Shown here one piece after another: positions 1 through 64,000 of a stretch of 64,000 nucleotides of DNA (position 1 is the first letter of the stretch; each line of letters begins with the position of its first letter). The stretch is from an uncultured Planctomycetaceae bacterium. Its GTDB lineage: Bacteria > Planctomycetota > Planctomycetia > Pirellulales > UBA1268. The stretch is taken from contig CAISJI010000188.1 of NCBI GenBank assembly GCA_903885565.1, positions 1 to 64,000 on the forward strand, in the 5' to 3' direction. The notes under the pieces were generated by a model that saw only the letters and a program-made list of their open reading frames with translations, did no database searches and was not told the origin of the DNA. The translations under genes and the position numbers were made by a program.

Positions 1-72
1 CCGGCATGGCCCGGCGCCACCCCCGCATTCTTCCATACGACCTTTCACACCTTCTCGTTGGGCGATTCCCCG

Positions 73-1278
73 TTGAAATGCATTTCGCTGCCGTACGGCG
101 TCGACGACCCTCTCATTCTGGAAGTTTCCGCCCGTGCGTCAGCGGAGGAACTCGGCGGCCCGCTGGGCGCTGCGGCTGCTGAAGCGGAGAAGCGCGTCGC
201 TCAAGCGCTCTCGGAGCCCGTGGGAGGCCCGCCCCTGGTATCCCATATCGTTCCGGGGGATCGGGTGGTTGTCGCCCTCTGTGGGGATCTGCCCCAGTTT
301 GTACCGGTGGTGGCCGCGGTGGGGCGGGAACTCACCAGGGGCGGCGTGGACGCTGCCGACCTGACCATTCTGCAGGCGCCTGCACTGGACATCGCCACTG
401 GCTCGGAAGCCGGCGGTGTTCCAGAGGGATGGCGCGGCTTCGATGCCACCGTCGACGCCGACACCTCCTATCTCGCGGCCGACAACCGCGGCGAACCGCT
501 CTACCTCGCCCGGGCTCTGGTGGATGCCGATGTGGTGATCGCGATCGGCGTCTGGGCTTGGGACTCAGCCTTGGGGGGCCGGTCGCCGGAGGGGGAGTTA
601 TGGCCCACCTTTTCCCGACTCACCAGCCGACAGGCCTTCACCCGCCAACTGACGCGCCGCGGCCGGCGGGCTCTGCCCCAGTGGCGGAGCGAGATGGAGG
701 AAATTCGCTGGCAGTTGGGGTTATGCGCCTCGCTGCGTCTGGTGGCCGGACGCAACGGCTCGCTGGCGGAGGCTGTGTTTGGACTGCCGGAGGTAGCCGC
801 TGCCCAAGCCCGCGGGCTTTCGGCGCCATGGCGTCCCACTGTTGCCAAAGCCGCCGGACTGGCGATCGCTTCGCTGGCCGATCCGCGCGGTTCTCTGGCT
901 GGCCTGACCCGCGCGGTTGCGGCAGCCGCCCGCGTAACCTCTGCGCAGGCCACCATCTGCGTGGCGGCAAAGCATTTGGAGACTCCGGGGCTGATCTTCT
1001 CGCGCTGGCGTCAGGGAGCCCCCCTGGAGCCCTTGGTGCGGGAAGCGGTGAGCACCGGTGATGTCGAGCTTACGGCCGATGCCCTGCAGACACGGCTGTT
1101 TGCCCGTGCCCTCGGCGAGCGCCGGCTCGTGCTGCTTTCCGAGTTAGGCGAAGATACGGTGGAAGATCTGGAATTTGGGTTTGCCGCCACACCCGAGGTG
1201 GTGGAGCGCCTGGCCCATCGGGCCAGCAGCCTGGTGGTGCTGCACGAGGCAGACCGGCTGTTCCCCACGCTTGCCTGA
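73..1278 (+). CDS. LarA-like (lactate racemase domain) protein, probably not a racemase
   Basis: The N-terminus (SLPYG, then a GDRVVVALCGDLPQ stretch followed by a VGRELTRGGV helix) and the overall length of about 400 residues match the LarA/DUF2088 lactate-racemase fold with its N- and C-terminal domains. In real LarA, histidines of the N-domain hold the nickel-pincer cofactor, in segments reading roughly GxHR and PHxxAGFSGG. Here the matching stretch reads IGVWAWDSALGGRSPEG and has no histidine, so racemase activity is unlikely. TTG at 73 gives the family-like start MKCISLPYG. TTG at 58 is also possible, and the frame stays open to the left edge, so the start is uncertain. It converges on the signal peptidase gene with a gap of about 20 bp. 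Family assignment is by inspection; the role is unknown. Confidence 0.68.
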   Translation: MKCISLPYGVDDPLILEVSARASAEELGGPLGAAAAEAEKRVAQALSEPVGGPPLVSHIVPGDRVVVALCGDLPQFVPVVAAVGRELTRGGVDAADLTILQAPALDIATGSEAGGVPEGWRGFDATVDADTSYLAADNRGEPLYLARALVDADVVIAIGVWAWDSALGGRSPEGELWPTFSRLTSRQAFTRQLTRRGRRALPQWRSEMEEIRWQLGLCASLRLVAGRNGSLAEAVFGLPEVAAAQARGLSAPWRPTVAKAAGLAIASLADPRGSLAGLTRAVAAAARVTSAQATICVAAKHLETPGLIFSRWRQGAPLEPLVREAVSTGDVELTADALQTRLFARALGERRLVLLSELGEDTVEDLEFGFAATPEVVERLAHRASSLVVLHEADRLFPTLA

Positions 1279-1297
1279 GGCTCTCCGCCCGCGTCTG

Positions 1298-2320
1298 CTA
1301 TCGCCCCACCGGATAGAGGAGACTCTCTCTGCCAAGAGGGCCCCAGTGGCGGGAATCGCGGCTGCCGGCGGGAAAGTCGCCCAGCATAAAAAACGCATTC
1401 GGCCCCACCTGCCACGTTGTCGTGCCACTCTCGGGCGGCAGCTGGTGAACGTCCCTCCAGAACAAGAACTCCTCAATCGCAGCGGCAGAACTGCCAGCCA
1501 CGCCCGCCGCGGCGTCGACCTGAAGGCTGAAGCGGGCACAGGGCTCTTGGCCCCGTGGCCAGGGCTCGCGCACCGACCACGCCGCCGGTGCACCGGCAGG
1601 CCAGGCACGTGCGCCCGCCGCAGCCTCGCCAGCCACCTGCCAACAGCTCGCCACAAAATAGCCATCGAGCCTGCCCGCCACCACCGCCAAACGCTTCAAC
1701 TGCGGCACGCTCCACTCAACGCTCCGCCCATCGATGCCTAGGCAGACGCGCCCCAGCCCCTTTTCCCCAGCTGCGCCGGGCAGATTCACCACTGCACAGA
1801 TTCCCCCATCGGCAACCGGCTCAAGCCAGCGCCGCTCGTCAGGGGCAAACTCCGCTCCATCGAGGATCGGCTGCGGAAATTCGCCAGCGAGCCTGTGGCC
1901 CCAGGGGCGCTGGACCGGACCGGAAACGACCGTCACCAGCGGGGCCACCATGGCAGGGCTCCGCACCACGGGCACGCCGGCAGCCTGGAGATCGCCATCC
2001 ACAATTCTGAGCACTTCCCGGGGCAGACCAGCCACCCGTTTGAGCGCCAGCGCCCCATCGGGGGCTCTCAGCAGCCACACCTCTCCGCGCGTGGGATTCC
2101 GCCAGGCAGCAAACATTCCCCACCCCCGCCCCACAACTTCGTCTCCGGGCATGAGGCCGGGGGCCATAGACAAGCCCTCCACACAATAGCGGGTGGGAGC
2201 AGCCCACGGCTGAAGCAGATGGCCAACAACTCCGAGCGCAGCCCCGATCCCAAGCGCGACGGCCACCCCCCGCAGAAAGGCCGGTCCAGAGGGGCATTGC
2301 TGGCTACTTTTCCCCGCCAT
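1298..2320 (-). CDS. lepB: Signal peptidase I (S26 family)
   Basis: Type I signal peptidase, an inner-membrane Ser/Lys protease that cleaves signal peptides of exported proteins. One membrane segment lies at about residues 15-37. The catalytic serine is S51 in GLSMAPG and the general-base lysine is K94 in ALKRVAG. The C-terminal box E is recognisable as LGDFPAGSRDSRHWG, where GDN is more usual. At 340 residues it is longer than minimal SPases, with a diverged insert between the catalytic core and box E. I chose ATG at 2320 because AAGGGGA lies about 8 nt upstream and the product then begins directly before the membrane anchor. The first 17 nt overlap the end of rsmG, so the two genes are probably translationally coupled. 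Confidence 0.85.
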   Translation of the reverse strand: MAGKSSQQCPSGPAFLRGVAVALGIGAALGVVGHLLQPWAAPTRYCVEGLSMAPGLMPGDEVVGRGWGMFAAWRNPTRGEVWLLRAPDGALALKRVAGLPREVLRIVDGDLQAAGVPVVRSPAMVAPLVTVVSGPVQRPWGHRLAGEFPQPILDGAEFAPDERRWLEPVADGGICAVVNLPGAAGEKGLGRVCLGIDGRSVEWSVPQLKRLAVVAGRLDGYFVASCWQVAGEAAAGARAWPAGAPAAWSVREPWPRGQEPCARFSLQVDAAAGVAGSSAAAIEEFLFWRDVHQLPPESGTTTWQVGPNAFFMLGDFPAGSRDSRHWGPLGRESLLYPVGR

Positions 2321-3008
2321 CGCCGCGGTCCCCTTGGCTATCGACCGCTCCGCGGGCACGCACCTCCAGCAACACACTCTCGTTATCGGTCGATCGGATC
2401 GGCCAGGAGGCCACCCGGCGCACAGTCACGCCTTTGAGAAAGCCGTGGTGCCGCGCCTCCCCCTTCTCCTCCTCCCACCGCGGTCCCTTGATGATCAGCA
2501 TCCGTCCGTAGCGATCGCGCAGCGGCTCAAACCAGGTAAGGAGTTTGAGCAGCGGTGCCACCGCACGCACCACCAGCGTGTCGAAACGCTCCTTGGCGAC
2601 AATCGTCTGTGCCGCCATGGCATGCACGGGCAAAGGCAGTTTTATTTCTTCGAGAATCGTCGCCACAGTCCGGGCCCGCTTCCCGACGCTGTCGGAAAGC
2701 TCAACCCGCAGGTCGGGCCGGAGAATCGCCAGCAACACCCCTGGCACACCCCCGCCCGTTCCGACATCGAGCACCCGCTCACCAGTGGCCAGATGGGGGC
2801 AGATCGCCACCGCATCGGCCACATCGCGCGACACGAATTTCTCGACGTCTGTATGCCGGGTGAGGTTGAGCCGCTCGTTCCACTGCCAGAGGCTCGAGGC
2901 ATATGCCGCCAGCCTGAGTGCCACCTCGGGGGAAACCACCAGCGACAGCCGGGCGCACTGGGCGCTTATCGCCTGGGAAAGCGCCTCCGATGCGTCCGGC
3001 TGTATCAC
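2304..3008 (-). CDS. rsmG: 16S rRNA (guanine-527-N7)-methyltransferase RsmG/GidB
   Basis: Methylates N7 of G527 in 16S rRNA using S-adenosylmethionine. The class I SAM-binding motif is clear (VLDVGTGGGVPGVLLAI, about residues 80-96), followed by the acidic strand ELSDSVGKRART. Further on comes VVRAVAPL, typical of GidB. At 234 residues it has the usual family length. The start is GTG at 3008 and no strong Shine-Dalgarno is visible. It sits 22 bp downstream of the glutamine synthetase stop on the same strand, and its own 3' end overlaps the signal peptidase start. Confidence 0.93.
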   Translation of the reverse strand: MIQPDASEALSQAISAQCARLSLVVSPEVALRLAAYASSLWQWNERLNLTRHTDVEKFVSRDVADAVAICPHLATGERVLDVGTGGGVPGVLLAILRPDLRVELSDSVGKRARTVATILEEIKLPLPVHAMAAQTIVAKERFDTLVVRAVAPLLKLLTWFEPLRDRYGRMLIIKGPRWEEEKGEARHHGFLKGVTVRRVASWPIRSTDNESVLLEVRARGAVDSQGDRGDGGEK

Positions 3009-3030
3009 TGGAATGGTCTCTCGGTTGAGT

Positions 3031-5205
3031 TCACTTGATGAAAAGCATCTCGCGGTACGTCGGCAGCGGCCAGAGATCGTCGGGCAGAATCATTTCAAGC
3101 TGATCGGCCACTTCGCGAACGGACGCCATCACAGGAATGACTGTGTCGTGGAAGTGGGTGACTTCCGCCCGCAGTTCACCGGCGCTGTGGTGGGCCAACG
3201 ACTTCTCCAGAGCCTCGATGGTCTTTTCCAGCTCGCCCACCAGCACGGTCAGCTTGTCGAGCGTGCCCATGTGCACCGTCTGGCCGATCGACTTGAGCTT
3301 CGAGGCCGTGTCGACCAACTCCCCCTGGTAGCGATAGGCCGCCGGAAGGATCATCGTCTTGGCAATCTGCAGAGTCGACTGCGCCTCGGTGTTGAGATCC
3401 TTGCAGTAGCGTTCCAGATAGATCTCGTAACGGCTGCGGAGTTCCCGCTCCGAGAGCACGCCATATTTTTCAAACAGGGCGATGTTCTTCGGGGCAACCA
3501 ACACATCGAGGGCCTCGGGGGTCGCTTTCAGGTTGGGAAGGCCGCGCTTGGCAGCCTCCGCATGCCATTCGGCCGAATAGCCATTGCCGTTGAAAATCAC
3601 CGCCTTGTGTTCGGCGACAATTCTCTGCAGCAACTTCTCCACCGCTGCCGGGAGCTTGGAGACATCGCCACCGGTGGCCTTCTCGAGATCGTTGGCAATA
3701 AAGTCGAGACTCTCGGCGACGATCGTGTTGAGGGCCACCAGCGGGCCGGCGATCGACTGGCTGGAACCGACGGCACGGAACTCAAACTTGTTGCCGGTGA
3801 AGGCGAAGGGGCTGGTGCGATTGCGGTCGCCAGCATGCTTGGGGAGCGTGGGCAGCGTATCGACGCCCACGGTGAGCGTGCCGGACGACTTGCTGCTGGT
3901 CGCCTTCCCCTTCTCGATCTGCTCAAAGACATCCGCCAGCTGTTCGCCCAAGAAAATCGAGATAATCGCCGGGGGCGCCTCGTTGGCACCGAGGCGGTGA
4001 TCGTTGCCGCTGGCGGCCACAACGGCACGCAGGACATCGCCATAGAGATGCACCGCGCGGATGACGGCCGCACAGAACACGAGAAACTGCATGTTGGCGT
4101 GGGGCGTTTCGCCCGGCTCGAGCAGATTGCCGAGCTTGCAGCCAATCGACCAGTTCACATGCTTGCCGGAGCCGTTGATTCCGGCGAAGGGCTTTTCGTG
4201 CAGCAGGCACGCCATGCCATACTTCTGCGCCACGCGAGTGAGCGTCTGCATGATCGACTGCTGGTGGTCGGTCGCGATGTTGGCATTTTCATAGAGCGGA
4301 GCAATCTCATACTGGCTCGGCGCGACCTCGTTGTGCCGCGTCTTCACCGGCACGCCCAGCTTGAACAGTTCGCGCTCACCATCCAGCATGCAGGCCAGCA
4401 CACGCTCCGGAATGGCGCCGAAGTACTGATCTTCAAACTCCTGACCCTTGGGAGGCTTGGCTCCAAACAGCGTGCGGCCGGTCATCACCAGATCGGGCCT
4501 GGCGAAGTAGAAGTTTCGGTCGATCAGGAAGTATTCCTGCTCCGGGCCGGCCGAGGCAGTCACCTGCCCAATATCCTTGTGGCCAAACAGGGCCAGCACG
4601 CGGCGGGCCTGCTTATCGACCGCCTGCATCGAACGCAGCAGCGGGGTTTTCTTGTCGAGGGCCTCGCCCGTCCAGGCACAGAACGCCGTCGGGATGCAGA
4701 GCGTGGTGCCGTTGGGGTTGTCGAGGATGTAGGCGGGGCTGGTGGGATCCCACGCTGTGTAGCCACGGGCCTCAAACGTGGCCCGCAGGCCGCCGGAGGG
4801 AAAGCTTGAGGCGTCGGGCTCGCCCTGAATCAATTCTTTGCCGGAGAACTCAGCCATCGCTGTGCCATCGCCGGTGGGCGTCAGAAAGCTGTCGTGCTTC
4901 TCGGCGGTAAGTCCCGTGAGCGGATAGAAGACGTGGGCATAATGGGTGGCGCCCTTCTCGATGGCCCAATCCTTCATGGCCAGAGCCACCGCGTCGGCGA
5001 TCGATGAATCGAGCGGCTTGCCCTGCTTGATCGTCGCCTGCATCGCCTTGTAAACGCTCTTGGGGAGCCTGTCTTTCATGACCGAATCCCCAAACACGTT
5101 CACGCCGAAAATTTCGCTGGTGGGTGTCTCGCGAAAATTCCAAGCCTGTCCGGTCGGCTTGTAGCTATTGATGGCGGCAATGGCGCTAGCACGGGCACTT
5201 GTCAT
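3031..5205 (-). CDS. glnN: Glutamine synthetase type III
   Basis: Large (724 residues) glutamine synthetase of the GSIII class, which condenses ammonia with glutamate using ATP. Family marks include the N-terminal segment [20 protein letters not shown], the substrate-loop signature [12 protein letters not shown], the [10 protein letters not shown] metal-binding segment, and [19 protein letters not shown] with the conserved arginine. The length agrees with GSIII (about 700-730) rather than GSI (about 470). The start ATG at 5205 has AAGGA about 7 nt upstream. About 530 bp of non-coding DNA precede it, enough for a regulated promoter, although I recognise no specific site. Downstream are rsmG and lepB on the same strand. 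Confidence 0.96.
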
Positions 5206-5737
5206 GGAGAAATCCTTCTTCGTGAAAACGCGTTGCCATCGGTAGCTGGGGCTGAAGGCCCCCGTCCAATGGACACGCAGGTAGGAAAGACTGGATTGGG
5301 AAGCGGCACGCTGGGAGGGAAATCAAAATTCAGGCGGAGCATCCAAAGCAGTGGCTGTTTACGGCCCAATGGGCGCCGCTGGCGGAGGGGCGCGGAACAA
5401 TTGCGACTGTTCGAAAGCCGTTGAAGGCCGGCCCTCGCCAGAGCGAAAGGCCACCCCATCGAGCATCGTTTTGCCGCACGCATCCGCGACCCATTCCGCT
5501 CGCTGCAGCCAGAAGAAGAATTTCTGCAGCGGAGAACCACCATCGCAAAACAAGGGGCAGACTAGCCGCGCGCCAGCGGCAGTTCAAGTGGCGGCTGGCG
5601 GGAAGAGGCTGGTCGGACCGCTGTCTCAGCCGGTGAAACGGGCTGGTCGCCGGGGATTCGGCAGCCAGACGCTGCAGCGCGTTGGTTTTCAACTGGAAAG
5701 CGCCCTCGGCAGGGAAAGAGGCCTCTGGCATGACTGG
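5206..5737. other. Intergenic region upstream of glnN
   Basis: About 530 bp between the glnN start and the S41 protease stop, both on the minus strand. Short open frames cross it on both strands, but none has family-like content or a ribosome site. A small hairpin, GGGGC-TGAAG-GCCCC, lies near 5248-5262 in the glnN leader. No riboswitch, tRNA or strong terminator was recognised. Confidence 0.5.
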
Positions 5738-7537
5738 CTACCGCGCCAGGGCGGCCCGACTGGCTGGCTTGGCGACAGGCCGTACCTGCCCGCGGCGGGC
5801 CACCTCGAGGGCGGCGTCGAGGAAGGCGTCGCTGGCGGGGACGGGGGCTGCCAGAGCGAGTGCAGAACCAGTGGCGGGCGAGAGGGGCTTGGCGACCTCT
5901 TGCACCTGCAGATCGGGCTCCACCCCCACCCGGCTGTAGGGCAGGCCCTTGGGGGAGAAGAATTTGGCAGTTGTGAGCCGCATCCCCACACCAGCCACCT
6001 CCAGCGGGAAAATACCCTGGATCGATCCCTTTCCGTAGCTGCGAGTGCCCACGATCGTGCCCCGGCCATGGTCCCGGATGGCGCCGGCGAAAATCTCACT
6101 GGAACTGGCCGAATCGCCATCGATCACCAGCACCAGCGGCAGCTTCCAGGTGCCGGGCCGGCGGGCGGAGTAGTTGAAATCCTCCTCCTGGCTGCGGCCC
6201 CGCGTGGCCACAACGAGCCCCCGCTCGAGGAACAGATCAGCCACATCGACTGCCGAGGAGAGCAAGCCGCCCGGATTGCCACGCAGATCGATCACCAGCG
6301 AGCGCATTCCGGCCGCGTCGAGCCGCCGCAGGGCCGCCTCAAGGTCGGCAGCAGTCGTCTTCTGGAAGGAGGTGACCTTAACCAGACCGACGCCGGCCAC
6401 CGGATCGATGATCCGCACATCCTCCACGCTCGGCACCTCGACATGCTCGCGGCGCACTGTCATCGCCCGGGCCGGGCCGCTGCCACGCAGAACGGCCAGC
6501 GTCACGACAGACCCCTCCGCCCCCTGCAGGAGTTGGGCAGCCTCATCCACATTCATGCCGGCCAGAGCGCGGCCCCCCACGCCCACCAGATGATCCCCCG
6601 CGGACAACCCCACCCGCTGAGCCGGGCTGCCCGGAATCACATGCACCACGAGCAGACCGTCCTCGGCGCTTTTCAGCTCCACACCCAAGCCGACGAAGTT
6701 TCCCTCGATTTGGGCATACAGATCATCAAGCTGGCCGTTGGTGAGAAACGAAGAGTATTCATCGAGCCCTCCCATGGCTGCCGCGGTCATCTCCAACAGC
6801 GTTACCGCCGGCGGCACTCCCAACGTGGAGTGGGCGATTCGGGCCACCCAGGCGGTGATCGTTTCGGCGTCCGTTTGCGTGGCCACGCTCCGACTGGCCA
6901 GCAGTTGGGCAACCTGCTGCCGATAGAGATCGCGCCGCTGGGGGGTCGATTGGGCGGCATACAGCGAGATGAACAGCGGCGAGTCAACCGCCACATCCAT
7001 CGCCCGGCAGCCCCGCGACACCAGCCGGGAAAAGTTGGGGGCTTCCACATGATGGGAACCGATGCGGGCCAACACCTCGGCATTGACGCGCCGCCCATCC
7101 GCCTCGGAGAGGCGGGCGATCCGCGACCGAAAGGCGGTTTCGGAATGCCTGCGTTGCAGGTCGCAGCGGATCTTGGCGAGGTCGTAGCGATCGATCACAT
7201 CCGCCGGCAGATTTCCCTGGCGAGCGACCGCATCGCAAGCACTCAATACCTCCGACCAACGCTGCTCCCGCTCCAAGGCCTCAATCCGCAACCCCAGCTC
7301 TGAAGGGGGTACCGGAGCGGGAATCGGCTGCGGCAGAGAGGCAGGCGGAGCCGTTCGAGCAGGCGCCAGCATCACCAGCGGCGGCTCGGGAGCGACTGGG
7401 GCCCAGGAAACGGTCCCCTCCGCCCCCAGCGACGATCCGCTCAGGCCCCCTCCGCAGAGGGTCAGAAGAAGGATCGAGGCGAGTGCCCGAGGCCCCTTAT
7501 GCCGAGATCCCGGCCGCCGGCGACCGCCGCCTGGCAT
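5738..7537 (-). CDS. S41 family C-terminal processing peptidase with PDZ domain
   Basis: Exported tail-specific-type serine protease. Order: signal peptide (about residues 1-40), an N-terminal helical region, a PDZ domain (NFVGLGVELKS through VIPGSPAQRVGLSAGDHLVGVGG), then the S41 catalytic core. The catalytic serine lies in DSASSSEIFAGA and the lysine about 25 residues later in SYGKGSIQG, the Ser-Lys spacing expected for Tsp/CtpA proteins. The product ends in an Ala/Pro/Arg-rich tail. The frame is open upstream to 7714, but ATG at 7537 gives a proper signal peptide (a positive RRR/RHK stretch, then ASILLLTLCGGG). A partial copy of the dispersed repeat begins 8 bp upstream of this start. Confidence 0.88.
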   Translation of the reverse strand: MPGGGRRRPGSRHKGPRALASILLLTLCGGGLSGSSLGAEGTVSWAPVAPEPPLVMLAPARTAPPASLPQPIPAPVPPSELGLRIEALEREQRWSEVLSACDAVARQGNLPADVIDRYDLAKIRCDLQRRHSETAFRSRIARLSEADGRRVNAEVLARIGSHHVEAPNFSRLVSRGCRAMDVAVDSPLFISLYAAQSTPQRRDLYRQQVAQLLASRSVATQTDAETITAWVARIAHSTLGVPPAVTLLEMTAAAMGGLDEYSSFLTNGQLDDLYAQIEGNFVGLGVELKSAEDGLLVVHVIPGSPAQRVGLSAGDHLVGVGGRALAGMNVDEAAQLLQGAEGSVVTLAVLRGSGPARAMTVRREHVEVPSVEDVRIIDPVAGVGLVKVTSFQKTTAADLEAALRRLDAAGMRSLVIDLRGNPGGLLSSAVDVADLFLERGLVVATRGRSQEEDFNYSARRPGTWKLPLVLVIDGDSASSSEIFAGAIRDHGRGTIVGTRSYGKGSIQGIFPLEVAGVGMRLTTAKFFSPKGLPYSRVGVEPDLQVQEVAKPLSPATGSALALAAPVPASDAFLDAALEVARRGQVRPVAKPASRAALAR

Positions 7538-7544
7538 GCTGAAG

Positions 7545-7606
7545 TGTCTGTGGAAAAAGTCTTCTACACCCTGTTTCCACTCGGCCGGCTGCGCAGAAAG
7601 GCCGAC
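7545..7606 (+). repeat. Partial copy D of the dispersed structured repeat
   Basis: Shares TGTCTGTGGAAAAAGTC and TTTCCACTCGGCCG with the left half of the near-complete copies at 11241-11490 and 57751-57873, then decays. It keeps the left-arm pairing GGAAA/TTTCC. It lies between the divergent S41 protease and sigma factor genes, and an intrinsic terminator follows directly on the plus strand. Confidence 0.55.
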
Positions 7607-7621
7607 CCAAGCGCCGAGCCA

Positions 7622-7647
7622 CTCGGTGCTCCCACCGAGGCTTTTTT
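7622..7647 (+). terminator. Intrinsic terminator on the plus strand
   Basis: Perfect 7-bp stem CTCGGTG/CACCGAG with a CTCC loop, followed by GC and six T residues. Only the plus strand carries the T-tract. There is no plus-strand gene just upstream, so it would end either a short transcript starting in repeat copy D or an attenuated leader of the sigma factor gene. Confidence 0.6.
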
Positions 7648-8012
7648 CCGAGCCAGCGAGCCGCCGTGGGGCAGAGTTGGTCGAGGGCGCCGACAGTGAC
7701 ACGACGACGTTCAAGGGGGCAGTCCGTTGGCGAGATGCCGCATCCCGTGGCGGCAGGCAGCGGTCTCTCCATCAACCGCTCGCGATTATGGATCACGATT
7801 CGGTGGCGGTCAAAAAAGCGACCGTTGGACGGAGAAATTCAAGCCGACAAGGCCCCGCCCAGCAAACTGAGCCAAAGCCGGCTGACTGTGGAAAAAGGTC
7901 GGCTCACAGCCCGGCAGTGCGACGTAGTGTTAGGATAGGGGACGATCGGCCCAAGCCGGCCCCCACTCCGCCGCAGCGCGGCCTCCCAAGCTGCACGATC
8001 GTTATCGCCAGC

Positions 8013-8690
8013 ATGTCGCACTCACCCCCTCAGCCCAACCGCCCCACTCCGGCTGAGAGCCCCCAGCCGCAGGTCACGATCGCCCTGTTGAACCGGGCCC
8101 GCGGGGGGGATGCTGCCGCCATCAATGGCCTCTTGGAACGCCATCGGGAGGCGATCAAGCGGATGATTCATCTGCGGATGGACCGGGTGGTTCAGCGGCG
8201 GGTCGATGCCAGCGATATCGTGCAGGATGTGATGGTCGAAGCCAACCGCCGCCTCCGCGATTATCTCGCCAACCCCTCGATGCCATTCCAGCTCTGGCTG
8301 CGTCATATGGCCCGCGACCGGCTCATAGACGCCCATCGCCGCCACCGGCTGGCCGCCAGCCGCAGCCTCGACAGGGAGGAGCCGGTCGGGAGGGCAGCCT
8401 CCGACGCCGCGCTGCCGCACGATCCTGTCGATCACCTGATCGATCGCGATCTTACCCCTGCGGCCGCGGCTACTTGGCGCGAACTCGAAGCCCGGTTTGC
8501 CGCCGCCGTGGAGCAGCTCGATCCGGCCGACCGCGAGATCGTACTGCTCCGCCACTTTGAGCATCTCTCCTCCGCAGAGGCTGCGGAAATCCTCGGCCTG
8601 GCCAAACCCGCGGCGGGGATGCGCTATCTCCGCGCCATGAAGCGGCTGCGGGTGCTGCTCGACCCTCAAGAGCCCCACCAGCCCGCCTAG
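8013..8690 (+). CDS. ECF-like RNA polymerase sigma factor
   Basis: Sigma-70 family factor of 225 residues. Region 2 is seen as DASDIVQDVMVEANRRL followed by FQLWLRHMARDRLIDAHRRH. Region 4 is seen as LDPADREIVLLRHFEHLSSAEAAEILGL with the recognition helix AAGMRYLRAMKRLRVLL. The long insert between the regions and the Arg-rich linker are common in planctomycete ECF groups. The upstream frame is open, but its content is not protein-like, so I chose ATG at 8013; no Shine-Dalgarno is obvious. No anti-sigma gene lies beside it. The promoters it recognises cannot be read from this window. Confidence 0.88.
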   Translation: MSHSPPQPNRPTPAESPQPQVTIALLNRARGGDAAAINGLLERHREAIKRMIHLRMDRVVQRRVDASDIVQDVMVEANRRLRDYLANPSMPFQLWLRHMARDRLIDAHRRHRLAASRSLDREEPVGRAASDAALPHDPVDHLIDRDLTPAAAATWRELEARFAAAVEQLDPADREIVLLRHFEHLSSAEAAEILGLAKPAAGMRYLRAMKRLRVLLDPQEPHQPA

Positions 8691-8996
8691 CCGGCTGGCC
8701 GGCACCAGACAGAGCGGCCTGCGGCTCATCGAATCCCGCCGCAGGCTGCGGTCAATGATGCCCCGGGAACGCCAGCCCGTCTCTCCGCGAGGACGTTTTC
8801 TGTTGATGCCGAACGTGGCTGTCTTCAATCCAAAGGGCTCCTGGATAAGACCAGGGATGGCCTTCTCCAGAGCCAGCGAATCCTTGGCCTCAAAGCCAAG
8901 CGCATAAAAAACTCAGGCCCCAGACTTTCGTCCGGGGCCTGAGCGTTCTAACTCTAAATCAGCAAATCAGCATTTTTCTGGTAGCGTTCTGCAGGA
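8691..8996. other. Intergenic region between convergent sigma factor and PEP-CTERM genes
   Basis: About 300 bp without a credible gene. It holds the terminator described at 8906-8943 and a small inverted repeat CTTGG/CCAAG just before it. Nothing else was recognised. Confidence 0.5.
8906..8943 (-). terminator. Rho-independent terminator of the large PEP-CTERM gene
   Basis: A 10-bp stem, CTCAGGCCCC/GGGGCCTGAG, encloses a short loop that can extend the pairing (GAC/GTC). Read on the minus strand it is followed by a run of six T (AAAAAA on the plus strand). It lies about 50 bp after the minus-strand stop at 8997, as expected for the end of that transcript. Confidence 0.8.
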
Positions 8997-10796
8997 CTAG
9001 GCCTGGCTGCCAGCACGATTCAGGATCGCCTTGAGGCGACGATTCCTCCACGTGCGGAACCCAGCCAACCCCACGCCCAAGCCGGCGAGGATGATCGACG
9101 AAGGCTCCGGAACAATCATGAGCACGCCGGTCGCAGCGTAGAACTCGACCGTCTGGCCGTTTCCAGCGTCCGCAACGAAGATGCCATTGCCACCCGAAGT
9201 CGTGAAGGTCAGACCTTCGTACAGACCGGTGGTGGCATTCCCGACGGTAGTCAACTGGGCCACATCCAAGCTGGTGCCGTTGGTATACCCGGCGAAGTTG
9301 AGCAACTGAAACTGAGTCCAGTTCCCATAGGCATCCCCTGTGCTGCCGCTGAAGTCGAATACAAGATTCGAACCCGCGGCCCCGTAATCGATGGTGCCCG
9401 TGCCAACGATGGTGTCGTAGTCGGTGCCAGCAACACCAGCAGCAAGAGGTGCTGCCGAGCCACTACCAACGATATCGAACCGCGTCACAAGGGCATTCGA
9501 CTCAGCAGAGGTGACGGCCGTCAGGCTGCCAACGTTCAGCTGCCCGACTGCACCAGCCAACCCAGCCGATACAGTGCCAGCACTGCCGTCCAGATTGACA
9601 TTCCCAACAGTGCCGGTGCCGTAGAGATTTCCGCCGACGCCTACATTGACCGTGGCGGCGCCCAGAGATCCGGTAAACGTGGCAGTCGAACTACCGGTGT
9701 TGATCGTGCCACCAAAGTCACCGCTGGAACCGATGCCAACCACACTGTCGGTGGTGATATTGAACGAACCCGATGTACCAGAACCGTTCAACACATTGTC
9801 GAACGATGTGGCACCAGTCCGACCGTAATTCAAAGCACCGTCGTTGTTGATGCTAACTACGGAAGTACCGCTGATCGAACCGTTCGAGCCGAGCGTAAGA
9901 CCACCAGCATTGATCGTCGTGGCCCCGGTGTAGGTATTGGCCCCGTTGAGGGTCTGATTACCCGAACCAGACTTGAGCAGCGAAAGCGTACCGGAACCGT
10001 CCGTAATCGAACCATTAAAATTCGCATTGACAGCGACCATGTTGATGTCCAAATCCCGAGCGCCGGTTTCGGTTGTGGTCACCGTACCAGTACCAGACAA
10101 AGGACCAACCTTGAGAATAGAGCCGTTCACATTGACGGTGCCGTTGGCCGTGAGAGACTGGTTGTTGAGGGCCGAGGTCCCCAGCGTGGTCAGAATGGCA
10201 CCAGAGTTCACGGTGTAAACACCGTTGTTGGTGTTGTTTCCAGACAAAATCACCTGAGCAGAGTTACTGCCAGAGCCAATCGTAACGCCGTTGCCGGAGA
10301 CGGCCGCGCCGTTGCCGATGTTTCCGCTGATCAACAGGTTGTGCGCCCTGCCGGAACCGCCGGTTGCAGTCAAAGTCAACGCACCACCCATGAGCAGGTT
10401 GGTGGCGATCTCTTCCTGAACCGTCCCCGATCCGGACAACGCCGCCGTCGTGATGCGAGCACCAGGATTCAAGCTCAAATTCGACCCGGTCAATACAAAC
10501 CCCGTGCTCGTTGGGCTGGTGTTTGCAAAGCTGATCGAACCGGTCGCCAGCGTCAGGTTGTTCGTACTGGTCGTACGATTCTGCCCACTGAAAACCAGAT
10601 TGCTCCCGGTTACAGCCGGGCCAGAACTGCCGGTCGTCGTCCAGTTGGCGGCGGTGTTCCAGAGGTCATTCGTGCCGCTACCTGACCAAGTAAACGGGGC
10701 GGCAGAGGCAACACCACCGAAAGCACTGCAGGCAATAGCCAGCAATGCCACAGATGGCGTCCCCTTCAACCGCGTGAATACCGAAGAAAATTTCAT
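8997..10796 (-). CDS. PEP-CTERM sorted protein with autotransporter-type beta-strand repeats
   Basis: Exported surface or matrix protein of 599 residues. It has a signal peptide (about residues 1-31, ending GGVASA), then a long Gly/Ser/Thr/Asn-rich region with repeated motifs such as NTYTGATTINAGGLTLG, typical of autotransporter-associated beta-strand (PATR) repeats predicted to form a beta-helix. The C-terminus has the sorting tail VPEPSS, a hydrophobic helix and the basic end FRTWRNRRLK, the PEP-CTERM signal used by exosortase systems. No exosortase gene lies in the window. I chose ATG at 10796 because the upstream extension has no signal-like sequence. Asn/Thr use and lower GC distinguish it from its neighbours. 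Confidence 0.88.
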   Translation of the reverse strand: MKFSSVFTRLKGTPSVALLAIACSAFGGVASAAPFTWSGSGTNDLWNTAANWTTTGSSGPAVTGSNLVFSGQNRTTSTNNLTLATGSISFANTSPTSTGFVLTGSNLSLNPGARITTAALSGSGTVQEEIATNLLMGGALTLTATGGSGRAHNLLISGNIGNGAAVSGNGVTIGSGSNSAQVILSGNNTNNGVYTVNSGAILTTLGTSALNNQSLTANGTVNVNGSILKVGPLSGTGTVTTTETGARDLDINMVAVNANFNGSITDGSGTLSLLKSGSGNQTLNGANTYTGATTINAGGLTLGSNGSISGTSVVSINNDGALNYGRTGATSFDNVLNGSGTSGSFNITTDSVVGIGSSGDFGGTINTGSSTATFTGSLGAATVNVGVGGNLYGTGTVGNVNLDGSAGTVSAGLAGAVGQLNVGSLTAVTSAESNALVTRFDIVGSGSAAPLAAGVAGTDYDTIVGTGTIDYGAAGSNLVFDFSGSTGDAYGNWTQFQLLNFAGYTNGTSLDVAQLTTVGNATTGLYEGLTFTTSGGNGIFVADAGNGQTVEFYAATGVLMIVPEPSSIILAGLGVGLAGFRTWRNRRLKAILNRAGSQA

Positions 10797-11240
10797 AATT
10801 TTTAGCCTCAATGCTGAAAAAGAGTCAGAAACCAGAACGAGAAAGAACGCAGAAAAGACGTGTCGCGATGGGGAACGCCCGGGACCGCACCACCAAGTCA
10901 CCGCTCGACTACCTCAGACGCACAAAGATCGAAAAATTGACCTGAAAACCAAATTGCAAAGGGGTGTTTTAGGGGGTTTTCGACCTCATCCAACCCATTT
11001 TTTATCTTGCAAACCGAGCAAAACCGCGGAAAAGAGCCGGAAAATATGCGTTAGGGCGTGCTGGTCCAGATACAGACGCTACCTAATCCGACGTAGCTTA
11101 CCGGGATCGTCGGGGCTGTCAATACACGAGGGAAAGTTTTTCTCGTAGCCGGCTGGACTGGCGAAAAAAACCTGATTTGCCCAAAAAACCGGCCACTTCC
11201 AGCCCCAGCCTTCTCCGCCAAAGCTCCTCGTCCCCCTAGC
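10797..11240. other. AT-richer leader/promoter region of the PEP-CTERM gene
   Basis: Non-coding stretch upstream of the minus-strand PEP-CTERM gene, visibly poorer in GC than the rest of the window, with several A- and T-runs (for example near 10960-11060 and 11150-11190). Neither a clear -35/-10 pair nor a sigma-54 type GG-N10-GC site could be fixed by eye. It probably carries the promoter of the PEP-CTERM gene. Confidence 0.45.
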
Positions 11241-11360
11241 TGTCCGTGGAAAAAGTCATCCCTGACCTTTTTCCACTCGGCCGACCGCAGGAAACGCCGA
11301 GGGTTTCCTGGGTCGACCACCGCCGCATCCGGCGGCGAGTACTGTATCCACAGCCTGCTA
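11241..11360 (+). repeat. Structured dispersed repeat, copy A
   Basis: About 120 bp with three hairpins. Hairpin 1 (11248-11274) is GGAAAAAGTCA paired with TGACCTTTTTCC, with one bulge. Hairpin 2 (11288-11310) is CAGGAAAC/GTTTCCTG with loop GCCGAGG. Hairpin 3 is CGCCGC/GCGGCG with a 5-nt loop. The ends (GTGGA ... TCCAC) can pair to close the element. It is followed directly by copy B; both begin after CTAGCTGTCC-like sequence. Confidence 0.8.
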
Positions 11361-11490
11361 GCTGTCCACGGAAAAATCATCCCTGATCCTCTGGGAAAAT
11401 AGCCCACTCGGCCGCCCTCAGGAAACGCCGAGGGTTTCCTGAGGCGACCACCGCCGCATCGGGCGGCGGATATTTTGCTCACAGCCTGCA
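11361..11490 (+). repeat. Structured dispersed repeat, copy B (tandem to copy A)
   Basis: Second copy in the same orientation. Hairpin 2 is intact and extended to CTCAGGAAAC/GTTTCCTGAG (about 11417-11443), again with loop GCCGAGG. Hairpin 3 is CCGCCGC/GCGGCGG. Hairpin 1 is eroded (GGAAAAATCA, then TGATCCTCTGGG). The end, TCACAGCCTGC, matches the ends of copies A and C. The Ser/Thr kinase gene starts 110 bp downstream. Confidence 0.78.
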
Positions 11491-11600
11491 TGCCTGTGCT
11501 GCCGTGAAGAAAGAGACGGGTGGCTTTTGGAATTGCTGGCCTGAGCTTCAGATTGGGGTGACTGGCAGCGGGCCGGCTTTGTTGCCTATCCGGTGGCGCT

Positions 11601-13451
11601 ATGATACGGGAGGCTCAATCGGCTGTTCCCAGCCCTCGTCCGCATCTGGATTCCAATTGCCACATGAATCCCCCCGCTTTGCCAGCTGGCAGCCAGCGAA
11701 CCCGAGCCATCGATCTTCCGCTTACAGACGAGCAGGAGGAGCGCCTCGCCGCGATTCTCGATCGCCTGGCCGATTCGGCCGATCCGCAGCAGCAGACTCA
11801 CCTCGAGACGCTCGTCGCCTCGCATCCCGATCTGGGGGGCCAACTGCGCGAACTCTTCGCCGCCATGCAGGTTGCCGATGCTGTGGCGGGGGAATCGGTC
11901 CGGTTTGGCGACGCCTGCCCGGCGGTTGTGCGGGGGAATGCGCTGCCGGCGGGTGATCAGGCCCCCGCTCTTGATGCGGGTGGATTGGCTGCCGCGGGCC
12001 CGGCTCGGTTCGTGCCGAGCGTCACGCCCCTGCCGGCCAGCTTGGGGGACTACGAACTCCTGGAAGAGATCGGCCGGGGGGGCATGGGGATTGTCTACCG
12101 GGCCAGACAGCAGAGCCTCGGGAGGACGGTAGCAATCAAGATGCTCCTGCGCCGCGATCTGGCCAGTCCGATCGACCTCGCCCGCTTTCGCAGCGAGGCC
12201 GAGGCGGCGGCCCACCTCGACCACCCCGGGATCGTCTCCATTTTTGAGGTGGGCGACTGGGACGGCCACCCCTTCTATAGCATGCAGTTGATCGAGGGAA
12301 CCACGCTCGCCAAGCGGCTTTCGCAGGGACCCCTGCCAGCGCGGGAGGGGGCGCTGCTGCTGGCCAAAGTGGCCGACGCCGTGCAGGCGGCCCACGCCCG
12401 CGGAGTGCTGCATCGCGATCTGAAGCCCTCCAATATTCTCATCGACGGCGTGGGCCGGCCGCATGTTTCCGATTTCGGACTGGCAAAACGGCTCGAGGCG
12501 GCCGACTCGGTGACTTTTAGCGGAGCGATTCTTGGCACTCCTTGCTATATGTCGCCGGAACAGGCCGCCGGCAGCCGAGGGGATGTTGGTCCGGCCAGCG
12601 ATGTGTGGAGCTTGGGGGCGATCCTCTATCAGATGCTCACCGGCCGGCCCCCCTTTGAGGCCTCCAGCCCAATGGACACGCTCCTCGCCGTGCTCGAAAC
12701 CGATCCACCGCTGCCACGCACGCTGGAGGCAGGGGTTGACCGCGACCTGGAGATGATCGCCCTCAAGAGCTTACAAAAGCCACAGGAATTGCGCTACCAT
12801 TCCGCTGGCTCCCTGGCGGACGACCTGCGGGCCTTCCTGGCCGGCGAGCCAATCGCTGCCCGGCAGGGAGGGCTGGCGGACATCGCCGCGCGGCTGTTCC
12901 GGGAAACCCACCATGCGGTGGTGCTGGAAAACTGGGGCCTGCTTTGGATGTGGCACTCTGTTGTGGTGCTGGCTCTCTGCATCACGACCGATGTGCTCGC
13001 CTGGCAGGGGGTGGTGACCCGCTGGCCATTTTCGGTGCTGTGGGCCGGCGGACTGGCCCTCTGGGCCCCCATCTTCTGGGCGCTTCGCCATCGCACCGGC
13101 CCCGTGACGGCTGTGGAGCGGCAAATCGCCCATATCTGGGGGGGAGCCATGATCGCCAGCGTGCTGCTGTTTTGGGTGGAGGGGCTGCTCGGCCTGCCGG
13201 TGCTGACACTCTCGCCGGTCCTCTCCCTGCTGGCCGGATTGGTCTTTTTTGCCAAGGCGGGCATCCTGTCGGGCGCCTTCTATATTCAGGCGGCAGTGCT
13301 GTTTGCCACGGCGCTGGTGATGTGCCTGCTACGCACCGATTCACGGCACGACGTCACCCACATTATCTTCGGCCTGGTGAGCGGGGCCTGCTTCTTCCTT
13401 CCGGGTCTGAAATACTTTCGCCAGAGAAACCGGGCCGGCCTGGCCAACTGA
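11601..13451 (+). CDS. Membrane-anchored Ser/Thr protein kinase (PknB/Hanks type)
   Basis: Hanks-type kinase of 616 residues. An N-terminal acidic/Gln-rich region (about 40-100) is followed by the kinase domain at about 150-415: glycine loop [10 protein letters not shown], lysine in VAIKML, catalytic loop HRDLKPSN, metal-binding DFG in VSDFGLA, and [10 protein letters not shown] with the APE-equivalent. After a juxtamembrane segment come four to five hydrophobic helices (about 450-610) with no extracellular PASTA or other sensor domain. The start is ATG 11601; ATG 11664 (MNPPALPAG) is an alternative, and neither has a good ribosome site. It lies just downstream of the tandem repeats. Substrates are unknown. 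Confidence 0.9.
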
Positions 13452-13596
13452 GACCTTTCCAGCCACACTTCCACCGCCACCAGCCGTGGGGCCCACTCGC
13501 CGCCGCGAACCGCGGGCAACCCCTCCCCGTAGAGACTTCCAATGGGCGTGCCCTGCGCCCCTCCCAACCAACCCCCCCGACAGGAGCAGAGCGCAG

Positions 13597-14349
13597 ATGG
13601 CACGAGGCGACAGGCTCGCGGTCGAGCGAAAGCTGGCCGGATCGGCTCTCAAGTACACCCATGTGGGGATCGATCTGGGGGATGGCACGGTTGTCCACGC
13701 CAGCCCCGACGATCCCGCGAGAATGTTTGCGGGGGGCCGGGTGACGCGGGTGGGCCTGCGGGAATTTGCCGCAGGATCTGCCGTGCGCGTGGTGAGCGAT
13801 CCACCGGCCACGTTCCCGCCGGAAGAGATTGCCGCGCGAGCCATGGAGGCCTTGGGACGCGATGGCTACTGCCCTGCCGTGGACAACTGCGAACATTTTG
13901 CCACCTGGTGCGCCACCGGACAGCGCACGAGCCGGCAGTCAGACATCCTCCTCAATCGACTCGGCAACGCCGCTGCCCGGGTGGCGGCGGTGGTTTCGGC
14001 TCGTGTGGCGGCAGGCACCGCCGAGCGGATCGCGGTGCGGACGGCGCTGGGCACCACGGTGCGTCTGGGACTGCGCACGCTCGTTCCGGCGGCACTCGTG
14101 GCCGAGGCAGCCGCCATGGCGGCGGAGTGGACAGCCCATCAGGCGGGGCGGTCGGAGAAGGAAAGCCGGGTGGCCGGGGAATCGGCCGGCTTGGCGACCA
14201 GCGCCTGTGTCTGTGCGGCGGCGGGCGCCCCCGGAGGTCCAGCGGGCATGGTCGCAGGGGCGCTGGCGGGGGCCGCGGTGTGGGCTGGCGGTTCGGCGGC
14301 GGTCAGTCTGGCAGGGCGGCTGCGCGGGTCGCCTCAGCAGCCGGGATAG
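13597..14349 (+). CDS. LRAT (lecithin retinol acyltransferase)-fold protein, NlpC/P60 superfamily
   Basis: 250 residues. The first 110 match the LRAT/H-rev107 fold: [14 protein letters not shown] supplies H22 and H34, and [10 protein letters not shown] supplies C98, the His-His-Cys pattern and NCEHF box of the family. Eukaryotic members transfer acyl chains from phospholipids. Bacterial members are mostly uncharacterised and may act as hydrolases or acyltransferases on lipids or peptides. The rest (about 115-250) is Ala/Gly/Val-rich with several hydrophobic stretches that could enter a membrane. ATG 13597 is preceded by AGGAG at about 10 nt. The last 47 bp overlap the convergent P-type ATPase gene. 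Confidence 0.78.
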
Positions 14350-16342
14350 CTGCCGCCAGTCCAGCTTTCTGACCAGGCCGCTGGCCATAATCCGACAGCG
14401 GGCCGGAATCCCACGCTACCCGCAAGGCATTGAGCACCGCCACCACATCGATCGCTTCCTGCACCAAGGCCCCGGCCGCGGGGGAAAGATATCCTCCGGC
14501 CGCCAATCCCATGCCGATGACGCTGGCGGCCATGCCCCCCACGGCGCTTTGCAGCGCGATGGTCCGCAGCCGACGGCCGATGTGAAAGAGTTCATCGACC
14601 CGCTCCAAGGACGAATCCATCACCACAGCTCCGGCTGCCTCGCTGGTGACATCGCTGGCAGTGCCCATCGCGATACCGACGGTGGCTGCCGTGAGGGCAG
14701 GCGCGTCATTGATGCCATCGCCGACGAAGACGGTGGGGGCGACAGAGGTTGCCTCCTGCACCAGCTTCAGCTTCCCTTCTGGCGAGATCCCGGCATGCAC
14801 CTCGGTGATGCCCACGGCCTCGGCCAGCCATTCCACCTCGCTTTGACGGTCGCCCGAGACGAGCATCACCCGCGACAGCATGTGCTTGGGCTGGAGATGC
14901 TTGATGAAGCTCACACCATCGGCCCGTGGCGCGTCGCGAAAGCGCAGAAGCCCCGCAGGAGCGCCATCGACCACCACCACACACTCAAGCCCTCCCGCCG
15001 CTGGTGGCAGGGCGGCCAGCGCAGCCGGTCCAAACGCTCCCATCTTCTGCCGGCTGGTGATGACTACCTCATGCGGACCCCCAGCAGAAGCCTCACCCGC
15101 CACCCGCCCAGTCAGACCCTGGCCCGGTTTTTCGGCCACCTCCTCCACCTCCCAAACCGCCACGCCGGCGGCGCGGGCCGCCTGAATGACGGCGGACGCC
15201 AGCGGATGCTTGGAATAGGTCTCGAGGCTGGCGGCCAGTGCGAGCACTCTGGAGCGGTCCCATCCGCCACAGGCGATCACCTCGGTGAGCTGCGGGGCGC
15301 CGTAGGTGAGCGTACCCGTTTTGTCGAAGATGGCCGTCCGACAGGTGTCGAGCCGTTCGAGGATGGCAGGATCGCGGATCACGATGCCGCGTTTTGCTGC
15401 CAGCGACACCGCGCCGATGATCGCCACCGGGATCGCGATCAGCAGCGGACAGGGCGTGGCCACCACCAACACTGCCAAAAACCGGGTGGCTTCCCCGCTG
15501 AAAAACCAGGCCGCAGCCGCGATCGCCACTGCCACAGGAGTGTAGAAAGCCCCCAGCAGATCCCCCATGCGACGCAGCGCGGGCCGGCGCTGCTCGCTGG
15601 AGCGAAGCACGTCCATGATTTTTGCATACCGGCTGTCCCCCACCACCCGATCGGTGCGGATTTCCAGCGCCGCCTGACCATTGATGGCGCCGGAGAGGAC
15701 AGCCGATCCGGGCGCTTTCGCCATCCGATAGGGCTCGCCGGTGAGATAGCTTTCGTCCATCCAGCCGCGGCCGGAAACGACCGTGCCGTCCACGGGGCAG
15801 ATCTCGTGGGGGAGCACAGTAATCAGATCTCCGATCGAAATCTGTTCAATCGCCACATCGTCAAGCCCCGCTGCCGACTTGCGGTGTGCCACGGTGGGCA
15901 TCCGCTTGGCCAACGCATGGAGCACATCCCCCGCCCGGCTCACGGCGCGCGATTCGAGGGCCGCGCCGCCAGAGAGCATCAGCACCACCAAAACCCCGGC
16001 CAAATATTCCCCCAGTACCACGCTGGTGACGATGGCCAGCCCCGCCAGCAGATCGGAGCCGAACGTGCCGGCGAACAACTTCTTCAGCAGATCCCACACC
16101 AGTGGCACGCCCCCCAGCAGGAGCATCGCCACCAATGGCAGGTCGCTCAAACGGAGCCCCCTCCCGGCCAGCCAGCGGGCGGAGCCGGGAGCCACAGCCC
16201 ACAGATCTTCGTGGGCCAATGATGCAATCGCTCCCCATGCCAGCAGACTCGCCATCGCCCCCAGCGCGATCCATTCGTTCACGTGCTCGAACGCAGCGCG
16301 TGGAGCCGGCGTTGTATGAAATGGAGATGCTGGTGCGTTCAT
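14303..16342 (-). CDS. Heavy-metal-type P-type ATPase (P1B-like) with a TPC motif
   Basis: 679-residue cation pump. Phosphorylation site DKTGTLTYG, actuator TGEP (in [11 protein letters not shown]), heavy-metal HP locus [10 protein letters not shown] and hinge GDGINDAP are all present. The membrane metal motif in the sixth helix reads ATPCPLL, that is TPC instead of the CPC of Cu/Zn/Cd pumps or the SPC of Co-type pumps. There is no N-terminal HMA metal-binding domain; the protein starts almost directly with membrane helices. The transported ion therefore cannot be assigned. It starts at ATG 16342 and a diverged repeat copy lies just upstream. The 3' end overlaps the LRAT-like gene tail to tail. 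Confidence 0.9.
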
Positions 16343-16351
16343 CGTGGCCCC

Positions 16352-16400
16352 TCAACAGGCTGCGGAGAAAGTGAACCCGCGCTGGATGCCAGGCTGGTCG
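16352..16400 (-). repeat. Diverged partial copy E of the dispersed repeat
   Basis: The plus strand reads CAACAGGCTGCGGAGAAAG followed by a CGCTGGATGCC-like stretch. It aligns with the reverse complement of the right end of copy C (CTAACAGGCTATGGATAAAG, then CCGCTGGACGC). The remainder toward 16440 has decayed. It lies between the MiaE-like stop and the P-type ATPase start, oriented like the ATPase. Confidence 0.45.
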
Positions 16401-16430
16401 ACTGCGGAATTCGCGCTGTCTGTGAGTTGG

Positions 16431-17006
16431 TCAACTGTGCATTCTAGGCAGCGAATCACCCCTGGCGATGATGGCTGCCTCCTGATCGGCCAGCCAGTGG
16501 AGCCGGTCGCGAACGGCGTCTTCCCCGGCGAAGTCGTGGGCCAGCCGCACATACGTGCTGTGGTGCCGGGCCTCCGACTCAAACAGCCCTCCATAGAATT
16601 CGCTGAGCTCCCGGTCAGACACATAGTCTCGTAGCTGGGCAAACCGCTCGCAGCTACGGGCCTCGATGAGCCCGGCCACCAGCAATCGATCGACTGCCCG
16701 CTCTGGTTCCTGCTTCCGCACCAGTTCGTGCAACCGCTGCCCGTAGGAACTCGGGCATAGCTTGCGGAACGGGATGCCTCTCCGCTGCAGCAGGTCGAGA
16801 ACGAGGTGGAAGTGAGCCAGTTCTTCGGTGACGATTTCGGTCATCGAACGGGCCAGATCGACATGGTCGACATACGAAAAAAGCAGGTTCATTGCCACGC
16901 CCGCCGCCTTCTTCTCGCAATGGGCATGATCGATCAGTATCTCCTCCAAGTGGGCATCCACCTGTGCCAGCCAGCGGTCGGAAGAAGTCGATTGCAGACT
17001 GAGCAT
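16431..17006 (-). CDS. miaE: MiaE-like tRNA hydroxylase (diiron)
   Basis: Ferritin-like diiron protein of the MiaE family, which hydroxylates the isopentenyl side chain of ms2i6A in tRNA. Family-type ligands are seen in ILIDHAHCEKKAAG, IVTEELAHFHLVL, AGLIEARSCERF and LFESEARHHSTYV, and the four-helix pattern and length of about 190 residues agree. ATG 17006 (MLSLQST...W) fits the usual family start. A longer frame up to 17129 exists but adds non-family sequence. miaA and miaB are not in the window. It is divergent from the DUF2237 gene across a gap of about 270 bp. Confidence 0.85.
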   Translation of the reverse strand: MLSLQSTSSDRWLAQVDAHLEEILIDHAHCEKKAAGVAMNLLFSYVDHVDLARSMTEIVTEELAHFHLVLDLLQRRGIPFRKLCPSSYGQRLHELVRKQEPERAVDRLLVAGLIEARSCERFAQLRDYVSDRELSEFYGGLFESEARHHSTYVRLAHDFAGEDAVRDRLHWLADQEAAIIARGDSLPRMHS

Positions 17007-17274
17007 GGGCCGTACGCACCAGAGAATGGGGGAGAGGTTCGCGCTGTCGGTGTCCAGCGGCATTGACAGTGGCGGCTTGCCCGCCACCAGAAACCAAGGC
17101 ATCATACCTATCCGTTGGGAAGGCATCACCGTCTCTCCCGCTCCATCAACCGCCAGCAGGCCGAGGATCCCACCGGCTGCCCGGCAAGAGCCTCCGGCTG
17201 GTCATCCGTCTCGATCCGATCCCACGCCTCACGCGCACCACTCCCTTGGAGCCCGGCCCACCAGCCGGTCAGGC

Positions 17275-17682
17275 ATGATTGCCTTCGACAACCCTGGCAG
17301 GCCCCCCGGAGGCACGAGCGAACGCAACGTTCTCGGCGGGGTTCTCCTCTCCTGTTCCCGCGCCCCGCTGACCGGCTACCTGAGAGACGGCTGCTGCCGC
17401 TGGCGACCAGATGACTCAGGCATGCACACCGTCTGCGCCGTGATGACACGCGACTTTCTCAAGTTCACCGTTGCGGTGGGCAACGATCTGGTGACGCCGC
17501 GCCCCGAATGGGATTTTCCCGGGCTGCTGGAAGGGGATCACTGGTGCCTGTGCGCCGCGCGTTGGATGGAAGCGGCGCAGGCCGGCCACGCGCCGCCGAT
17601 CGTGCTGGAAGCCACCCACGAAAAAACGCTCGACATGATCCCGCTCGAACTGCTCATGAAACACTCCGCCGGGCAGTCATAA
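17275..17682 (+). CDS. DUF2237 family protein
   Basis: 135 residues. The pattern NVLGGVLLSCSRAPLTGYLRDGCCR, then MHTVCAVMTRDFLKF, GNDL(V)TP, FPGLLEGDHWCLCAARW and AGHAPPIVLEATHEKTL, is that of the DUF2237 family of small conserved proteins. Its conserved Cys and His residues suggest metal binding, but no function is established. I chose ATG 17275 (MIAFDNPGRP); the longer upstream frame is not family sequence. The TauE/SafE permease gene starts 15 bp after its stop, so the two are probably co-transcribed. Confidence 0.82.
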   Translation: MIAFDNPGRPPGGTSERNVLGGVLLSCSRAPLTGYLRDGCCRWRPDDSGMHTVCAVMTRDFLKFTVAVGNDLVTPRPEWDFPGLLEGDHWCLCAARWMEAAQAGHAPPIVLEATHEKTLDMIPLELLMKHSAGQS

Positions 17683-17697
17683 TTGTGCCGGGGAGCC

Positions 17698-18438
17698 ATG
17701 ACCCCTTTTTCGCTGGCGCTCGCCGTGGGGCTTGTGGCGCTGCTCTATGCTTCCGTCGGGCATGCTGGCGCCACCGGCTACATCGCCGTGATGACTCTCG
17801 CCGGCCTTGAGCCGGCGACGATCAGGCCCACAGCGCTCCTGCTCAATGTGCTGGTCTCAGGCATCGCCACGGTCCAATTTTGGCGGGCCGGCCACTGTTC
17901 GTGGAAATTGTTGCTGCCGCTGGCGGTCGCCAGCGTACCCTGCGCGGCGCTCGGGGGCGCCCTCGATCTGTCTGCCGTCATGTTTTCGCGTCTCATCGGC
18001 GCAACGCTGCTCCTGTCGGCGGCGCGGCTGGCGCTTGAATCGCACGGCGTTTGGAAACCCTACCCCGTTCCGGGCAAGCTGTGGGGGAGCGCACTGCCGG
18101 GCCTGGGCGCCGCGATCGGCCTGCTCTCAGGACTGACTGGCGTGGGGGGAGGGGTGTTCCTCACGCCCCTGCTTCTGGCGATCGACGCCGCTCCTGTCAA
18201 GACTGTGGCAGCGGTCACGGCTCCCTTTATCCTCGTGAACTCCCTCGCCGGACTCGCCGGGGGAGTGGCCGCCGGAAAATCTCTGGAATGGCCCAGCCCA
18301 CTGCTGCTGCTGGCGGCGGCAGGGGGCGGCCTGACGGGAGCCTCCTGTGGGGCCTACCTGCTGCCGGCCAAATCGCTGCGAGTTCTGATGGCCTGCGTGC
18401 TGATGCTGGCTGGCCTCAAACTGCTATCGGGCCGATAA
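17698..18438 (+). CDS. TauE/SafE family permease (putative sulfite/sulfonate exporter)
   Basis: 246-residue integral membrane protein with about eight hydrophobic helices and the two internally related halves of the TauE/SafE family. Family-like segments are VGHAGATGYIAVMTLAGL near the N-terminus and GLLSGLTGVGGGVFLTPLLL at the start of the second half. Members move anions such as sulfite or organosulfonates; the actual substrate is unknown. ATG 17698 is preceded by GGGGAG. It sits 15 bp after the DUF2237 gene. Confidence 0.85.
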   Translation: MTPFSLALAVGLVALLYASVGHAGATGYIAVMTLAGLEPATIRPTALLLNVLVSGIATVQFWRAGHCSWKLLLPLAVASVPCAALGGALDLSAVMFSRLIGATLLLSAARLALESHGVWKPYPVPGKLWGSALPGLGAAIGLLSGLTGVGGGVFLTPLLLAIDAAPVKTVAAVTAPFILVNSLAGLAGGVAAGKSLEWPSPLLLLAAAGGGLTGASCGAYLLPAKSLRVLMACVLMLAGLKLLSGR

Positions 18439-18482
18439 GCTGCGACCGGGCGAGCCCCGAGCCCAAGCCCAAACGACGGGGA

Positions 18483-18911
18483 TCAGGCCCGGAAGGTGAG
18501 CTGCTTGAGCCGGCGGTTTTTCCAGATTCTCCATCCGCCCATGGCCAGCCCGATCCCGGCAAACACGAGCGTCGAGGGCTCAGGAACGAACAGCAAGCGG
18601 GGATCGCGAGCCGGCGCCATGCCGCCGTAGCTGACCGCACTCACCGTGCGGATCGGCGTGGGCCGACCCGGTGCTTGACCGCTGAAATCAGCCGGTTCTC
18701 CAGTCTCAGTAGGCTGATCCATCCAAGCCCCTCTTTCCGGGCTGGGGAGGAGGCCCGCATTCCCCTCGGCCGCTGCCCATTGCCCCACACCCATGCCCAC
18801 GATTCCCGCCAGGCAGAGCAGGGCATACCGAGGAAAACCGGGCTGGCACGGCATGGGGGAGAGTCGTGGTCGGCTCGTCAGTCCGTCATGGCAAGAGAGA
18901 TGATTCGACAT
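18483..18911 (-). CDS. Small PEP-CTERM sorted protein
   Basis: About 142 residues with a hydrophobic signal-like helix (ALLCLAGIVGMGVG) and a clear PEP-CTERM tail: FVPEPSTLVFAGIGLAMGG, then WRIWKNRRLK. The middle is short, Pro/Gly-rich and unlike a known domain. ATG 18911 has GAGG about 8 nt upstream. ATG 18854 would place the signal peptide at the very N-terminus but has no ribosome site. It probably needs an exosortase encoded elsewhere. Confidence 0.72.
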   Translation of the reverse strand: MSNHLSCHDGLTSRPRLSPMPCQPGFPRYALLCLAGIVGMGVGQWAAAEGNAGLLPSPERGAWMDQPTETGEPADFSGQAPGRPTPIRTVSAVSYGGMAPARDPRLLFVPEPSTLVFAGIGLAMGGWRIWKNRRLKQLTFRA

Positions 18912-19061
18912 TCCGGCGACCTCAAAACTTTGGACCTGGCATCCAAAACCATCTGATGGTTTCTCAAAACCGTTGTCAATTCCCCCCAATTGGTGACTTA
19001 CGTTTCATGGCGCTGAGCCGCCACTCCCCCCGACCACAGGAGGGGTTGGGCGGCTGCTTCT

Positions 19062-22000
19062 TTACTTTTGACGTTCAAATGCCAGCGGCTTGGCATCCTT
19101 TGGCGCGCCTGAGAGCAGAAAGTCGAAGGCATTTGGTCCTTTGGAAACCACTTTCCCCACCATGGTGCCATTTTTTTCTGTCTGCAACGCCATCTCATCG
19201 GTGGAAGTGCCAATCTCACCGCTGAGTTCAACCGCTGGCTTACCGGCTGGAGTGGCCTTCCAGGTGAACCGGGAGTCCTCCGTCACCGTGAGGGTGATGG
19301 TGTCCTTGCCGGCCGTTGCCTGCCACACTCCGACCAGATCTGTCTCTGGTGCCGTTGGAGCTTGTGCCTGCTCTGCTGCCGGGGCTGCCTGCGCCTCGGC
19401 GGCCGGTTCCTCAGGGGCTTTGAGTTCCTCGGCCGGCGTGAGCGCATCCAGCAGCCGCTTGGCTACGAGATCGCTCGGCTGCTGGGCCACCACCACCTTC
19501 AGTGCTTCGCTGGCCAGATCTGCATAACCACCCACCAGATAGTGATAGGCCAGCACAAAGTGGCCGGCGGCGCTCGTCGGATTCGTCTTACAGAATTCCT
19601 CGAGTTTCCGCAGTTGGCCGGTGTAGGTGTCGACCGAATCGTAGAGGCTGCTGAGGGTGGTCCAGTCCATGCCGGGCGCCACCGCCAAGACGGAGTTGAG
19701 GGCCGCGGCTGCCTCCGGATACCGGCCCAAGGCAAAGAGCGTCAGAGCTCGCACCTCATGGATCACCGAATCCTTGGGCGAGAGCTTGACTGCTCTGTCG
19801 CAGCCACCCAGCGCTGAGGCATAGTCGGCCGCCTTGAAGCGGGCCAACGCCTCGTCGAACACACGGTTGGCTTCGCTGGCAGCGGTGGTCTGCGTGGCGG
19901 CAGCATTGCCTCCCTGCCCACCAGCGCCCCCCACGCCGCCGCCGCCTCCCTGATTGTCGGCAGTGCTCGTGAGATCGCCGTCGTTGGTGACGTAATTATT
20001 CACCACGATCGGCTGCGAGTAATCGTAGGGGGAGGTAGCAGTCACCGTGGCAGGAATGGCGGAATAGTAGGGATTCACATACCCACCTCCATATCCCAGC
20101 GACGAATAGCCCAGGCCCCACCCGCTGGCCAGCGATGCCAATCCCCACGTGGTGGCTCCAAAAGCATAGGGATTTCCATAGCCGCCTCCCCAGTTGCCAC
20201 TCCAGCAGCCGTTGTACCAATTGTTGTAGTAGGGATTCACAAAGCTGCTGTTCCAAGCATCGACTCCATAGCCATAGCCGCCGTACCCGCCGTACCCGCC
20301 GTACCCGCCGTAGCCGCCATTGCCACCGTAATACCCACCGCCATATCCGCCATACCCACCACCACCCCAGCCACCAAGGCCCCAACCACCCAGGCCGCCG
20401 ACTGCGATCCCCACGTTGGTATTGCCGCCATAGCCACCGCCATACCCACCGTTGATATTGACGCTGTTACCGATGTTGTTGCCGATGTTGGTGTTGTTGC
20501 CGATGCCGTTGCCAATGCCGGGCCTATTGTTCCAACCCGGTCTGTTATTCCAATCTGGCCTGTTGTTCCAGTCGGGTCTGTTATTCCAGCCTGGGCGATC
20601 GCCACCACCACCGATGCCGGGGCGGCCGGGCCGATCGCCACCTCCACCAATCCCAGGCCTACCTGGCCGATCACCCCCTCCGAATCCGCCGGGCCCATTG
20701 CCGCCGCCGATGCCGGGGCGATTCCCACCCCCGATCCCAGGCCGATTGCCCGGCCCACCACCACCACCGATCCCGCCGGGCCCATTGCCGCCGCCGATGC
20801 CGGGGCGATTCCCGCCCCCGATACCCGGCCGATTGCCCGGCCCACCACCACCGCCGAGGCCACCCGGCAATGTTGTTGGCCGATTGCCCAAGCCGAACCC
20901 GCCGCCCGGGCCAGGCCCACCGCCATCGGGACGATTGCCACCCCCACCCGGTCCGCCCATGCCAGGCCCGCCAATCCCGGGGCGATTGGGGCCATTCGGC
21001 GAGGGGAACGAGGGCTTGGTCATCCCACCCAAGCTCGGCCGATTGGGGCCGCCGCCGCCGCCAATACTGCCGGGGAGCGTGGTGGGACGATTGCCACCGC
21101 CGAGATTGCCAGGCCGATTGCCGCCGACGCCAGCGCCGGGGCCACCGCCGCCAATGGTGCCAGGCAACGTGGTCGGACGATTGCCCAGCCCCGCACCCGC
21201 ACCTGGGCCTGGCCCCACGCCTGGTCCGCCACCGCCACCGCCACCGCCACCGCCACCGCCGCCGCCGCCGAGATTCCCCGGCAGGGTTGTGGGACGATTG
21301 CCGAGCCCCGCTCCACCGCCACCCAAGCCACCCGGGCCACCACCACCAGCCTGTCCGATCTGTCCCGGCCGAAACGACGGAGATGGACGATTCGCGAATC
21401 CGCCCCCCGGCTGACTCGCCATGCCCCCACCCATGCCCATTCCTCCCGAGCCGATCGGCCGATTCATGCCGCCAATGCTGCCCGGCAAACCGGGACGCAC
21501 GCCACCGGCACCGGCACCGGGAAAATTCGGACGCCCCCCCGCCCCCAAGCCGGCACCAGCATTCCCGGGGACTCCGGCCGGACGATTGAGGCCACCCAGG
21601 CCGCCCGGCTGGAGCCCACCCAGCCCCGCGGGCCGCTGCATCCCCGCAGCGCCCGGCCGGTTGAGGCCGGCAGCGCCTGGCATCGAGGGGCGCATGCCGG
21701 CGCTTGGAAACGAGGGACGGGCCATGTTGGCTGGACCACCCGCCATGTTGGGCCGTTGAAAATTCGGTTGCTGCATGGCTGGCCGCTGGCCCATTTGGCC
21801 CATTTGAGGCATGTTGGGACGCTGCATCTGCGGCATGTTGGGACGCTGTCCCATCTGTGGACTCGGTCGCTGCATCTGCGGCATGTTCGGCCGCTGCATC
21901 TGTGGACTCGGCCGTTGCATCTGCGGCATCTGTGGCCGCTGTCCCATTTGCGGACTCGGCCGCTGCATCTGAGGACTCGGCCGCTGCCCCATCTGAGGGC

Positions 22001-22151
22001 TTGGCCGCTGCATTTGTGGCATGGCGGGACGTGCGCCACCGCCCCCCACGCGTCCCATCGAGGGCCTTCCGCCCCCGGGAGCGCCAAGAGCCACCGAGAC
22101 TCCAGCTACCGTCATCAGCACTACGCAGACACACGCCACAATTGCGCGCAT
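19062..22151 (-). CDS. Large exported low-complexity protein with TPR-like region
   Basis: 1029 residues. Signal peptide at about 1-24, then Met/Gln/Pro/Arg repeats (MQRPSPQMGQRP), long Gly-rich stretches punctuated by NRPTTLPG and NRPGIGGG motifs, a polyglycine run, WNNRPDWNNRP repeats and a YGGYGGYGG tract. Near residue 760 a folded part begins: TPR-like helices (FDEALARFKAADYASALGGCDRA and ALGRYPEAAAALNSVLA), then an Ala/Glu/Pro linker and a C-terminal beta-rich module of about 85 residues starting LVGVWQATAGKDTITL. The product is probably secreted or wall-attached. ATG 22151 gives the signal peptide. The function is unknown. Confidence 0.8.
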   Translation of the reverse strand: MRAIVACVCVVLMTVAGVSVALGAPGGGRPSMGRVGGGGARPAMPQMQRPSPQMGQRPSPQMQRPSPQMGQRPQMPQMQRPSPQMQRPNMPQMQRPSPQMGQRPNMPQMQRPNMPQMGQMGQRPAMQQPNFQRPNMAGGPANMARPSFPSAGMRPSMPGAAGLNRPGAAGMQRPAGLGGLQPGGLGGLNRPAGVPGNAGAGLGAGGRPNFPGAGAGGVRPGLPGSIGGMNRPIGSGGMGMGGGMASQPGGGFANRPSPSFRPGQIGQAGGGGPGGLGGGGAGLGNRPTTLPGNLGGGGGGGGGGGGGGGPGVGPGPGAGAGLGNRPTTLPGTIGGGGPGAGVGGNRPGNLGGGNRPTTLPGSIGGGGGPNRPSLGGMTKPSFPSPNGPNRPGIGGPGMGGPGGGGNRPDGGGPGPGGGFGLGNRPTTLPGGLGGGGGPGNRPGIGGGNRPGIGGGNGPGGIGGGGGPGNRPGIGGGNRPGIGGGNGPGGFGGGDRPGRPGIGGGGDRPGRPGIGGGGDRPGWNNRPDWNNRPDWNNRPGWNNRPGIGNGIGNNTNIGNNIGNSVNINGGYGGGYGGNTNVGIAVGGLGGWGLGGWGGGGYGGYGGGYYGGNGGYGGYGGYGGYGGYGYGVDAWNSSFVNPYYNNWYNGCWSGNWGGGYGNPYAFGATTWGLASLASGWGLGYSSLGYGGGYVNPYYSAIPATVTATSPYDYSQPIVVNNYVTNDGDLTSTADNQGGGGGVGGAGGQGGNAAATQTTAASEANRVFDEALARFKAADYASALGGCDRAVKLSPKDSVIHEVRALTLFALGRYPEAAAALNSVLAVAPGMDWTTLSSLYDSVDTYTGQLRKLEEFCKTNPTSAAGHFVLAYHYLVGGYADLASEALKVVVAQQPSDLVAKRLLDALTPAEELKAPEEPAAEAQAAPAAEQAQAPTAPETDLVGVWQATAGKDTITLTVTEDSRFTWKATPAGKPAVELSGEIGTSTDEMALQTEKNGTMVGKVVSKGPNAFDFLLSGAPKDAKPLAFERQK
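20688..20861 (-). repeat. Two tandem 87-bp units inside the Gly-rich gene
   Basis: The segment beginning GCCGGGCCCATTG at 20688 recurs at 20775 and the two units are almost identical, giving an exact 87-bp (29-codon) period. It is an in-frame duplication within the NRPGIGGG region of the low-complexity protein. Confidence 0.7.
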
Positions 22152-22248
22152 TCGTTCATACCTTTTAAAGAAGAAGCAGTGTGCAAACCATTGACAAACT
22201 GCCGGCAAATCAGGAGAGCAGAACACCACAAACAGGCTTCGCTGCAGA

Positions 22249-23562
22249 CTACTTGACCACCGGCTTGGCCGGCTGTGGAACCGCGGGAACCGGCACCCCG
22301 ACCGGCCGTGGAGCAGCCGCCGCGGGGGCCGCGGCCGGACTCGTCGAGGCGCTGGGCTTGGCGGCCGGAGCGGGCGACGGGGCTGCCGTGGCGGGAAGAC
22401 TCGAGGACGGGGCTGTCGCCGGCACCGCTGGCTTGGAGAGGGCTGTGCCCGGATTGGCTGCTGCCGGAGCGGCCGGTTTGTTCTCGTTGGCGGCAGGACT
22501 CGCAGCAGCCTCGGCCGGCTTCACACCCGTGTCGTCCGGCCGCGGCGGCCGGCGGGCGATCTTCAATTCGAATTCCGGTTCATCGGCACCGGCCACAATC
22601 CGATCACTCGAACGCACCGTGAAGTGATCCTCGTCGGTGGGAGCGAGCGTCACCGTGGCAGAACCGGTCGTGCCATCGGGCATGGCGGCCTCCGACTTGA
22701 CCACCCAGCCCGCTTCGGTCGGCGTCCATTCCCCTTCGCTGAAGCCGCCATCGGAATCGAACGTCCAACTGCGGAGCGTCCCCTCAACGGCATCCCAGCC
22801 GATGCGCTGTGTGCTCTGCGATTCGGGGAGACCGCCCACCGAAAGGGTGTAGTCGCCGAGCAGGAAATTACCGTCCTCGCTCCAGCGGTAGCTGATGGCC
22901 GTGCGTCCCTCGGGGCTTTCGTCAACCCAATCCCCCACCAGCCACGAGAGCGACAGCAGCATCTCCTGCGGCGTGGGGAGCGGATCATCGGCAAATTCGC
23001 GGTAGGAGGCGATCGGCCAGTGATCCCCAACCTTATCGCGCACGGCGATGTAGCGGAGCTGGGCAGCGGCAGCGCCATCCTCAGCCGTGATGCGCCGCAC
23101 CCCTTCCTCGATCGCGAGGCTGTCACCGAGCGACCGCACATCGGTCACCTCAAGCTCCACGACAGCCTGGGGAAACTGCGTGAAAAATGCCTTGAAGAGG
23201 CCGGCGATCTCCGCCTTGCCCACATAGGCGTTGCCGTTTTCGTCGATCAGTTCGCCCCCCTCCATGAAGTGTCCCGCCAGGCCCTCGGCATCGGCGCTGT
23301 TGAAGGCCTTGACGGTGGCCTCCATCTCCTGGGCAACCTTGGCGACCAGTTCCGGCGAGGCTGCCGGTGCCTCTACTTCCACGACGGCAATAACCTCGGT
23401 GGCCTGCGCTCCATCGGCCGGCTGGGCCGCCGCACTCCCACCAGCCCCCATCACAGCCAGCAGCGCCAGTGCGAGCATCGCCACAATCTCTTGTGCGCAG
23501 ATGCGTCCTCTGCCCAACGAATCCACCGTGTCGAATCTGTTCACTACGTCCAGCAACTTCAT
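22249..23562 (-). CDS. Exported SnoaL/SgcJ-type (NTF2-fold) protein with a lipocalin-like second domain
   Basis: 437 residues. Signal-like segment (about residues 26-48, LALALLAVMGAGGSAAA), an NTF2-fold domain of the SgcJ/EcaC kind (MEATVKAFNSADAEGLAGHFMEGG), then a beta-rich domain starting LSWLVGDWVDESPEG and continuing through IGWDAVEGTLRSWTFDSDGGFSEG, and an Ala/Pro-rich disordered tail of about 90 residues. ATG 23562 has GAGGGG just upstream. The protein at 31764-33023 has the same two-domain order. The NTF2 fold binds small molecules, but no substrate is evident. Confidence 0.8.
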   Translation of the reverse strand: MKLLDVVNRFDTVDSLGRGRICAQEIVAMLALALLAVMGAGGSAAAQPADGAQATEVIAVVEVEAPAASPELVAKVAQEMEATVKAFNSADAEGLAGHFMEGGELIDENGNAYVGKAEIAGLFKAFFTQFPQAVVELEVTDVRSLGDSLAIEEGVRRITAEDGAAAAQLRYIAVRDKVGDHWPIASYREFADDPLPTPQEMLLSLSWLVGDWVDESPEGRTAISYRWSEDGNFLLGDYTLSVGGLPESQSTQRIGWDAVEGTLRSWTFDSDGGFSEGEWTPTEAGWVVKSEAAMPDGTTGSATVTLAPTDEDHFTVRSSDRIVAGADEPEFELKIARRPPRPDDTGVKPAEAAASPAANENKPAAPAAANPGTALSKPAVPATAPSSSLPATAAPSPAPAAKPSASTSPAAAPAAAAPRPVGVPVPAVPQPAKPVVK

Positions 23563-23855
23563 GCGTATCCCCTCATGTGTGCGTTCCACGCCCGGATGAC
23601 TGCCCCTGCGCAACGGGCAGACCACCACCCCAGCAACGGCCGTGCAGTGGCCAGCACGATAGCGAACCATTTTCTCTCCGGAACCGCAAGTAACGGGTTG
23701 GTTTTTCTTGGCGAAGTGGGTTTCGGGCTTGGAAAAATGGCCCGTCTGCTTGCACCCAAGCCTGAGGACCAGCTAGTTTTTCCCGCAGGTTCGTCGCCAC
23801 TGGCGACGGCGTTCGCCGCCTCTGTTCCGCTGCCATCCCATCCAGGAGACCACCC

Positions 23856-24284
23856 ATGCCACTGCCCACCGATCTGCCCACCAAGCAGGTATTCTCGCTG
23901 TTTGAAGAGTTCAAGAACTTTGCCTTCAAGGGAAATGTTGTCGATCTCGCCGTCGGCGTGATCATCGGCGGCGCGTTCGGCAAGATCGTCTCGAGCCTCG
24001 TGGAGAACATCATCATGCCGCTGGTGGGCGTCGTTCTGCCGGGAGATCAGGGCTACAAGGATTGGGCGATTCAGTTGGGCGCCAAGAGCATCCCCGTCGG
24101 CCTGTTCCTGGCTGATATCGTCAGCTTCCTGCTCCTGGCAGCCGCCCTGTTCCTCTTCATCGTGAAGTTTCTCGGCTGGCTGATGAAGACCAAGGCTGCC
24201 GAAGAACCGGCTCCGGCGGCGCCCGAGCCGACGGCGGAGGAAAAGCTCCTCACCGAGATTCGCGACCTGCTCAAGGCGCGATAG
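23856..24284 (+). CDS. mscL: Large-conductance mechanosensitive channel MscL
   Basis: 142-residue inner-membrane channel that opens under hypo-osmotic tension. N-terminal amphipathic helix and TM1 read FEEFKNFAFKGNVVDLAVGVIIGGAFGKIVSSLVENIIMP, the MscL signature; TM2 lies in FLADIVSFLLLAAALFLFIV. A cytoplasmic helix carries EEKLLTEIRDLL. ATG 23856 has AGGAG about 7 nt upstream. It is monocistronic and ends at a strong terminator shared with the convergent YTV gene. Confidence 0.97.
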   Translation: MPLPTDLPTKQVFSLFEEFKNFAFKGNVVDLAVGVIIGGAFGKIVSSLVENIIMPLVGVVLPGDQGYKDWAIQLGAKSIPVGLFLADIVSFLLLAAALFLFIVKFLGWLMKTKAAEEPAPAAPEPTAEEKLLTEIRDLLKAR

Positions 24285-24318
24285 TTGTCCTTGAAAAAAC
24301 AGACATCAAAAAAAAGAA

Positions 24319-24356
24319 GCGGGCCGGACGACGTATCGTCCGGCCCGCCCTTGTTT
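24319..24356. terminator. Bidirectional terminator between mscL and the YTV gene
   Basis: Perfect 13-bp stem GCGGGCCGGACGA/TCGTCCGGCCCGC with a CGTA loop. On the plus strand it is followed by CCTTGTTTT. On the minus strand it is followed by a T-rich tract, the complement of the A-run at 24307-24318. It lies between convergent stops at 24284 and 24401 and can serve both genes. Confidence 0.88.
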
Positions 24357-24400
24357 TCAGTCCACGCCCGGTGAGGGGCGGGGAGCTTTACGACGGATCC

Positions 24401-26539
24401 TTACTTGCTGCAACGACGGCAGCGGTGCTTTCCGCAGCCCTTCTTGCAGCTGGAACCACAGCCACCTTCCGAACCGCAGCTGCCGCACGAGCCGGCATCG
24501 CCACAGGCCGAAGCGGAGCTGCCGCAGTCGCCGGAGGCACAGCCGCCAGCCGAGCTGCCACAGTCACCCGAAGCACAGCCACCCTCCGAAGAGCCGCACG
24601 CATTGGTGACGGGCACTTCGACGGCAACCTGCACGCACTTCTGCACGGCGACTTCCTTGGCAACCTGCTGCGGGACGCGGACCGTGTAGGATTGCGTCTT
24701 CGTCTCAGGCACACAGTCGTACACCGTCACAGAGTAGCTCTCGGTCTTCTGCTGCGGCACCATGACCGTGTAGGAAACTTCCTTCGTCATGGTCTCGGGC
24801 ACGCAACGGGTCACCTGATACTCCCGAGTCTTGCTCTCGGTGCGGTACTTGGTGACGTTGACCGAACGGCTCTTCTGCTCCGGCACGTACTTGGTCACCG
24901 TGTAGGTGCGGGTCCGCTCCTCCGGCACCTGGACGGTGACGGTGTAGTTGCGGGTCCGCTCCTCGGAACGATACTTCGTGACGTTGACCGAACGGGACTT
25001 GGTCTCGGGAACCATCTTCGTCACGGTGTAGTTCCGGGTACGCTCTTCCGAACGGCACTTGTTGACAGTGACCATGCGGCTCTTCGTCTCGGGAACCATC
25101 TTCGTCACGGTGTAGTTACGAGTCTTCTCCTCGGAACGATACTTGGTGACGTTGACCGAACGGGACTTCGTCTCGGGAACCATCTTCGTCACGGTGTAGT
25201 TACGAGTCTTCTCCTCGGAACGATACTTGGTGACGTTGACCGAACGGGTCTTGGTCTCGGGAACGTACTTGGTCACGGTGTAGCTGCGAGTCCGCTCTTC
25301 GGGACGGCACTTCGACACCGTGTAGGTGCGGGTGCGTTCCTCGGAACGGGTCTTGTTCACCGTCACCATCCGGCTGCGCTGCTCCTGACGGCACTTGCTG
25401 ACCGAATAGGAGTAGGGCACTTCCTCAGTTGTGCACTGGTAGGTCGTGTAGGGAACTTCCTTCGTTTCGCACGTCGGAACCCAAACACGCTTGCAGCACA
25501 TCTTCGGAGGGCATGGGCAACCGCCAGCATCGGTGCCGCTCGAAGCGACCTCGACCTGCTGCGACTCCCAACGGCCACCCTTGACCTGCACCGTGCGGGA
25601 CGACTGAACCGGGACGCGCTTCTGCACGGTCCGGCTGCCGGTCATCTGCTCGGTGTAGGGCACGTTCACCGTGTAGGTCTGCTCGACCTGCTCGGTGTAA
25701 GGGACATTCACTGTGTAGGTCGAAACCTTCTCTTCGGTGTAGGGGACCATGACGGTGTAGGTGGAGGTCTTCTCCTCCTGAACCGGCACGCTCACCGTGT
25801 AGGACTGCTCAACCGACTCGGTGTAGGGAACCTGGACGGTGTAGGTGGAGGTCTTCTCCTCCGACACCGGCACCATCACCGTGTAGGACTGCTCAACCGA
25901 CTCGGTGTAGGGAACCTGAACGGTGTAGGTGGAGGTCTTCTCCTCCGACACCGGCACCATCACCGTGTAGGACTGCTCAACCGACTCGGTGTAGGGAACC
26001 TGCACCGTGTAGGTCGACGTCTTCTCTTCGGTCTTTGGCACCATGACGGTGTAGGTGGAGGTTTTCTCCTCCGACACCGGCACGTTCACCGTGTAGGTCT
26101 GCTCGACCGACTCGGTGTACGGAACCTGAACCGTGTACTCAGACGTCTTCGTCTCAGTCACGTTCTTGTTGACCGTGTAGTTCACCGACTTGGTCCGAGT
26201 CTCGGGAACCTGCACGGTGACCGTGCGGGTCCGCTCCTCGGTCCGCGGAACGCGCTTGTTGACCGTGTAGGTCCGCTCGCGCGTTTCGGTGGTGTACTCA
26301 GTCGACATGACGGTTTTCATTTCCGTCACGTACTGGCGCTGATACACCGTCTTGGTCGAGGCACCGCAGCCACCGGCGGCCACGACCTCACCACCCTCAA
26401 CACCACCCTCGACGGCAGTTGCGTTTCCGCAACCGCCTTCGCAATTTCCGCACGAACCGCAGTCAGCTGCCCACGTGCTGACGCACATGGCCAAAACTGC
26501 GATCGCCGGCACAATGCCGAACACACATTTACGAATCAC
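24401..26539 (-). CDS. Cysteine-rich YTV-repeat cell wall protein
   Basis: 712 residues. Signal peptide (MIRKCVFGIVPAIAV through TWA), Cys/Gly-rich N-terminal part, then two tandem arrays of 28-residue units: one built on TYTVQVPYTESVEQSYTVMV with SEEKTS, the other on RNYTVTKMVPETKSRSVNV with TKYRSEE. Between them is a Cys-containing segment (CPCPPKMCCKRVWVPTC), and the end is a Cys/Gly/Ser-rich tail finishing KKGCGKHRCRRCSK. Cys-rich YTV-domain proteins are known from planctomycete cell walls (Rhodopirellula), where disulfide cross-linking is proposed. GTG 26539 has GGAGG 5 nt upstream; the TTG at 26551 overlaps that ribosome site and is less likely. Confidence 0.9.
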   Translation of the reverse strand: MIRKCVFGIVPAIAVLAMCVSTWAADCGSCGNCEGGCGNATAVEGGVEGGEVVAAGGCGASTKTVYQRQYVTEMKTVMSTEYTTETRERTYTVNKRVPRTEERTRTVTVQVPETRTKSVNYTVNKNVTETKTSEYTVQVPYTESVEQTYTVNVPVSEEKTSTYTVMVPKTEEKTSTYTVQVPYTESVEQSYTVMVPVSEEKTSTYTVQVPYTESVEQSYTVMVPVSEEKTSTYTVQVPYTESVEQSYTVSVPVQEEKTSTYTVMVPYTEEKVSTYTVNVPYTEQVEQTYTVNVPYTEQMTGSRTVQKRVPVQSSRTVQVKGGRWESQQVEVASSGTDAGGCPCPPKMCCKRVWVPTCETKEVPYTTYQCTTEEVPYSYSVSKCRQEQRSRMVTVNKTRSEERTRTYTVSKCRPEERTRSYTVTKYVPETKTRSVNVTKYRSEEKTRNYTVTKMVPETKSRSVNVTKYRSEEKTRNYTVTKMVPETKSRMVTVNKCRSEERTRNYTVTKMVPETKSRSVNVTKYRSEERTRNYTVTVQVPEERTRTYTVTKYVPEQKSRSVNVTKYRTESKTREYQVTRCVPETMTKEVSYTVMVPQQKTESYSVTVYDCVPETKTQSYTVRVPQQVAKEVAVQKCVQVAVEVPVTNACGSSEGGCASGDCGSSAGGCASGDCGSSASACGDAGSCGSCGSEGGCGSSCKKGCGKHRCRRCSK

Positions 26540-26972
26540 GCACACCTCCAAAAAGACAAGAAGGAAGAACAGGACAACTGAAAACTCGAGCAGGCTTATT
26601 CGAACTCGCCCGGTCTTCGGTCGATCGAAGAGACGCCTCTCTCAACGACCGAACGACTCGGCCGTCTGATAAGTTGGATAGATTACGTTGACTAAACCGG
26701 CTTTCAAGTGCTCGGTTTGCGAATTTTTTGGCCACCCGGTTGGAATTTCCCGAATGTCTGCAAATTACGGCTGGAAATGACTCTTTTCGCCATTCGCCTC
26801 CAGCCCGACGTGGCCGGCATAAAAGCAGATTTCGGTGACGATTTTCGCGTCAGGGCATTCCTCCCCCGGCAGAACGGTGCCGAAGCGGGGACTTGGCCCT
26901 GCCACTGGAGCCGAGGGGAGTGATTTTTCTCTACTGGAAAAAAATTATCTTTTCTTCTGGCCAGATGCGCGG
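26540..26972. other. Intergenic region upstream of the YTV gene
   Basis: About 430 bp. It holds the YTV gene leader, a palindrome TCTTCG-GTCGAT-CGAAGA at 26614-26631 and a possible promoter at 26680-26708. The distal part toward 26972 is AT-richer with T-runs near 26920-26960, but no perfect terminator stem was found. There is no credible gene. Confidence 0.5.
26680..26708 (-). promoter_or_regulatory. Possible sigma-70-like promoter of the YTV gene
   Basis: Read on the minus strand, TTGAAA (26708-26703) is separated by 17 bp from TAATCT (26685-26680), about 140 bp before the GTG start. The -10 match is weak, so this is a tentative site. Confidence 0.3.
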
Positions 26973-27914
26973 CTATCCGCTGCGGGAGGCAAAGAGCGCC
27001 CCCGACACCTTCGACAACAGCCAGAGCGTGCCGAGCGGCAGGACAATCGTGGAAATCGTGAAGTAGATCGCCAGATTGACGATCGACTCCCCCACATCGG
27101 CCAACGTGGCGTAGAGCCGCTGGGCCCGCTCGGTGACGTAGTCGACCGGGTTGTAGCGATCGACCCATGACTTGGCCTTGGCGGCATCCTCCGCCTCAAC
27201 CTCCTCGATCTTCGCAGTCGTCGTGGTGACCGTCGCCGCCGCTTGCTGGTAGCTGCTCTCCAGAAACTGCGTCGACACGAGGGAATCGATCCAGGCGGAG
27301 GTCGGAATCGCCAGTCGGGCAAACAGTGCGATGCCAACCAGCCGCCTTCCCCATCCCAGCAGCCCTTCCCGCGAGACCCCCCGGGTCACCATCGCTCCCA
27401 CCAGCGCCGCAGCCGCCGGCAGAAACAACCACCAGCCCAAGGACCGGCCGATCTGCATCCCCAGCCGCTGCACGCCCAGCGCCGTCGTGCTGGTGAGCAA
27501 CAGGGCCCCGTACTGCTCCACCAGATCGTTGACAGGATCGAGTGCCTGACCAATGCCCAGACTCCCCCCGGGCCCGAAGCTGAAGCTCACCTCGGAACTC
27601 TGCGCCAGAGAGATCGCGCTGTCGAGTCCACGCGTGGCGGCCAGCGCCGCGAGGGTGCGCGCAAACGTCGCCTCCAGATAGGCCTCGCCACGGGAGTCGG
27701 CCGCCGGGGCAAACAGCAGCATCGACACCACCGCCACACCCCCGAGCACGATCAATCGGGCCAGCGGTTCCCGGAACGACTCAGGCACCATGGTGAGCCA
27801 GCGTCCCTGCCAGAGCGCTGCCAGCAGATCATCGTCGGCAACGCTTCTGGGCGGCGGGGCCGCCGGAGGAACCGCGGCAGGCTGCACTCCAGACGGGGGC
27901 GTGGGATCGGCCAT
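26973..27914 (-). CDS. Multi-pass membrane protein of unknown function
   Basis: 313 residues. A Pro/Ala-rich cytoplasmic N-terminus is followed by hydrophobic helices at about 54-72, 130-150, 160-182, 192-210 and near the C-terminus (AIYFTISTIVLPLGTLWLL). A charged, possibly coiled segment (KIEEVEAEDAAKAKSWVDRYNP) lies before the last helix. No family was recognised. ATG 27914 lies 5 bp after the stop of the HAD-SGNH gene, so the two very likely form an operon and may act together at the membrane. Confidence 0.72.
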   Translation of the reverse strand: MADPTPPSGVQPAAVPPAAPPPRSVADDDLLAALWQGRWLTMVPESFREPLARLIVLGGVAVVSMLLFAPAADSRGEAYLEATFARTLAALAATRGLDSAISLAQSSEVSFSFGPGGSLGIGQALDPVNDLVEQYGALLLTSTTALGVQRLGMQIGRSLGWWLFLPAAAALVGAMVTRGVSREGLLGWGRRLVGIALFARLAIPTSAWIDSLVSTQFLESSYQQAAATVTTTTAKIEEVEAEDAAKAKSWVDRYNPVDYVTERAQRLYATLADVGESIVNLAIYFTISTIVLPLGTLWLLSKVSGALFASRSG

Positions 27915-27919
27915 GGCTC

Positions 27920-29839
27920 TCAATGCTCCAGAAGTTTTTCGAGCACCGGCTGGAGAATCACTGCTCGCCGGAAATTACCGATCAGGCTGGGATGCAGCGT
28001 GTCGTCGAGAAAGCATTCTGCCGCGGGCAGTCCGTCCGCGCCCAGAAAAGCGGCGCTGGTATCGAGGTGGCTCACGCCCGGCGCGCTCCCTGCGGCGATC
28101 CAGGCAGCAATCTGCCGGTTGGCTTCAGCCTGTGTCTCCACCTGCTTCCAACGCTTGATGCTCGGAGCGATCTCCAGAAACAGGATCTTTACCTCCGGCA
28201 ACTCCTCCCGCACTCCGGCCACCAGACGCTGGAATGCGGCGGCCACATCGGCCGCTGCGGTTCCTGCATCAATGTCGTTGCCACCAGCCGAAACCACGAC
28301 CACCGCCGGGTGGAGGTGGGCCAGAAGCCGGGGGGCAAACTCTGCCAATTCGCTTAAATAGCAGCCTCCAACGCCACGGTTGACGATATTGAGCCCAGGA
28401 AAATCCTCCGCCAGCGTCGACCAGAGCCTGATGTTGGAAGACCCCAGCAGACAGACGCCGCCAGGCGCCGGTGGCTGGCGGAGCGTTTCCTGTTCATAGG
28501 AGGCAATCTCCCGTTCCCAGCGATCTTTGCGATCAGCCGGGGGGGCTGGGGTCGCGGCAGGCGGTGCGACCAGCGCGGAGCGATCGGCCGGGGCTGGCGT
28601 TTCCGCTGCGGGTGACTGATCGCCCACCGCGGGGGCAGCGCGGCGTTCCAGCGGCCGGGCAAAGATGCGATTCCAGTCGCTGGCCATCCGCACCACGTTC
28701 CATCCATGAGCCTGCGCTGCCTGCATCGAGGCATGCGTCGGTTCGTCGTAGGCCATTTCTCGCTCTGCATCATCGTGGAGCACGAGCAGCTGCAGGTTGG
28801 GCCGCAAGCTGCCCGCCGACCAGCGCAGCATCGCGATGTCGCCCGCGGTGCCGACGTTGCCGGCAGCGAAGATCGGACGCCTGCCGATCCGCTCCGAGAT
28901 GCCGATCGCTTTCTGATGCTCGTCGTTGAGCACCTCTAACCGGGGCTTGGCGACGATCCGCAGGCCCCGGGTGCCATGAGCAGTCGGGCTCGACGGTTGC
29001 TCGACCTCCTCCAGTTCCAAGGCAGGGCGGGAGGCAATGACGTTCTCCGGGGGGATCGCGTACCAGGCCGCGGCGGCCGGACGCATGAAGTGGACTCCGC
29101 TGCCGGTGCAGATCCAGAGCGTGAAGCCACGGCTGCGCAGCAGCGCCAAGAGTTCATGCATCGGCTGGTAGGTGACTTCCGCGTAGGGCACATCGAAAAC
29201 CGGATGCCGCGCCCGGGCCAGAAAGCCCTCCACGCTTTTTTCCAAATCCTCTTCTGTCACCCCCGCGAGCGCCTCGAAATTCAGGTCCATGAAATACCGC
29301 TTGCCCAGCCTGCCGACGGCAGTGATATCGCCAGTGAGGAGCGTGGCGTAGGGCTCGGTGTGGGCCAGATCGGGCTGCTGCTCGGCCAACTGCCGGATGT
29401 GCTCCAGCAGAAACATGCCGTGGACGATCGGCTTTTCACACACCAGCGTGCCGTCGTGGTCGAACACCGCGATGCGTTCTTCCGGCGGCACATAGGTGGC
29501 CGTTCCCTCGGCCGTCACCGCCGCGAGGAAATTGACGATCGCCTGTTTTGTTTTTCCCTCGTTCCAACTCGGCAGGGGATCGACCGGCAGAGACTCCCCG
29601 GGATTCGCTCCTGGATTCGGCCGGGCGGCAGGGACTGCCAGACCGGGCGGCAGGCCGTCTGTCGGCTGGGTGGTCGGGGGCTGGGTGGTCGGCGGACGCA
29701 CACCCACCGGAGCCATCTCACCACACCACACCGCGACTCCCACCACTCCTGAGAGCAGCAGCAACGGCAGGAGCGGATTGAACGCGGAGCCGAGCGGCCT
29801 CTCTCTGCCGGTCCATGCGGGCCCATCGTCTCTGGTCAT
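27920..29839 (-). CDS. HAD-family hydrolase fused to an SGNH/GDSL hydrolase
   Basis: 639 residues. An N-terminal membrane anchor or signal helix (about 15-40) and a Pro/Thr linker precede a HAD domain at about 95-375: the nucleophile motif FDHDGTLV, a Thr-containing motif II in LWICTGSG, and a later acidic loop. After an Ala/Pro linker comes an SGNH domain at about 430-639 with block I GSSNIRLW, block III SAGGNDID and block V DDTLHPS. HAD members hydrolyse phosphate esters; SGNH members hydrolyse acyl esters. ATG 29839 has AAGGAG 7 nt upstream. It is first in an operon with the membrane protein at 26973-27914. Confidence 0.83.
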   Translation of the reverse strand: MTRDDGPAWTGRERPLGSAFNPLLPLLLLSGVVGVAVWCGEMAPVGVRPPTTQPPTTQPTDGLPPGLAVPAARPNPGANPGESLPVDPLPSWNEGKTKQAIVNFLAAVTAEGTATYVPPEERIAVFDHDGTLVCEKPIVHGMFLLEHIRQLAEQQPDLAHTEPYATLLTGDITAVGRLGKRYFMDLNFEALAGVTEEDLEKSVEGFLARARHPVFDVPYAEVTYQPMHELLALLRSRGFTLWICTGSGVHFMRPAAAAWYAIPPENVIASRPALELEEVEQPSSPTAHGTRGLRIVAKPRLEVLNDEHQKAIGISERIGRRPIFAAGNVGTAGDIAMLRWSAGSLRPNLQLLVLHDDAEREMAYDEPTHASMQAAQAHGWNVVRMASDWNRIFARPLERRAAPAVGDQSPAAETPAPADRSALVAPPAATPAPPADRKDRWEREIASYEQETLRQPPAPGGVCLLGSSNIRLWSTLAEDFPGLNIVNRGVGGCYLSELAEFAPRLLAHLHPAVVVVSAGGNDIDAGTAAADVAAAFQRLVAGVREELPEVKILFLEIAPSIKRWKQVETQAEANRQIAAWIAAGSAPGVSHLDTSAAFLGADGLPAAECFLDDTLHPSLIGNFRRAVILQPVLEKLLEH

Positions 29840-30086
29840 TCGCTGCTCCTTGAGTCTCTCCCGGCACACGGCCGCCGGCACTCACCGGCCACGCCCGTCG
29901 CAGTGCGACCAATAATGTCGGCCCGCGGTGGCTTGGACAAGCCACCGCACGGCTTCTCCCCGATTCATTCTTCACCCCGCGCTCCCCAGCCTGTATTCTA
30001 TTGATCCCCGGGGGGTGACACCTGCAGGCTTCGACAGCAAGCGAAGTATGCCCCCCTGTTGTCGTTTCACCCTTGGAGCCAGCTCG

Positions 30087-31640
30087 ATGCGCCGTTTCCA
30101 ACTCTTTCTCGCCTCCCTCCTGATCTGCCTGCCGACGCTGGCCCGGGCCGACGTGTCGCTCAACAACATGTTTGGCGATCATATGGTGCTGCAGCAGGGG
30201 ATCCGCAACCGGGTCTGGGGCAAGGCCGAGCCGGGCGAGGCAGTCACCGTGACGCTCGGCGCGCAGACCCACTCCACGCAGGCCGGAGCGGACGGGCAGT
30301 GGCAGGTGTTCCTCGATCCTGTGCTGGCCTACGGCGGCCCGCATACCCTGACCGTCAAGGGGAAGAACACCGTGGCGTTCAACGATGTGCTCATCGGCGA
30401 GGTGTGGATCTGCGCCGGGCAGTCGAACATGCAGTGGAGCGTTGACCAGTGCCGGGATGCCGATCTGGAGCGGGCGACTGCCAAATTCCCCACGATCCGG
30501 CTGATCAACGTGCCGATCAAGGGCACGCAGGAACCACAAGGGAATTTCGACGGCAAGTGGCAGGTCTGCTCGCCAGAGACCGTCGGACCGTTTTCCGCTA
30601 CGGGCTATTACTTCGGCCGCCAACTGCAGCAGACGCTCGGTGTGCCGGTCGGCCTGATCGACAATGCCTGGGGAGGCAGCGCTGCGGAGGCCTGGGTGAA
30701 GCGCGAGAAACTGGCGGCTGACGAACGCTTCAAGCCGCTCGAGGCCCGCTGGGCCCAGCTGGAGGCGGCCTTCCCCGCCGCCAAGGCCGATTATGAAAAG
30801 AAGATGGAAGAGTGGAAGGCTGCCGCCGAGAAGGCAAAGGCGGAAGGGAAGCCCGCGCCGAATCAGCCGGGCAACCCGGAGGGCAACATGGCCGGCAACG
30901 CCCGGCCTGGCAACATCCATGCCGGCATGCTCGCCCCTTCGATCGGCTACGGAATCCGTGGCGCGATCTGGTATCAGGGGGAGTCCAACGCCAGCCGAGC
31001 GCTGCAATACCGCTCCCTGTTTCCCTTCATGATCAAAAGCTGGCGCGACGAATGGGGCGTTGGCGAATTCCCCTTCTACTGGGTGCAATTGGCCGACTTC
31101 ACTGATGAGGCCAAGGAGCCGGGAGACAGCGACTGGGCAGAACTGCGCGAGGCGCAGACGATGACTATGAAAGCCCTGCCGAACACCGGCGAAGCGGTGA
31201 TCATCGATCTCGGCGAGGGGAAGGACATCCATCCGCTGAACAAGCAGGATGTGTCGAAGCGGCTGGCCCGCTGGGCTCTGGCCGAAACCTACAAGGTTCA
31301 GGGCATCCCCTGCCATAGCCCGCTCTACCGCTCGATGGAAAAAGGAGGGAACAAAATCGTTCTCTCATTCGATCATGTCACGGGGGGCTGGCGGCCGTTT
31401 GATGTCAACGAACCGCTCGGCTTCACGATCGCCGGCGAGGACCGGAAGTTTGTGCGGGCCAAGGCTCAGGTCCTCCCCGATGGCAGGATCGAGGTTTCCA
31501 GCGAGGCGGTTGCCGCGCCAGTGGCGGTGCGATATGGCTGGGCCAACAACCCCGTCTGCAACATGTACTCAGGCGCGGGCCTGCCCCTGACCCCGTTCCG
31601 TACCGACACCTTCCCCGGCATCACCGACGGCAACCACTGA
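30087..31640 (+). CDS. Sialate O-acetylesterase-type (SASA) carbohydrate esterase
   Basis: 517 residues, exported. The signal peptide ends at about LPTLARA. The start of the mature protein, NNMFGDHMVLQQ, is typical of SASA-domain esterases, which remove acetyl groups from sugars. The nucleophile lies in ICAGQSNMQWS and the second SGNH-like block in WYQGESNA. A charged Lys/Glu/Ala helix insert (about 225-270) interrupts the core. The C-terminus forms a beta-domain ending in RYGWANNPVCNMYSGAGLP. ATG 30087 is preceded by GGAG. It probably acts on acetylated polysaccharide in the periplasm or outside the cell. Confidence 0.9.
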   Translation: MRRFQLFLASLLICLPTLARADVSLNNMFGDHMVLQQGIRNRVWGKAEPGEAVTVTLGAQTHSTQAGADGQWQVFLDPVLAYGGPHTLTVKGKNTVAFNDVLIGEVWICAGQSNMQWSVDQCRDADLERATAKFPTIRLINVPIKGTQEPQGNFDGKWQVCSPETVGPFSATGYYFGRQLQQTLGVPVGLIDNAWGGSAAEAWVKREKLAADERFKPLEARWAQLEAAFPAAKADYEKKMEEWKAAAEKAKAEGKPAPNQPGNPEGNMAGNARPGNIHAGMLAPSIGYGIRGAIWYQGESNASRALQYRSLFPFMIKSWRDEWGVGEFPFYWVQLADFTDEAKEPGDSDWAELREAQTMTMKALPNTGEAVIIDLGEGKDIHPLNKQDVSKRLARWALAETYKVQGIPCHSPLYRSMEKGGNKIVLSFDHVTGGWRPFDVNEPLGFTIAGEDRKFVRAKAQVLPDGRIEVSSEAVAAPVAVRYGWANNPVCNMYSGAGLPLTPFRTDTFPGITDGNH

Positions 31641-31763
31641 ATGGGTCCGGCGAAACCTCGGTTGGGGAAGAAGCGCCGCCCGAAGTAGGATGCTCGGGCG
31701 GCCCCGGGGCGGAAGGGGATTCCCTCCGCCTGCTCCCCCAACTCTTCACAGGGAGGTTTTGTC

Positions 31764-33023
31764 ATGCGCGACCCACGGCCCCGCTGCCGGCTCCCGTTCA
31801 CCCTGCATTTCCTGCAGCGCTGCCTGCTGGCGGCGGCCTGCCTCACCACCGGCCTGACCACTGCCTGCACGCCCCCGGCAGCGTCCAGCAGACAGACACC
31901 ACCACGCCCTTCGTCTGCCTTCTCGTCGCGAGCGATTCCGGTGATCATCCGGCCGGCGCGGCGGTTTCATACCGACCACCTCGCCTCCACCGAAAGCGGA
32001 CCGTCGCCGGTTTCCAACGCCGTAACCACCCCCCCGCGTCTGTTGGCCGACAGTGCCGCCCGCCTCTCGGGATTGCCTGCAGCCGCAGGTCCGCCAGCGG
32101 AGCCCTCCCCGACGGCGGTGGCTGAGGCTGAGATAAAGGCGATGGTGGGGGATTACCTGCGGGCCTTCAACCGCCACGATTCCCTCCGCGCCGCGGCCCA
32201 CTGGAGCGCTTCGGCAGACAACACCAACCTCGCTTCGGGTGAAATCACGCGGGGCCGGGACGCCGTGGAAGAGGTGCTCGCTGCGCTGTTTGAGGAGGAG
32301 GCAGGGGCCACGATCGACATTGATGTCGTGTCGATTCGAATGGTGCGCAGCGACGTGGCTGTGGTCGATGCCGTCTCGGCGCTCTCTTTTTCGGACACGG
32401 GCAATTCCCCCACGCGTCCCTCCCGCAGCCGCCTGCTGGCGGTGGTTGTCAAACAGGATGGCCGCTGGCTACTGGAGAGCGTCCGCGAGGCAGGTCTGGC
32501 TGCCGCGCCGCCGGCCGCAGGGCCCCTCGATGCACTCGCCTGGCTGGTGGGTTCATGGGAAGACGCAGACGACGGCGTGACCGCAGCGACGCACTGCTGC
32601 TGGAGTGCCGATCGATCATTCCTCATCCGCACCCATCACGTCACACGCGAAACGAGCGCCACTGAGCCGCCGGTCGAACCCGGCATTCCGCAACTCCTCT
32701 CCCCTCATCCCTCAGGCCCACGTGAGATCACCGAAGTAATCGGCTGGGATCCTCAGGCTGGCGAGATCCGCAGTTGGCTGTTCGGCTCAGGAGGCCGGCT
32801 GGCCGAGGGGGAGTGGAAGCGGAAGGGTGAGCAGTGGCAGATCCATCTGCACGGCGGTGGGGCGACCGCGCCAGCCACCTGCACCTGCACGCTGGAGCCG
32901 ATTGGAACCGAACAGATCCGCCTCCACTGCGACCGAGACGACCTGCTGGAGGTACTGCCTCCGGCCTCTGTGTATCGCCGCGTCAGCCGACTCGGCTTGC
33001 TGCCGGCACCGCTCAGCGAGTGA
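31764..33023 (+). CDS. Exported SnoaL/SgcJ-type protein, paralogue of the 22249-23562 product
   Basis: 419 residues. The N-terminus is a signal peptide with a possible, imperfect lipobox (LTTAC, C35), then a disordered Pro/Ser/Thr region, an NTF2-fold domain (IKAMVGDYLRAFNRHDSLRAAAHW) and a beta-rich domain beginning LAWLVGSWEDADDG and running through VIGWDPQAGEIRSWLFGSGG. The same order and motifs occur in the gene at 22249-23562. ATG 31764 has GGAGG 7 nt upstream. Its stop overlaps the convergent gene at 33013 by 11 bp. Confidence 0.8.
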   Translation: MRDPRPRCRLPFTLHFLQRCLLAAACLTTGLTTACTPPAASSRQTPPRPSSAFSSRAIPVIIRPARRFHTDHLASTESGPSPVSNAVTTPPRLLADSAARLSGLPAAAGPPAEPSPTAVAEAEIKAMVGDYLRAFNRHDSLRAAAHWSASADNTNLASGEITRGRDAVEEVLAALFEEEAGATIDIDVVSIRMVRSDVAVVDAVSALSFSDTGNSPTRPSRSRLLAVVVKQDGRWLLESVREAGLAAAPPAAGPLDALAWLVGSWEDADDGVTAATHCCWSADRSFLIRTHHVTRETSATEPPVEPGIPQLLSPHPSGPREITEVIGWDPQAGEIRSWLFGSGGRLAEGEWKRKGEQWQIHLHGGGATAPATCTCTLEPIGTEQIRLHCDRDDLLEVLPPASVYRRVSRLGLLPAPLSE

Positions 33024-34113
33024 GCGGCGCTTTGGGGGCAGTCGCTACCGGCGTGCGTTTGGAGACATAGACTTTCGGGTCGTCGATCACCCAGGGGGTG
33101 CTCCATGTCTTGCCGTCATCGCGGGTGCAGACATTGTAAAAATAGGTCTTGAGAAGTTCGGTGCGGTAACCGTAGGGGAATTGCGAAGTGATGTGGTCAT
33201 CCATCGTGAGGTCGTCCACACCAGGACTGGCAAAATAGTGCACCATGCCGTCGGGCGAGCAGGAGAGCCCGAGCGTCCACCAGCCCAACTCCTTCATCTG
33301 CGGCCCCCGGATTTCGGCGCCGTTACGCCCGCCGCGGATCTTGAGATAGGCGGCGTCCTCCTTGAATCTTCCGTCGTGGCTGCTCTCGAAGCAGATGAAC
33401 ATGCCGGGCCAGTATTCTTCGAGCCCAAAGCGGCCTTTTTCCGGGTGGTCGTCGCCGGTGATGATCGCATGGGTGAAGCAACCAGCGCGGAACCCAAAGG
33501 AGGGACCGGAGCGATTCTCCCACTGCTCAAAGGGAGGCAGATAGACGCGGGTCACCACACTCGGGCTGTCGCCGACAGAAATCCCCCGCCCATACGAGCG
33601 CTGCATGTTGAAGATGAGATCGTCCTGCTCCATCTTGTAGCTCAGCCGCCCGGGAATCCCTGTGTGCAGGGAAGAGATGAGCAGGCCGTACTCACTCCCT
33701 TCCAAACCGGGCGCCGGCAGCGCCAGCCGCTTCACAACGTCGGGCGTGCCCCGCTTCATCCCCTCGAACCATTTGCCGTTGATGCTCTTTCCCACCGGGG
33801 CACGGACGCGCTTGTCCTGCTCTTCGGAGCTCTTGGGATGGCGGTAGTTCCAGTTCCACTTCTCGTCCTCGAAGTCATCCCCGGCATTGAGCACCACGGT
33901 GCCAGTGCCTGGCACCAGCACCGGCTTCTTGGGGGCCGGGGGTTGGGGCTCGGCGGCCGTGGCCGTTGTCGCGGCCGTGGAACGGGGCGACTGGGCCTTG
34001 CGGGCGGTGCGCTGCTGCTGCCGTGGGGCCGACTCGGCTGCCGGGGCCAGAGCAGTCAGGCAGCCAAGAACCACCAGCGCTAAAGCGACTTTCGAGACCT
34101 GCGAATGGGCCAT
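33013..34113 (-). CDS. Exported protein of unknown function
   Basis: 366 residues. Signal peptide (about 1-28), a Gln/Arg/Ala/Thr-rich linker, then a folded region rich in aromatic residues: DDFEDEKWNWNYRHPKSSEE, KWFEGMKRGTPDVVKRL, LISSLHTGIPGRLS, FRAGCFTHAIITGD, WPGMFICFES and WWTLGLSCSPDGMVHYFA. The pattern suggests a beta-sandwich resembling carbohydrate-binding or concanavalin-like domains, but this is an inference from composition only. ATG 34113 has GGGGAGA upstream. It is divergent from the PDZ-protein gene. Confidence 0.68.
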   Translation of the reverse strand: MAHSQVSKVALALVVLGCLTALAPAAESAPRQQQRTARKAQSPRSTAATTATAAEPQPPAPKKPVLVPGTGTVVLNAGDDFEDEKWNWNYRHPKSSEEQDKRVRAPVGKSINGKWFEGMKRGTPDVVKRLALPAPGLEGSEYGLLISSLHTGIPGRLSYKMEQDDLIFNMQRSYGRGISVGDSPSVVTRVYLPPFEQWENRSGPSFGFRAGCFTHAIITGDDHPEKGRFGLEEYWPGMFICFESSHDGRFKEDAAYLKIRGGRNGAEIRGPQMKELGWWTLGLSCSPDGMVHYFASPGVDDLTMDDHITSQFPYGYRTELLKTYFYNVCTRDDGKTWSTPWVIDDPKVYVSKRTPVATAPKAPLTR

Positions 34114-34437
34114 TGATGTCTCCCCCCGAAATATGGAATACCGGCCCAACGCCCGTCGCGCTTCTGCCAAAATAACTATCGACGCCCAACCCCCGGGCAA
34201 TCGAACCCCGGCCCCGCGCCGCACTGCCAATCGCTCTGTTCTCCGAGGCTGCCCGATCGCCCCCTCCGGGCTCTCCTGCCGGCCTTGTGCAGACCCACCA
34301 GACTCCGGCCCATTCGGTCGGCAAAAGAGGTCTGGCGACACCGGGAAGAAATCGTCACAAACCCCTTCGGCGCGAGCTCGCTCCCGCAGCTCCACGGCCA
34401 CCCCCGCGGGAACTCACAAACCTTCCGTCCCAAATCC
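34114..34437. other. Divergent intergenic region
   Basis: About 320 bp between the start of the unknown exported protein (minus) and the PDZ protein (plus). Open frames run through it in both directions, but their content is Arg/Pro/Ser-rich and not protein-like. It must hold promoters for both genes; none could be fixed. Confidence 0.45.
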
Positions 34438-35565
34438 ATGCGCACCACCTGTTCGATCGCCCTGTGTCTGGTGCTGCTCTCGGGATCGACCATGCGATTT
34501 TCGCTGGCAGGGGATCCGGATCGCCCGCAGGCCACGCCCGCCTCCGCAGCGCCTGTCGGACCGCGCTCCCACATCCAGACAGTGGCCGAACTGGCATCCG
34601 ACCGCCGTCAGCCTCCCGCTACGGGGCTCGTAACATCCCGTGCCTCTGATGTGCTGAGAGAGCAATTGGCGCTGGATCGCGGCTGCGGCCTGGTGGTGGA
34701 AGCGGTCGCTCCGGGCACCCCTGCCGCCCGGGCCGGACTCAAACGCCACGATGTGCTGGTCTCGCTCGACGGGCAACTGCTCCTGCTTCCTGAGCAACTC
34801 GCCGCGCTTCTGGAATGTTCCCGCAGCGATGCACCTCTGCAGTTTGAAGTGCGGCGTGCTGGCCAGGCCTCCACGATCTCCCTGCACGCTGAGGGAACGA
34901 CCAGCCCGACACGCTCGATGGCAGCTACCGACCCGGAACCTGTGGCAGTTCAGCCAGCGGCCGTGCCGCAACAGGAGGCCGAAAGGGCGGTCGTGGCGGA
35001 TGGCTCCACCGACCAACCCCCCAACCACGCACAATCAACAGTCACCCGGCTGGCAGATGACACGCTCGTGCAACACGGGGCCGACTACTGGCTCAAAATC
35101 CACCGCGGCGAGGAATTGTGGCTGATTGTTCGCGATCCACGTGGTTGGGTGGTCTTCAATGGAGTGATCGACACTCCGGCCCAACGCAGCCTGATCCCGA
35201 TTCAGGTTCGCAGCCGAGTGGAACAGCTCGAGACCATGCTCGCATCACCGGCCTATCACCCACCAGCAGACCCTCAAGCGGGTCTGCCAGAGGTTTCCCA
35301 AGAGGGGCGTGTATCTTCAGTGGGGCCAGTATCTTCGACCCCAGCCGGGGCACCACAGACTCCCGCCAAGACCAGCCCTGGCACAGATGTGCGTCGCTCA
35401 AAGCCCCGAGCAGGGCTCACGTCGGCAGCGCTGCTCCGCCCCGCCGGAACAGCCGAATCGACCAGGAGCGAGGCCGCTCAAGAGCCTCCCGCCGCGCTGA
35501 AAGCCGCTCCCCTTCCCGCTGCAGAGATCGGTCTGCTCGACGTCGCACCGATTGAGATTCGCTGA
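34438..35565 (+). CDS. Exported PDZ-domain protein
   Basis: 375 residues. The signal peptide ends near FSLAG. A PDZ domain lies at about 65-150 (DRGCGLVVEAVAPGTPAARAG, then LKRHDVLVSLDGQLL and a PLQFEVRRAGQ strand). The rest is a low-complexity Ala/Pro/Ser/Thr region with an embedded segment HGADYWLKIHRGEELWLIV that may be a second small fold. There is no protease domain, so it is probably an adaptor or ligand-binding protein. I chose ATG 34438 because it starts a good signal peptide. It converges on the TPM-domain gene with a 3-bp gap. Confidence 0.72.
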   Translation: MRTTCSIALCLVLLSGSTMRFSLAGDPDRPQATPASAAPVGPRSHIQTVAELASDRRQPPATGLVTSRASDVLREQLALDRGCGLVVEAVAPGTPAARAGLKRHDVLVSLDGQLLLLPEQLAALLECSRSDAPLQFEVRRAGQASTISLHAEGTTSPTRSMAATDPEPVAVQPAAVPQQEAERAVVADGSTDQPPNHAQSTVTRLADDTLVQHGADYWLKIHRGEELWLIVRDPRGWVVFNGVIDTPAQRSLIPIQVRSRVEQLETMLASPAYHPPADPQAGLPEVSQEGRVSSVGPVSSTPAGAPQTPAKTSPGTDVRRSKPRAGLTSAALLRPAGTAESTRSEAAQEPPAALKAAPLPAAEIGLLDVAPIEIR

Positions 35566-35568
35566 CGG

Positions 35569-38181
35569 CTACCAGCTTCCCTCGGCCGTGCCACTCGACC
35601 AGCTTCCGCCAGCCGATCGTGAGGAAGGGCCACTGCTGCTGGGGAAGGAGGAGGTTCCCACCGTGCGCCAGGGATCGGGACCGGAAAATGTGCCCCCGGG
35701 CAGCGTGATCACCCACGGGCCGGAGCCGCGGGACATCCGCGCATAGGAATCCTCGATCTGCCGCCGCTGCGCCTCCATGACACGCCGTCTGCGGCGACGC
35801 TCCGCCTCGTCGCGGGCCGCGGCATAGGCTTCGCCAGTGATCCGGGAGGCTTCGGCAGACGCCTTGATCGACTCCTCGTACCGCAATTGGGTGAGCAGCG
35901 ACTTGGCCTGCTCCAGCGCCCCAGCCGCCCCGCGCACGTCTGGCGACACCCCTTCGGCATACCAGGCTGCCACGCGCCGCAGTTCCTTGTCGGCTTCTTC
36001 GATGACGGTGAATCCCTGCCGGGCCAGCCGCTCATCATCTGCTGCCAGTTCCTCGCCGTGAGCCGCGGCGGTATCGGCTGCATCAAGCACCTTGCCAGTG
36101 CGCAGCAGATCGGGGCGATCCATCTCCAGCCCACGCTGCGCCACCTCGACCAACCGGCCTGCCTCCCGGCATTGCTCGTTGGCCCGCACGCGATCGGTGG
36201 ACTGCTTGTGGAGCGCGCGGCCCAATGTTTCGATCCGGTGCACGACCTTCGTGCACCGCTGTGGCAGCGAGGATTTCAGCTGGTTGAGTTCGGTCCGCCG
36301 ATCGGTCAGCGCCCGGTGACACCCCTCAACCCAGTCCTCTTGCCGAACCGCCTCCTCCAACAGCGCCACGGCGCGGAAATAGTGCTGCCGCAACGGCTGC
36401 GCCGCTGCTTGAGCTTCGGTGATCAGAGAGCCCGATCTGGAAAGCCCCTCATCTGCCTTGGCAATGTTCTCCGCGACGTCCGCCCAGGATGTCTCGGCGT
36501 AGGTGGCCGAGAGTTGCTCAAGCGCCGTAGAGGCACCGTCGCTCTGGGAGGTGAGTGCCTGCAAACGCGACACACAGCCGGGGAGAAGCTCGTCGATGCG
36601 GGCCTTGGCCGCCACAATACTCTCGAGCATCGCCAGCGCCTCGGCAACCAGCTTCTCGGCCTGTTCCAGATGCCGGGAACTCCCCTCGTTCTCCCCCGCA
36701 TCGAGCAGTTGTGTGGCCACGGCGATCTGCTCGCGGCTGGCCTGGATCAGCTCCGCCGGATCTGCCCCCGGCTCTGACAGCAGCCACCCCTCGGCCCGCT
36801 TGGCCTGCACCTTCTTCTCCACCTCATCCGCCAGGGTGACAACCTTGCCCCGTCTGGCATCGGTCGCTTCGCAGGAATCGACGCCGGCAATCAAGCGGCT
36901 GGCCGCAGCCTGCGCCGCTTCCAGACGGACTCCGGCGGCGAGCGGATCCGATTCCACAATCTGTCGCGCCAGCGCCACCTGCCTTGTGGCATCTGCCAGC
37001 GGAGCCTGAAAGGGCGCGGAAGACCGGCCCCGGATCGCCAATCCTTCAAACCGCTTCCCCACGGTGGAAAGCTCGGCTTCCAGTTGGCCCGCCATTTCCC
37101 TCGCCTTCTCGTGGGCCTGCTCCAAGCCATCCAAGGGTGTCTGGCAGTCGGTCACCACAGCTGCCAGCGGCGGACGGGCCTCGGCCGAATCGAGCAATTG
37201 GATCGCCTCCTCGGCCTCGGAGGTTCCCAACGACCACTCCGCGTTGATCCGCTTTTCCGCTTTCTCCCAGACATCCATCAAACTCAGCCAGCGTTCGCGG
37301 TAGCGGCTGATGGAGGACTGCACCTGTTCGTAAGCCGATCGTGTCTGTCCCTCCATCGGGGTTATGAAGTCGGGATCGGTGTGGGGAAGCATCCGGTGCC
37401 GTTCCTGCTGGCTATCGAGGATGTCGGTCAACGACACCACCTCACTTTTAAAGGCGGCGAGCTTGGCCCGGGCCTCCTGCAGGCGACGATCGTGGCGGGA
37501 TCGCTGCAGGAGCAACCACCCGAGTCCGGCCAAACTTCCCACCAGCACCAGGCCCCGCGGCACCGTGCGACTCCAGAACACGCGCGTGGCCTCGGCCTTG
37601 GCCACCTGCCGATCGTGCCGTTCCTTAACCCAGCGTTCGGTGCCCGACACCAGCGCAGCAAGCCCCTCATCGAACTGCCCGTCTTTGGCTCGCGGCACGA
37701 ACAGCTTGTCGATCAGCTCCGAATGGATTGTCTGCGCATCCAGACCGTTGGCCACCTGGAGGCTCCAGGGGGCATGCATGGCGATCCTGCGTCGCTTCAC
37801 ATTCACGAAGATGGCAACATCCTGCGAGGGATCGAAACCCCTCGCTCGGCCCGCTGCCGGCTCTGCCGCCTCTTCGCGGCTCCAACGCTCCAGCAGCTCG
37901 TCGAGAAACTGGCCGACTTCGCGATCCGCCGGTGCGCCATCCCCCACAATAATCACCCGGTAGTCACGTCCCGTCTCGCGCTTGGCCTTGTCGATCGCCG
38001 CGCGGAGTGTGTCGAAGGTGTCAGGAGTGCCCGAGACAAACACATGCTGCGATTCGTCAGCAACCACCCGGGTGGGCATATCGTCGGCCATGAGTGGCCG
38101 GACGTTGGCCCCGACCAGCGCCGCCATCAGCACCAGCGCCAAGGGCCTCAACCGTTGAACCTTCCCGCCGATTTGCAACAC
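35569..38181 (-). CDS. TPM-domain protein with long coiled coil and Ser/Gly-rich tail
   Basis: 870 residues. Signal peptide (about 1-32), then a TPM domain (about 45-185; TLRAAIDKAKRETGRDYRVII, DVAIFVNVKRRRIAMHA, FDEGLAALVSGTERW), of the family proposed to include thylakoid lumen acid phosphatase and photosystem-repair factors. A membrane helix follows (LVLVGSLAGLGWLLL). About 550 residues of Glu/Ala/Arg-rich heptad-like coiled coil follow, with an Arg-rich patch (RRRRRVMEAQRRQ) and a Ser/Gly end. The start is GTG 38181 (TTG 38178 possible). The very long coiled coil is unusual for TPM proteins, which normally end in a short Gly/Ser tail. Confidence 0.78.
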   Translation of the reverse strand: MLQIGGKVQRLRPLALVLMAALVGANVRPLMADDMPTRVVADESQHVFVSGTPDTFDTLRAAIDKAKRETGRDYRVIIVGDGAPADREVGQFLDELLERWSREEAAEPAAGRARGFDPSQDVAIFVNVKRRRIAMHAPWSLQVANGLDAQTIHSELIDKLFVPRAKDGQFDEGLAALVSGTERWVKERHDRQVAKAEATRVFWSRTVPRGLVLVGSLAGLGWLLLQRSRHDRRLQEARAKLAAFKSEVVSLTDILDSQQERHRMLPHTDPDFITPMEGQTRSAYEQVQSSISRYRERWLSLMDVWEKAEKRINAEWSLGTSEAEEAIQLLDSAEARPPLAAVVTDCQTPLDGLEQAHEKAREMAGQLEAELSTVGKRFEGLAIRGRSSAPFQAPLADATRQVALARQIVESDPLAAGVRLEAAQAAASRLIAGVDSCEATDARRGKVVTLADEVEKKVQAKRAEGWLLSEPGADPAELIQASREQIAVATQLLDAGENEGSSRHLEQAEKLVAEALAMLESIVAAKARIDELLPGCVSRLQALTSQSDGASTALEQLSATYAETSWADVAENIAKADEGLSRSGSLITEAQAAAQPLRQHYFRAVALLEEAVRQEDWVEGCHRALTDRRTELNQLKSSLPQRCTKVVHRIETLGRALHKQSTDRVRANEQCREAGRLVEVAQRGLEMDRPDLLRTGKVLDAADTAAAHGEELAADDERLARQGFTVIEEADKELRRVAAWYAEGVSPDVRGAAGALEQAKSLLTQLRYEESIKASAEASRITGEAYAAARDEAERRRRRRVMEAQRRQIEDSYARMSRGSGPWVITLPGGTFSGPDPWRTVGTSSFPSSSGPSSRSAGGSWSSGTAEGSW

Positions 38182-38290
38182 TCTTTCCCACTCCCCACAG
38201 TGATCCCCCGCCGCACTTTACGTGCAGTGGCACAACGCGCCGGCAGCGCACCGGCGAACGATCTTCAGTGTACGGTTGTTTGCCGGGCTC

Positions 38291-39352
38291 TCAACCGCCG
38301 GGAACCGCGGCCTCGTTTCGAGCGCTCTCCAGCTCGCCGAGGGTATCGGCGGCCACCAATGCCTGCGCCCATCGGGGGGAGATTCCTCTGGCCAAGCCCG
38401 CCACCAGCTCCTTCCCCACGCCCAATTCGGCCAGCGTCATCGGCAGGCCCAGTCGGCGGCAGGCAGCCACCAGACTGCCCGCTGCGGCCTGGGCCAGCGC
38501 CCGCCGCTGGGGGCTGGCCGCCCCATCCCAGGCGAGCAGTTCCACAACTGCTCCAAAGGCCACCTCTGCCCCGTAGCTTCCGCCAGACTCAGGCACCAGT
38601 CGCCGCAGGGCATCGGGAAATTCCCGCGCGGCGAATCGGGAACAATCGGCAACTGTCCAAGGGTTTCCCAGAATCGTCTCCACCACCTGCTCAAGCGCCG
38701 CATTCACCCGCTGGGCCCGGCAGGCCAGGAGCGCCTCAGCACCAAGTCCCAGAAGCGTCTGCTGGGCCGCTTCCGCCTCTGGCACAACGGCTCCGGGCGG
38801 CTCTGCCATGCGCTGGATGGCTACCATTGCCAAGCTGGCACCCATGCCGGCAGCGAGCGAAGCAGGGGGGCTGCCGGCAATGATCGCCGGATCGACAAGC
38901 ACCAGCACCGGAGGCCGACAGGGGGAGGGGAGCCCTGGGGCGGGATCAAAAGAGGCGGCATGGATCACACTCACGCTGCTTCCCGCGGCGGGCGTGGCGC
39001 ACACTGTCGGACAGACTACCAACGGCACCGCCGCAGCGGTGGCCGCCGCCCGGGCCGCGTCGAGGGCCTGCCCGCCACCAGCCCCCACGATCACTCGCGC
39101 CCGCCACCGCACCGCCTCTGCCGCCACGTTCGCCACCTCGCGGCGGGTCGCCCGGCCGCCAAACGCCCGAACCCGATGTTTCCAACCCACATCTTCTAAA
39201 GCCGCTGCCCACACGGGGGCGAGTTGGCTGATGGCGCTGGTGCCGGCCACAACCAGCACCGGGCCCTCCAGCCCCGCCAGCCGCATTTCGCTGCCGAGAT
39301 GGCGCAGCACTGACTCTCGCTGGATGAACGCGGGGGGCCGCAAAGGATTCAT
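38291..39352 (-). CDS. GldA-like iron-containing alcohol/glycerol dehydrogenase homologue, probably metal-free
   Basis: 353 residues with the glycerol dehydrogenase-like fold: an NAD-binding part with GAGGGQALDAARAAA and PLVVCPTVCATPAAGSSVSVI, then a helical C-terminal half. In active members zinc or iron is held by an Asp in GMGD and by His residues around HGE.VAFG. Here these read AAGMGASLA and SYGAEVAFG, so the Asp and at least one His are gone. Catalysis as a polyol dehydrogenase is therefore doubtful. ATG 39352 is used. It is followed on the same strand by the TPM gene and preceded by the EF-hand gene. Confidence 0.78.
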   Translation of the reverse strand: MNPLRPPAFIQRESVLRHLGSEMRLAGLEGPVLVVAGTSAISQLAPVWAAALEDVGWKHRVRAFGGRATRREVANVAAEAVRWRARVIVGAGGGQALDAARAAATAAAVPLVVCPTVCATPAAGSSVSVIHAASFDPAPGLPSPCRPPVLVLVDPAIIAGSPPASLAAGMGASLAMVAIQRMAEPPGAVVPEAEAAQQTLLGLGAEALLACRAQRVNAALEQVVETILGNPWTVADCSRFAAREFPDALRRLVPESGGSYGAEVAFGAVVELLAWDGAASPQRRALAQAAAGSLVAACRRLGLPMTLAELGVGKELVAGLARGISPRWAQALVAADTLGELESARNEAAVPGG

Positions 39353-39381
39353 GGATTCATGGCTGCAGCGGCGAAGCTTGC

Positions 39382-40449
39382 TCACCGAGTGTCGAAGTCT
39401 GCGGCCGGCATGGGACGGTCTGAGGTGCGCGATGGTGTCGAAAACAGGGGGGGACGCGTCTGCGGTGGCCGGGCACCGCTGCGGCCGGCTGCGGCCGTCC
39501 CAGTGAGACGCCCAGTGCCCAGCGACCTGCCGTCCCCCACCCCACTCCCCCCGCGCCCCGCTGCGGAAGAAAGCGGGCCTCTGCCGGGGCCAGCCTGCGG
39601 CTCTGCCGGTTGATCCGGAAAGCGACGGGCCGCGTTGAGATCCTGTGTTGGAGCCCCCGATCCATAGCCTGACCGGGCAGGCGGAGCCCCCGCCCGCACT
39701 CCACCAGTTACGGGACCACTCTTCCGCGCCCCATTCGGATCGGCCTGAGCGGCTCCCGATCCCCGGCCAGTTGGCCGGCGGGGGCCGGAGGGGCGGGGCG
39801 TAACGGGAGATTCTGCCGCCGCTGGCGGAATTCCCGCCGGCTCCGGGTCGGCCGGTTCATCGGGCAGGATGTTCTGCGGTTGTGTCGTCGCTGCTTCTTC
39901 GTCGAGGTCAGGCAACGCCACGCCGACGTCTTCTCCGGGGCCGGCCAGCGAAGCCCGGGCATCCTGCGGAAGCCCCTGCTGGGAACGCGTTCTGATTTCT
40001 GCCAGCGGATCGACGCCCAGCGGAGACCCCGCAGACTCTCCCCGGGGGAGTCCTGTCAACGGATCAAATCCCAGGTTGGACTGCGCCGCAAGCCGCTTCT
40101 GCCGCATCCGCGATTGGGCGATGGCCGCCTCGGAGGCATCCACCTTGCCGTCGGAGTTCAAATCAAATCGTCTCATCAACTCCTCCCGCGTCATCCCCAC
40201 CTCAGGCGCGGCGTCAAGTCGCTCCGTCGGCCCGGGAGCGCTCTTCGGCGTGGCAGGGATCGGAGGCTGCTGCTGGGCGGGAGGCTTCGCCGCCGGAGGC
40301 TTGGCAGCGGCGGCCGGCTCTCCCACCGGGCCGCTGCGTGGGGCCGGTGCGGGGGGCTCTGCGACCGCCTGCCCACTGGCGCACAGCAGCAGCAAGACAG
40401 CCCCACTCCGGAGACCGAACACCCGAATCAGTGCCGAGCAAACGTTCAA
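39382..40449 (-). CDS. Exported low-complexity protein with one EF-hand
   Basis: 355 residues. TTG 40449 is chosen because GGGAGG lies 8 nt upstream and a signal peptide follows (NVCSALIRVFGLRSGAVLLLL, then SGQAVAEP). A Pro/Ala linker leads to a single EF-hand loop, DLNSDGKVDASE (about residues 96-107), with all calcium-coordinating positions filled. The remainder is Pro/Gly/Ala/Arg-rich and disordered. A frame extends further upstream to 40914 over the ABC-transporter gene and is not real. Role unknown; calcium-dependent extracellular binding is a guess. Confidence 0.68.
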   Translation of the reverse strand: MNVCSALIRVFGLRSGAVLLLLCASGQAVAEPPAPAPRSGPVGEPAAAAKPPAAKPPAQQQPPIPATPKSAPGPTERLDAAPEVGMTREELMRRFDLNSDGKVDASEAAIAQSRMRQKRLAAQSNLGFDPLTGLPRGESAGSPLGVDPLAEIRTRSQQGLPQDARASLAGPGEDVGVALPDLDEEAATTQPQNILPDEPADPEPAGIPPAAAESPVTPRPSGPRRPTGRGSGAAQADPNGARKSGPVTGGVRAGAPPARSGYGSGAPTQDLNAARRFPDQPAEPQAGPGRGPLSSAAGRGGSGVGDGRSLGTGRLTGTAAAGRSGARPPQTRPPLFSTPSRTSDRPMPAADFDTR

Positions 40450-40543
40450 CGGGGCATCCTCCCGCAAGACCACATTCCTGTACTGTTTGCCAAGTGTACC
40501 GCGCCGCCCTGCACCGCAACTCTTTCGGCCATGACCAGCGGTG

Positions 40544-41610
40544 TTAGCCGGGCGAAAGCGTCGCTGTCGGGGGGGTGGCCCGATCGGCCAGCAAGGCAGC
40601 GATCGTGGCCGCTGCAACAGAGGCATTTCCTCCGCTCCGCGCCAGTTCCCGGGCAGCCACATGGCAATGGACGGCATGCTCCGGCAGCGACACCATGGGC
40701 GGATCGACTTCTCGGCAGACACTTTCGGCCAACGGACAACGGGGATGAAACCGACACCCGCGGGGGGGATTGGACGGGCTGGGCACATCCCCCACCAACA
40801 CAATCCTCCTCCGCCGCCGGGCTGGATCGACCGTGGGCACCGCCGAAAACAGAGCCAGGGTGTAGGGGTGGAGCGGTTGGGCGTAGAGGGCAGCCGCTGT
40901 GGCCCGTTCCACAATCCGTCCCAGATACATTACGGCCACTTCATCGGAGACATGTTCCACCACCGACAGATCGTGCGAAATGAACAGGTAGGTGAGCCCC
41001 AGCTGCTCGCGCAGTTCGATCAGCAGGTTCACCACCTGCGCCTGGATGGAGAGATCGAGCGCGGAGATCGGCTCATCCAACACAAGAAAATCGGGTTCGA
41101 GTACCAATGCCCTGGCGATCGCGATGCGCTGCCGCTGGCCGCCGGAGAATTCGTGCGGGTAGCGCTCCAGCGCCTGCCGCGACAGCCCCGTGCGCTCCAT
41201 CGCCCGCACCACGCGATCGACCCTTTCTCGGGCAGAACCGAGGCCGTGGATGATCAGTCCTTCCTCGATCAGGGCCCGCACTGTCATGCGGGGATTGAGC
41301 GATCCGTAGGGATCCTGAAACACCACCTGCATCCTGCGCCGCAAGTTTCGCAGATCTCTGCCCCGCAGGTCTCGCACCGCCAGCCCGTCGAAGGCCACGC
41401 GCCCGCCGGTCGGTTCCACGAGTCTCAAGATGCTGCGGCCCACCGTCGTCTTGCCGCACCCGCTCTCCCCCACCAATCCGAGCGTCTTCCCCCGGGCAAT
41501 CGAGAAACTCACGCCATCGACCGCCTGCACGTTGCCCACCACCCGGCGCAGGAGTCCGCGCCGGATCGGAAAATAGGTCTGCAGCTGCTCCACCTCAACC
41601 AGCGGCGCCG

Positions 41611-41614
<4 letters not shown>
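40544..41614 (-). CDS. Oligopeptide/dipeptide ABC transporter ATP-binding protein (OppF/DppF type)
   Basis: 356-residue ATPase, second nucleotide-binding subunit of the peptide importer. Walker [13 protein letters not shown], signature [15 protein letters not shown], Walker [14 protein letters not shown] and H-loop [11 protein letters not shown] are all present. The C-terminal oligopeptide-binding extension [12 protein letters not shown] and the [12 protein letters not shown] Cys motif (iron-sulfur-like in Opp/Dpp ATPases) follow. ATG 41614 overlaps the stop of the upstream ATPase in an ATGA arrangement, showing translational coupling. Last gene of a five-gene operon. Confidence 0.93.
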
Positions 41615-42737
<1,123 letters not shown>

Positions 42738-42741
<4 letters not shown>

Positions 42742-43817
42742 TTCCGCGCCTCCCGCAGGCGCGGGTCGGTTGCCTCCTGCAGCCCCTCCCCAATCAGATT
42801 GTAGGAGAGCACCGTGAGGAAAATGGCCAGGCCGGGGAAGACCACCAGCCACCACATCGAATAGTTGCTGCGGGCGTCGTTGAGCAGTGAGCCCCAGCTG
42901 GCCGACGGCGGAGGCGGGCCAAAGCCAAGGAAGGAGAGGGCGCTTTCAGTGAGGATGGCTGAAGCGATGCCGAACGTGATCGGCACGAGGATCGGGGCCA
43001 GAGCGTTGGGCAGAATATGGCGTAGCATGATGCGCACAGGGCCGGCGCCGGCGGCCCGGGCCGCCATCACGAATTCACTCTGCCGCAACCGGAGAAATTC
43101 GCCGCGGGTGAGCCGGGCAATGCCGGTCCAGCCGGTGGCGCCAATGATCGCCATCGTCTTCCAGATGGAAGGCTTCTCGATGATCGCCGTCAGTGCCAGA
43201 ATCAGCACCAGCGTCGGGATGCACATCACTATCTCGGTGAACCGGCTGGTCACCATGTCGACCCACCCGCCACAGTAGCCGCCGAGGGCGCCGATCACGA
43301 TCCCGATCGTGCCGGCCAGTCCCATCGACACAAATCCCACCAGCAGCGCCACCGTGGTGCCATGCACCATCTTGGCCAAGACATCGACGCCATATTGATC
43401 GGTGCCGAAGGGATGGCTGGCGCTGGGGTGCCCCTCATCCCGGGCCGGGTTGGCTGGCCGGCCCGGCCACTCGTTCTCGCGCACGGCCCGGTAGGGATCC
43501 TGGAAGAAGAGGGGCCAGATTGCCCAGCTATCGGGATCCTTCTCTTTGAGGTTCTGGGGGTAGGTGCCGCGAAACCGATCTCGGGCAAACACCGCTGGTT
43601 CCAGCCGGCGGTCGAAGAAAGCGAGGCAGGGGGCGTACAGATGCCCCTTGTAGCGACAGAGCACCGGCTTGGTGCCAGCGATGGCCGGCGCAAAGAGCGC
43701 CACCACCGCCAACCAGCCTACGAAAACAAGCGCCGCAAGCGCCAGCGGTCGGCGGCGATACCGCCGCCAGGCCTCCGCCCAAAAACCGCCCGACCGCATC
43801 GGCTGAGTGGGTGTCAT
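42738..43817 (-). CDS. Oligopeptide/dipeptide ABC transporter permease (OppC/DppC type)
   Basis: About 359 residues. A first membrane helix ([17 protein letters not shown]) is followed by a periplasmic domain longer than usual (about 100 residues, with the [22 protein letters not shown] entry to the transporter core). Then come five helices with the EAA-type loop [24 protein letters not shown] 43817 is favoured (GGAAGG just upstream); ATG 43829 is an in-frame alternative. It lies about 70 bp after the partner permease gene. Confidence 0.92.
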
Positions 43818-43887
43818 GCTGCCTTCCATCCCTCGTTCCGCTTGCCCGACTCCTGCGGGAAGCCCAAAGCCTGTTCTCTGCCGGGGG

Positions 43888-44877
43888 TCAATCGAGGCTC
43901 ACGCGCGGATCGACCACGCAGTAGAGCATGTCGGCCAGCAACTGGCCCAGCAGCGTGAGCACGCTGAACATCAGCGTCAGCCCCATGATGGTCGGGTAAT
44001 CGCGTTCGCGGATGCTCTCGAAGAACAGCCGCCCCATGCCCGGCCAGGTGAAAATCTGCTCGATGATCACCGATCCGCCGATAAGGGCCGGCAGCGACAG
44101 CCCCAGGAGCGTTACGAGAGGAATGAGCGTGTTGCGGAAGGCGTGGTGCACCAGCACCCGCCAGGGCCCGGCCCCCTTCGCCCGTGCGGTGCGGATGTAG
44201 TCCTGCCGCACTGCCTCTTCCAGGTTCGCTTTAATGAAGCGGCTGTCATAGGCGAGGCTTACGTAGGTCTGGCAGGTCACTGGCAGGATGGCATGACGGG
44301 CCACATCCCCCACGCGTGCAAGCCAGGGTGCATCGGCTGGCAGATCGCTCATGCCGAAGAGGGGAAGTTCCCAGGCGGTGCCGCGCAGCCAGACCGCAAA
44401 GATGATCTGGAGAAACAGCGCCGCCACGAAGGTGGGAAACGAGTAGAGCACATAGAGCAGCAGGCTCGAGGCCCGCTCGTCGAACCGGCCGCTGCGAGCC
44501 GAGGCATAGAGCCCCAGCGGCACCGAGATCAGCCAGGTCAACAGCAGGCTCGTGCCGGAGATGAGAAACGATGGCCCAATGCGCTCGGCAATGAGTTGTG
44601 TCACCGGTTGCTTGCGGGAAATCGACCGGCCCAGATCCCCCTGCAGGAGGTTGCCGAGCCATTGGGCATAGCCCACCGGCCACGACTTATCGAGGCCATA
44701 GATCTTTCGCAACCGCTCCTGATCTTCCGGGTTGATCTTGCGGCTCGGATCAGTCTCGCCCAGCTGGACGGTGAGGGGGGTGCCGGGCATGTTCCGCGCC
44801 AGCCCATAGACAAATCCGGTGATCACCACCAGCGTCGTGAGCCCCAGCAACAGCCTTCTGAGGAAATAGGTCGCCAT
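43888..44877 (-). CDS. Oligopeptide/dipeptide ABC transporter permease (OppB/DppB type)
   Basis: 329 residues with the OppB/DppB opening YFLRRLLLGLTTLVVITGFVY and six membrane helices. The EAA loop is seen as ARAKGAGPWRVLVHHAFRNTLIP, and the end PRVSLD is typical. The periplasmic loop after the first helix (GEDERLRKIYGLD-like, about 40-75) also matches the family. ATG 44877 lies 3 bp after the stop of the substrate-binding protein gene. Confidence 0.93.
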   Translation of the reverse strand: MATYFLRRLLLGLTTLVVITGFVYGLARNMPGTPLTVQLGETDPSRKINPEDQERLRKIYGLDKSWPVGYAQWLGNLLQGDLGRSISRKQPVTQLIAERIGPSFLISGTSLLLTWLISVPLGLYASARSGRFDERASSLLLYVLYSFPTFVAALFLQIIFAVWLRGTAWELPLFGMSDLPADAPWLARVGDVARHAILPVTCQTYVSLAYDSRFIKANLEEAVRQDYIRTARAKGAGPWRVLVHHAFRNTLIPLVTLLGLSLPALIGGSVIIEQIFTWPGMGRLFFESIRERDYPTIMGLTLMFSVLTLLGQLLADMLYCVVDPRVSLD

Positions 44878-44880
44878 GGC

Positions 44881-46845
44881 TCACTCCTCCCGCGGCTTCC
44901 ACAGGCTGCTGAAGCCGGGAGAGTAATGGTAGGGACCGCGAGGGCTGAACACATAACCGCGCAGCTGCTTGGAAAAACCGTAAAAGCTGTTGCGCCAATA
45001 GAGCCACGTGTAGGGCTGATCCTCATAGAGGATCTCCTGGATGCGGGCATATTTCTCCGCCCGCTTGGCCCGGTCGAGCTCCCGACGCCCCTCCTCGAAC
45101 AGCCGGTCAACCTCGGCGTTTGAGTAGCTGACAAAATTCCGACCCGCTGCGGTTTTCCAGATGTTCTCCGAGCTGTCGGGGTCGGTGCCCGCGCCCCAGC
45201 CGCCGAAATAGGCCTGAAACTTCTTCTTCTGCGTGAGATCCTGCAGCACGGTCGATTCCACCGGCCGCACATTCATCGTCACTCCGATCTGTTCCAGGTT
45301 TTCCTTCAGCAGCGTACAGATCGCGATGCGCAGCGGTTGCTGGTTGACGAGCATCGAGAATTCCAGCGGCACCAGCCGGCCGTCGATCGATTTGTCGCGG
45401 ATCCCGTCGTTATCGTGGTCGATCCAGCCGGCCTCATCGAGCAGCGCCTCGGCCCGGTCGAGATCCTGTTTGTAGGGGGCGAGTTTCTTCCGCGGTGCCA
45501 TCCAGCTCGACTCGTGAAAATTGCCGGCGGCCGGCTGATAGAGCCCGTAGCAGAGCTGCTCGAGCATCCGGTCGTGGTCGAAGGCGTAGCTCATTGCCCG
45601 CCGCACCCGCCGGTCGGCGAAGAAGGGGGTGTCGAGGTTCCAGCCAAAATGAAAGCTCACCCATTCAGGAGCTGTAACCTTCGTGTTGCGCTTGGAAAAA
45701 TCCTCTCCCTTGGTCTGCGTTGTCCACTGCTCGGGCAGCAGGATCATCTCGTCGATTTCCCCCGCCTTCAGCGCCAGCAGAGTGGTGTTGGGATCTTCGA
45801 TGATCCGGAAGCGGATCTCCTTGAAGAACGGCTCCTCCCGCACCACACTCCCCCCCACCGTCGACCAGTTGGCCCGGCGCCGCAGCACGATTTGCTGCCC
45901 GCGCGTACGTTCCACGATTTCATACGGCCCACCACAGACTGGCTTTTCCTCCAGCTTGAGGTGTGCCGGGCTGTCCTTGAGCGTGGGATCCTGCTCCCAG
46001 GTATCGGCATAGATATGCTGCGGGAGCACGGGGAAGTTGATGTTCCACACATTGGTCGCCAGTGGCTCCTTGTGGAAGAAGATGACGGTGCGGTCGTCAT
46101 AGGCGTGCACCCAAGCGAGCTGATCGGTGCCGCTGCGCACGGCTGGCACGGGCACACGCGGATCCATGATCACCCGATATGTGAAGGCGATGTCGTGTGC
46201 CGTGATCGGCTGGCCGTCGCTCCACTGAAGGTCGTCGCGCAGCACCACCTTGTCGAACATGCCGTCGGCGCTGGTCTGCCACGAGGCCACGGTGTCGGCG
46301 GTGGCAAACGGTTCGAGCGCCCGGTCGAAGGAAAAGAGCCCGAAGCCTGTGAGACCGAGGATGTCAAACTCCGCCGAGGTGCTGATCATGATCGGATTGG
46401 TGCTGCCCAGATCGGCGGTCACATGCCGGTCGACACGCGCCCCCAGATCAGCCTGCCCCGCCTCCGGCAGTCGACCGAGCGCGGAGAGAATCAAGGCATT
46501 GGCCTCGGCCGAATCATTCCGCATCTCCAAGGCGACCGGCACGCCCATCTGCGGCGTCTCCTTCACCTGCTCCTCCCGCAGCCTCTGCAGTCCATCGCGC
46601 ACCGGCCTGTCGATCCACTTGGCATCGCGGTTGAGCGCCTCAAGCGCGGGCGGTTCGAAAGCCACCGGCGGGGTGGTGGCCACCGGTGTTTCGGCGCTGC
46701 GCCGGGTCGCCTCTTGGGCTGAGGTTTCCGGCTGGGCATCGGCGGGGATGCCATCGGGCTTGCGGCCGCATCCCTCCACGCAGACGACAGCGGCCAGCCA
46801 GAGCAGGGCGGACCGCACCAGAGCCTTGCCGCGAGAGTGGCGCAT
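44881..46845 (-). CDS. Peptide ABC transporter substrate-binding lipoprotein (SBP family 5)
   Basis: 654 residues. The lipoprotein signal ends in VEGC (C26), so the mature protein is membrane-anchored. Family-5 features include DGMFDKVVLRDDLQWSDGQPITAHDIAFTY, RRAMSYAFDHDRMLEQLCYG, AEALLDEAGWIDHDNDGI and the terminal EDQPYTWLYW. It has an extra 100-150 residues before the first family block, including an Ala/Glu-rich, partly helical region. ATG 46845 has AGGAG 7 nt upstream. First gene of the five-gene importer operon; ligands are probably oligopeptides. Confidence 0.92.
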   Translation of the reverse strand: MRHSRGKALVRSALLWLAAVVCVEGCGRKPDGIPADAQPETSAQEATRRSAETPVATTPPVAFEPPALEALNRDAKWIDRPVRDGLQRLREEQVKETPQMGVPVALEMRNDSAEANALILSALGRLPEAGQADLGARVDRHVTADLGSTNPIMISTSAEFDILGLTGFGLFSFDRALEPFATADTVASWQTSADGMFDKVVLRDDLQWSDGQPITAHDIAFTYRVIMDPRVPVPAVRSGTDQLAWVHAYDDRTVIFFHKEPLATNVWNINFPVLPQHIYADTWEQDPTLKDSPAHLKLEEKPVCGGPYEIVERTRGQQIVLRRRANWSTVGGSVVREEPFFKEIRFRIIEDPNTTLLALKAGEIDEMILLPEQWTTQTKGEDFSKRNTKVTAPEWVSFHFGWNLDTPFFADRRVRRAMSYAFDHDRMLEQLCYGLYQPAAGNFHESSWMAPRKKLAPYKQDLDRAEALLDEAGWIDHDNDGIRDKSIDGRLVPLEFSMLVNQQPLRIAICTLLKENLEQIGVTMNVRPVESTVLQDLTQKKKFQAYFGGWGAGTDPDSSENIWKTAAGRNFVSYSNAEVDRLFEEGRRELDRAKRAEKYARIQEILYEDQPYTWLYWRNSFYGFSKQLRGYVFSPRGPYHYSPGFSSLWKPREE

Positions 46846-47073
46846 CGTGCGCTCCTGGGAGAAACAACGGCCCGTTCTGCCCATGGAAAAAAGACTCCTG
46901 AAGATTGGGGTGGGGGCATCCTGCAGACCGGGTCTGTCGCCGGTCATCCACCGCCAACCGATGCTACGGCCGCCGGCGCGCAGCGGTCAACAACGCTCCG
47001 CTGTGCCCGCCGGCCGCAAACGCCGGAAATCCTCGCCAAACCGGCGGCGAGAGGAGGCGGCAGAGACACCGTT

Positions 47074-48012
47074 TCAAGACGCAATCCGCGACAGCCGCTG
47101 CCGCCGCTGTTCCAGAAACGCGATCGCACCCACCAGCAGGGGCAGGGCACTGGAAAACGAAGCGGGGTTGATCTCAGGAACGGCATTCACCGCAAAACTC
47201 GCCACGAATGAGCCGGCGTTGTTGTCGTAGTAATCGGGTCCGCCGACAAAATAAGACCCGTCCACGATGCCGAGAAAGAGCCGGGTCGCTCCCGTGGGAA
47301 CGATGAACGTCTGCACGTCTCCCGAGCCGTCGCCGGTGCGCCCGTCTCCGATGTAAAAGGTCTGGTACAGCAGCGGTGAGAGTTCGGTGAAAGACCGGCC
47401 GAGCGACGTGCTGCTGAAGTCCAGGCTCGCCGGCGCCGGGGCAGCCGGCTCGCTATCGGCGATGAATACGCCTGAGAGAAACATCACCCGGCGATCGGCG
47501 GGAATGCTCTCGAAGAGGTTCATCCCAGAGATGCCGCCGTAGGAGTCCATCGCCATATAGAACGTGGTCGGCGAACCGTCCGCCGGGCTGATCAGCCCAG
47601 GTGGACTGGCGTTGGTCAGGAATTGACTCGGGAAATTGGCATCGGCGAATTCAACGGCGCCGCCATCGGGACCATTGAACTGTCCGATGTAGGCTTCCGG
47701 TGCATCGACATTGTTGAAGGATACCGAACCGCTCACCGACAGGAATCGCAGCACGCGGCTTGCACCGACAGGCAGCGAGACGCCCGGCGGCAGGCTGCCC
47801 CCGCCATACGACCCGCCTGAAGGCACCACCGACAGGCCGGCAAGATAGATATTCGATTTGGAATCGACGGTGAAACTGGAAAATGTCGTCGCCTGAGCGT
47901 TCGGCAGGTCGGCACACAGACCGGCCCACGCTGCCGCGAGGCATGTCAGCGCCACGCTCCGACCGACGGCACAAAGACCAACCGAAAACCGACGCCGACA
48001 GATGCCCTGCAT
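47074..48012 (-). CDS. Exported protein with a VPEI-type (PEP-CTERM-like) tail
   Basis: 312 residues. Signal peptide (about 1-38, ending near AQATTF), then a beta-rich domain of unknown family with Gly/Ser/Asp stretches (FTVDSKSNIYLAGLSVV, GDGRTGDGSGDVQTFIVPTGATRLFLG, YYDNNAGSFVASF). The C-terminus is VPEINPASFSS, a hydrophobic helix and the basic end FLEQRRQRL. This resembles the VPEID variant of PEP-CTERM sorting tails. The GATRLFLGIVDG segment recalls lectin-like domains seen in other PEP-CTERM proteins. ATG 48012 has AGGAG 8 nt upstream. Confidence 0.78.
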   Translation of the reverse strand: MQGICRRRFSVGLCAVGRSVALTCLAAAWAGLCADLPNAQATTFSSFTVDSKSNIYLAGLSVVPSGGSYGGGSLPPGVSLPVGASRVLRFLSVSGSVSFNNVDAPEAYIGQFNGPDGGAVEFADANFPSQFLTNASPPGLISPADGSPTTFYMAMDSYGGISGMNLFESIPADRRVMFLSGVFIADSEPAAPAPASLDFSSTSLGRSFTELSPLLYQTFYIGDGRTGDGSGDVQTFIVPTGATRLFLGIVDGSYFVGGPDYYDNNAGSFVASFAVNAVPEINPASFSSALPLLVGAIAFLEQRRQRLSRIAS

Positions 48013-48212
48013 GGCACTTTCTCCTGTTTGACATTCCCCCTGAAATTGAACCGTGGGGGCATCGTTCCGCGAAACCGCTGCCACGCCGGACGAGCCGATG
48101 ATGGTCCTGCCCGACGGCAATTGTCAAGGCGGGTTCAGCCTGCATCCTCCGCCACAGCGCCATCCGCGGGGCACATCGAGGAACTGGAGTGCCAAAGCCT
48201 CCTGAACCCACG

Positions 48213-49421
48213 TCACTCCGGAAACCGATGTCCCATTTTGTCGCGCTTCGTGGCGAGATACCGCTGGTTGAATTCGTGCACCGGCGGGAGGATCGGCACC
48301 TGATCGACCACTTCCAGATCGAAGCCTCCGTAGATGAAGGCATCGGTCTTCTTGGGATTGTTGGTGAGCAGGCGCACGCGCCGCAGGCCCAGATCCTTGA
48401 GCAATTGGATCCCGACGCCGTAATCGCGGGCATCGGCCTTGAAGCCAAGCGCGAGATTGGCCTCCACCGTGTCGAGCCCCTGATCCTGCAGTTGGTAGGC
48501 CCGGATCTTCTCCACGAGGCCAATGCCCCGCCCCTCCTGCGGCAGATAGACGAGCACCCCCGCCCCCTCGCTGCTGATCATCTCCAGGGCCAGGTGGAGC
48601 TGATCGCCGCAGTCGCAGCGCAGGCTGTCGAGCAGATCGCCGGTAAAGCAGGAGGAGTGGAGCCGCACCAGCGGATCGCGGGCGGTGGCGACATCCCCCA
48701 TCACCAGCACCAGCGGCTGCTGCGTTTCAAACTTCACCGCATAGGCCATGATCCGGAATTTTCCCCAGCGCGTCGGGAGATCAGCCTCCGCGATCCTGGA
48801 GACGAGCTTCTCCTGCGATCGTCGGTGGCGGATCAACTCCTCGATCGAGATGATCTCCAGACCATGGTCGGAGGCCAGCACGAAGAGCTGCTCCCGGTTG
48901 GCCCGGTTCCCCGCATCATCGAGGATTTCGCAGAGCACCCCGGCCGGCGCCAGGCCGGCCATCCTGGCCAGATCGACTGCTGCCTCAGTGTGCCCCGCGC
49001 GCCGCAGCACGCCCCCCTCCTTGGCCACCAGCGGAAAGAGGTGTCCGGGGCGGACAAAATCAGCCGGCCGGCTGTCCGGATCGAGAAGGGCCGAAATCGT
49101 GGTGGAGCGTTCCCCGGCGGTGATGCCGGTGCGGGCCGTGATATGGTCGACCGGCACGGTGAAGGCGGTGCCCAGCGGCGCCGAATTGGTTTCCACCATC
49201 ATCGGCAGGTCGAGCCGCCGGGCCAGATCGGGCAGGATCGGCATGCACACCTGCCCGCGGCCGTGGCGGAGCATGAAGTTGACCAGATCGGGCGAAACTT
49301 TCTCGGCAGCACAGACAAAGTCACCCTCGTTTTCCCGGTCCTCGGCATCGACGACGATGATCGCCTCGCCACGCCCAATGGCGGCCACCGCGGCTTCAAT
49401 CGTTGAAAAACGTGTCGGCAT
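48213..49421 (-). CDS. ribBA: Bifunctional DHBP synthase / GTP cyclohydrolase II (RibBA)
   Basis: 402 residues, catalysing both entry steps of riboflavin synthesis. The N-terminal 3,4-dihydroxy-2-butanone-4-phosphate synthase half (about 1-205) shows IIVVDAEDRENEGDFV, FMLRHGRGQVCMP and HTEAAVDLARMAG. The C-terminal GTP cyclohydrolase II half shows the zinc cysteines in SSCFTGDLLDSLRCDCGDQL, then LPQEGRGIGLVEKIRAY and LGLRRVRLLTNNP. Start ATG 49421 has AGGGA about 6 nt upstream. No FMN riboswitch could be recognised in the 120-bp leader. Other rib genes are not nearby. Confidence 0.96.
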   Translation of the reverse strand: MPTRFSTIEAAVAAIGRGEAIIVVDAEDRENEGDFVCAAEKVSPDLVNFMLRHGRGQVCMPILPDLARRLDLPMMVETNSAPLGTAFTVPVDHITARTGITAGERSTTISALLDPDSRPADFVRPGHLFPLVAKEGGVLRRAGHTEAAVDLARMAGLAPAGVLCEILDDAGNRANREQLFVLASDHGLEIISIEELIRHRRSQEKLVSRIAEADLPTRWGKFRIMAYAVKFETQQPLVLVMGDVATARDPLVRLHSSCFTGDLLDSLRCDCGDQLHLALEMISSEGAGVLVYLPQEGRGIGLVEKIRAYQLQDQGLDTVEANLALGFKADARDYGVGIQLLKDLGLRRVRLLTNNPKKTDAFIYGGFDLEVVDQVPILPPVHEFNQRYLATKRDKMGHRFPE

Positions 49422-49545
49422 GGATGATCCCTGCGCTGGAGTCGGTTGTGGCAGATCTGCTGCGGAGTCTCCGGTGATTATAGGATGGAGGTGGAGGGTG
49501 GACCGTCACCACCCTCTTTTTCGCTCCTCCAGCGACAGGCCTCCC

Positions 49546-50400
49546 ATGCTCGACCGCGAAGAATACATCGAACAATCCCACCTCTTCCGGGCGCTGGCGG
49601 AACGGCTTGAGGAGGGGATTGCCGTGCAGGAATCGCTGGTTTCGATCGGCCAGGAGGTGCTGGCAACCTCCAAGCTGCCGATGGCGATCGACTATCTGGT
49701 GGCCGAACTCAAGCTCGTCGGCACGCTCTCGACCGCCATGGCCCGGATGCCCCACTACTTCACTCGCTTCCAGACCTTCATCATGGCGCAGGCGGAGCGG
49801 GAAGAGGGGCGTTTCGACATGCGCACGGCGCTTGCGCTGCTCTCCCGTGAGGCCGGCTACCGTGCCGAGGGGGCCTCGCCGCAGGGGCTCTTCTTCTACC
49901 GCTTCGAGTCCCTCTCGCGCAACCGTCTCGACTACGGCCATGGCCTGGTGGCCGTGGCCGACGACGATCTCTTCGATGCGGAATGGCAGAGTTGGATCCA
50001 CACTGTGGCCCGGCAGGTGGGGTTTATCGATCTGGCCGATCTCGTCTCCGTGCGCAGCCCCGAATATTGGCGACTGGAGAAACGGGAGGCCCTGCTGGCC
50101 GGCCGGGAGGATACCGGCCCCGACCGGATCATCCTCTTTGGCGAGAGAGAGGGGCGGATCGCCCGGGCCACCCGCGGGAAAGAACCGATCTTCTTCTTCT
50201 CCGCCCTGCAGCGCCAGCTCGGCTATCCCGCTGTGCCGAAGCCGGCGGCACTTGTCCCCTCGGCCGAAACCCCCGCCATGCTCGCCCGGCGGCTCGACCG
50301 CCTCGAGATGCGGATCAAATTGCTCGAGGAGGAGGCCCGCGGCGGTATCGATCTGAGCCGGTTTGATCCGAAGAATTTCCGGCCAGAGCAGGGCACATGA
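49546..50400 (+). CDS. Conserved hypothetical protein (planctomycete type)
   Basis: 284 residues, soluble, no signal peptide. It is predicted largely helical in the first half (EYIEQSHLFRALAERLEEGI, YLVAELKLVGTLSTAMARMP), with a Phe/Arg-rich middle (FFYRFESLSRNRLDYGHGL). A short coiled coil (LARRLDRLEMRIKLLEEEARG) precedes the C-terminal FDPKNFRPEQG. I recognise no functional family. ATG 49546 is chosen; only a weak ribosome site precedes it. The stop overlaps the glycerate kinase start (ATGA), so the two are co-translated. Confidence 0.75.
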   Translation: MLDREEYIEQSHLFRALAERLEEGIAVQESLVSIGQEVLATSKLPMAIDYLVAELKLVGTLSTAMARMPHYFTRFQTFIMAQAEREEGRFDMRTALALLSREAGYRAEGASPQGLFFYRFESLSRNRLDYGHGLVAVADDDLFDAEWQSWIHTVARQVGFIDLADLVSVRSPEYWRLEKREALLAGREDTGPDRIILFGEREGRIARATRGKEPIFFFSALQRQLGYPAVPKPAALVPSAETPAMLARRLDRLEMRIKLLEEEARGGIDLSRFDPKNFRPEQGT

Positions 50401-51806
50401 TGGGATCGCCGTCGCCGCTTGGGGCCGATCTCGAGGCGATCGTTGCGGCCGCCATCCGTGCGGTGCAACCGGAGCAACTCCTCGCCGACCGGGCCACCGA
50501 GCTGAAACAGTTCCTCATGCCCGCAGGGCGGCCCCACCCCGGGCGGATCGTGGTGGTTGGAGCTGGCAAGGCGGCGGCGGGCATGGCGGCCGGCATCGAA
50601 ACACTGCTCAGGCCGGCTGGCGCAATCCCGACGCTGCTCACCGGCTTGGTGAGCGTGCCGGAAGGCTCAACACGCCCCCTCGAGCTGATTGAGGTGCGGG
50701 CCACCAGACCCGCCGGGGCCAACCTTCCCACGCCGCGGGTGGTGGAGGCGACGCGGGCAATCCTCGCCATGCTCGCCGGCATGGACCGGAACGATCTGGC
50801 GATCGTGTTGATCTCAGGCGGCGGTTCGGCGCTGCTCTCAGCGCCGCGGGAAGGGGTATCACTGGAGGAGACGATCGCCGCCACCCGGTTTCTCTCGGCG
50901 CAGGGGGCCGACATCGGCAGCCTCAATCAGGTGCGGCGGGCCGCCTGCGCCGCGAAGGCGGGAGGGCTCGCCCGGGCCTGCGCTGCCGGGAGGATGCTCG
51001 TGCTGGTCCTCTCCGACGTGATCGGTGATCCGCTCGAAATGATCGCCTCCGGGCCCTGCATGCCTGCCGCGGCCAATCCCGCCGCCGCGCTGGCAATCCT
51101 GGAAACATATGGGGCCGTTCGCGCCGGTGTCGCTGCACACCTGGTGCGGCTGTTGCGCAACGACCTCGCCCATCCCGCGCCCGCTCTCGTCGCAGCCGCT
51201 GGTGGCACACCCGCATCGACCTGGACAACTCCCCGCGGCTGCTGCGTGGAGCACATCGTTCTCGGGAGCAACGCGACGGCGGTCGACGCTGCCGCTGCGG
51301 AGGCCCGCCGGCTCGGCTACGACACCCTCCTGCGGCATGCCCTGGCGGGAATCCCGGCAGCTGACTGCACGGTCGATTCGATCGGCATCCGGCTGGCCGA
51401 GGAGGGGCTCGGGCTCGCGGCGGAAGCAGCCCGCCGGGGCCGGCCTCTGGCGGTGATCGAAGGGGGGGAGGCAACGGTGACGCTGCCTGCCGACCATGGG
51501 GTGGGGGGCCGCAACCAGCAGACGGTGCTCGTGGCGGTGAATCACATCGCAGAGCAGCCTGAGTGGCCGGCGAACCTGCTCGTCGCGAGCCTCGGCACCG
51601 ACGGCGAGGATGGCCCCACAGACTCTGCCGGTGCTGTGGCCGATGCAGCCATCGCCGCAGAATTACGCGCAGACCGGCCGACCCTCACGCGAGCCATCGC
51701 CCGCTGCGACAGCCTGCCGCTGCTGGAGCGGGCCGGCGGTCTCATCCGCACCGGCCCCACCGGCACCAACGTTGCCGACGTGCGCATCCTGCTGGCAGGG
51801 GCGTGA
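50397..51806 (+). CDS. Glycerate 2-kinase (GckA/MOFRL family)
   Basis: 469 residues. Phosphorylates D-glycerate to 2-phosphoglycerate with ATP. The N-terminal DUF4147 domain has GRIVVVGAGKAAAGMA, ISGGGSALLSAP and LNQVRRAACAAKAGGLA. The C-terminal MOFRL domain shows GGRNQQTVLVAVNHIA and LLVASLGTDGEDGPTDSAGA. It fits with the hydroxypyruvate-isomerase-like gene about 850 bp away if glyoxylate or hydroxypyruvate is metabolised, but they are not in one operon. The first four bases overlap the previous stop. Confidence 0.9.
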   Translation: MMGSPSPLGADLEAIVAAAIRAVQPEQLLADRATELKQFLMPAGRPHPGRIVVVGAGKAAAGMAAGIETLLRPAGAIPTLLTGLVSVPEGSTRPLELIEVRATRPAGANLPTPRVVEATRAILAMLAGMDRNDLAIVLISGGGSALLSAPREGVSLEETIAATRFLSAQGADIGSLNQVRRAACAAKAGGLARACAAGRMLVLVLSDVIGDPLEMIASGPCMPAAANPAAALAILETYGAVRAGVAAHLVRLLRNDLAHPAPALVAAAGGTPASTWTTPRGCCVEHIVLGSNATAVDAAAAEARRLGYDTLLRHALAGIPAADCTVDSIGIRLAEEGLGLAAEAARRGRPLAVIEGGEATVTLPADHGVGGRNQQTVLVAVNHIAEQPEWPANLLVASLGTDGEDGPTDSAGAVADAAIAAELRADRPTLTRAIARCDSLPLLERAGGLIRTGPTGTNVADVRILLAGA

Positions 51807-51857
51807 GCGATCGCCTCTCTCAGCACGCCCATGCCGGGCCGCCATCAGTGCGGCCGA

Positions 51858-51868
51858 TCAGACGTCGC
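51858..51868. repeat. Left 11-bp direct repeat TCAGACGTCGC
   Basis: Identical to the 11 bases at 52652-52662 and in the same orientation. The two copies bracket a segment of about 780 bp holding two small genes. They may be a target-site duplication or short homology left by an insertion. Confidence 0.5.
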
Positions 51869-51921
51869 CATCCGGCCGACTCACCGCCGCATGGGGGGCT
51901 GCAGCTCCTCGGTTCTCATCG

Positions 51922-51947
51922 TGCCCGTTGACCCCGGGCAACGGGCA
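51922..51947 (+). promoter_or_regulatory. Perfect hairpin upstream of the small-gene pair
   Basis: 9-bp stem TGCCCGTTG/CAACGGGCA with an 8-nt loop. It ends right where a possible ribosome site (AGGAA) for the gene at 51956 begins. No T-tract follows, so it is more likely a translational control element or operator than a terminator. Confidence 0.4.
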
Positions 51948-51955
51948 GGAATACG

Positions 51956-52282
51956 ATGCGACAGGTTCCCAATACCCTCTTCTGCGAGCCTATAAATATG
52001 CCTTACTTGAGTTGCTCGGACGCGGGAGAGCGAATCGCCAAGGCTATTGAGACTGCCAAGGCCGGCGTGCTCCGCGAGATCGCGGTCGATTTGTTGAGCA
52101 TGGCAGCGGGTGACGCCGCCGGGGTCTCCCGAAATCTCGCGACGGTCGTTCGGCAAGGCGTCGAGCCCGAGCTCCTCGTCGAACTTTGGAACGTTCTTTT
52201 TCCTGAAGACCACGATGTTTGGTTTAACGAAGAAACGAACGAGATCCATTACGAGTCTGGACTCGTTCAGTCGGCTGACTGA
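51956..52282 (+). CDS. Small protein of unknown function
   Basis: 108 residues (about 94 if ATG 51998 is used). Charged, acidic C-terminal half (LLVELWNVLFPEDHDVWFNEETNEIHYE) and a helical N-terminal half (AGERIAKAIETAKAGVLREIAVDLL). Not a recognised family. ATG 51956 has AGGAA about 5 nt upstream, directly after a hairpin. Codon use is less GC-extreme than in the neighbours. It is 29 bp ahead of the HEPN-like gene and inside the segment bracketed by an 11-bp direct repeat, so transfer is possible. A partner role in a toxin-antitoxin-like pair is only a guess. Confidence 0.55.
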   Translation: MRQVPNTLFCEPINMPYLSCSDAGERIAKAIETAKAGVLREIAVDLLSMAAGDAAGVSRNLATVVRQGVEPELLVELWNVLFPEDHDVWFNEETNEIHYESGLVQSAD

Positions 52283-52311
52283 CGGAGCCGACAGGCCCAA
52301 GAGGAGGCGCG

Positions 52312-52593
52312 ATGCCAGCAACGGCGCTTCAGCATTTCAGGGAAGATATTGGTCGGGCACGGGCAATTCTCCGGCACGCCGAACCACTTCCGCACACGAC
52401 TCCTGACGAGGCCATGCTCCGTTCGGACATGCTGCGAAGTGCTTGGATGTTCGCGGTTGGCACCGTCGAGCATGTGCTGCGCGACGTTGAATTCCTCGTA
52501 GAACGCTGCGACGAGCATATTGCGGGAGAGTTTCGCGAGTTCCTTCTGGAATGCGGATGCTCGGCGACCGTTATCGCCCAAGTCGGCTACTGA
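52312..52593 (+). CDS. Short HEPN-like protein, possibly truncated
   Basis: 93 residues. ALQHFREDIGRARAILRH followed by MLRSDMLRSAWMFAVGTVEHVLRD resembles the start of RiboL-PSP-HEPN-type domains, whose members are often RNases in conflict systems. The family is normally about twice this length and carries a C-terminal R-x4-6-H motif; none is present here, so this may be a remnant or a short derivative. ATG 52312 has GGAGG 5 nt upstream. The stop lies 58 bp before the convergent TIM-barrel gene end. Confidence 0.5.
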   Translation: MPATALQHFREDIGRARAILRHAEPLPHTTPDEAMLRSDMLRSAWMFAVGTVEHVLRDVEFLVERCDEHIAGEFREFLLECGCSATVIAQVGY

Positions 52594-52651
52594 CTCCGTC
52601 AAAGCCTTGGGAATCCTCCTCTGCGATGTCGACGGCGCCACTCCCTACCGG

Positions 52652-52662
52652 TCAGACGTCGC
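52652..52662. repeat. Right 11-bp direct repeat TCAGACGTCGC
   Basis: Second copy of the repeat at 51858-51868. It coincides with the last codons and stop of the TIM-barrel isomerase gene on the minus strand. Confidence 0.5.
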
Positions 52663-53476
52663 ACAGGCTGACGGCCTGCCGCAGACCGGCGAGTGCGTCG
52701 CGCGTGGGGATGTATTCCTGGCCGACATACCCCGTATAGCCGATATCGAGAAGCTTCCGCAGGATCGGCGGAAAGTTGATCTCCTGATGTTCATCGAGTT
52801 CGCCCCGGCCGGGACAACCGGCGGTGTGCACATGGCCGATCACATCCTTGCACTCCTCGATCCGGCGGATCACGTCGCCATTCATCACCTGCACGTGGTA
52901 GATGTCAAACAACATCTTCACCCGGTGCGAGCCGACGCGGCGCACGATGTTGGCCACATAATCAACGTCATCTCCCTGATAGCCGGGATGGCCCTTCATC
53001 GGATGGCTGCTGTCGCGGGTGTTGAGATGCTCCAGGCAGATCGTCACGCCCTTCTTCTCCGCATGGCCGGCGATCTGCTTGAGTCCCTTCACGCAGTTGT
53101 CGGCCCCCTCTTCGAGCGAAATCTCGCCGCTGGTGGGATCGTCGGCATCGCGCCACTTGTAGCCATTGAAGGCAATCACCGCCGGAAAGCCGGCCTCGGC
53201 ACAGGCGTCGATCATCTGCGAGGTGCGGGTGATCACCTCCGGCTGATAGGCAGGGTTGTTGAAGCCCCGCATGAACGGGGCGCCCGGCATGCCGTTGGGC
53301 GCCAGGGCATTGGTGAGGCCATGCTTCTTGATTGTCGGCCAGAGGTCCGGATCGGCCAGCTCGATCGACTTGCAGCCGAGCTCCTTGGCGATCTGACACA
53401 TCTTCTCGATGTCCCATTGGTCGCCGGCGATGTTGTAGCACCAGTAAACGAGCGACTGTTTGATGCGGCCCTTCAT
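52652..53476 (-). CDS. Hydroxypyruvate isomerase-like TIM-barrel protein
   Basis: 274 residues of the xylose-isomerase-like TIM-barrel (AP-endonuclease 2/Hyi) superfamily, closest in pattern to hydroxypyruvate isomerase. Likely metal ligands are in ICLEHLNTRDSSHPMKGHPGY, MLFDIYHVQVMNGD, GHVHTAGCPGRGELDEHQEI and YVGQEYIP. GDVIRRIEECKDVIGHVH is typical of Hyi. ATG 53476 has AGGAG 8 nt upstream. No signal peptide, so it is cytoplasmic. Substrate assignment within the superfamily is uncertain. Confidence 0.82.
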   Translation of the reverse strand: MKGRIKQSLVYWCYNIAGDQWDIEKMCQIAKELGCKSIELADPDLWPTIKKHGLTNALAPNGMPGAPFMRGFNNPAYQPEVITRTSQMIDACAEAGFPAVIAFNGYKWRDADDPTSGEISLEEGADNCVKGLKQIAGHAEKKGVTICLEHLNTRDSSHPMKGHPGYQGDDVDYVANIVRRVGSHRVKMLFDIYHVQVMNGDVIRRIEECKDVIGHVHTAGCPGRGELDEHQEINFPPILRKLLDIGYTGYVGQEYIPTRDALAGLRQAVSLCDV

Positions 53477-53619
53477 GACGGGAACTCCTGCAACGACGGG
53501 GGCGGATGGATTCTGCACTGGATGGCTGCCGGCAGGCCCGCCAGCAGATCTGCCGCAGGACACCCGACCCCAACGGACGGTAAACTACCATCGTCCCCCT
53601 CTCCCCGGAAGCATCGCCC

Positions 53620-54669
53620 ATGAAGCCTCTACCGGCCAGAACCTTTTTCCGCTCTCGACAGGCATCGTCTCCGGCGATGCTGAACTTGATCCACAGCCTG
53701 CTGGTGGCTGCGGCGGTGGCTGGCCTGGCGGCCTGTGGCTCAGGCCTGGCGGTCGCTGCGCCGCCCGAGGCAGGCAGTCGCTGGGCACTCCGCGATGGCG
53801 ACCGGGTCGTGCTGCTGGGGGACACGTTTGTGGAGCGCGAGGGGGATCAGGGCTACATCGAAACAGCCCTGGTGGCGGCCTCTCCCGAGGCCACGCTCTC
53901 CTTCCGCAATCTGGGCTGGAGCGGCGACACCGTCTGGGCGGAATCGCGCGGCGTGTTCGACACCCCTGCCGAGGGCTATGCCCGGATGCTCGGCCTGGTG
54001 CGGGAACTCAAGCCGACCGTGCTCTTTGTCGCTTATGGGCGGAACGAATCGTTCCGCGGGCCGAGCGGTCTGCCGGCGTTCCATACGCAGCTGGCCAAGC
54101 TCTGCGATGACGTGCGCACGGCAGCGGCAGGAGATTCCGGTAACACGGTGCGGCTGGTCCTCGTCACACCCCATGGTTTTGAAAAAACTCCCCAGTCGCC
54201 CGATGCTCCCGCCCGCAACGAGACGCTCGCCCCGTTTGCGGCAGCGATCCGCAGCGTGGCAGCGGAGAAGCAGGCAGGGCTGGTTGATCTCTTCGCCGAG
54301 ATGCCGGCGGACTCTGCCACACCACTGACTGAAAACGGATCCCATCTTTCGGCAGCCGGATATGCGGCAGCAGCCCGTCTGTTTGTCGCCGCTTCCGGCG
54401 GCCGACAGCAGAGGCTGGCACCTGAATCGGCCGAGCACCTGCGGCAGCAGGTGGTGGCCAAGAACAGGCTCTTCTTCCACCGCTGGCGACCTGCCAACGA
54501 AACCTACCTGTTCCTGTTCCGCAAATATGAACAGGGGAACAACGCGGTTGAAATCCCTCAATTTGATCCGCTGGTTGAGGAGGCGGAGCGCACCATTCAG
54601 GCCACCGCCCGCCAGACCAGCCTGCCCACTCCAACCACCCCCACTCCTCCTGTTCCAGGACCCACCTGA
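53620..54669 (+). CDS. SGNH-fold lipoprotein-like protein with altered catalytic block
   Basis: 349 residues. The N-terminus has a hydrophobic segment with a lipobox-like LAAC (C39). SGNH-like blocks follow: block I is LLGDTFVEREG (Thr where the catalytic Ser stands), block II GWSGDTVW, block III VAYGRNES, and block V TENGSHLSAAGY. After the fold comes LFFHRWRPANETYLFLFRKYEQGN, then a Pro/Thr tail. In planctomycetes such proteins are usually encoded directly before PVC-type dehydrogenases, as here (1 bp gap). The missing Ser suggests binding or altered chemistry. ATG 53620 is used; ATG 53677 is an alternative. Confidence 0.78.
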   Translation: MKPLPARTFFRSRQASSPAMLNLIHSLLVAAAVAGLAACGSGLAVAAPPEAGSRWALRDGDRVVLLGDTFVEREGDQGYIETALVAASPEATLSFRNLGWSGDTVWAESRGVFDTPAEGYARMLGLVRELKPTVLFVAYGRNESFRGPSGLPAFHTQLAKLCDDVRTAAAGDSGNTVRLVLVTPHGFEKTPQSPDAPARNETLAPFAAAIRSVAAEKQAGLVDLFAEMPADSATPLTENGSHLSAAGYAAAARLFVAASGGRQQRLAPESAEHLRQQVVAKNRLFFHRWRPANETYLFLFRKYEQGNNAVEIPQFDPLVEEAERTIQATARQTSLPTPTTPTPPVPGPT

Positions 54670-54670
54670 C

Positions 54671-57600
54671 ATGTTGCTCCGCTCCTGCCTGCTCGCCTTC
54701 TGCTGCCTCAGCGCCAGCATGCGTTCTGCGCTGGCCCAGCGGGCTCTCACCGACATCCCCATGCCCGACACGGCCGCCGAACTGGCCGCCATGATGGTGG
54801 CCGAGGGCTATGAGGTGAATCTGTTTGCCGCCGATCCACTGATCAGCAAGCCCCTGCAGATCAATTTCGATCCGCAGGGGCGGCTGTGGGTGGCCTCTTC
54901 AAGCGTCTATCCGCAGATCAGGCCGGGGGAGGTGCCCAACGACACGGTGACGGTGCTGGAAGACCGCGACAATGATGGCGTTGCCGAAACCAGCACGCTC
55001 TTCGCCGATGGCCTGCACATGCCCACGGCTGTGCTGCCGGGAGATGGCGGCGCGTATGTCGCCAACAGCACCGAACTGCTCCATCTTTCTGATACCGATG
55101 GCGATGGCCGGGCCGATCTCCGCCGCACGGTGCTCTCCGGCTTCGGCACCGAGGATAGCCACCACATCATCCACACCTTCCGCTGGGGCCCCGACGCCCG
55201 GCTCTATTTCAACCAGTCGATCTATATCCACAGCCATGTGGAAACGCCGCACGGCGTCCGCCGGCTCAACGCTGGCGGGATCTGGCGGCTGCGGCCCGGC
55301 ACGCTCGATCTGGATGTTTTTTCCCGGGGCTTGGTCAATCCCTGGGGCCACGCCATCGAACCCTGGGGCCGGTCGCTGGCGACCGACGGGGCCGGCGGCG
55401 AGGGGATCTACCACTGCTTTCCAGGCGCCGCCTATCAAACCGCCGCCGGCACGCCGCGCATTCTCCACGGCATGAACTCCGGCTGCCCGAAATACTGCGG
55501 GCTGGAACAGATCTCTGGCCGCCACCTGCCGGAGGATGCCCAAGGGCTCCTGCTCACCAACGATTTCCGCGCCAACCGCGTCTGCCAATACCGGCTCGCG
55601 GACGAGGGCTCCGGGTTTTCCAGTGAAAAGGTCGCCGACCTGATCCATTCCACGCGGGTGTCGTTCCGGCCGATCGACATCAAGATGGGGCCCGACGGTG
55701 CCATCTACATCGCCGATTGGTACAACCCGATCATCCAGCATGGCGAGGTCGATTTCCGCGACGAGCGGCGCGACCGGGTGCATGGCCGGATCTGGCGCGT
55801 GACTGCCAAGGGCCGGCCCCTTCTGCCCCGCACCGATTTCACCAAGCTTTCCACTGCGGCGCTGCTGGAACAGCTCCAGAGGCCAGAGGGGCATGCCCAG
55901 GCGATGGCCCGCCGCGTGCTGTTTGAGCGGGGTGGCCGCGAGGTGCGCGAGGCCCTGCACACCTGGACCGCCGCCCTGCAGCCCGCCGCCGCCGATTTTC
56001 ACTTGCTGCAACTGGAGGCGCTGCGACTCTGGCAGGGGCTCGATGACGGCACAGCGGCCGATGTGCAACTGCCGCTGCTCAACGCTTTGCTCGCTTCGCC
56101 CGATCCGCGGGCCCGCGCGGCGGCCGCGCGAGTTGTGGTTGATTGGGCCGATCGGCTGGAGCAGCCGGTAGAAATGCTGGCTGCGAGCGTCGATGATCCG
56201 GAGCCTTGTGTGCGGCTGGAAGGTGTGCGGGCATTGGCGGCTCTGGGGGGCAAGCGCGCGGCGGAGCTTGTGCTCCACGCGGTCGATCATCCCCGCGACG
56301 ATGCCCTCGACTACGCCGTCTGGCTGGCGGCCCGCGAGCTGCAGGAGGCCTGGGTGCCGGCCGTCCTCGACGGCAGCTTTGCCGACGACGGCAAACTCTC
56401 GAGGATTCTCTTTGCAGTGCAGGCGGCGGAGACGACCGCGCCAATCCCACTCCTGGTGGCCCGCCTGCAGGCTGGAAGTGTGTCTGATGCCGATCGGCCG
56501 GCGCTGCTCGACAACGTGGCCAAGCTCGGCAGCCCCGCTCATCTCCGCCTGGCATTCGATGTGGCCAGCGGCTCAAACCTGCCGCCCCATCAGGCGGCTG
56601 TGCTGCTGGAGAAGATGCTCGAGGCGCATCAATTCCGCAAGGTGCAGCCGACAGGAGATCTTTCGGCGGTGGCGAAGCTCGTCGCCAGTCCGAATAAAGA
56701 ACTGGCTGTGGCCGCGATTCAGGCAGCGGCGGCTTGGCAGGTGACCTCAGCCGTCGAGACGCTTGAGCAGGTTGCCGGCTCCCCGGAGCAGCGGCTGGCC
56801 AGTCGGCGGGCCTGCATCACCGCACTGGGGCATCTCTCCGGCGATGCCGCCCACAGCGCGCTCAAAGCTCTGGCCCAGCGGCCGGAACTGGGAGAGGAGA
56901 TCGTGGGGGCCGCCTGCGCAGCTCTCGTACCCAGAAACGCTGCCGAGGCGGCCGATCTGGCGGCCGACTGGCTGGCCACGTCTCCGGGCGAGGCGGGACA
57001 GCGGGAGGTTTTCTCCGCTTTCCTGGCGACGAAACAGGGGGCCGATGCGCTCGCCTTGTCGCTGGCATCGAAGGGCCGCTCGCTGCCGGCGGCGGTGGCA
57101 AAAACGGGACTGCAGGAAGTGAGTGCCGCAGGTCGAGCAGAGCCGGCCCTCTCCGCAGCGCTTGAGGTATTTGCCCGGCAGGCAGGCGTTCCCCTCAGTG
57201 GCCCACATGGAATGGGGCCGGAGGAGATGGCGGCATTTGCCGAGCTGGTCATGCAGCAGGGAGATGCCACGCGCGGCGAGGCGATCTACTCGCGGGAGAA
57301 CATGCGTTGCGTCTCCTGCCACCGCATCGATCGCAAGGGGGGCAAGGTCGGCCCCAACCTCACCGCCATCGGCGCCTCCAGCCCTCTCGATTACATCATC
57401 GAGTCGCTGATTGCTCCGGCCAAGAATGTGAAGGAGGGCTACAACACGCTGCTGGTGGTGACCGAAGATGGCCAGGTGGTGACGGGCATTCCAGTGTCGC
57501 GCAGCCTGTCGGAACTGGTGCTGCGCGATGCCACCGATAAAGAAGTCCGCGTGGCGATTGCCGACATCGCCGAGGAAGCGCCCGGCACATCGCTGATGCC

Positions 57601-57676
57601 CACGGGCCTGATCGACGGTCTTTCGCGCGAGGAACTGGCCGATCTGGTGCGGTATCTGGCGCAGCTGGGCCGGTGA
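54671..57676 (+). CDS. PVC-type membrane-bound dehydrogenase with HEAT repeats and c-type cytochrome domain
   Basis: 1001 residues. Signal peptide (about 1-23, ending SALAQ). A beta-propeller dehydrogenase-type domain of the PVC group (about 30-420) has VNLFAADPLISKPLQINFDPQGRL, DRDNDGVAE, NPWGHAIEPWG and IKMGPDGAIYIADWYNP. HEAT-like helical repeats span about 430-830. A cytochrome c domain at the C-terminus has CVSCH (C880, C883, H884) and a probable distal Met in TSLMPTG. The cytochrome part is the PVC-type haem-binding domain (KVGPNLTAIGAS). Probably a periplasmic oxidoreductase for sugars or sugar alcohols. Co-transcribed with the preceding SGNH-like gene. Confidence 0.93.
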   Translation: MLLRSCLLAFCCLSASMRSALAQRALTDIPMPDTAAELAAMMVAEGYEVNLFAADPLISKPLQINFDPQGRLWVASSSVYPQIRPGEVPNDTVTVLEDRDNDGVAETSTLFADGLHMPTAVLPGDGGAYVANSTELLHLSDTDGDGRADLRRTVLSGFGTEDSHHIIHTFRWGPDARLYFNQSIYIHSHVETPHGVRRLNAGGIWRLRPGTLDLDVFSRGLVNPWGHAIEPWGRSLATDGAGGEGIYHCFPGAAYQTAAGTPRILHGMNSGCPKYCGLEQISGRHLPEDAQGLLLTNDFRANRVCQYRLADEGSGFSSEKVADLIHSTRVSFRPIDIKMGPDGAIYIADWYNPIIQHGEVDFRDERRDRVHGRIWRVTAKGRPLLPRTDFTKLSTAALLEQLQRPEGHAQAMARRVLFERGGREVREALHTWTAALQPAAADFHLLQLEALRLWQGLDDGTAADVQLPLLNALLASPDPRARAAAARVVVDWADRLEQPVEMLAASVDDPEPCVRLEGVRALAALGGKRAAELVLHAVDHPRDDALDYAVWLAARELQEAWVPAVLDGSFADDGKLSRILFAVQAAETTAPIPLLVARLQAGSVSDADRPALLDNVAKLGSPAHLRLAFDVASGSNLPPHQAAVLLEKMLEAHQFRKVQPTGDLSAVAKLVASPNKELAVAAIQAAAAWQVTSAVETLEQVAGSPEQRLASRRACITALGHLSGDAAHSALKALAQRPELGEEIVGAACAALVPRNAAEAADLAADWLATSPGEAGQREVFSAFLATKQGADALALSLASKGRSLPAAVAKTGLQEVSAAGRAEPALSAALEVFARQAGVPLSGPHGMGPEEMAAFAELVMQQGDATRGEAIYSRENMRCVSCHRIDRKGGKVGPNLTAIGASSPLDYIIESLIAPAKNVKEGYNTLLVVTEDGQVVTGIPVSRSLSELVLRDATDKEVRVAIADIAEEAPGTSLMPTGLIDGLSREELADLVRYLAQLGR

Positions 57677-57750
57677 GGGGAGGGGCTTGAGTGGCGGTCT
57701 GGAAGGCACCGGCGCTGACCACACACTGTAAAACTCTGTCTATACTGAAC

Positions 57751-57873
57751 TGTCTGTGGAAAAAGCCATCCATGGCCTTTTTCCAAGAAGTCGACCGCAG
57801 GAAACGCCGAGGGTTTCCTGGGTCAACACCCGCCGCGTCCAGCGGCGGATTACTTTATCCATAGCCTGTTAGA
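57751..57873 (+). repeat. Structured dispersed repeat, copy C
   Basis: Full-length copy. Hairpin 1 (57758-57784) is GGAAAAAGCCAT/ATGGCCTTTTTCC with one bulge. Hairpin 2 (57798-57820) has CAGGAAAC/GTTTCCTG and loop GCCGAGG, as in copies A and B. Hairpin 3 is CGCCGC/GCGGCG with loop GTCCA. The ends CTGTGGAAAAAG and CTTTATCCATAG can pair over about 10 of 12 positions. In hairpin 1 the second stem pair is C-G where copy A has T-A, a covariation. Confidence 0.8.
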
Positions 57874-57926
57874 GGATTCCTCAGATGATTGTTCTCGATG
57901 AGTTATTTTTTTTGCGGCGGGCCTGA

Positions 57927-58568
57927 ATGACTATTCCGGGGACACACGAGGCACAGGATCGGCTGATGGTCGGGTTTGCGCTCGATCGCCTGTGGTGTGA
58001 AACAATGGGACTCATCGACGGGGATTCAAAGGAGCGACCGCTGCGGCTGGTGGCGGAGGTTCTTGCCCGGGAGGGCGTGCCGTATGCCCTGATTGGTGGC
58101 GTGGCGGTGCAGATGCACACCGTGGAGCCGCGCAGCACGCTCGATATTGATGTCGCCGTGCCCCGTTTTGAGGATGTGCCTCGGGAGGCACTCCTGGCAG
58201 CGGGCTTTGAATATACCGGTCGCCATGCTCATAGCGACAACTGGCGGGCTCCCGGGAATGGGCCGCTGGCAACTCGCGTGGCTGTGCAGTTTTCCGCAGA
58301 AGATGTCGGTATCGCTGCAGCCGTCGCCCATGCCACAAGCGTGGTGCTCAAGGACGGCCTCCGCTTACAGGTGGCGACTGCGGCTGACCTGATCGTGCTC
58401 AAGCTGGCAGCTGCCGGGGAGCCGCAACGACGTCCAAGCAAGCGGGAGCATGATCTCGCCGACGTCCTCGCTCTGCTGGAAGAGCACCCCCAGCTCAGTT
58501 CGCCACAGCTTGCCGCCAGCGTGCGGGAAATACGCCAGCGGCTTTCCGATACCGGCCTCGGCGGATAA
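57927..58568 (+). CDS. Nucleotidyltransferase-fold protein (AbiEii/MNT-like)
   Basis: 213 residues. The DNA polymerase beta-like nucleotidyltransferase core shows YALIGGVAVQMH (G57-G58) and RSTLDIDVAV, where D73 and D75 are the likely metal-binding aspartates. After the core come helices with AADLIVLKLAA and RRPSKREHDLADVLALLEEHP, usual in AbiEii/DUF6036-type proteins, many of which are toxin components. There is no adjacent antitoxin-sized gene. ATG 57927 gives MTIPGTHEAQ. The gene is bracketed by a forward repeat copy (57751-57873) and a decayed inverted copy (58573-58612). Confidence 0.78.
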   Translation: MTIPGTHEAQDRLMVGFALDRLWCETMGLIDGDSKERPLRLVAEVLAREGVPYALIGGVAVQMHTVEPRSTLDIDVAVPRFEDVPREALLAAGFEYTGRHAHSDNWRAPGNGPLATRVAVQFSAEDVGIAAAVAHATSVVLKDGLRLQVATAADLIVLKLAAAGEPQRRPSKREHDLADVLALLEEHPQLSSPQLAASVREIRQRLSDTGLGG

Positions 58569-58572
58569 GCCC

Positions 58573-58612
58573 TGGCAGGCTGTGCGATAAAGGATCCGGC
58601 GCTGTGATCCAC
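58573..58612 (-). repeat. Decayed inverted copy F of the dispersed repeat
   Basis: The plus strand reads CTGGCAGGCTGTGCGATAAA, then GGATCCGGCGCTG. It matches the reverse complement of the right end of copy C (CTAACAGGCTATGGATAAAG, ATCCGCCGCTG) with few changes. Orientation is opposite to copy C, so the two bracket the nucleotidyltransferase gene. Confidence 0.45.
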
Positions 58613-58636
58613 CGTCATGATCCGGTTTTTACCGGC

Positions 58637-60040
58637 TCACGTTTCGCTCGGCTCCAGCTTCCCCTTGGCGGCGTCTTGTTTCGGTTTCTTTTCCGGGCTT
58701 GCCAGCGGCTCAGCCTGCTCGGCGTTCCAAGCGTCATGAAGCGTCTGAAGCTCCGCGGCCCGCTGCGGCTCGCTGGCTGCCAGGTCGTGCTGCTCGCCGA
58801 GATCCACGGCGAGGTTATACAGCTCCGGAGAGCCGCTGCCACCATTGGACACAACCAGCTTCCAGTCGCCGCTGCGCACCGCCCACTGCTTGCCGAAGCG
58901 CCAGTGGAGCGTGTCGTGCGGCCGCCCCGATTTCACGCCGGTGAAATAAGGAATCAGATCGACGCCATCGATGATCTGCGCGCCACCCCCAACCGGCTGG
59001 CCACAGGCCGCCAGGCAGGTCGGCATCACATCCAGATTCAGCACCGGCAGGTCATAGGTTTTTCCGGCGGGAATGCGTCCCTTCCACTGCACCAGAAACG
59101 GCACCCGCGGCCCTCCTTCATACGTCTGCGCCTTGAAGCCGCGCAAGCTTCCGTTGGTCGGCAGCGTGCCTGCCCGCGGGCCGCCGTTGTCGCCGATGAA
59201 GAAGATGAGCGTCTCCTCTTCCTCGCCGCGCGCCTTCACCGTCGCCAGCACACGGCCGATCGCGTCATCCATCGCTGCCATCATCCCCGCGAAGAGCTGG
59301 CGGTCGGGATCGGTGATCTCGGGAAATCGGTCGAGATATTTCTGCGGCGCCTGCAGCGGCTTGTGCTGCGCGTTGAAGGGGAGATAGAGAAACCAGGGTT
59401 CCTGTCCACGGGCCGTGAGCCAGTTCACCGCCCGATCGGCGTAGGCATCTGTCGTGTAGAAAGCTGGATCCTCGATCGCTACCACGTCGTTTGAGGTGCG
59501 GGAGTCAACAAACCTTTCGGGATGGAAGAAGGGGGTGTTTCCCAGCGTGCCGAAGAATTCATCGAACCCGCGACTGGTTGGGCGACAGGCGGCCGATTCG
59601 CCGAGGTGCCATTTGCCGATGCAGGTGGTGGCATAGCCCAGCGGTTTGAGCCGGGCGGCAAGCGTGGTCTCAGTCAACGGCAGACCCGGCCCCCCGGTCC
59701 TGGCCATCTCATTGAACTCGTGGCCAAAGCGGGTGGGATAGCGGCCGGTCATCAGGCCGGCCCGCGAGGGGCTGCAATAGGTGGCAGCGACATAGCCCTG
59801 CGTGCAACGCAGGCCGCCGGCGGCGATCGAATCGATGTGCGGCGTGGGAATCTGCCGGTTCCCCTGGCAGCCCGTTTCCGCCCAGCCCAGATCATCGGCA
59901 TAGAAAATGATGATGTTGGGTTTGTTGGGCCGCGGCGGGTCGGCCGCCAGCAGGGCCGTAGCCGCCGGCCCACTGCAGGCCAAAGCGACCAGCCATACGC
60001 AGCCTCGCCACACCCACCGCCCGATTGTTGCCTGTGCCAT
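58637..60040 (-). CDS. Type I sulfatase (arylsulfatase A family)
   Basis: 467 residues, exported (signal peptide about 1-33). The formylglycine-forming motif is CSPSRAGLMTGR with C89. Metal and substrate residues are seen in IIIFYADDLGW (D49, D50), FFIGDNGGPRAG and the later PFLVQWKGRIPAGK. The C-terminal domain shows HWRFGKQWAVRSGDWKLV. It hydrolyses sulfate esters, in planctomycetes mostly on algal or host polysaccharides, and needs a formylglycine-generating enzyme encoded elsewhere. ATG 60040 has GGGGAG 6 nt upstream. It is divergent from the UDP-xylose synthase gene. Confidence 0.95.
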   Translation of the reverse strand: MAQATIGRWVWRGCVWLVALACSGPAATALLAADPPRPNKPNIIIFYADDLGWAETGCQGNRQIPTPHIDSIAAGGLRCTQGYVAATYCSPSRAGLMTGRYPTRFGHEFNEMARTGGPGLPLTETTLAARLKPLGYATTCIGKWHLGESAACRPTSRGFDEFFGTLGNTPFFHPERFVDSRTSNDVVAIEDPAFYTTDAYADRAVNWLTARGQEPWFLYLPFNAQHKPLQAPQKYLDRFPEITDPDRQLFAGMMAAMDDAIGRVLATVKARGEEEETLIFFIGDNGGPRAGTLPTNGSLRGFKAQTYEGGPRVPFLVQWKGRIPAGKTYDLPVLNLDVMPTCLAACGQPVGGGAQIIDGVDLIPYFTGVKSGRPHDTLHWRFGKQWAVRSGDWKLVVSNGGSGSPELYNLAVDLGEQHDLAASEPQRAAELQTLHDAWNAEQAEPLASPEKKPKQDAAKGKLEPSET

Positions 60041-60138
60041 GATTGCTCCCCTAGAACCAGATTCACCGCGTATGATGGAACCCCATAGAATATAGAACTA
60101 CCCGAAATCGGCCCGCCTGTCTCTGGAACACCAACGTT

Positions 60139-61113
60139 ATGGCCTCGCTCAAGCGGATTCTCGTCACTGGCGGTGCCGGATTTCTCGGCAGCCATCTCTG
60201 CGAGCGACTCGTGGCCGACGGCCACGATGTTGTCTGCGTCGACAACTTCTTCACCAGCCAGAAGTCGAATGTCGCCCATCTGCTTGGCCACAAAAATTTT
60301 GAACTGCTGCGGCACGACATCATCCATCCGCTCTGGCTGGAGGTGGATGAGATTTACAACCTCGCCTGCCCTGCCTCCCCCGGCCACTACCAATACAACC
60401 CGATCAAAACGCTGAAAACGAGCGTGATGGGGGCGATCAACGTGCTCGGAATGGCGAAGCGCTGCCGGGCCAAGGTGCTGCAGGCCTCCACCAGCGAGGT
60501 CTACGGCGATCCGGAGGTGCATCCGCAGCCGGAGAGCTACCGTGGCTCCGTCAACACAATCGGTCCCCGCGCCTGCTACGACGAGGGGAAGCGGGCCGCC
60601 GAGACTCTTTTCATGGACTACCACCGGGCCAACGGCGTGAATGTGCGGATCGTGCGCATCTTCAACACCTACGGCCCCCGAATGCACCCCTTTGATGGCC
60701 GCGTGGTGAGCACGTTCATCCGCCAGGCACTCGCGGGGGAACCGATCACGATCTTCGGCTCGGGGCACCAGACCCGTTCGTTCTGCTACCGCGACGATCT
60801 GGTGGAGGGGATCATCCGCATGATGGACGCCCCGGATGATTTTTCCGGGCCGGTGAACCTGGGAAATCCGGGGGAATTCACGATCCGCCAGCTGGCCGAA
60901 AAAACGCTCGCCCTGACCGGTTCGAAATCGAAACTGGTGGAGAAGCCGCTGCCGGTCGACGATCCGGAGCGTCGCCGGCCCGATATCACGCTGGCCAAGG
61001 CCCGGTTGGGCTGGGAGCCAACGATCGAACTCGAAGCAGGCCTCACGCGCACAATCGAGTGGTTTCACTCGGTGAACATCGCCGATTTTCGGGCCCCGAC
61101 GCCCAACTACTAA
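60139..61113 (+). CDS. uxs: UDP-glucuronate decarboxylase / UDP-xylose synthase (SDR)
   Basis: 324-residue extended short-chain dehydrogenase. NAD-binding [18 protein letters not shown], active-site segment STSEVYGDP, catalytic YDEGKR (Tyr-x-x-x-Lys), and the UXS-typical [18 protein letters not shown] and [19 protein letters not shown]. It converts UDP-glucuronate to UDP-xylose for polysaccharide synthesis. It lies 13 bp ahead of the BNR-4 protein gene, probably in one transcript. Confidence 0.93.
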
Positions 61114-61126
61114 CGCAACGGGAATC

Positions 61127-62644
61127 ATGAAAAAAATATTTTTAAGCCGCTTCCTGCTCACGATCCTGCTCTGCGGCTGTGCGGTTGGAGCGAGTGCGGT
61201 CCTCGGCGAGCAATCTGTTTCCGCTGCCGATGTCGACTACTTCACTGACAACGGCCTCGACAACGCCGTGGCCTCGATTCAGCACCCCAGCGCCGAGCAG
61301 TTCAACGGCAATACCTACATCGCCTACCAGGGGCCGCACGAAGACCCTTATGTCTGCGTGTACAACCATGCAAAAAAAATCTGGCAGGGGCCCGTCAGGG
61401 CTGGTGTCAGTTGGCTGGGGCTCACGCCCGATCCCACCGATCGCAAGGATATCGACAACCACGGCAAGCCCGCACTCACCGTCGACTCCAAGGGCTACGT
61501 GCATCTCGTGTTTGGCGGCCATGGAGGCCTGCCCACTTTGGGCGAGAATCTCCACGGCACCCCCGGCAGCGGGCGGCAGATCCATGTTGTCACCAAGAAT
61601 CCGGAGGACATCTCGTCGTGGGAAGTGCTCGACAATATCGATCCGTTTGGAACCTATGACCAGTTTCTCAAAGTTGCCAACGGAGACCTCTACCTCTTCT
61701 ATCGTCACGGCTCGCATCGCAGCGACTGGGTGTATCAGAAGTCAACCGACGATGGCCGGACATTCGCGCCACCGGTGAGCGTGATCAAGCACAAAGCCCA
61801 GGAAAACGACCCCAACACCCACGATGCCTGGTACGCATGGTTTAACGCGGCCAACGGCGACACGATCACCGTTCAGTACATCTATCACCCCTGCCTGATC
61901 GAGAACCACAACAAGCAGAGGGTGAATGTCTACTACATGAAAATGAACTGCGCGGACGGCACCTGGGAGAATGCGGCGGGAACTGCCTTGCCGCTGCCTG
62001 TGACAAAAGAAACTGCCGACAGGCTGACGCTCGTCCACAACAGTGGCACGGCGAAAGTCAATCACGGGGTTTGCCGCGTCGACGAGACCGGCGCCCCTCA
62101 CATGTTCTTCAGGCACGCCGCTGGCTCGGTTCGGTACACCCGCTGGCTCGGCAATGCCTGGCAGGAGCCGACGGCAGTGGCGGGGCCCGAGACGGGAGGC
62201 CAGGACGGCGACATGGTCGTGGAATCGCCCACGGTGGTCTGGCTGCTTCTGAAAGGCAACCGGGCGGGGGGTGGCACGGAAGTCTGCTGGTGGAAAACCT
62301 CCGACGGCGGCCTCTCCTGGAAGCGGGAATCGACGCTGATCGCAGCCTCCCAAAAGGGCTATGGCCTGAGCGCCTTGGTGAGAAATCCACTGGCGGGAGG
62401 GCAGCCTGAAAGTCCGCATACGCAGGCCCAATGCATCATCGAAGAAAACGACTATGCCTCTCCGGCGGTCTACCGGAAGCTCTTCTTCTGGGGTGGAACG
62501 GGCTTCGTGGGCCGGCCCGAGGCGGAGGCTCAGGTCGTTCACAGCCACATCGAGGCCGAAAAGGAACTGCAGGGGAAGGCACCCGAGGGCACGCCGTATC
62601 AGCGGCGTCGCGAGAGAGTCCCCGCCAACCTCGGCGCCGACTGA
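61127..62644 (+). CDS. BNR-4 repeat exported protein
   Basis: 505 residues. N-terminal signal sequence (MKKIFLSRFLLTILLCGCAVGA), then a beta-propeller of the BNR_4 kind: NGNTYIAYQGPHEDPYV, KPALTVDSKGYVHLVFGGHGG, NGDLYLFYRHGSHRSDWVY, GAPHMFFRHAAGS, and BNR-box-like STDDGRTF and TSDGGLSW. Proteins of this type occur in polysaccharide-degrading loci and some relatives are lyases; no enzymatic residue can be named here. ATG 61127 closely follows the UXS gene. Confidence 0.83.
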   Translation: MKKIFLSRFLLTILLCGCAVGASAVLGEQSVSAADVDYFTDNGLDNAVASIQHPSAEQFNGNTYIAYQGPHEDPYVCVYNHAKKIWQGPVRAGVSWLGLTPDPTDRKDIDNHGKPALTVDSKGYVHLVFGGHGGLPTLGENLHGTPGSGRQIHVVTKNPEDISSWEVLDNIDPFGTYDQFLKVANGDLYLFYRHGSHRSDWVYQKSTDDGRTFAPPVSVIKHKAQENDPNTHDAWYAWFNAANGDTITVQYIYHPCLIENHNKQRVNVYYMKMNCADGTWENAAGTALPLPVTKETADRLTLVHNSGTAKVNHGVCRVDETGAPHMFFRHAAGSVRYTRWLGNAWQEPTAVAGPETGGQDGDMVVESPTVVWLLLKGNRAGGGTEVCWWKTSDGGLSWKRESTLIAASQKGYGLSALVRNPLAGGQPESPHTQAQCIIEENDYASPAVYRKLFFWGGTGFVGRPEAEAQVVHSHIEAEKELQGKAPEGTPYQRRRERVPANLGAD

Positions 62645-62703
62645 GGTCCGCCCAGCCATGCGCCGGTTCGCCGCCGCTGCGGGCTTTGAAGCCTCAGGCT
62701 GGC

Positions 62704-63150
62704 TCATTCCGCCCGAGCGTGGCTCTCGCGCCACCAGCGCACCACGGCCACACCGGCAGTCACCACGGCGGCCCCCACCGCAAGCCCGATGCAGTCAAAA
62801 CCCCAATCGAGCGGATCGGCATGGCGGCTAAAGAGGGGCTGGGTCGCCTCATCCACCACGGCAAAGGCCGCCAGGAAGGCCACAAGGCGGGCAGCCACCC
62901 GCCATGTCCACCCGCCGCGGGCTGCCACCGCGAGGCCCGAAAAGCCCGCCAGAGCCCCGTAGGCGAGAAAATGGAGCGTTTTGTCGCCGGCGGCGGCGGC
63001 TCCGGCAGGCAGCGGCGGCCGGGGATGGTGGGTGTAATAGACGAGAAACAGCGTATACCCGACCGCCAGCCAGGCCAGTGGCCCGGCAGCCCGCCGGGCC
63101 AGGGCGGTGAAGGACCATGGCGGATTTGCTCTTCGCTCAACACCGCCCAT
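62704..63150 (-). CDS. VanZ-like membrane protein
   Basis: 148 residues with four hydrophobic helices and the VanZ-type segments DKTLHFLAYGALAGF and VDEATQPLFSRHADPLDWGFDCIGLAVG. VanZ-family proteins are integral membrane proteins linked to glycopeptide tolerance in some Gram-positives, but most bacterial members have no known role. ATG 63150 is used. It converges with the BNR-4 gene and is divergent from acpP. Confidence 0.83.
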   Translation of the reverse strand: MGGVERRANPPWSFTALARRAAGPLAWLAVGYTLFLVYYTHHPRPPLPAGAAAAGDKTLHFLAYGALAGFSGLAVAARGGWTWRVAARLVAFLAAFAVVDEATQPLFSRHADPLDWGFDCIGLAVGAAVVTAGVAVVRWWRESHARAE

Positions 63151-63312
63151 TCGTTAGGCTCCTGTGGGTGGCGTCGGAGCGCCGGCGGGGCGAGGATTCG
63201 CCCCACCACGCATTCCGACACCGGCCGATCGGTATGGTAACCGCTCCGCTGCCTCCTGGGGTGGCCCCCGTCCCAGCCCCGACGTATCCGCGAGTTGAGG
63301 AGTCTTGCCCGC

Positions 63313-63585
63313 ATGGACCGCAAGGAACTTTCCGCTGTTGTGCTTGAGTTGCTCGAGAAGGAAACGGGCGAGACCTACCCCTCCGTTGAGGAGTCGACGA
63401 CGCTGCGTGAAGGTTTGAACCTCGACTCCCTCGACATGGCCGGGCTCGTGCTGCACATCGAGAGCAGGTTTGGCATTTCGATCGAAACGGAACTGCTCGA
63501 TTCGATCCACTCTGTCGGCGATCTGCTCAACGTGCTGCAGACCAAGATCGATACCAAGGCGGGCCGCAACAAGTCTGCCGCTTAG
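63313..63585 (+). CDS. Acyl carrier protein
   Basis: 90-residue carrier protein with the phosphopantetheine attachment site LNLDSLDMAGL (S39) and the usual four-helix pattern (VVLELLEKETG and VGDLLNVLQTKID). It is acidic, as expected. ATG 63313 is chosen; the TTG/ATG starts a few codons upstream are less likely. A probable ketoacyl-synthase-like gene begins about 190 bp downstream, so it may serve a dedicated acyl pathway rather than general fatty acid synthesis. Confidence 0.87.
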   Translation: MDRKELSAVVLELLEKETGETYPSVEESTTLREGLNLDSLDMAGLVLHIESRFGISIETELLDSIHSVGDLLNVLQTKIDTKAGRNKSAA

Positions 63586-63770
63586 CTCTGTCGGTGGTCT
63601 GAGGTTTTCCTCCACCCGATCCCGAGCGCCTTGCGGGGCTTGAGCGCCCCGGCCCGGGGGACGGAACGCACGTTGGGAACAGAACTCGCTGCTGCGGCGT
63701 CTGCCGACCCCTCGCCTGAAAATCGCTCGCCCCGTGCCAGATCCCCATTCCCCCGTGGACATCTTCACCC

Positions 63771-64000
63771 GTGCCGCACGCCCGCCACGATTCGGTCTGT
63801 TCGGTCGCCTCCCATGCGACGGTCACGGCGACGCTGGCTGAAATCGCCAGCTTGCGGGAGGCCCCGTCCCCTGCCGGCGTGCCCCCGCTGCCCCTCCGCT
63901 TTCTCCGCAATGCCGACGAGCAGACCGTCGTCGGCGTGCGCGCGGTGCTTGAGGCGATGGCCCGCTATCCCGAGCCGCGTCCCTCATTCGAAGCCTTCGG
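63771..64000 (+). CDS. 5' end of an unidentified gene, possibly beta-ketoacyl synthase-like (partial)
   Basis: An open frame starting at GTG 63771 runs off the right edge (76 complete codons visible). The translation contains LAEIASLREAPSPAG, LPLRFLRNADEQTVVGVRAVLEAM and ARYPEPRPSFEAFG. Downstream of an acyl carrier protein, the second part would suit the beginning of a ketoacyl-synthase-like protein, but no catalytic motif lies inside the window. The start is uncertain because no ribosome site is visible. Confidence 0.45.
   Translation, partial: MPHARHDSVCSVASHATVTATLAEIASLREAPSPAGVPPLPLRFLRNADEQTVVGVRAVLEAMARYPEPRPSFEAF

Follow-up and report, generated by a model that had tools for sequence, protein, structure and literature searches.

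A hairpin-rich, MITE-like element of a planctomycete family that shares its ends with IS1182-like insertion sequences

Introduction

Repeats of the ERIC and Correia types are foldable, intergenic sequences of approximately 100-130 bp, and the element described here is similar to them in size, foldability and location, although the hosts differ. In the IS1182 family of insertion sequences (ISs), IS1272 is reported to replace inverted-repeat targets and to make no duplications (PMC5678879), and some members of the family are reported to target palindromes (PMC4923244). An earlier note on the present DNA had described a dispersed repeat with three conserved hairpins, which it considered to be either a cis-regulatory RNA family or a MITE- or REP-like element, and literature searches with narrow term sets found no description of such a repeat. 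The findings of the present study indicate that the repeat is a family of transposon insertions, and an IS1182-like transposase encoded in sister genomes is its probable partner.

Results

The window, which is the whole 64-kb stretch of DNA analysed, contains the three copies claimed in the earlier note, and all of them were confirmed at base resolution on the + strand: copy A, full length at 118 bp (11240-11357; covariance model (CM) 129.3 bits, model positions 1-119 of 119); copy B, 127 bp with a long variant of hairpin 1 (11362-11488; CM 67.1 bits and alignment); and copy C, 119 bp (57750-57868; CM 128.5 bits). Their near-identical center was also verified: the window has three occurrences of the 23-bp core CAGGAAACGCCGAGGGTTTCCTG, whereas shuffled sequences have none, and the folding of the three copies is far better than that of shuffles (z = -4.8, -3.3, and -4.6). 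Relatives of copy A across the genome show up to 99% identity by BLAST. Among the proposed partial copies, those at 7545 and 16352 stood as decayed copies found by CM at 7544-7656 (+; 28.3 bits, E 3e-7; BLAST identity 79% over 62 bp) and 16356-16451 (-; 18.2 bits, E 6e-4), while that at 58573 is only a short right-end remnant, CAGGCTGTGCGATAAAGG / GGCAGGCTGTGCGATAAAGGATC (58573-58594, -), which was read by eye and scores below CM reporting. The CM added two decayed copies to those already proposed, one at 8742-8876 (-; 21.8 bits, E 4e-5) and the other, whose right half is clear, at 53599-53700 (+; 27.7 bits, E 4.5e-7), where it runs into the beginning of the ORF 53620-54669 (+). In the latter copy, GATGCTGAACTTGATCCACAGCCTGCTGG reads into the hydrophobic, signal-peptide-like start of that ORF, MLNLIHSLLVAAAVAGLAA, so that the start of a secreted protein may have been supplied by the insertion of the element. 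Elsewhere in the window, a sigma-factor-like gene (ORF 7536-8690; Pfam Sigma70_r2/r4) lies between two decayed copies in inverted orientation (7544-8876), and a gene for an AbiEii-like nucleotidyltransferase (Pfam PF08843; 57927-58568, +) immediately follows copy C.

The element is mostly 118-120 bp long, with a long variant of 130-134 bp, and lacks a transposase gene. A terminal inverted repeat (TIR) of approximately 17 bp, CWGNCYGTGGANNAAGT, exists at both ends. In copy A, the left TIR located by pattern search, CTGTCCGTGGAAAAAGT, occupies 11240-11256 (+) and includes the 5' arm of hairpin 1, and the right TIR located by TIR comparison, which reads CAGGCTGTGGATACAGT on the - strand, occupies 11341-11357. 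Pair counts place three hairpins on the + strand: hairpin 1 (11246-11276), composed of the TIR arm and its own internal inverted copy and containing a conserved bulged C; hairpin 2 (11280-11317), with the conserved loop GCCGAGG; and hairpin 3 (11320-11338), CCGCCGC ATCCG GCGGCGA. Apparent solo hairpin-1 elements of approximately 43 bp were observed at three loci (L128, L135, and L165).

The genome-wide search proposed in the earlier note showed a large family. BLAST detected at least 43 copies with up to 99% identity in the 4.46-Mb draft genome, and the end pattern CWGNCYGTGGANNAAGT, with one mismatch at most, matched the genome 281 times as against 4 times for a reversed-pattern control. Because each element has two ends, these matches correspond to approximately 140 elements, an estimate that includes some solo or decayed ends; the genome-wide counts were drawn from searches and from selected stretches of the genome. 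The exact core is present in many planctomycete metagenome bins. A CM constructed from 48 diverse copies found the element in 46 of the 50 listed genomes of the same family, representing 12 genera, whereas the other families of the order yielded it in only 2 of approximately 197 genomes, all the genomes being draft metagenome bins. Per-genome CM counts are lower bounds because the stricter filters of the search drop weak matches and approximately 14 candidates were scored per genome. A search of plasmids gave a single match, attributable to chance, the exact core was not found in viral contigs, and Rfam gave no match in the window, where no gathering score was reached. The element can be regarded as a lineage marker for this little-studied planctomycete family.

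Copy A is preceded by CTAG (11236-11239), identified by direct reading and the 4-bp duplication statistics as its left target-site copy, and a single CTAG (11358-11361; direct reading and CM bounds) separates A from B, its tandem neighbor, and is common to both. The right flank of B is CATG and the flanks of C are TGAA and TTAG, and in neither copy is the duplication intact. Besides the pair at 11240-11488 of the window, tandem copies less than approximately 30 bp apart were observed at three other sites (G000:C1:31790-32072, G000:C33:27473, and G000:C142:26495-26693). The tandem copies are merely 74-87% alike, which suggests repeated insertion beside existing copies and not duplication.

Flanking target duplications, which the earlier note had proposed to look for, were found, and their length is 4 bp. 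Identical 4-mers flank 44 of 110 copies on both sides (18.3 expected; maximum of 30 in 5000 shuffles), the excess persists when CTAG is excluded (19 of 54; 4.8 expected, maximum of 13), and a single copy among 94 has a match that extends to a fifth base. CTAG is the favored target, followed by CTAA, CTGG, CCAG, and CTCG. Approximately 60% of the copies are without a perfect duplication, as is expected for old copies. IS1272-style hairpin targeting was looked for and not found: the sites of the element show 4-bp duplications, and no dyad symmetry was found in its target flanks beyond the 4-bp CTAG-like site. One copy flanked by CTAA on both sides (L021) is situated exactly at a stop codon, and the corresponding empty site exists in three relatives (G159, G136, and G155), which have no element there and align continuously over the joined flanks. 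Another site (L015) was unusable as an empty site because two relatives from another genus (L254 and L255 in G261 and G171, respectively) carry an apparent decayed copy from another subfamily and a third could not be aligned cleanly; the decayed copy reflects either an ancient insertion that the genomes have in common or more than one insertion at this site. In the own genome, 50 of 51 copies lie outside genes predicted by a simple codon-usage script. A copy near position 15332 of contig C5 (L171, G000:C5) resides inside an apparent ISL3-type transposase reading frame, as judged from translation. Copies A, B, and C, and the family to which they belong, are transposon insertions.

An autonomous partner, another point raised in the earlier note, was sought via DDE transposases in element-rich relatives, and IS1182-like ISs with a matching end were found in sister genomes. 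One of them (IS_G167; 1490 bp) encodes an intact transposase of 448 aa at L185:832-2175, has a left end, CAGGCTGTGGATAAAGT, identical at 17 of 17 positions to the right end of approximately 20 element copies of the own genome, and is flanked by ATAG and CTAG. Another (IS_G257; 1487 bp), flanked by CTAG on both sides, has the ends CAACCGTGGCCCAAGT and CAGCCCGTGGCCCAAGT and a frameshifted transposase gene. Approximately 10 more IS ends carry the same motif and mostly adjoin CTAG, TTAG, or CTAA. The best NCBIfam match of the partner transposase is IS1182, at 182.5 bits against a curated cut-off of 270; hence the designation IS1182-like, with no assignment to the family itself. Its DUF772 and DDE_Tnp_1/1_6 domains score above the cut-off (PF05598, 57.7 bits; PF13751, 34.3 bits; PF01609, 30.3 bits). 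The IS and the element have the terminal repeat in common and no notable internal similarity, so that the link between them is formed by the common end together with the similar target sites. CTAG by itself is not diagnostic, given that a second IS group obtained in the same search (L192/L193 in G257 and G211), which served as a control and was rejected as a partner because its ends, CTTCGACTTTTGCAG / CTTCGACTTTTGCAGTTTTTTC, differ, also adjoins this sequence.

The own draft genome contains a decayed piece of the transposase (G000:C245:7258-7861; L209/L219), with no intact gene assembled and nothing above the cut-off for the PF01609 and DDE_5 profiles, and a transposase match was obtained in only 15 of the 50 same-family genomes, where many matches are fragments. 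Multicopy ISs are frequently missing from draft bins assembled from metagenomes, so that a bin lacking the partner is weak evidence. Isolated TIR matches in the own genome were solo right ends and decayed copies, and no autonomous element was found among them. Long TIR-bounded elements at the examined loci were composite or chance pairs only, ORF inspection of a 1.3-kb TIR pair (L115) gave no evident transposase, and no long pair was seen with the TIR pattern in three better-assembled relatives (G251, G036, and G071). The profile of the ISAzo13 family (PF07592) had no match in 12 genomes, where the control also matched nowhere. The sole Y1 transposase gene found in the own genome (L031; G000:C247:15535-15873) has inverted-repeat flanks, AAATGGGGACGGGAGC[G/C]AATTTC, and in this respect resembles the TIR-flanked Y1 genes of PMC3733652.

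The covariation noticed in hairpin 1, GTCA/TGAC in copy A versus GCCAT/ATGGC in copy C, is genuine and recurs across the repeat family, in which pair 17-26 is C-G in 28 copies and U-A in 15. Among 48 copies, 92.8% of cells pair, and the number of double-change cells is 137, compared with 45±5 after shuffling and 35 at most when the partner is slid. Variants are also seen at pairs 42-79 (U-A, C-G, and G-C), 50-71 (A-U, U-A, and G-C), 49-72 (C-G and G-C), 12-32 (A-U and C-G), and 85-99 (G-C, A-U, and C-G). Because the alignment was selected in part via the hairpin 2 core, the conservation of that hairpin is overstated; copies found by their ends alone nevertheless mostly have the GCCGAGG loop, which appears in the forward reading in 20 of 44 entries, most of the others being the same copies on the opposite strand. 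Hairpins 1 and 2 each have an asymmetric bulge (C and G, respectively), and each bulge is kept in 91 of 92 copies. Paired changes separate the subfamilies. Among closely related copies of one subfamily, by contrast, changes are mainly one-sided (63 versus 5 paired), which means that the copies mostly decay after insertion. Private mutations are fewer in stems (30/2079 for hairpins 1 and 3) than in spacers and ends (63/1996; p = 0.0003), although this comparison is weakened by sampling via the core and ends and by shared ancestry. The covariation claimed in the earlier note thus holds, but covariation alone is no proof of selection on an RNA.

Discussion

The MITE-like reading is strongly supported by what was directly observed: the element is short and without a transposase gene, it is dispersed in many copies, it has TIRs, 4-bp target duplications, and an empty site, and complete ISs of sister genomes have the same end and CTAG-type flanks. 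Compensatory conservation of the three hairpins was likewise observed. We consider, with a probability of roughly 0.87, that the element is a MITE, i.e., a transposon that is not autonomous, and that an IS1182-like DDE transposase mobilizes it in trans. Judging from the sequence comparisons, this transposase probably acts on the element in the following way: it would recognize the approximately 17-bp end, excise or copy the 119-bp element, and insert it at CTAG-like sites with duplication of 4 bp. A simple DDE/TIR model, however, does not explain the covariation of the internal hairpins. These were probably kept for the mobile lineage, and not for a single inserted copy or the adjoining gene, for example because the transposase or the replication machinery would recognize them as ssDNA or as cruciforms. 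One tentative idea, which we hold to be possible but would not yet favor, is that the three hairpins, and especially hairpin 2 with its GCCGAGG loop, form a structure recognized as ssDNA or RNA by the transposase or a host protein, and that this DDE-type MITE depends on a folded interior in addition to its TIRs, with compensatory upkeep in at least 12 genera.

The strong folds, the compensatory changes in all three hairpins, and the scarcity of private mutations in the stems would also suit a cis-regulatory or processed RNA, each copy of which would act in the transcript of the neighboring gene and keep its fold for that purpose. The statement that most copies precede a co-oriented gene does not, however, hold genome-wide: the right-hand neighbor is co-oriented in 24 of 47 cases, which is no orientation bias, and no consistent class of neighboring gene was noticed. 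Selection on an RNA in situ would favor G-U over A-C, but the one-sided changes within subfamilies comprise 17 G-T and 20 A-C, giving no sign of single-strand folding. Together with the lack of an Rfam match, the target duplications, and the empty site, these observations make the RNA function suggested in the earlier note highly improbable. Even less can be said for a REP/REPIN-type element whose hairpins, in single-stranded form, would be the substrate of a single-copy Y1 (RAYT) transposase. The element is hairpin-rich, intergenic, and family-restricted as REPs are, and the genome does have one Y1_Tnp gene, but the flanks of that gene are unrelated repeats (AAATGGGGACGGGAGC...) and the element is absent there. 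Moreover, the 4-bp duplication is typical of DDE transposases and is not made by IS200/IS605-type insertion, and a DDE IS with the same ends exists. The duplication and the partner IS thus largely rule out the REP-like alternative in the RAYT sense, and we give it hardly any credence.

A different objection accepts the MITE and ascribes the matched changes of the hairpin arms to template switching in replication, i.e., quasipalindrome correction, instead of selection. Homogenization of hairpin arms by template switching is documented (for example, PMC7202029 and PMC8604942), the G-T and A-C frequencies of the element are equal, and some matched changes are at neighboring bases, such as CA/TG to GT/AC in hairpin 2. 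Template switching should, however, erase asymmetric bulges, and the persistence of both bulges favors upkeep of the hairpins in the mobile lineage. The predominance of single-sided changes in close subfamilies and the constancy of the GCCGAGG loop while the stems vary also argue against it, and we regard this explanation as unlikely, though worth keeping in mind.

The conserved hairpins carry a general caution: clean RNA-style covariation can arise from a DNA transposon family, which constitutes a trap for covariation-based RNA discovery. In addition, now that a likely partner transposase has been named, the role of the hairpins is directly testable.

The element shares with bacterial MITEs its small size, lack of genes, TIRs common with an IS, target-site duplication, high copy number, and intergenic location, but differs from them in that its interior holds three hairpins, with compensatory changes throughout the family and a loop that is conserved, and in the additional internal copy of the terminal repeat that forms hairpin 1. 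The partner transposase resembles those of the IS1182 family, exemplified by IS1272, in that IS1182 is its best-scoring model, whereas its score below the curated cut-off sets it apart. Hairpin richness, intergenic location, many copies, and lineage restriction are features that the element has in common with REP/REPIN sequences mobilized by RAYTs, from which it is distinguished by another class of transposase, a 4-bp target duplication, and no association with the Y1 gene of the genome.

Follow-up and report, generated by a model that had tools for sequence, protein, structure and literature searches.

A HAD domain and an SGNH domain are joined in a single polypeptide, P0001, behind one N-terminal hydrophobic helix in an uncultured Planctomycetaceae bacterium. 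The gene lies in the 64,000-nucleotide stretch of DNA that we analyzed (here called the window), and it unites known enzyme families in a new, lineage-restricted architecture. We think it somewhat likelier true than false that P0001 is a periplasm-facing bifunctional hydrolase, in which a phosphatase-like module and a short-acyl esterase module share one anchor without obligatory coupling. The evidence comes from the conservation of catalytic residues, from fold matches, and from the separate gain and loss of the two halves at one gene position within a single planctomycete family.

RESULTS

One gene encodes HAD and SGNH domains behind a hydrophobic helix

The open reading frame of P0001 runs from an ATG at 29839 to a stop at 27920-27922, and its product has, in order, the hydrophobic helix, a Pro-rich stretch, the HAD domain, a Pro/Ala-rich linker, and the SGNH domain (Table 1). 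The motifs FDHDGTL (residues 126-132), GSSNIRLW (466-473), GGND (519-522), and DTLHPS (613-618) mark the two cores. By hydropathy, the N-terminal helix is found in both the fused and the SGNH-only forms of the gene described below, and no lipobox was seen by eye at the N terminus of P0001. In Pfam, the HAD part matched PF12710 (E 9.6e-10, residues 124-270) and the SGNH part matched PF13472, Lipase_GDSL_2 (E 6.9e-18, residues 473-621), the latter with a score of 66.2 bits versus a gathering threshold of 32.9. Among PDB sequences, the HAD part matched 4ovy (E 7e-62) and the SGNH part 3p94 (E 4.9e-8), and a profile of 18 relatives added matches to PAF-acetylhydrolase (E 8e-12) and to phosphorylcholine phosphatase. 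The motifs, Pfam matches, and N-terminal helix thus bear out the proposal of the initial annotation that both cores reside in one anchored polypeptide. The membrane protein gene that it placed 5 bp after the fusion, P0002, is also there, with its start at 27914 and a gap at 27915-27919.

Table 1. Coordinates of P0001, its domains and catalytic codons, and neighboring genes in the window
Feature	Position	Strand	Remarks
HAD-SGNH fusion P0001	27920..29839	-	639 aa; range includes stop
N-terminal hydrophobic helix, predicted signal anchor, residues ~24-42	29714..29770	-	Hydropathy and modeled helix 24-42, low pLDDT
HAD domain, residues 87-395	28655..29581	-	4ovy E 7e-62; VIA Z 32.8
HAD nucleophile codon D127	29459..29461	-	27/27 at-site HAD rows
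HAD motif III Lys K310	28910..28912	-	26/26 covered at-site rows
HAD motif IV Asp D334, in GNVGTAGD	28838..28840	-	26/26 covered at-site rows
Pro/Ala-rich interdomain linker	28532..28654	-	pLDDT <50 at 405-432
SGNH domain, residues 437-639	27923..28531	-	PF13472; PAF-AH Ib and sialate O-acetylesterase folds
SGNH nucleophile codon S468	28436..28438	-	33/33 rows
SGNH catalytic His H616 (D613-x-x-H616)	27992..27994	-	33/33 rows
P0002, 313-aa multi-pass membrane protein, unnamed family	26973..27914	-	Starts 5 bp past fusion stop
YTV-repeat protein, conserved-block member beyond P0002	24401..26551	-	PF07639, 11 stretches
SASA-type carbohydrate O-acetylesterase, divergent neighbor	30087..31640	+	PF03629; PDB sialate O-acetylesterase matches; stays beside gene across loci

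Both cores match known hydrolase folds

An AlphaFold2 model of P0001, made from 18 sequences, had a mean pLDDT of 78.5 and a pTM of 0.54; pLDDT was high over most of both cores, and the anchor and linkers were modeled poorly. The low pTM is compatible with two domains joined by a flexible linker and is no proof of their relative placement. When the model was compared to known structures with VIA-align, the best-aligned HAD structure was 4ovy (Z 32.8 over 291 residues, rmsd 5.0), the phosphorylcholine phosphatase 4as2 aligned with a Z of 17.9 (252 residues, rmsd 5.2), and PAF-AH Ib and sialate O-acetylesterases aligned with Z values of 23.6 to 25.4 over 189 to 198 residues.

The protein 4OVY, a HAD hydrolase of Planctopirus (Planctomyces) limnophila, aligns with P0001 over the whole HAD domain at 38-39% identity, and this enzyme and its stand-alone relatives share motif I, the Lys, and the last Asp with P0001. 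They differ from it in having no SGNH domain and in their motif IV, which reads GNSDGD in 14 of the 16 stand-alone rows. The PchP phosphatase of Pseudomonas aeruginosa (4as2), which is periplasmic (PMC3170909), shares the HAD fold with P0001 and gives a weak profile match (E 1.7e-4, profile positions 196-321); the first metal-binding Asp of its motif IV, D262 (PMC3170909), is an Asn in P0001. The same source places E42, E43, and Y82-84 in the alkylammonium site of PchP, and at the ungapped offsets of E42 and E43 P0001 has I138 and V139, a correspondence by offset rather than by gapped alignment. The SGNH domain resembles PAF-acetylhydrolase Ib and the Bacteroides/Phocaeicola sialate O-acetylesterases (1wab, 6njc, and 7pzg) in its fold and catalytic triad but is only about 19-25% identical to them, and in P0001 it follows an anchor and a HAD domain in the same chain.

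Catalytic positions of both domains are conserved

We use the customary HAD motif numbers and SGNH block names. The HAD domains found at the site of the fusion gene made up 27 alignment rows (23 fusions and 4 HAD-only proteins) and were compared to 16 rows of stand-alone HADs; the row of the split gene of genome G025 (L039) spans motifs I and II only, which leaves 26 rows for K310 and motif IV. In motif I (DxDxT), D127 is present in every at-site row and D129 in 26 of the 27, the exception being a Glu in L098. The motif II Ser/Thr is conserved in 27/27 rows, and every row that covers K310 and the final Asp of motif IV keeps them (Table 1). Motif IV itself reads GNVGTxGD or nearly so at the site, in a loop two residues longer than that of the 16 stand-alone HADs, or only one residue longer in the HAD-only proteins L040 and L041. 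The first metal-ligand position of this motif is Asn in at-site and stand-alone HADs, 4ovy included. Because of this Asn, the longer loop in the fused clade, and the Glu for D129 in L098, phosphatase activity of the HAD domain is not certain.

In the SGNH alignment (33 rows, 23 fused and 10 stand-alone), S468 of block I, G489 of block II, N521 of block III, and D613 and H616 of the block V DxxH are each present in 33/33 rows. Loss of catalytic residues in most homologues, named in the initial annotation as evidence that would count against it, was thus not what we found: the HAD and SGNH catalytic positions are largely kept. Their conservation rules out a general catalytic decay of the homologues, with a caveat for motif IV.

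In the genomes sampled, the fusion is restricted to one family and coexists with partial forms

From homology matches, tblastn maps, and the match list of an order-wide scan, we classified 60 sampled genomes of the family to which the window belongs, counting the window's own. For architecture we relied on the tblastn maps, as the greedy gene caller made errors (for example, at L011, L078, and L102). The fusion is carried by 20/60 genomes: it is a single match in 18, lies in one open frame but two pieces in G030, and is split over two frames in G025, within the HAD part (L093, G025:C27, 6038-6931 and 6916-7974), by either a frameshift or an assembly error. Three genomes (G029, G035, and G042) have a HAD-only gene at the site, as does L010 in G535. 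Ten genomes from genera g2, g7, and g11 (G001, G006, G010, G016, G019, G026, G032, G043, G047, and G050) have an SGNH-only gene there, 46-56% identical; in g2, the SASA neighbor of this gene was not seen. A partial SGNH match in G024 was classed apart, and the other 26 genomes have weaker relatives or none. Left uncounted were the SGNH matches of G005, G015, and G031 (37-42%), the first two of which group with outgroup rows in the tree.

Fifteen other fusions are 52-57% identical to P0001 (alignment A2). In an order sample of 246 genomes, every both-domain match among those listed belongs to the window's family, and in a phylum sample of 294 genomes, at a limit of 1e-60, both domains were spanned in the window's genome only. 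A scan of GTDB contigs gave 17 loci, of which 11 are planctomycete-type (10 with both domains and L010 with the HAD alone) and 6 are HAD-only loci in other phyla. No plasmid record covered 80% of the fusion, no phage record matched at E 1e-5, and no description of a HAD-SGNH fusion was found in the titles and abstract beginnings of open-license PMC papers. Since single-frame fusions recur among the 60 family genomes, the gene is not a chance open frame. Their recurrence in many separate assemblies also rules out an assembly artifact or read-through, with G025 as the exception.

The gene sits in a conserved block

The fusion belongs to a block with the order F5, SnoaL-like gene, SASA esterase (divergent), HAD-SGNH gene, P0002, YTV-repeat protein, MscL (PF01741), and second SnoaL-like gene, which is preserved across much of the family. 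At one position of this block there is a fusion, an SGNH-only gene, a HAD-only gene, or no such gene; in this last state, P0002 lies directly beside the SASA gene (L088, G008:C76; L089, G021:C139). In some of the ten fusion genomes in which P0002 adjoins the gene, a small ORF on the opposite strand (F13, named CBS-domain-like by eye) lies between the fusion and P0002. Taking the best matches to the window's genes over the 33 loci compared, we found median identities of 76% for SASA (27 loci), 74% for F5 (19 loci), 70% for P0002 (20 loci), 67% for the YTV gene (27 loci), and 55% for the HAD-SGNH gene (31 loci). The block is conserved as a whole, and SASA, F5, and P0002 are more alike than the HAD-SGNH gene, so the closeness of these genes partly reflects synteny. 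Proximity alone does not point to a shared pathway, and the adjacency of the SASA gene may be mere synteny.

The block is flanked by two related SnoaL/DUF4440-type genes at 22249-23670 (-) and 31764-33023 (+). A 462-aa ORF at 33013-34401 (-) had a median identity of 74% in 19 loci and no Pfam match, and a 1,055-aa Gly/Pro/Met-rich low-complexity ORF at 19062-22229 (-) matched TPR weakly around residues 786-853.

P0002 belongs to an undescribed membrane protein family

P0002 is mostly helical in its model, with about four hydrophobic stretches by eye. It had no match in Pfam, its sole line in NCBIfam was unrelated and far below the cutoff, and neither database gave a match to an AT3 or MBOAT acyltransferase family. 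The best PDB sequence match had an E value of only 0.58. Its model, of moderate quality (pLDDT 72.9), had no PDB fold match at E 0.001, which does not in itself make the fold new. We place P0002 in an undescribed family of multi-pass membrane proteins.

Within the family sample, P0002 was found in 27/60 genomes. Of the 20 fusion genomes, 10 have P0002 as the following gene-sized match on the contig of the fusion (gap of up to about 715 bp), 4 have it on a different contig (G013, G030, G052, and G055; the G030 fusion ends near a contig edge), and in 6 it was not found (G007, G017, G025, G033, G039, and G046; the G033 fusion is near a contig edge). It adjoins the gene in one of the three HAD-only genomes and lies downstream in 10/10 SGNH-only genomes, with about 1.5 kb between in G016 and G047; two genomes, G008 and G021, have P0002 without any hydrolase at the site. 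No P0002 separates the fusion from the YTV gene at L032, L090, L091, L102, L103, and L104, and at the last five of these it is truly missing, because the YTV gene follows about 400 bp after the fusion.

In the order scan, P0002 matched in 27/246 genomes, 26 of them of the window's family (f1) and the other G472, of the same order, whose match is a weak, partial relative (G472:C125, L145, E 9e-18). Scans of 294 genomes of the phylum with two profiles found it in the window's genome only; the rows listed contain no other f1 genome, and these scans inform on other families. Distant relatives lie on plasmids (L155, L156, and L157) of the campylobacterium Sulfurospirillum (27% identity over 86% of the query) and the betaproteobacterium Polaromonas (43.5% over 19%). 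Upstream of the Polaromonas relative is P0003, which has no SGNH match, and upstream of the Sulfurospirillum relative is a small hypothetical protein. With P0002 adjoining the gene in only half of the fusion genomes and having distant relatives elsewhere, we found no support for the initial annotation's view of it as a specific partner, and any partnership with this SGNH domain is at most local.

Stand-alone HAD relatives often lie near sulfatases

The stand-alone relatives of the HAD domain begin with export signals, as judged by eye. At all six of the non-planctomycete loci (L012 to L017), a sulfatase-cluster gene (F12 or F14) lies within about 6 kb; those of L012, L013, L014, and L017 were checked as PF00884, and those of L015 and L016 were assigned by clustering. 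L013 also has a formylglycine-generating enzyme nearby, and on the two annotated Rhizobium plasmids examined, out of 265 matching records, an arylsulfatase gene is followed by the HAD gene. This habit is weak in the window's family, since an F14 sulfatase occurs at only 2/10 stand-alone HAD loci (L108 and L110). No sulfatase was found near P0001 among the 16 window ORFs scanned against Pfam between 15005 and 40914. The HAD family thus apparently comprises exported enzymes that are often in ester-scavenging neighborhoods, so scavenging or surface trimming would suit P0001 better than a fixed step of envelope synthesis.

The fused HAD lineage most likely arose once

All 27 at-site HADs fall in one clade (support 100/100; stem length, 1.29 changes per column), which is good support for a single origin of the fused HAD lineage. 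The 16 stand-alone HADs are separate from this clade, and some share a genome with a fusion (G003 and G017). Most likely, the fused HAD lineage had a single origin, and each half was retained or lost at the locus independently of the other.

The SGNH tree with outgroup rows places the fused clade inside SGNH-only lineages (94/90, unstarred) and favors, without strong support, SGNH-only as the older state. The SASA tree places the window beside g7 and g11 among HAD-bearing genera (96/93, midpoint root) and suggests that the HAD part was lost in g7 and g11. An SGNH tree that holds the window, g7, and g11 together was not rejected (p 0.09). Trees that keep the HAD-bearing rows together were rejected both for SASA (p 0.008) and for RpoB (p 0.0007); for RpoB, 30 rows were extracted and 4 of these dropped as short. 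Because both tests also set these rows against genomes without the gene, what they show is losses (or transfer) and not direction; the RpoB backbone is otherwise poorly resolved and does not settle HAD gain versus loss. Among the four HAD-only rows, end branches are long in L010, L040, and L041 (0.41 to 0.51), which may reflect looser constraint after SGNH loss, but not in L100 (0.098).

DISCUSSION

From these data we infer export, two activities, and a role for P0001 as follows. The N-terminal helix would tether the protein to the outer face of the cytoplasmic membrane, with both domains in the periplasm. The HAD domain would form an aspartyl-phosphate on D127, with D129, S/T245, K310, D334, and Mg2+ taking part, and would release phosphate from small or exposed phosphomonoesters. 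The S468/D613/H616 triad would hydrolyze a short acyl ester, probably O-acetyl because of the structural neighbors of the SGNH domain and the adjacent SASA esterase. On their flexible Pro/Ala-rich linkers, the modules may be two activities that share a tether and not necessarily a substrate, and they would probably serve in trimming surface glycans or scavenging nutrients, not as two obligatory steps of one pathway.

The initial annotation had instead proposed sequential removal of phosphate and acyl groups from an envelope molecule. A version in which both domains act in turn on a single envelope molecule that carries phosphate and acyl groups, and in which P0002 is their dedicated partner in the membrane, would agree with the retention of the fusion in 20 of 23 genomes of the family sample with a HAD at the site and with the position of P0002, which adjoins 10/20 fusions and lies downstream in all 10 SGNH-only genomes examined. 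We nevertheless consider it unlikely, as SGNH-only, HAD-only, and no-gene states occur at the same locus, P0002 is missing from the six fusion loci listed above, and stand-alone HADs lie near sulfatases. The two halves and their membrane neighbor come and go separately, so they need not act on one molecule. The circumstance that the initial annotation itself named as contrary, that in relatives the parts are separate genes in unrelated contexts, is found in part, in the HAD-only and SGNH-only genes and in the stand-alone HADs near sulfatases. That the fused HAD is instead a catalytically weakened binding or structural module, with the esterase alone active, strikes us as quite unlikely: the Asn at the first metal position of motif IV, the altered loop of the fused clade, the Glu in L098, and the long stem of this clade fit such a change, but the nucleophile, the Lys, and the last Asp are conserved in every covering row, and the four HAD-only rows keep the HAD motifs without an SGNH domain.

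SGNH domains also act beside membrane acyltransferases, as in AT3-SGNH proteins and the PatA/PatB pair, and the SGNH domain of P0001 could accordingly be an acyltransferase that works with P0002. The SGNH-like transferase CASD1 is a precedent (PMC8319020), and P0002 follows the SGNH-only gene in 10/10 genomes examined. Against this reading, which we regard as very unlikely, P0002 has no acyltransferase family match and its moderate model no PDB fold match at E 0.001, in 6 of the 20 fusion genomes it was not detected and in 4 it is on another contig, and its Polaromonas relative adjoins P0003, which has no SGNH match. A more specific scheme, in which a phosphorylcholine-phosphatase-like HAD and a PAF-acetylhydrolase-like SGNH strip phosphate and a short acyl group from surface molecules that bear phosphocholine or are acetylated, in a single planctomycete family, with P0002 (of its undescribed family) positioning the substrate, is more improbable still.

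Returning to the uncoupled bifunctional hydrolase that we prefer, a partial analogy is offered by the NanS esterase system. Its two esterase modules act jointly on acetylated sialic acid, and in the window SGNH and SASA esterases lie side by side. The window differs in having two divergent genes and an additional HAD domain. The window's genome has two matches to NeuB-type synthase genes, which we do not count toward a sialic acid substrate because 9 of 14 control genomes also match.

If both modules are active, P0001 would be a natural phosphatase-esterase chimera whose evolution can be traced at one gene position, and a useful case for the joining and parting of secreted enzyme domains. Its medical or biotechnological weight is small before a substrate is known. 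Its neighbor P0002 points to an uncharacterized family of multi-pass membrane proteins, in which the region around GQ.LDP.NDL.EQ is strongly conserved.
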